Shown in pieces: positions 1-12,499 of a DNA stretch of 12,499 nt. The translations under genes were made by a program, and so were the position numbers. This DNA comes from Neptuniibacter sp. (GTDB lineage: Bacteria; Pseudomonadota; Gammaproteobacteria; Pseudomonadales; Balneatricaceae). The first letter of the stretch is position 1. Every line of letters starts with the position of its first letter. Under the pieces are notes generated by a model that was not told the DNA's origin, did no database searches, and saw only the letters and a program-made list of their open reading frames with translations. The stretch lies in NCBI GenBank assembly GCA_030149405.1, contig JASBRM010000199.1, forward strand, positions 1 through 12,499, read 5' to 3'.

Positions 1-186
1 GCCACTATGAAAATGCCATTTGGTAAATACCAGGGGCGAGTCCTGATGGATCTACCCGAAGAGTACTTGTTATGGTTTGCGAAAAAGGGCTTTCCACGAG
101 GTGAACTGGGGTTGTTGCTTGAATTGATGCTGGAATTGCAGATCAATGGACTTGAAGGTTTGTTACAGCCGTTAAGAAGACGTTAG
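1..186 (+). CDS. DUF3820 family protein, 3' part (5' end outside window)
   Basis: The reading frame is open from base 1 to a TAG at 184-186 and encodes at least 61 residues. The start may lie outside the window; in-frame ATGs at 7 and 13 are also possible, and the family usually begins close to the MPFGKYQGR motif seen here, so little is likely to be missing. Further family signatures are DLPEEYLLWF, KGFPRGELG and a C-terminal NGLEGLLQPLR. DUF3820 (PF12843) is described as a putative quorum-sensing-regulated virulence factor family, but no biochemical activity is established. There is no signal peptide or membrane segment. Sixty-four bases separate it from the next gene, with no hairpin terminator between them. 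The family call is from remembered motif similarity. Confidence 0.82.
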   Translation, partial: ATMKMPFGKYQGRVLMDLPEEYLLWFAKKGFPRGELGLLLELMLELQINGLEGLLQPLRRR

Positions 187-250
187 TTGCATAGTTACCA
201 TGAGCATCTAGTCTAAAGATAAAATGAATAGGATCATTAAGGATAAGTAA

Positions 251-787
251 ATGTACCAGAGACTATCGTCCATACTGCTAACTCTTTTTTTGATGTTTTC
301 CTTCACTCAGGTGCAGGCAGCCTCAAATGCGGAGATTAACGCAAAAAGTAAGCAGGCTTTAAAAGAGTTTTTTAAACACAGTCCTGCTGGCAGGGAGCTC
401 TATAACAGAGCCAGAGGTGCTTTGATTTTTCCTGAAGTATTTAAAGCCGGTATTGGAATAGGCGGAGAATATGGAGAAGGCAAGCTGGTCGAAGGTGGAA
501 AAACCACTGGTTATTACAGCATTGCCGCGGCTTCTATAGGATTCCAGCTTGGGGCTCAGGTTAAAACAGAGATTATTCTGTTCATGACCGATAAGGCACT
601 ACGACAGTTTAAAAACAGTGATGGTTGGGAAGCCGGGGTTGATGGCAGTGTTGCATTGGTAACGCTGGGTACAGGTAAAGAGATCGATACCAGTAATATA
701 AAGGATCCGATTATCGGGTTTATATTTTCTAATAAAGGTCTGATGTATAACCTCTCGCTTGAAGGCTCAAAAATAAGTAAGAAATAG
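251..787 (+). CDS. SYLF (YSC84-related) domain protein, secreted
   Basis: This 178-residue protein starts at ATG 251, preceded by TAAGGA at 238-243 with a 7-base spacer. Residues 1-23 form a signal peptide: Arg/Ser-rich start, a hydrophobic run, then VQA before the mature ASNAEIN. The rest matches the SYLF/Ysc84 fold: a helical start with SKQALKEFF, RARGALIFPEVFKAGIGIGGEYGEG at about residues 53-77, GYYSIAAASIGFQLGAQ at about 87-103, and the ending NLSLEGSKISK. SYLF domains bind lipids or phosphoinositides in eukaryotes; the bacterial exported members have no settled function. An envelope location is inferred. The stop codon overlaps the ribosome binding site of the following CigR-like gene, so the two are probably co-translated. 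Confidence 0.88.
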   Translation: MYQRLSSILLTLFLMFSFTQVQAASNAEINAKSKQALKEFFKHSPAGRELYNRARGALIFPEVFKAGIGIGGEYGEGKLVEGGKTTGYYSIAAASIGFQLGAQVKTEIILFMTDKALRQFKNSDGWEAGVDGSVALVTLGTGKEIDTSNIKDPIIGFIFSNKGLMYNLSLEGSKISKK

Positions 788-796
788 GGATTGATG

Positions 797-1369
797 ATGA
801 AAAAATTATTACTGACATTAGTGATGGCCTGTTTTGCTATTAACGGCTACGCAGCAAAACCCGAGTGGGCAGGTAATAAAGAAGCAAAAGGCGCTGCTAA
901 GGCTGAAATGAAGGCCAATAAATCATCCAATTCTGCTCGAGATATGGACGACGATGAAAACAAGCTTATCGCTGATACTGAATCGATTCTGGACGAGATC
1001 TTCTCTGATGAAGAAAAGTCGATTATCGAAGATTATTACAACAAAAATGCTGCATCAGGCACCGGGCAGTACAAAGGTAAAAAGAAAGAATTGCCAAAAG
1101 GCTTGCAGAAAAAACTGGAACGAGGTGGAGAACTTCCTCCGGGATGGCAGAAGAAACTGAATCGTGGCGAGGTGCTTGACCCTGAGCTGCGTTATCAGTC
1201 TGAACATCTGCCGGAAGAACTACTGGATCGCCTGCAAGGTGAAGATATGGCGACTGAAATTCTCCGCATTCAGGATAAGATTGTCCGTGTCTCTAAAGGG
1301 CAAGGTACAATTGTTGATATGATCGACCTGGCCGATGTTTTGATGGGCCGGGGTATGCGAAAAGAATAG
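797..1369 (+). CDS. CigR/RcnB-like exported acidic protein
   Basis: I choose ATG 797 over TTG 791 and ATG 794 because AGGGA at 786-790 sits 6 bases before 797 and only 3 before 794. That gives 190 residues. Residues 1-20 are a signal peptide (KKLLLTLVMACFAINGYAA). The mature protein begins with a basic Lys/Ala stretch, followed by an acidic segment at about 49-80 (DMDDDEN to IIEDYYN). Residues 99-124 hold two 12-residue repeats, LPKGLQKKLERG and LPPGWQKKLNRG, with 9 of 12 positions identical. Such PxG-x-QKKL-x-RG repeats followed by a short hydrophobic tail occur in proteins annotated as RcnB family or anti-virulence regulator CigR family. The role is unknown; the periplasmic location is inferred. 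It ends at a strong terminator, so it closes the unit with the SYLF gene. Confidence 0.65.
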   Translation: MKKLLLTLVMACFAINGYAAKPEWAGNKEAKGAAKAEMKANKSSNSARDMDDDENKLIADTESILDEIFSDEEKSIIEDYYNKNAASGTGQYKGKKKELPKGLQKKLERGGELPPGWQKKLNRGEVLDPELRYQSEHLPEELLDRLQGEDMATEILRIQDKIVRVSKGQGTIVDMIDLADVLMGRGMRKE

Positions 1370-1397
1370 TATACTGTCCCAATTTGGACGATAAATT

Positions 1398-1419
1398 GCC
1401 GGCCAAGGGTCGGCTTTTT
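1398..1419 (+). terminator. Rho-independent terminator after the CigR-like gene
   Basis: GCCGGCC (1398-1404) pairs with GGTCGGC (1408-1414) across an AAG loop, with one G-U pair, and is followed by five T residues (1415-1419). It lies 29 bases after the CigR-like stop. Because ybaK begins only 19 bases later, the hairpin may also act as a leader structure if a promoter lies just upstream; TATACT at 1370-1375 looks like a -10 box but I see no matching -35. Confidence 0.75.
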
Positions 1420-1437
1420 CATATCTGCGAGAACGAA

Positions 1438-1914
1438 ATGACACCTGCTATTAACACCGCAAAAAAAGCCAAAGTGAAATACGCTGTTCATGAATATCAG
1501 CATGACCCTAAAGCAGAGTCTTACGGAGGTGAAGCCGCGGAAGCACTCGGGATTGAAGCGGGCCAGGTGTTTAAAACCCTACTGGTAGCCATCAATGGCG
1601 ATAACAAAAAACTCGCTGTTGGTATTGTACCGGTATCGGGTCAGTTAGATCTTAAAGCGATGGCAACTGCGCTTAAGGCTAAGAAACTCTCTATGGCTAA
1701 TCCACAGGATGCGGAACGAGCAACTGGTTATGTTGTGGGTGGAATCAGCCCTTTAGGACAGAAAAAGCGTTTGCCTATGGTTCTGGATAGCAGCGCTGAG
1801 AATTTTGAAACGATCTTTATGAGTGCGGGAAGACGTGGCCTGGAGATCGAGATGGCTGCAGCTGATCTAATGCAACTGACTGGCGCCAGCCTGGCACCCA
1901 TTGGCAAACAATAA
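1438..1914 (+). CDS. ybaK: Cys-tRNA(Pro)/Cys-tRNA(Cys) deacylase YbaK
   Basis: YbaK hydrolyses cysteinyl-tRNA(Pro) made in error by prolyl-tRNA synthetase, a trans-editing step in the cytoplasm. ATG 1438 gives 158 residues, close to the 159 of the E. coli protein; the longer frame from TTG 1384 would run through the terminator hairpin and lacks family similarity. The start MTPAINTAKKAKV is typical. Lys46, in the VFKTLLV segment, falls at the catalytic lysine position of the family. GGISPLGQKKRLP (about 101-113) is the conserved glycine-rich loop, and FETIFMSAGRRGLEIE the C-terminal helix region. Only a weak purine stretch precedes the start. tag follows after 15 bases without a terminator, so both may be transcribed together. 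Confidence 0.95.
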   Translation: MTPAINTAKKAKVKYAVHEYQHDPKAESYGGEAAEALGIEAGQVFKTLLVAINGDNKKLAVGIVPVSGQLDLKAMATALKAKKLSMANPQDAERATGYVVGGISPLGQKKRLPMVLDSSAENFETIFMSAGRRGLEIEMAAADLMQLTGASLAPIGKQ

Positions 1915-1929
1915 TTCGGGTATCAAAAC

Positions 1930-2544
1930 ATGTCTGATCTGTATATCGCCCCTGATGGAAAAGCCCGTTGTCACTGGTGTTCTGCTACTGATGAATATCT
2001 TAGGTATCATGATGAGGAGTGGGGCTTTCCGGTGGGTGATGATCAGAGATTATTTGAAAAGCTTTGTCTGGAAAGTTTTCAATCGGGTTTAAGCTGGCGA
2101 ACCATTCTGGAGAAGAGAGAAAATTTCAGAGCTGCATTTGCTCAGTTTGATTTCAATAAAATGGCTGAGTTCGACGATCAGGATATTCAGTGCTTACTTC
2201 AAAATACTGGAATTGTTCGACATCGAGGCAAAATTGAAGCGGTAATCAATAACGCAAAGCGGGCTCAGGAACTGGTTAAAAAAGAAGGCTCTCTCGCAGC
2301 CTATTTTTGGAAGTTTGAACCTGACCCCGCGAGCCTTCCCGCGCCACAAACCCAATCAAAATCTGATATTTCAGCTACTATCTCAAAAGAGCTGAAAAAA
2401 ATGGGTTGGAAGTTTGTAGGACCGACCACGATTTATTCATTTATGCAGGCGATGGGCATGATTAATGATCATCTTGCGGGATGTGAAACGCGGGAAATGG
2501 TGCATCAGGCGCGACTGGCTTTTCAGCGCCCGAAATCCATTTAA
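1930..2544 (+). CDS. tag: DNA-3-methyladenine glycosylase I
   Basis: Tag removes 3-methyladenine from alkylated DNA, starting base excision repair. The product is 204 residues (E. coli Tag is 187), with about ten extra residues at the N-terminus. Zinc ligands are all present with normal spacing: Cys14 (ARCHWC), His27 (YHDEEWG), and His181 and Cys185 in NDHLAGC. Glu48, in CLESFQSGLSW, corresponds to the substrate-binding Glu38 of E. coli. GIVRHRGKI and KKMGWKFVGPTTIYSFMQA are strongly conserved. The ribosome binding site is weak (GGGTATCAAAAC before ATG 1930), which fits coupling to ybaK just upstream. The gene converges on the mocR-type gene with only 4 bases between stop codons and no visible terminator. 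Confidence 0.97.
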   Translation: MSDLYIAPDGKARCHWCSATDEYLRYHDEEWGFPVGDDQRLFEKLCLESFQSGLSWRTILEKRENFRAAFAQFDFNKMAEFDDQDIQCLLQNTGIVRHRGKIEAVINNAKRAQELVKKEGSLAAYFWKFEPDPASLPAPQTQSKSDISATISKELKKMGWKFVGPTTIYSFMQAMGMINDHLAGCETREMVHQARLAFQRPKSI

Positions 2545-2548
2545 GATG

Positions 2549-3949
2549 TTAAACCAATACCACTGGCAGCATATCCAGTGCATTTTTTCTCTGTTCATTC
2601 CAACTGTGACAAAAGCTTAATCTCAGGCAGTTTTTGTACTTTTTGGAGATCGAAAACAGTGTTCCGGGGGTAATAACGATCTCCTGCGCCAGCAAAGCAT
2701 GGTAATAGTTTAAGGTATCAACCTCTTCAGGAAATTCCACCCATATCGCCAGTCCCCCTTCAGGTACTGAGAACTTTACATCACAGTTCCAGTTTTGCAG
2801 CTCTGCAATTAACTGGTCCCGGTTTTTTTGCAGTAGATTCCGTTGTCGCCTCAGGTGACTGAGGAAACGTCCCTCTGACATAAACCTGGCGACACCTTCC
2901 TGAATAGCACAACTACTGGAGAGCTGGGTCACTAGCTTTAGACGAGATATTTCGGTATGCCATCGTCCACCTGAAATCCAGCCAAGTCTAAGATCCCTCG
3001 ACAAGCTTTTAGAAAAAGAACTGCAAAGAATTACCCGGTTTTCAGTGTCGATTGCTTTAAGCGGGTCAGGGATCGCACTCAGCGCGGTGTCTGCATAGAT
3101 ATCATCTTCAATAACCGCGAGATCATATTTGTTTGCAAGTTGTATGAGTTGCTCTTTTGCACCGCTTGGCATCAGGGAGCCTGATGGCGTCGAAAAGGCA
3201 GGGGAAACAATACAGGCTTTAACCGGCCAGCGTTGAAGAACCTTTTCCAGACTCTCCATATCCATACCTGTAGCGGGGCTGGAAGGTATTTCAACAACCT
3301 TAAGTTTTAATTGTTCAAGTAGCTGCATCGCTCCATAGAAACCCGGAGACTCAACTGCAACAGTATCACCTGCTTTACAGCATGCCATTAAAGCCAGAAA
3401 AAGCGCATGTTGGCAGCCTGAAGTGATGCAGAATTCGTCAGGGGATTGAACAAGCCCGCGGCGGGCGTAATGTTGGCTTAGTTGCGCTCTTAATGTTTCT
3501 GAACCTGCTGGGTCGCCGTAGTACTGATGTCGGCCTCCGCGGGGCTCTCTTAACGCTCTGCCAATGCAGCGGTTGAGATCAATTACCCCCTGAGATTGCT
3601 GTTCTCCAGTGGGATTGGGGCAAAGATCAAATGCTGCACTTCGTTGCATGATATCCAACAACAGGTCACTACTGTTTACGGTTCTGGGCGCTTTGATTTC
3701 AGTTGTGATTGACGGCGCAGTCATCGCCTCAGGCTGATATTTAACGAAGTAGCCTGCTTTAGGGCGGGCTTCGACTAAACCCTGAGCTTCCAACCTTTGC
3801 AGGGCATGCATCACGGTGGCTTTTGAGAGTTGTTTCTCTGCACACAGGGTGCGTATTGAAGGCAACTTTTCTCCTGCACCCCAGCGTTTTTGTTTGATCC
3901 CTTGTCGTAACCATTCTTCTAATGACTGATAGAGAAAGCCAGAACCCAT
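2549..3949 (-). CDS. MocR-family GntR regulator with aminotransferase-like domain
   Basis: This 466-residue protein has the MocR architecture. Residues about 5-70 are a GntR winged helix (EKLPSIRTLC, LSKATVMHALQRLE, GLVEARPKAGYFV); after a linker, about 110-460 is a fold-type I aminotransferase-like domain. PLP-binding features are HQYYGDPAGS, ITSGCQHAL, VIEDDIYAD with the acidic pair near 282-283, and SSFSKSL with Lys314 as the Schiff-base lysine, followed by RLGW. MocR proteins sense an amine or vitamin B6 species through PLP and usually control a neighbouring divergent gene; catalysis is not expected. ATG 3949 has no convincing ribosome binding site and an in-frame stop lies 15 bases upstream, so a leaderless or weak start is likely. 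Its target here could be itself, ccoG, or both; the ligand cannot be read from the sequence. Confidence 0.94.
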   Translation of the reverse strand: MGSGFLYQSLEEWLRQGIKQKRWGAGEKLPSIRTLCAEKQLSKATVMHALQRLEAQGLVEARPKAGYFVKYQPEAMTAPSITTEIKAPRTVNSSDLLLDIMQRSAAFDLCPNPTGEQQSQGVIDLNRCIGRALREPRGGRHQYYGDPAGSETLRAQLSQHYARRGLVQSPDEFCITSGCQHALFLALMACCKAGDTVAVESPGFYGAMQLLEQLKLKVVEIPSSPATGMDMESLEKVLQRWPVKACIVSPAFSTPSGSLMPSGAKEQLIQLANKYDLAVIEDDIYADTALSAIPDPLKAIDTENRVILCSSFSKSLSRDLRLGWISGGRWHTEISRLKLVTQLSSSCAIQEGVARFMSEGRFLSHLRRQRNLLQKNRDQLIAELQNWNCDVKFSVPEGGLAIWVEFPEEVDTLNYYHALLAQEIVITPGTLFSISKKYKNCLRLSFCHSWNEQRKNALDMLPVVLV

Positions 3950-3958
3950 GAGTGAAAA

Positions 3959-4009
3959 CTGTTCCTATTATTTATGATTTATTTATACCTGTTCCTGTTT
4001 TTTGTACAG
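3959..4009. promoter_or_regulatory. Candidate MocR operator in the divergent mocR-ccoG gap
   Basis: CTGTTCCT occurs exactly at 3959-3966 and again at 3989-3996, a 30-base period that puts both copies on about the same face of the helix. A CTGT...ACAG pair brackets the right-hand copy (3989-3992 and 4006-4009). Between the copies, TATAAA read on the minus strand (3987-3982) could be the regulator's -10 box. Direct repeats near the regulator promoter are typical of MocR operators; assigning these repeats to this regulator is inference. Confidence 0.5.
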
Positions 4010-4046
4010 ATATATCCTGCTGTAGTCAAAAAACTGAGTGAGCAAA

Positions 4047-5405
4047 ATGGAAAAAATTCCATCGGTAGAAATACAATCCCCACCTTTACCGAGTGATGGG
4101 AAGTTTCACGTAAAGCTGGTTGAAGGTCGCTTTCAAAACCTCAGACGATTAACCAGTTGGCCATTAATCCTGTTGTTTTTTGTTATGGTCTGGATTCAAC
4201 CGGATGGACAGCCCTGGCTGTTATTTTCGTTTGAGCAACGTACCATTTTCCTCTTTGGTAAGCCTCTTTCCTGGCATGATCTGCCGTTACTTTCTGGCCT
4301 GATGATTACCGGAGGAGGGCTGTTGTTTTTCCTCTCTGTTGGTTGGGGTAGAGTCTGGTGTGGTTTTGCTTGTCCTCAGAGTATCTGGACCTGGATCTTT
4401 ATTCGTATTGAACAATGGACAGAGGGTAGAGCTCAGGAGAGAGCTAAAACCGATCAGCAACTGTTTGAGGGTACTCGTTTCTTTCAACGCGGACTCAAAC
4501 ATATTCTCTGGTTAATCGTTGCGGGTATGACCGCCGCAACATTTACAGGTTATTTTATCCCTATCCGGGATATCACCGCAGACTTACTCGCGCTGCAAAT
4601 GTCACCTGCATTGAGTGCATGGCTGGTCATTATGACGGCTTTAACCTACCTGAATGCGGGTTTGGTACGTGAAAAAATTTGTCTGCATGCCTGCCCCTAT
4701 TCACGCTTCCAGAGTGTGATGTTTGATAGCAATACCCGCACTGTAAGTTATGATGCGGAAAGAGGTGAACCCAGAGCTAAACGGCGCTCTTCTGATGTTA
4801 ATAGTGGAGACTGTGTAGATTGTGATCTTTGCGTTCAGGTCTGCCCTACAGGCATCGATATTCGCGACGGTCTGCAAGCGGCGTGTATCGATTGTGCTGC
4901 CTGCATCGATGCCTGTGACAGCGTAATGGACAAGCTGCAACGTCCAAAAGGCTTGATTGGTTTCCGTTCAGAGGCGGAGCTGAGTAACCAACACAATGTG
5001 GTCATTCGCCCAAAACTGATGGGGTATGCCTTAGTGGTTTTAAGTTCTGTATTGGCGGTCACTTATGGTTTTACGGATACGACCGAACTGCTGGTGGAGA
5101 TCCGGCGTGACAGAACAACCTTATTCACCGAGCTGGATGACAAAACAATCTGTAATAACTATCTGGTGAAAGTGGAAAGTTTTATACCGTCACAAACCAT
5201 GACGGAAATCTCAGTTTCAGGTCAGGGACGTTATGAATTATTTGGCCCAAGACAGATCGACCTCAAGCAGGATAATTCTACCTGGCTGCCATATCGTGTT
5301 TGTACCTCTGATCTGCAACTGGCCAGAACAGAACTGGAATTTAACTTCACTAAGCCAGGTAGTGTTGTTTCTAAAAAAACCACGTTTATTACGGCTTCGA
5401 TCTAA
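4047..5405 (+). CDS. ccoG: Cytochrome c oxidase accessory protein CcoG (FixG/RdxA family)
   Basis: CcoG is an inner-membrane iron-sulfur protein needed for cbb3 oxidase assembly and reported to reduce Cu(II) for the Cu(B) centre. I prefer ATG 4047 (452 residues) to GTG 4038, since GAG-rich bases at 4034-4042 serve as the ribosome binding site. Membrane segments are seen at about residues 36-52, 80-100, 150-172, 185-205 and 322-342. Cysteine motifs are WCGFACP (105, 109), CLHACP (212, 216), then two ferredoxin clusters: C256-x2-C259-x2-C262-x3-CP and C280-x2-C283-x2-C286-x3-C290. After the last helix, about 345-452 forms the beta-rich FixG C-terminal Ig-like domain. No ccoNOPQ, ccoI, ccoH or ccoS lies nearby, and the gene stands alone beside a MocR regulator. 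It ends 16 bases from the convergent methyltransferase. Confidence 0.95.
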   Translation: MEKIPSVEIQSPPLPSDGKFHVKLVEGRFQNLRRLTSWPLILLFFVMVWIQPDGQPWLLFSFEQRTIFLFGKPLSWHDLPLLSGLMITGGGLLFFLSVGWGRVWCGFACPQSIWTWIFIRIEQWTEGRAQERAKTDQQLFEGTRFFQRGLKHILWLIVAGMTAATFTGYFIPIRDITADLLALQMSPALSAWLVIMTALTYLNAGLVREKICLHACPYSRFQSVMFDSNTRTVSYDAERGEPRAKRRSSDVNSGDCVDCDLCVQVCPTGIDIRDGLQAACIDCAACIDACDSVMDKLQRPKGLIGFRSEAELSNQHNVVIRPKLMGYALVVLSSVLAVTYGFTDTTELLVEIRRDRTTLFTELDDKTICNNYLVKVESFIPSQTMTEISVSGQGRYELFGPRQIDLKQDNSTWLPYRVCTSDLQLARTELEFNFTKPGSVVSKKTTFITASI

Positions 5406-5421
5406 CGCCGTTCAAAGTGAT

Positions 5422-6048
5422 TTAGGTTTTACGCCAAACACTGGCAAGCCAGGGCTGTTGATGACGGGGTAAACCTTCAGGACGGTAGTAATGTTCCAAC
5501 TCAGTGAACCCTGCATCTGTCAGATACGCTTGCCAGCTTTCCAGATCATGATAGGTACCATAGCGACTGCCATTCCAACCCTCCTGATTATCGCCACGAG
5601 GGTTGGAAGCGAATAAAACGCCATTGGCTTTCAGGGTGGAATGTAATGAATCAAGAACTGAAGGAAGTTTGGCTGAAGGCACATGAAATAAAGAGGCATT
5701 AGCGAAGATCCCATCAAATAGCCCTTCAGGAAGATCCAGCTCCAGAAAATCCTGCTCCCAGACATCACAATTACTGTGTTTTCGTGCCAGAGCAGCCAGT
5801 GCATGAGAACCTTCCAAGCCAGTGGCGTTATGCCCTAGTTTGGAAAACGTGATTAGATCCCGCCCGGGGCCGCAACCGAAATCCATAATGGAAAAGGGTG
5901 CTTCGCCATCCATATGTCTGAGCAATGCAGCGATGTTCTGGCTGACGTCGTGATCACGGGTACCCTCCCAGAATGAGTCGGCATTATGGTTATAGTGACT
6001 CAGTGTTGTTTCTGAGATCAGCTTCAGAGTGTCTTTATTATTTGCCAT
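5422..6048 (-). CDS. Class I SAM-dependent methyltransferase, substrate unknown
   Basis: The 208-residue product has a Rossmann-type methyltransferase core. Motif I is IMDFGCGPGRD (about 54-64), Glu79 in GLEGS ends strand 2 and should contact the ribose of SAM, Asp100 in EQDFLELDLP fits motif III, and FDGIFANASLFHV (about 111-123) is motif IV. The C-terminal half has GVLFASNPRG and ends in PWLASVWRK. It resembles small TehB/UbiG-like stand-alone methyltransferases, but nothing in the sequence or its neighbours points to a substrate. No membrane segment is present, so it is cytoplasmic. The start ATG 6048 lacks an obvious ribosome binding site. It is separated from the upstream pqqA gene by that gene's terminator, so it should have its own promoter in 6049-6145. 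Confidence 0.88.
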   Translation of the reverse strand: MANNKDTLKLISETTLSHYNHNADSFWEGTRDHDVSQNIAALLRHMDGEAPFSIMDFGCGPGRDLITFSKLGHNATGLEGSHALAALARKHSNCDVWEQDFLELDLPEGLFDGIFANASLFHVPSAKLPSVLDSLHSTLKANGVLFASNPRGDNQEGWNGSRYGTYHDLESWQAYLTDAGFTELEHYYRPEGLPRHQQPWLASVWRKT

Positions 6049-6084
6049 GTTGAGAGGTGTAACCGCTACGAGAGATAAGTCCGC

Positions 6085-6125
6085 AATATAATCTGTAGGG
6101 AGTGAAAATTACAGTTAGACACTGT
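6085..6125 (-). promoter_or_regulatory. Possible promoter and small inverted repeat for the methyltransferase gene
   Basis: Read on the minus strand, TATATT (6090-6085) could be a -10 box about 37 bases before the ATG. The -35 position (TGTAAT, 6113-6108) is poor and overlaps an ACAGT/ACTGT inverted repeat (6111-6115 and 6121-6125), which could be an activator or repressor site. Weak evidence. Confidence 0.25.
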
Positions 6126-6145
6126 GGGGTTATTAACAGAAATAG

Positions 6146-6173
6146 AAAGAGGAGCCTGTCACAGCTCCTCTTT
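6146..6173 (-). terminator. Terminator just after pqqA (bidirectional shape)
   Basis: AAAGAGGAGC (6146-6155) and GCTCCTCTTT (6164-6173) form a perfect 10-bp stem with an 8-base loop. On the minus strand it starts 4 bases after the pqqA stop codon, and the 3' arm leads into TTTCTATTT. On the plus strand it ends in TTTTT. It should end the rubrerythrin-to-pqqA transcript and insulate the methyltransferase gene. Confidence 0.8.
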
Positions 6174-6177
6174 TTGC

Positions 6178-6249
6178 TTAACGGTTCGCGAAGTACATAG
6201 TGACTTCAAAACCGATACGCAGGTCTGTATAGCTTGGTTTAGTCCACAT
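6178..6249 (-). CDS. pqqA: PqqA, precursor peptide of pyrroloquinoline quinone (23 residues)
   Basis: PqqA is the ribosomal peptide whose Glu and Tyr side chains are crosslinked by the radical SAM enzyme PqqE (with the PqqD chaperone) and then trimmed and oxidised to PQQ. The frame starts [11 protein letters not shown], contains [11 protein letters not shown], and stops with TAA at 6180-6178. The diagnostic ExxxY pair is Glu15 and Tyr19, exactly as in the 23-residue family members. AGGAGA (6263-6258) lies 8 bases before ATG 6249 and 5 before an adjacent ATG at 6252, so a 24-residue form is possible. The gene sits 45 bases after the DUF3501 gene on the same strand and is followed at once by a terminator. 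No pqqB, C, D, E or F is present in the window, so this copy is detached from the usual operon. It is too short for routine ORF calling. Confidence 0.93.
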
Positions 6250-6274
6250 CATATGTTTCTCCTGTCTTGGTTAT

Positions 6275-6294
6275 GGAACTTGTTCACAGGTTCC
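6275..6294 (-). repeat. Intercistronic inverted repeat between DUF3501 gene and pqqA
   Basis: GGAAC (6275-6279) pairs with GTTCC (6290-6294), and two further pairs (TG with CA) extend inward past one imperfect position around a TTCA loop. It begins directly after the DUF3501 stop codon on the minus strand and is not followed by a T run, so it looks like an mRNA processing or stability element rather than a terminator. Confidence 0.45.
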
Positions 6295-6876
6295 TTAATG
6301 CAAATCTCCAACCAGAGATCTGCGAATTTCTCCCTCAATTCTGGTTTCTACTCTATAGGCATCATGCTCTGTGCCCGCTTGAATAGACGCACCCTGTTTA
6401 GCGGCTGAGATCATCTCGGGACTGAGTTCAAAGCGAACAAAATGCACTGAGGAGGTTTTTTCGTCACTACTGCGATCCAGATCTTCGTTGGCAATGGCAT
6501 ATACTTTTTCAAACTCTGCTACCTGAATGAAGAGTTGGTTTTCGATGCCGATCATTTTCGCAAGGGCCGCTTTGCGTTCATTGATGTCAGGGAACTCAAT
6601 CATAAACGTTGCTTTCAAATTCTGACCGTCAGGTATTAACGGGTTGTATACATCCAGCTCCTCCTGAATACCGTCGGCTTCAAAAATCTTTTCTATTCGC
6701 AGCATCTCCTGAACCTGATATTGCATGGTCAGTTCATCTTCAAAATATAGGGCAGCATTGTCACCCAAAGGTAAACGGCGCAATTTTTTGTGCTCCATTA
6801 CCTTAGCTCTGAACTGCTCACGGCATACGGCATAATCTTCAAGGCTGTATAGCTTTTCACGGGTTAACTGACTCAT
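6295..6876 (-). CDS. DUF3501 family protein
   Basis: I choose ATG 6876 (193 residues, MSQLTREKLYSLEDYA) because AGGA at 6888-6885 lies 8 bases before it; an upstream ATG at 6891 overlaps the previous stop and contains that binding site. The protein is soluble with no cysteine cluster. Features are an N-terminal LEDYAVCREQFR, KKLRRLPLGDNAALYFED, a YQVQEMLRIEKIFE helix, an IPDGQNLKATFMIEFPD segment, and a C-terminal SVHFVRFELSPEMI followed by GTEHDAY. These match DUF3501, which has no assigned reaction but is often found next to a GlpC-like iron-sulfur protein and rubrerythrin, as here. The upstream gene's stop overlaps the alternative start, so translation is probably coupled and the two products may act together. 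The family call is from memory of the motif pattern. Confidence 0.82.
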   Translation of the reverse strand: MSQLTREKLYSLEDYAVCREQFRAKVMEHKKLRRLPLGDNAALYFEDELTMQYQVQEMLRIEKIFEADGIQEELDVYNPLIPDGQNLKATFMIEFPDINERKAALAKMIGIENQLFIQVAEFEKVYAIANEDLDRSSDEKTSSVHFVRFELSPEMISAAKQGASIQAGTEHDAYRVETRIEGEIRRSLVGDLH

Positions 6877-6887
6877 TGTTAATTTCC

Positions 6888-8219
6888 TCATATGCCATAG
6901 GCTTTACGTAATAAAGACATTGGGTGTTCGGTATTAGTTCCGTCCCCCAAGGCGTGTTCAATGTGGTGACCGGCCATTGGACAATCACTGCCATGATGGT
7001 CGGCTTCAGCCCGCTTAACGGCACTGACCACTGGGCGGACAATCTTCATAGCTGAATCGAACGTCTCTTTCTTGATGGCATAGGTACCATCATGACCTGA
7101 GCAGCGTTCGATGACGGATACTTCAGTGTCCGGGATTAAGCTTAGGACTTGCTGTGTCTTACGCCCTACGTTTTGAACACGCTGGTGACAGGCTGTGTGG
7201 TAAGCAACTTTGCCTAGGGCAACGGGGAATTTGGTTTTTAATTTACCCGCTTTATGTCGGTGCATCAGGTATTCAAAGGGATCGAAGATGGCTTTACTGA
7301 CTTTTTGCACCGCTTCGTCTTCAGGGAACAGGAGAGGTAACTCCTGTTTAAACATCAATACGCATGAAGGTATCGGTGCGACAATATCCCAGCCATCCTC
7401 CACTAATTTAAGAAGTACTGGAATGTTAGCGTTTTTTGCTTGCTCAACCGCTTCCAGGTCACCCAGTTCCATTTTCGGCATTCCGCAACACTGCTCTTTT
7501 TGCGCCATGGTTACGGGTATGTCGTTATGTTCAAACACAGCAATCAGATCATCACCGATAATAGGTTCGTTACGGTTACCGTAGCAGGTTCCAAACACTG
7601 CTACTTTACCCTGCGTGGGGCCTGCAGCTTCGCCAATCGCGGTACGGCCAATCTTGTCGCTTTGACGTTTGCGCAGGGTATTGCTTTCAAACCGGGGCAG
7701 CTCTGCGTCTTCATGGATCTCGATAACATTCTCAATTAATTTACGGGTAGGTTTAAAGTTATTCACTCCGTTTACAACACTGGAAACAACCGGGAGGGAA
7801 GCTACTTTACCAACCGAGTCCGTACTGGTGAGAATCTGGTCACGTAATTTGGATTCTCCTTTACTGTGTTTGACTGCTTTTGCACGCAACATCAGATGAG
7901 GGAAATCGATCGCCCATTCATGGGGTGGCGTGTATGGACACTTAGTCATGTAGCAGAGATCACACAGATAGCATTGATCCACGACTTTCCAGTAATCCTG
8001 TTTAGCGACACCGTCGACTTCAAAGGTTTCAGATTCATCGACCAGATCAAACAGAGTAGGGAAGGATTCGCACAAACTGACACAACGACGACAGCCGTGA
8101 CAGTGATCAAAGACTCGTTCCAGCTCATTGAACAGTGAAGATTCGTCGTAGAAATCATCACTTTTCCAATCGATAGGATGGCGTGTGGGTGCTTCCAGAT
8201 TGCCTTCTTTCTTAGCCAT
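6888..8219 (-). CDS. GlpC-like iron-sulfur oxidoreductase (two [4Fe-4S], CCG-type domain)
   Basis: The 443-residue product resembles GlpC and heterodisulfide reductase-type electron carriers. The N-terminal part has two ferredoxin motifs: CHGCRRCVSLC (Cys40, 43, 46, 50) and CYLCDLCYMTKCP (Cys83, 86, 89, 94). A helical linker follows, then a CCG-like domain with Cys212 (GTCYGNRNEP), Cys244-Cys245 (QCCGMPKME) and Cys286 (PSCVLM). The second CCG repeat is altered: Cys344 (HTACHQRVQ) and a single Cys373 in ERCSGHDGTYA where the canonical repeat has CCG, with a further Cys413 in SDCPMAGHH. There is no membrane segment, so it should pass electrons in the cytoplasm, plausibly to the rubrerythrin made from the same transcript. 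AGGAG lies 7 bases before ATG 8219. It is often annotated as anaerobic glycerol-3-phosphate dehydrogenase subunit C, but glpA and glpB are absent here and that role is unlikely. Confidence 0.9.
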   Translation of the reverse strand: MAKKEGNLEAPTRHPIDWKSDDFYDESSLFNELERVFDHCHGCRRCVSLCESFPTLFDLVDESETFEVDGVAKQDYWKVVDQCYLCDLCYMTKCPYTPPHEWAIDFPHLMLRAKAVKHSKGESKLRDQILTSTDSVGKVASLPVVSSVVNGVNNFKPTRKLIENVIEIHEDAELPRFESNTLRKRQSDKIGRTAIGEAAGPTQGKVAVFGTCYGNRNEPIIGDDLIAVFEHNDIPVTMAQKEQCCGMPKMELGDLEAVEQAKNANIPVLLKLVEDGWDIVAPIPSCVLMFKQELPLLFPEDEAVQKVSKAIFDPFEYLMHRHKAGKLKTKFPVALGKVAYHTACHQRVQNVGRKTQQVLSLIPDTEVSVIERCSGHDGTYAIKKETFDSAMKIVRPVVSAVKRAEADHHGSDCPMAGHHIEHALGDGTNTEHPMSLLRKAYGI

Positions 8220-8248
8220 GACTGTTCTCCTAAACCAAAGCTTCAGAA

Positions 8249-8297
8249 CCCTTGCTCCCCAACATTAGGGCGTACAAAATTTGTTCGGGAGCAAGGG
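8249..8297 (-). repeat. Strong intercistronic stem between rubrerythrin and the GlpC-like gene
   Basis: CCCTTGCTCCC (8249-8259) is an exact reverse complement of GGGAGCAAGGG (8287-8297), an 11-bp GC-rich stem with a 27-base loop that contains the near-palindrome ACAAAATTTGT (8274-8284). It fills most of the 91-base gap. On the minus strand the stem is followed by TTCTGAAGC, with no T run, so it is more likely an mRNA 3'-end protector or partial attenuator that raises rubrerythrin over the downstream genes. Confidence 0.6.
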
Positions 8298-8310
8298 GTG
8301 GAGCAAAAGA

Positions 8311-8727
8311 TCAGTCCAGCTCATTCAGAGCTTTCTGATAGCGGTTTGCATGAGAACGCTCAGCCTTGGCCAGTGTCTCGAACCAGTCTGCTATCTCATC
8401 AAAGCCTTCATCACGGGCATCTTTAGCCATACCCGGATACATATCCGTGTATTCGTGAGTCTCACCCGCAACGGCAGATGCCAGATTGTCACTGGTAGCA
8501 CCAAATGGCATACCGGTTGCCGGATCACCTGTTTGTTCCAGATATTCCAGATGGCCATGAGCATGGCCGGTTTCACCTTCAGCGGTAGAGCGGAACAGCG
8601 CGGCTACATCTGGATAACCTTCCACATCGGCTTTGTTGGCAAAGTAGAGATAACGGCGATTGGCTTGCGATTCGCCAGCGAATGCATCCTTAAGATGCTG
8701 TTCTGTTTTACTGCCTTTAAGATCCAT
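8311..8727 (-). CDS. Rubrerythrin family diiron protein without rubredoxin domain
   Basis: Rubrerythrins reduce hydrogen peroxide at a non-haem diiron site in a four-helix bundle. ATG 8727 (138 residues, [20 protein letters not shown]) is chosen because GAGGTG at 8740-8735 lies 7 bases upstream; a GTG at 8742 overlaps that site. All expected ligands are visible: Glu19 ([10 protein letters not shown]), Glu52 and His55 ([10 protein letters not shown]), Glu89 and Glu92 (GETHEY), and Glu123 and His126 ([10 protein letters not shown]). The usual C-terminal rubredoxin domain with two CxxC motifs is missing; the protein stops at NELD. Electrons must therefore come from another protein, and the GlpC-like product encoded next is the obvious candidate. 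The gene is first in a run of four on the minus strand. Confidence 0.93.
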
Positions 8728-8947
8728 GTCTGTACACCTCACTTTTGTTGTTTTATGGCGTCATAAGAACACTTAAAAGCTAGTTGAGGGGCAGCTGGGT
8801 TACTAAATTGAATCTGACTACTCGTTTGATAGGTAGAAACTATATGATCTTGTAGAGGCTTAATTTAGTGGGGGTTACCCTTATAGACAGTGAGTCAAAG
8901 ACAAGGTTAAATGTTGAAAGTTTTTCAGGATGCAGCACTTTTGGTAC

Positions 8948-8969
8948 TTAGTTGATTTCGGGCAACTAA
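8948..8969. promoter_or_regulatory. Inverted repeat TTAGTTG-N8-CAACTAA, possible operator
   Basis: TTAGTTG (8948-8954) and CAACTAA (8963-8969) are exact reverse complements around ATTTCGGG. The copy lies about 40 bases upstream of the TATAAT box of the cyclase gene, a position suited to an activator or repressor dimer. No factor can be named. Confidence 0.35.
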
Positions 8970-9005
8970 AGCACAGGTCCTGCTCCTCATTCTGAAAACC
9001 AGATC

Positions 9006-9011
9006 TATAAT
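9006..9011 (+). promoter_or_regulatory. Consensus -10 box TATAAT for the diguanylate cyclase gene
   Basis: TATAAT matches the sigma-70 -10 consensus exactly and would start transcription near 9018, about 29 bases before the ATG. The region 17 bases upstream (CTCCTC) is a poor -35, so an activator or a stationary-phase sigma factor may be needed. Confidence 0.45.
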
Positions 9012-9046
9012 AAAAAAACTATGTTGCTTGCCGCTCAGAAGTAGTG

Positions 9047-10333
9047 ATGAATTTCCTGGAAATTTTAAACCAGCAGCCATACGGAATTGCAGAACTGAGT
9101 GCTGACGAAGGACGTTATCTCTTTTTTAATAAAAAAGAGCAGCAGATCAGAAATCTATCAGACAGTGAAATGAACACTGTTTCTTTGTTTGATCTATTCC
9201 CGCCAGATGAAGCCGATCAACTCAGAGCAATCTTCACACAATGCCTGGCTGCATCTGAAGGTCAGGAGTTCTCATTCAAGTATCAAGCAGATGATCATGC
9301 TTATCAGATGCTTCTGAGCAGAAGCAGCAACAACACTATTCTCACCACCCTGACTGATATTTCACCTCTTCAGGGTCTAGAAAAGCGCTACCAACAAGAT
9401 CAGGCAACCATCAAGTGTCTGAACGATGCGGTTATTGGTGCCAACATTGGTTGTTGGGACTTCTATCCTCAGGAAGGCAAGATCATAGCCAATAAAACCT
9501 GGGTGACTCAGAAGAAATACCGAGACGAAGATTTCAGGGTGAATGATCAGATTTTCTCTGAGGTGATCGACGGTCTTGAGCGTTGGAGTACCATTGTGCA
9601 TCCGGATGATCTGGAACCGACCTTCGAAATTATTGATCAACACCTAAGGGGTGAAACTGAAGTCTACGATGCCAAGTTCAGAATGAAGTTTGGTGATGGT
9701 GAGTGGCACTGGATTCATGACGTAGGCCGGGTATTTCTGAGGGATGAGCAGGGCAATGCCATTCGAATGAATGGGGTGCACATTGATATCACTGAAGCTC
9801 AGAAACTGGAAGAAAAAGTAGAAAAACTCGCTGTTACAGATTCCCTAACAGGGTTAATGAACCGACGAAACTTCAACTACCTGTTTGATGCGGTATATGA
9901 GCGTGCCAAGCGACAGAGAACTTTTTTCTGTTTGCTGCTGATCGATGTGGATCACTTCAAAGCTTATAACGATACTTATGGTCACGTTAAAGGCGACAAA
10001 GTACTGCAGAAAATCAGTAAGGCATTAAAAAAGAATATTCGGCACGGTGAAGACTACTGTTTCCGTGTCGGCGGGGAAGAGTTTGCAGTGATCTTTACTG
10101 AGGGAGAAAAAGAGGCTGCAGAGGCCCTCTCGAAGCGCATCAAGGATGAGGTGGAAAGCCTGAAAATCCCCCATGAAAACAATACCGCTGCCGATGTGGT
10201 TACGGTATCTATGGGGTTATGCTGCACTAATGATATGTTCGATAGCGATCAACTTACAACAATTTATAAACACTCCGATAAATTGCTCTACAAGGCTAAA
10301 GAGGCAGGGCGTAACGCTTTGTTTGTAGAATAA
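9047..10333 (+). CDS. PAS-domain diguanylate cyclase (GGEEF)
   Basis: The protein makes cyclic di-GMP from two GTP. I use ATG 9047 (428 residues) rather than GTG 9044, with AGAAG at 9037-9041 as a weak binding site. Residues about 5-110 look like a PAS-type sensor fold. A second PAS covers about 125-255 and ends with a PAC motif (GEWHWIHDVGRVF, MNGVHIDITEAQ). A short coiled coil (LEEKVEKL) leads into the GGDEF domain, which starts at TDSLTGLMNRR; LLLIDVDHFKAYNDTYGH carries the metal and GTP contacts. The active-site loop is GGEEF at 342-346, so the enzyme should be active. The inhibitory RxxD site is degenerate: His333-Gly-Glu-Asp336 stands where Arg is expected, with Arg332 one place early. 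No membrane segment is seen, so it senses a cytoplasmic signal. Confidence 0.95.
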   Translation: MNFLEILNQQPYGIAELSADEGRYLFFNKKEQQIRNLSDSEMNTVSLFDLFPPDEADQLRAIFTQCLAASEGQEFSFKYQADDHAYQMLLSRSSNNTILTTLTDISPLQGLEKRYQQDQATIKCLNDAVIGANIGCWDFYPQEGKIIANKTWVTQKKYRDEDFRVNDQIFSEVIDGLERWSTIVHPDDLEPTFEIIDQHLRGETEVYDAKFRMKFGDGEWHWIHDVGRVFLRDEQGNAIRMNGVHIDITEAQKLEEKVEKLAVTDSLTGLMNRRNFNYLFDAVYERAKRQRTFFCLLLIDVDHFKAYNDTYGHVKGDKVLQKISKALKKNIRHGEDYCFRVGGEEFAVIFTEGEKEAAEALSKRIKDEVESLKIPHENNTAADVVTVSMGLCCTNDMFDSDQLTTIYKHSDKLLYKAKEAGRNALFVE

Positions 10334-10342
10334 GTATTGCAG

Positions 10343-10364
10343 GGGAAATTTATTAAATATTCCC
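10343..10364. terminator. Weak hairpin between convergent cyclase and membrane-protein genes
   Basis: GGGAAATT and AATATTCCC can pair with one bulged A around a short A/T loop, 9 bases after the cyclase stop. No clear T run follows on either strand, so this is a tentative terminator only. Confidence 0.25.
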
Positions 10365-10397
10365 AGTCACACCCTATATCAATATGGCTATTTTCAA

Positions 10398-10679
10398 TCA
10401 GCTTCGATTGCCCCACATCTTAGATACCGCACGATCAGTACCTAATGTGCTGACGATTACGCAGGTTAGCCCTACTGCTAAAAATACCAAACCCGGTAAG
10501 ATTGCCCCGGCTTGGGCATAGACATAACCAGCGCCAAAAACGGCAGTGGAAAGAAACAAAAATAACGCACCGACTACCTTCAGAATTGTGCGGTGAGATT
10601 GTTTATATGCGTAAGGACCATCACCTGATTCAAAAATATTCAGAATTGGAGCAAACAGTTTTCTTAACGTGGTTTTCAC
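10398..10679 (-). CDS. Small two-helix membrane protein, function unknown
   Basis: I do not recognise this 93-residue protein. It starts at GTG 10679, with GAGGT 6 bases upstream; no in-frame ATG fits. The N-terminus is basic (MKTTLRKLFAPILNIF), then ESGDGPYAYKQSHR. Two hydrophobic segments follow: about residues 32-56 (TILKVVGALFLFLS through GAGYVYAQ) and about 58-79 (GAILPGLVFLAVGLTCVIVS). It ends with a basic and polar tail (DRAVSKMWGNRS). The topology suggests both termini in the cytoplasm. It lies 54 bases after the NADAR gene on the same strand with no terminator between, so co-transcription is possible but not shown. Confidence 0.68.
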   Translation of the reverse strand: MKTTLRKLFAPILNIFESGDGPYAYKQSHRTILKVVGALFLFLSTAVFGAGYVYAQAGAILPGLVFLAVGLTCVIVSTLGTDRAVSKMWGNRS

Positions 10680-10733
10680 CTTACTACCTCAAAATTGTGA
10701 GTATTACAGCGCTGAATCGAACAGCATAACTCA

Positions 10734-11198
10734 TTATTCCTGTTCGTCCCTTAGTTTTTCCCGGATATCCATCAGCATTTTACCAAAAGCATTATCGCCT
10801 CTCTGGTCGCGGCCAAGACCCCAGAAATAGTCGTAAAGACTGACCTCAGTAATTTCAATATCACCCGTATCCAGCAGCATTTTTGCGACTTCCGGGTAGG
10901 TGCGGCATTTAATGTAGGTGCCCCGGGTCATGACTGTCAGCTTAACTTTATTCCAGTCTTTACGTTTTTTGTGCCATCGGCTTTTACCCAGCTTTTCTGC
11001 ATCCGCAGCCAGAGGGGCGTTACGAATTTTCTCCGCGTATTTTTCATCGCCATATTTCATGGCGTTGTAATAGTGCTCGACGGAAGGCCACTCATAGCCA
11101 TCCAGTTCAAAAGCAAACGGGGAGTATGAGGACAGAGGATTTTCCGGGTCATTGCGTCTAAGCGTCAGACGCGGCTTTTCATTATGGCTAAAAATCAT
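10734..11198 (-). CDS. NADAR family (YbiA/DUF1768) N-glycosidase
   Basis: NADAR proteins cleave N-glycosidic bonds. YbiA-type members act on early riboflavin-pathway intermediates, and others have been reported to remove ADP-ribose from guanine bases, so the substrate here is open. The 154-residue product has the family hallmarks: SSYSPFAFELDG, WPSVEHYYNAMKY with Glu41 and His42 near the active site, a KLGKSRWHKKRKDW basic segment, YIKCRTYPEVAKMLLDTGD, and DYFWGLGRDQRGDN with AFGKMLMDIR at about 123-146. No signal peptide or membrane segment is present. The start ATG 11198 has only a weak binding site (AGTGGA about 2 bases upstream). No partner ADP-ribosyltransferase is seen next to it. Confidence 0.9.
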   Translation of the reverse strand: MIFSHNEKPRLTLRRNDPENPLSSYSPFAFELDGYEWPSVEHYYNAMKYGDEKYAEKIRNAPLAADAEKLGKSRWHKKRKDWNKVKLTVMTRGTYIKCRTYPEVAKMLLDTGDIEITEVSLYDYFWGLGRDQRGDNAFGKMLMDIREKLRDEQE

Positions 11199-11236
11199 AT
11201 TCCACTTTCAATTCATTACAGACCGAGGATCTCTAG

Positions 11237-11242
11237 AGTATA
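11237..11242 (-). promoter_or_regulatory. Possible -10 box (TATACT) for the NADAR gene
   Basis: On the minus strand TATACT lies 38 bases before the NADAR start codon and differs from the consensus at one base. No good -35 is found at 16-18 bases. Tentative. Confidence 0.3.
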
Positions 11243-11367
11243 TAGATTTTTTGCTCCCATCGTTGGATCTGTTAAGAAACGACTGAGCTTAATGGCAGTG
11301 GGAGAAACATTGAGATCTATACAAACCCGCCCTACGTAAAGTGAACTAATACCAAAGTGGTTAATTA

Positions 11368-11395
11368 TTGAGCAGAAAGCTTCATTTAATCTAAT
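11368..11395 (+). promoter_or_regulatory. Possible promoter for the 103-residue protein gene
   Basis: TTGAGC (11368-11373) and TCTAAT (11390-11395) are separated by 16 bases and match 4 of 6 and 5 of 6 sigma-70 consensus bases. Transcription would begin near 11402, leaving a leader of about 60 bases. Prediction by eye only. Confidence 0.33.
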
Positions 11396-11464
11396 GGCCG
11401 TTTGTAAGAACCTAAGTATGGGGAAAATGAAATAACAGGATGGAGCCTAACAAAGGTATTTATC

Positions 11465-11776
11465 ATGTTGGAAAAAAGTAACAGACTCGTCGAAGAAAAC
11501 CGTGAATTTGCAGATACATCCGGTATCAGTCAGAACAATTCAGCCGCAGGTTTTGTTCCCGCTTTCAAAAACAGTGAAAGTGGTGAAGTTGAGATTTCCC
11601 GTTTCTGTGATGGCCGCCTGGCGCCGTTCCACATGATTGATGGTCTACCTGAGCACTGGATTGCTGAATGGGATCATCAGGGCAGGGCAGTAGAGATTAA
11701 AAGTACCGTAATTTCCGGCTTTGTCCGCCTGGGAGAATTCTTTACCCGACAGGAAGCAGCAGACACTGTTGCTTGA
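11465..11776 (+). CDS. Conserved-looking hypothetical protein, 103 residues
   Basis: I cannot assign a function. ATG 11465 is preceded by AAAGG (11452-11456) with an 8-base spacer, so it is very likely translated. The protein is soluble and slightly acidic. It begins with a charged helix (LEKSNRLVEENREFADT), then SGISQNNSAAGFVPAFKNSESGEVEISRF, and a compact segment DGRLAPFHMIDGLPEHW, followed by VEIKSTVISGFVRLGEFFTRQEAAD. The pattern of a GFxPAF motif followed by xxSRFxDGRxAPxHxxDGLP resembles small uncharacterised proteins of gammaproteobacteria, as far as I remember. The stop codon TGA lies inside a perfect 14-bp inverted repeat. It stands alone between a minus-strand gene on each side. Confidence 0.72.
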   Translation: MLEKSNRLVEENREFADTSGISQNNSAAGFVPAFKNSESGEVEISRFCDGRLAPFHMIDGLPEHWIAEWDHQGRAVEIKSTVISGFVRLGEFFTRQEAADTVA

Positions 11777-11804
11777 GTATTAAAAGTACGTTTAATACTC
11801 AAGC
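11771..11804. repeat. Perfect 14-bp inverted repeat overlapping the stop codon
   Basis: GCTTGAGTATTAAA (11771-11784) is the exact reverse complement of TTTAATACTCAAGC (11791-11804), with a 6-base loop. The stop codon at 11774-11776 lies in the left arm. No T run follows on either strand, so it is not a classical terminator, though it separates two convergent genes and may protect both 3' ends. Confidence 0.7.
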
Positions 11805-11827
11805 TGCCGAGCAATATGGCTGACGCA

Positions 11828-11863
11828 ATTGGTACTGCAGGCACCAATAGATATCTATTTTTT
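11828..11863. terminator. Possible terminator region with two short inverted repeats
   Basis: ATTGGT (11828-11833) pairs with ACCAAT (11843-11848) around a 9-base loop containing CTGCAG. It overlaps the 14-base palindrome AATAGATATCTATT (11846-11859), which runs into TTTTTT (11858-11863) on the plus strand. This could end plus-strand transcripts that pass the 14-bp repeat upstream. Tentative. Confidence 0.3.
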
Positions 11864-11864
11864 G

Positions 11865-12499
11865 TTACTTACAAACACTCGTTTTCACGTAATTGATATC
11901 GACACCCGCCACCGGGTTGGAACCTTCGTGGGCTGAGTTGATGATGTCCTGAATGTGTTTAGAGAACGAGAGGGTAATGTTTTTTCTCACACTCTTTTCC
12001 TTCAGGTAATTTGCAGCATCTTTGCTGATGCGTTCCTTAACCAGCTCATTCACCTCTTTATCCACGGTTTTTTCATGTTTCTTACTGCTGGATTTGATTA
12101 CTTTTTTAATCCGGGGATTGGGTGAATTCTTGCTGATCAAAGCAGGCTTAGGAGAATTGATCTGAAGGTAGCCCGGTTTATTCTCGACAACCCGGATACA
12201 CCAGTCCCAGTTTTCCGGAACCTTGATCCCAAAGCTGAATTCATAATCCCACTCATATAAGCGCTGCACATGATCTTTAACCACCTTGCCCAATTTCTTA
12301 TCGTAGAAATACATATACTGATTAGAAACCCGGGCAAAAATAAACTCCGTCACACCGGATAAGGTAGACTTTTTAACCTTGATCTCTCGCAAAGCTTTCT
12401 CGTGTTCAGCAACCTGTTCAGCTTCAGTGAGTTTCTGGGTGAGGTGCACATAACCGTAGGTGGAGGCACCCACAAGACCCAGAAGCACAATAATCAGGA
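11865..12499 (-). CDS. Membrane-anchored protein resembling DUF4230, 5' end outside window
   Basis: The frame runs from TAA at 11867-11865 to the right edge and stays open, so the start is not visible; GTG 12488 is only an internal valine codon within the hydrophobic segment (LIIVLLGLVGASTYGYV). At least 211 residues are seen. The layout is one N-terminal membrane helix, a charged coil (LTEAEQVAEHEKALREIK), a beta-rich domain with SGVTEFIFARV, YEWDYEFSFGIKVPENWDW and YLQINSPKPALI, and a Lys-rich helical tail (KKVIKSSSKKHEKTVDKEV). This order of membrane anchor, then a beta domain ending in a Pro-rich strand, resembles DUF4230 proteins, whose function is unknown. The domain most likely lies in the periplasm. 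The family assignment is moderate to low. Confidence 0.7.
   Translation of the reverse strand, partial: LIIVLLGLVGASTYGYVHLTQKLTEAEQVAEHEKALREIKVKKSTLSGVTEFIFARVSNQYMYFYDKKLGKVVKDHVQRLYEWDYEFSFGIKVPENWDWCIRVVENKPGYLQINSPKPALISKNSPNPRIKKVIKSSSKKHEKTVDKEVNELVKERISKDAANYLKEKSVRKNITLSFSKHIQDIINSAHEGSNPVAGVDINYVKTSVCK

Follow-up and report, generated by a model that had tools for sequence, protein, structure and literature searches.

An orphan pqqA gene behind a rubrerythrin operon in Neptuniibacter sp., probably an extra copy placed there by a transposon-related rearrangement

The cofactor PQQ derives from the peptide PqqA. In the established pathway, PqqE and PqqD cross-link a Glu and a Tyr of PqqA, a protease trims the peptide and PqqC finishes PQQ (outlined in PMC12997753). 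Spare copies of the precursor gene have been described in methylotrophs, with 3 to 12 pqqA copies for Methylophilaceae (PMC4109929), three for Beijerinckiaceae RH AL1 (PMC10848612) and, for M. extorquens, the ‘orphan pqqA’ copies pqqA2 and pqqA3, which respond to the lanthanide source (PMC11317620). The latter text also states, citing Ge et al. 2015, that PqqA supply can limit PQQ synthesis in Methylovorus. The other system of relevance here is the aerobic-type rubrerythrin, which is co-localised with DUF3501 and a GlpC-related Fe-S oxidoreductase named RFO; all three genes were found in 185 genomes (PMC5114695). In the open literature that we searched, no paper brings pqqA and rubrerythrin together.

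We analyzed a stretch of 12,499 nucleotides of Neptuniibacter sp. (contig JASBRM010000199.1 of assembly GCA_030149405.1), referred to as the window, in which a pqqA gene follows such a rubrerythrin cluster. The gene is intact, lies on the minus strand at 6249-6178 (stop codon included, 6180-6178) and encodes a PQQ precursor peptide of 23 amino acids. Its start codon is the ATG at 6249, with an in-frame ATG at 6252 as a further possibility, and a GGAG ends 6 nt upstream of the latter and 9 nt upstream of the former. With PF08042, whose cut-off is 21.1, the peptide reaches 46 bits, and with the TIGR02107 profile (cut-off 20) it reaches 47.7 bits; a direct read gives Glu15 and Tyr19 in the ExxxY spacing and the C-terminal end NR. 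Because the site was matched with E = 1.2e-10 in a search of its own genome and 0/14 control genomes gave a match, the hit does not arise by chance. The profile scores, the E-value and the controls together rule out a chance open reading frame at this position.

The peptide differs from the commonest PqqA of the genus by a single residue, A6S. Relative to nine canonical-site copies of the genus, the window gene carries 1 non-synonymous and 6-10 synonymous codon changes; the numbers are 2 and 8 against the canonical copy of the congener G006, and 2 and 7 against the other pqqA of its own genome on contig C283. As the codon differences are mostly synonymous, the pattern points to selection acting on the peptide.

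Three genes precede pqqA on the minus strand. The rubrerythrin gene runs from 8742, or more likely from the ATG at 8727, to 8311 (PF02915, 104.6 bits); it has no rubredoxin domain, and the only Cys of the frame lies 5' of the likely start. It is followed by a GlpC-like Fe-S oxidoreductase at 8219-6888, the RFO of the rubrerythrin trio, which carries the CCG domain PF02754 and matches the GlpC models below their cut-offs, and by a DUF3501 protein at 6891-6295 (PF12007, 241 bits). A rubrerythrin without a rubredoxin domain thus adjoins RFO and DUF3501, as in the aerobic-type cluster. The fourth gene is pqqA, whose start lies 45 nt past the DUF3501 stop. Directly downstream of it, at 6173-6146 on the minus strand, is a hairpin resembling an intrinsic terminator, with an 11-bp stem, a 6-nt loop and a T-rich tail. 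Its fold energy of -17.4 kcal/mol (z -3.27) was matched by 0/200 shuffles and is better support for a terminator than the consensus scan, which with 3 sites against a shuffle mean of 3.0 was no richer than the shuffles. Outside the unit, behind the terminator, a SAM methyltransferase is encoded at 6048-5422 on the minus strand (PF13649, 52.6 bits). Most of this had been proposed by an earlier, sequence-only reading of the DNA, and the PqqA signature, the ribosome binding site, the immediate terminator, the position of pqqA as the last gene of the strand behind rubrerythrin, the GlpC-like protein and DUF3501, and the unrelated methyltransferase beyond the terminator are all borne out by coordinates, profile scores and fold energy. 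That none of pqqB to pqqE lies next to pqqA held for pqqB and pqqE, neither of which was placed within the window by the own-genome searches.

In the gap between DUF3501 and pqqA, the consensus scan returned no terminator-like or promoter-like site on the minus strand, which makes read-through from DUF3501 plausible. The lack of a promoter is weak evidence, since the promoter scan gave 1 site against 4.5 from shuffles and no minus-strand site in the whole of 6000-9100, including the region before rubrerythrin. Expression of pqqA would probably come from transcripts that run on from the rubrerythrin operon.

The assembly to which the window belongs comprises 2.9 Mb in 397 contigs and is 96% complete. 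The sequence-only reading had left the rest of the pathway to a search of the full genome, and this search did return further pqq genes. A second pqqA, the only other copy in the assembly, lies on C283 and is followed by a methyl-accepting chemotaxis (MCP) gene (L042 920-2725), by pqqB and by a pqqC piece of 81 amino acids that is cut by the contig end (114 bits, cut-off 240). We found pqqB over the cut-off once and pqqE twice, on C360 (L043) and C334 (L044), and an alignment of 1141 bp shows 93% DNA identity between the two pqqE. Behind one of them lie apparent transporter genes, behind the other a prolyl oligopeptidase gene. The assembly seems to be broken by duplicated pqq operons, and as pqqB was found once, part of one operon is apparently unassembled. 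Two PQQ-alcohol dehydrogenase (PQQ-ADH) genes scored over the cut-off; below it were a match on C396 in two stretches and a weak one on C172. The C396 frame (L237 3626-5254), in which each of the two separate stretches falls short of the cut-off, is possibly divergent.

The window pqqA thus stands apart from pqqB and pqqE, and the copy on C283 accompanies pqqB and pqqC. Given this second pqqA with its pqqB and cut pqqC, two pqqE and two PQQ-ADH genes, we most likely have here an additional, ‘orphan’ pqqA. Among the options named earlier, a split locus, an extra copy or a substrate of another maturation enzyme, the extra copy is best supported and the other enzyme is not needed for a peptide one residue away from the commonest form of the genus. 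The contig on which the canonical pqqA should follow stops inside the preceding SDR gene, and because the 5' end of the canonical operon is missing from the assembly, the window gene may be either an additional copy or the canonical copy that has moved.

Additional pqqA copies are frequent among relatives. PqqA matches were obtained in 70 of the 116 family genomes searched, 15 of which hold at least two copies. Within the genus pqqA is present in 11/11 genomes and in two to five copies in 7 of them, a count that partly reflects second operons, not orphans. The canonical site of the genus has the order SDR, pqqA, pqqB. At a second site, found in G001, G003, G004 and G005, a chemotaxis gene related to the MCP gene of C283 precedes pqqA. 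Further copies adjoin a gene cluster that includes a sigma-54 activator and, in G001, G003, G004 and G006, also a PQQ-ADH. A stand-alone pqqA follows rpoD at a distance of about 410 nt in G001 (L050, C113, ~8058) and G008 (L061, C333, ~7459), and these two orphans share Ser6 with the window peptide. The families of the neighboring genes were assigned on representative loci, the ADH cluster on L046 and rpoD on L050. The rpoD-linked orphan site is thus common to two congener species, and we read the gene ahead of rpoD as dnaG.

The 25-nt leader of the window pqqA, with its GGAG, occupies 6250..6274 on the minus strand and resembles the leaders that canonical pqq operons have in the genus. We aligned it with 25 other leaders, 12 from canonical sites and 13 from elsewhere. 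For five canonical leaders (L047, L051, L057, L071 and L073), of which three have the same sequence, the alignment score was reached by no more than 2 of 500 shuffles, where the shuffles keep base composition only and the letters of the ribosome binding site inflate all leader matches. The score was reached by 19-88 of 500 shuffles for the remaining seven canonical leaders and by 15-411 for the 13 others, the best of which were the rpoD-linked ones with 15 and 16. The five strong matches argue for a canonical-site origin, an argument that is weakened by the rpoD-linked leaders and the shared Ser6. A canonical-site origin of the window pqqA is favoured by the alignments but not proven.

The link between pqqA and rubrerythrin, presented earlier as the unusual part of the locus, is not kept in relatives. 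DUF3501 occurs in 2/11 genus genomes and 23/116 family genomes. At the 23 family loci (L186-L203, L035, L036, L037, L040 and L041), scanned with a strict PqqA pattern over flanks of up to 1.5 kb that were shorter at contig ends, the motif was present once, in the window itself, and it was absent from the order-level DUF3501 loci L038 and L039. We further inspected DUF3501 loci from named genomes, taking the best 80 of 357 relatives (L079-L158), each of which spans at least about 300 nt past the DUF3501 match. Two protein patterns, strict and lax, were used here instead of an HMM; the strict pattern matched nothing, the lax one picked up six frames, spread over five loci, and no frame among them read as PqqA, so that the canonical motif was seen in 0/80. 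The congener G006 carries two pqqA that lie far from its DUF3501, and no PqqA motif was present within 18 kb around its trio (L062). The CcoG-like gene that neighbors the locus recurs, next to the same regulator, in 10/10 congeners, and the 8-16 kb around it in these ten genomes held no methyltransferase, DUF3501, GlpC-like gene, rubrerythrin or PqqA motif. Taken together, these negatives make the placement of pqqA specific to its own lineage as far as sampled. A conserved pqqA-rubrerythrin linkage is rejected for the family loci and the 80 others sampled, and pqqA is not a regular member of the aerobic-type rubrerythrin cluster. A foreign or contaminant contig is unlikely too: the CcoG-like gene and its adjoining regulator match those of G006 at 63% and 60% identity.

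The DUF3501 stop is immediately followed, at 6275..6294, by a near-palindrome of 20 bp that resembles the terminal inverted repeats of IS5-family elements in the same genome and reads GGAACCTGTGAACAAGTTCC on the minus strand. The C-terminus of DUF3501 has the form usual in relatives (of 66 sequences, the window included, 53 were compared; the other 13 fell below the word-match threshold), which places the beginning of the join exactly past the stop codon. The 20-mer recurs at five other places in the genome, one with 1 mismatch and four with 2, and the reversed control at 0; as the pattern was derived from the window, only these five places count. On C391 it stands at the start of a complete-looking IS5-family element of 1.16 kb (L234 389-1547), whose transposase scores 358.6 bits at a cut-off of 140. 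A related 16-mer in the opposite orientation closes the element, so that 16-bp relatives of the near-palindrome lie at both ends, and CTAG and CTAA flank it. The sites on C62, C152 and C258 belong to a common longer repeat of about 100 bp by eye, and the motif stands alone in the window and on C123. In congener G008, near the CcoG-like gene, a MITE-like element of 265 bp (L183 2532-2796) has related 20-mers at both ends, with TTAA and TTAG as flanks. L230, L231, L232 and L233 each show a single copy of the 20-bp end. A stop codon immediately precedes the motif in L230 and L232, as it does in the window.

A complete IS5-family element comprises a transposase and two inverted ends, of which the window has one end only; no partner end was found in it at up to 3 mismatches. 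The same negative disposes of a mobile pqqA cassette held between two transposon ends. At the same tolerance, no such 20-mer lies beside any other pqqA in the loci scanned, and in L049 one is located about 7.9 kb from pqqA. With a single terminal repeat and no partner end, the transposon route is one that we infer, and the putative transposon-like scar, resting on this one end, is the one new detail of the locus.

We consider it probable, at roughly two chances in three, that the window holds an extra, functional-looking pqqA for ordinary PQQ synthesis that was placed behind the rubrerythrin operon by a transposon-related rearrangement and is perhaps transcribed with that operon. A rearrangement at an IS5-type terminal repeat would have put pqqA behind the rubrerythrin-RFO-DUF3501 operon; the gene would have lost its own upstream region, with the 20-bp near-palindrome now at the join, and would be expressed by read-through. 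Glu15 and Tyr19 of the peptide would be cross-linked by the PqqE of the genome with PqqD, and the cross-linked peptide may then be matured to PQQ for quinoprotein alcohol dehydrogenases. The peptide itself gives no hint of a different fate.

Selection might have fused pqqA to the rubrerythrin operon so that precursor supply tracks oxygen or peroxide stress, and the shared strand, the 45-nt gap free of promoter-like and terminator-like minus-strand sites, the terminator after pqqA and the few amino-acid changes of the peptide speak for such a regulatory fusion. However, a join seen at 1/23 family loci and 0/80 others is not conserved, and G006 keeps DUF3501 and its two pqqA far apart, so that we regard selection for the fusion as improbable. 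An account in which a transposon-end rearrangement traded the pqqA promoter for that of the rubrerythrin operon, with the precursor supply of this lineage now wired to oxygen or peroxide defence, we likewise hold to be improbable. The placement is accidental-looking. The near-palindrome might instead have no tie to transposons and act as an operator or attenuator through which pqqA is regulated separately; it is a dyad between two genes, and most of its other sites also lie between genes or at gene edges. This is very unlikely given that related ends bound both the IS5-family element and the MITE-like element and that the RNA fold of the near-palindrome is weak (z -1.10).

The remaining alternatives concern the gene itself. 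Resemblance of the leader to several canonical ones, the contig that ends within the SDR gene on its way to the canonical pqqA and an assembly with two pqqA only would all suit a split locus, in which the pqqA of the canonical operon has moved and the operon depends on the window copy. That gap nevertheless coincides with a break in the assembly, at which pqq genes present in duplicate could have collapsed, and another pqqA is present on C283; we think a moved copy unlikely. It is hardly credible that the peptide serves some other maturation enzyme, or acts as a signal, instead of being a PQQ precursor: its gene does stand apart from pqqB and pqqE, but the commonest canonical precursor of the genus is one residue away and PqqE is encoded twice.

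If the predicted read-through is true, the extra pqqA would be a small natural case in which a cofactor precursor gene has captured a promoter and the join can still be seen. Otherwise the locus is a warning that a gene adjoining rubrerythrin need not share the function of rubrerythrin.

In comparison with known systems, the 20-mer is like the ends of IS5-family elements and derived MITEs in that it resembles the ends of the own-genome element and of the 265-bp element of G008, and unlike them in that the window has just one such end, with neither a transposase nor a partner end. The window shares with the published rubrerythrin cluster all three genes and the lack of a rubredoxin domain in rubrerythrin, whereas the fourth gene, pqqA, is an addition; ‘pqq’ is absent from the main text of that report (PMC5114695). 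As described for the orphan and multiple pqqA of methylotrophs, an additional pqqA occurs in a genome that has other genes of the pathway, here pqqB, the cut pqqC and pqqE. Unlike in those accounts, the genome also carries two pqqE genes, and the additional pqqA follows a rubrerythrin operon. Extra pqqA genes are already known, and the window pqqA adds another genus to those that carry them.
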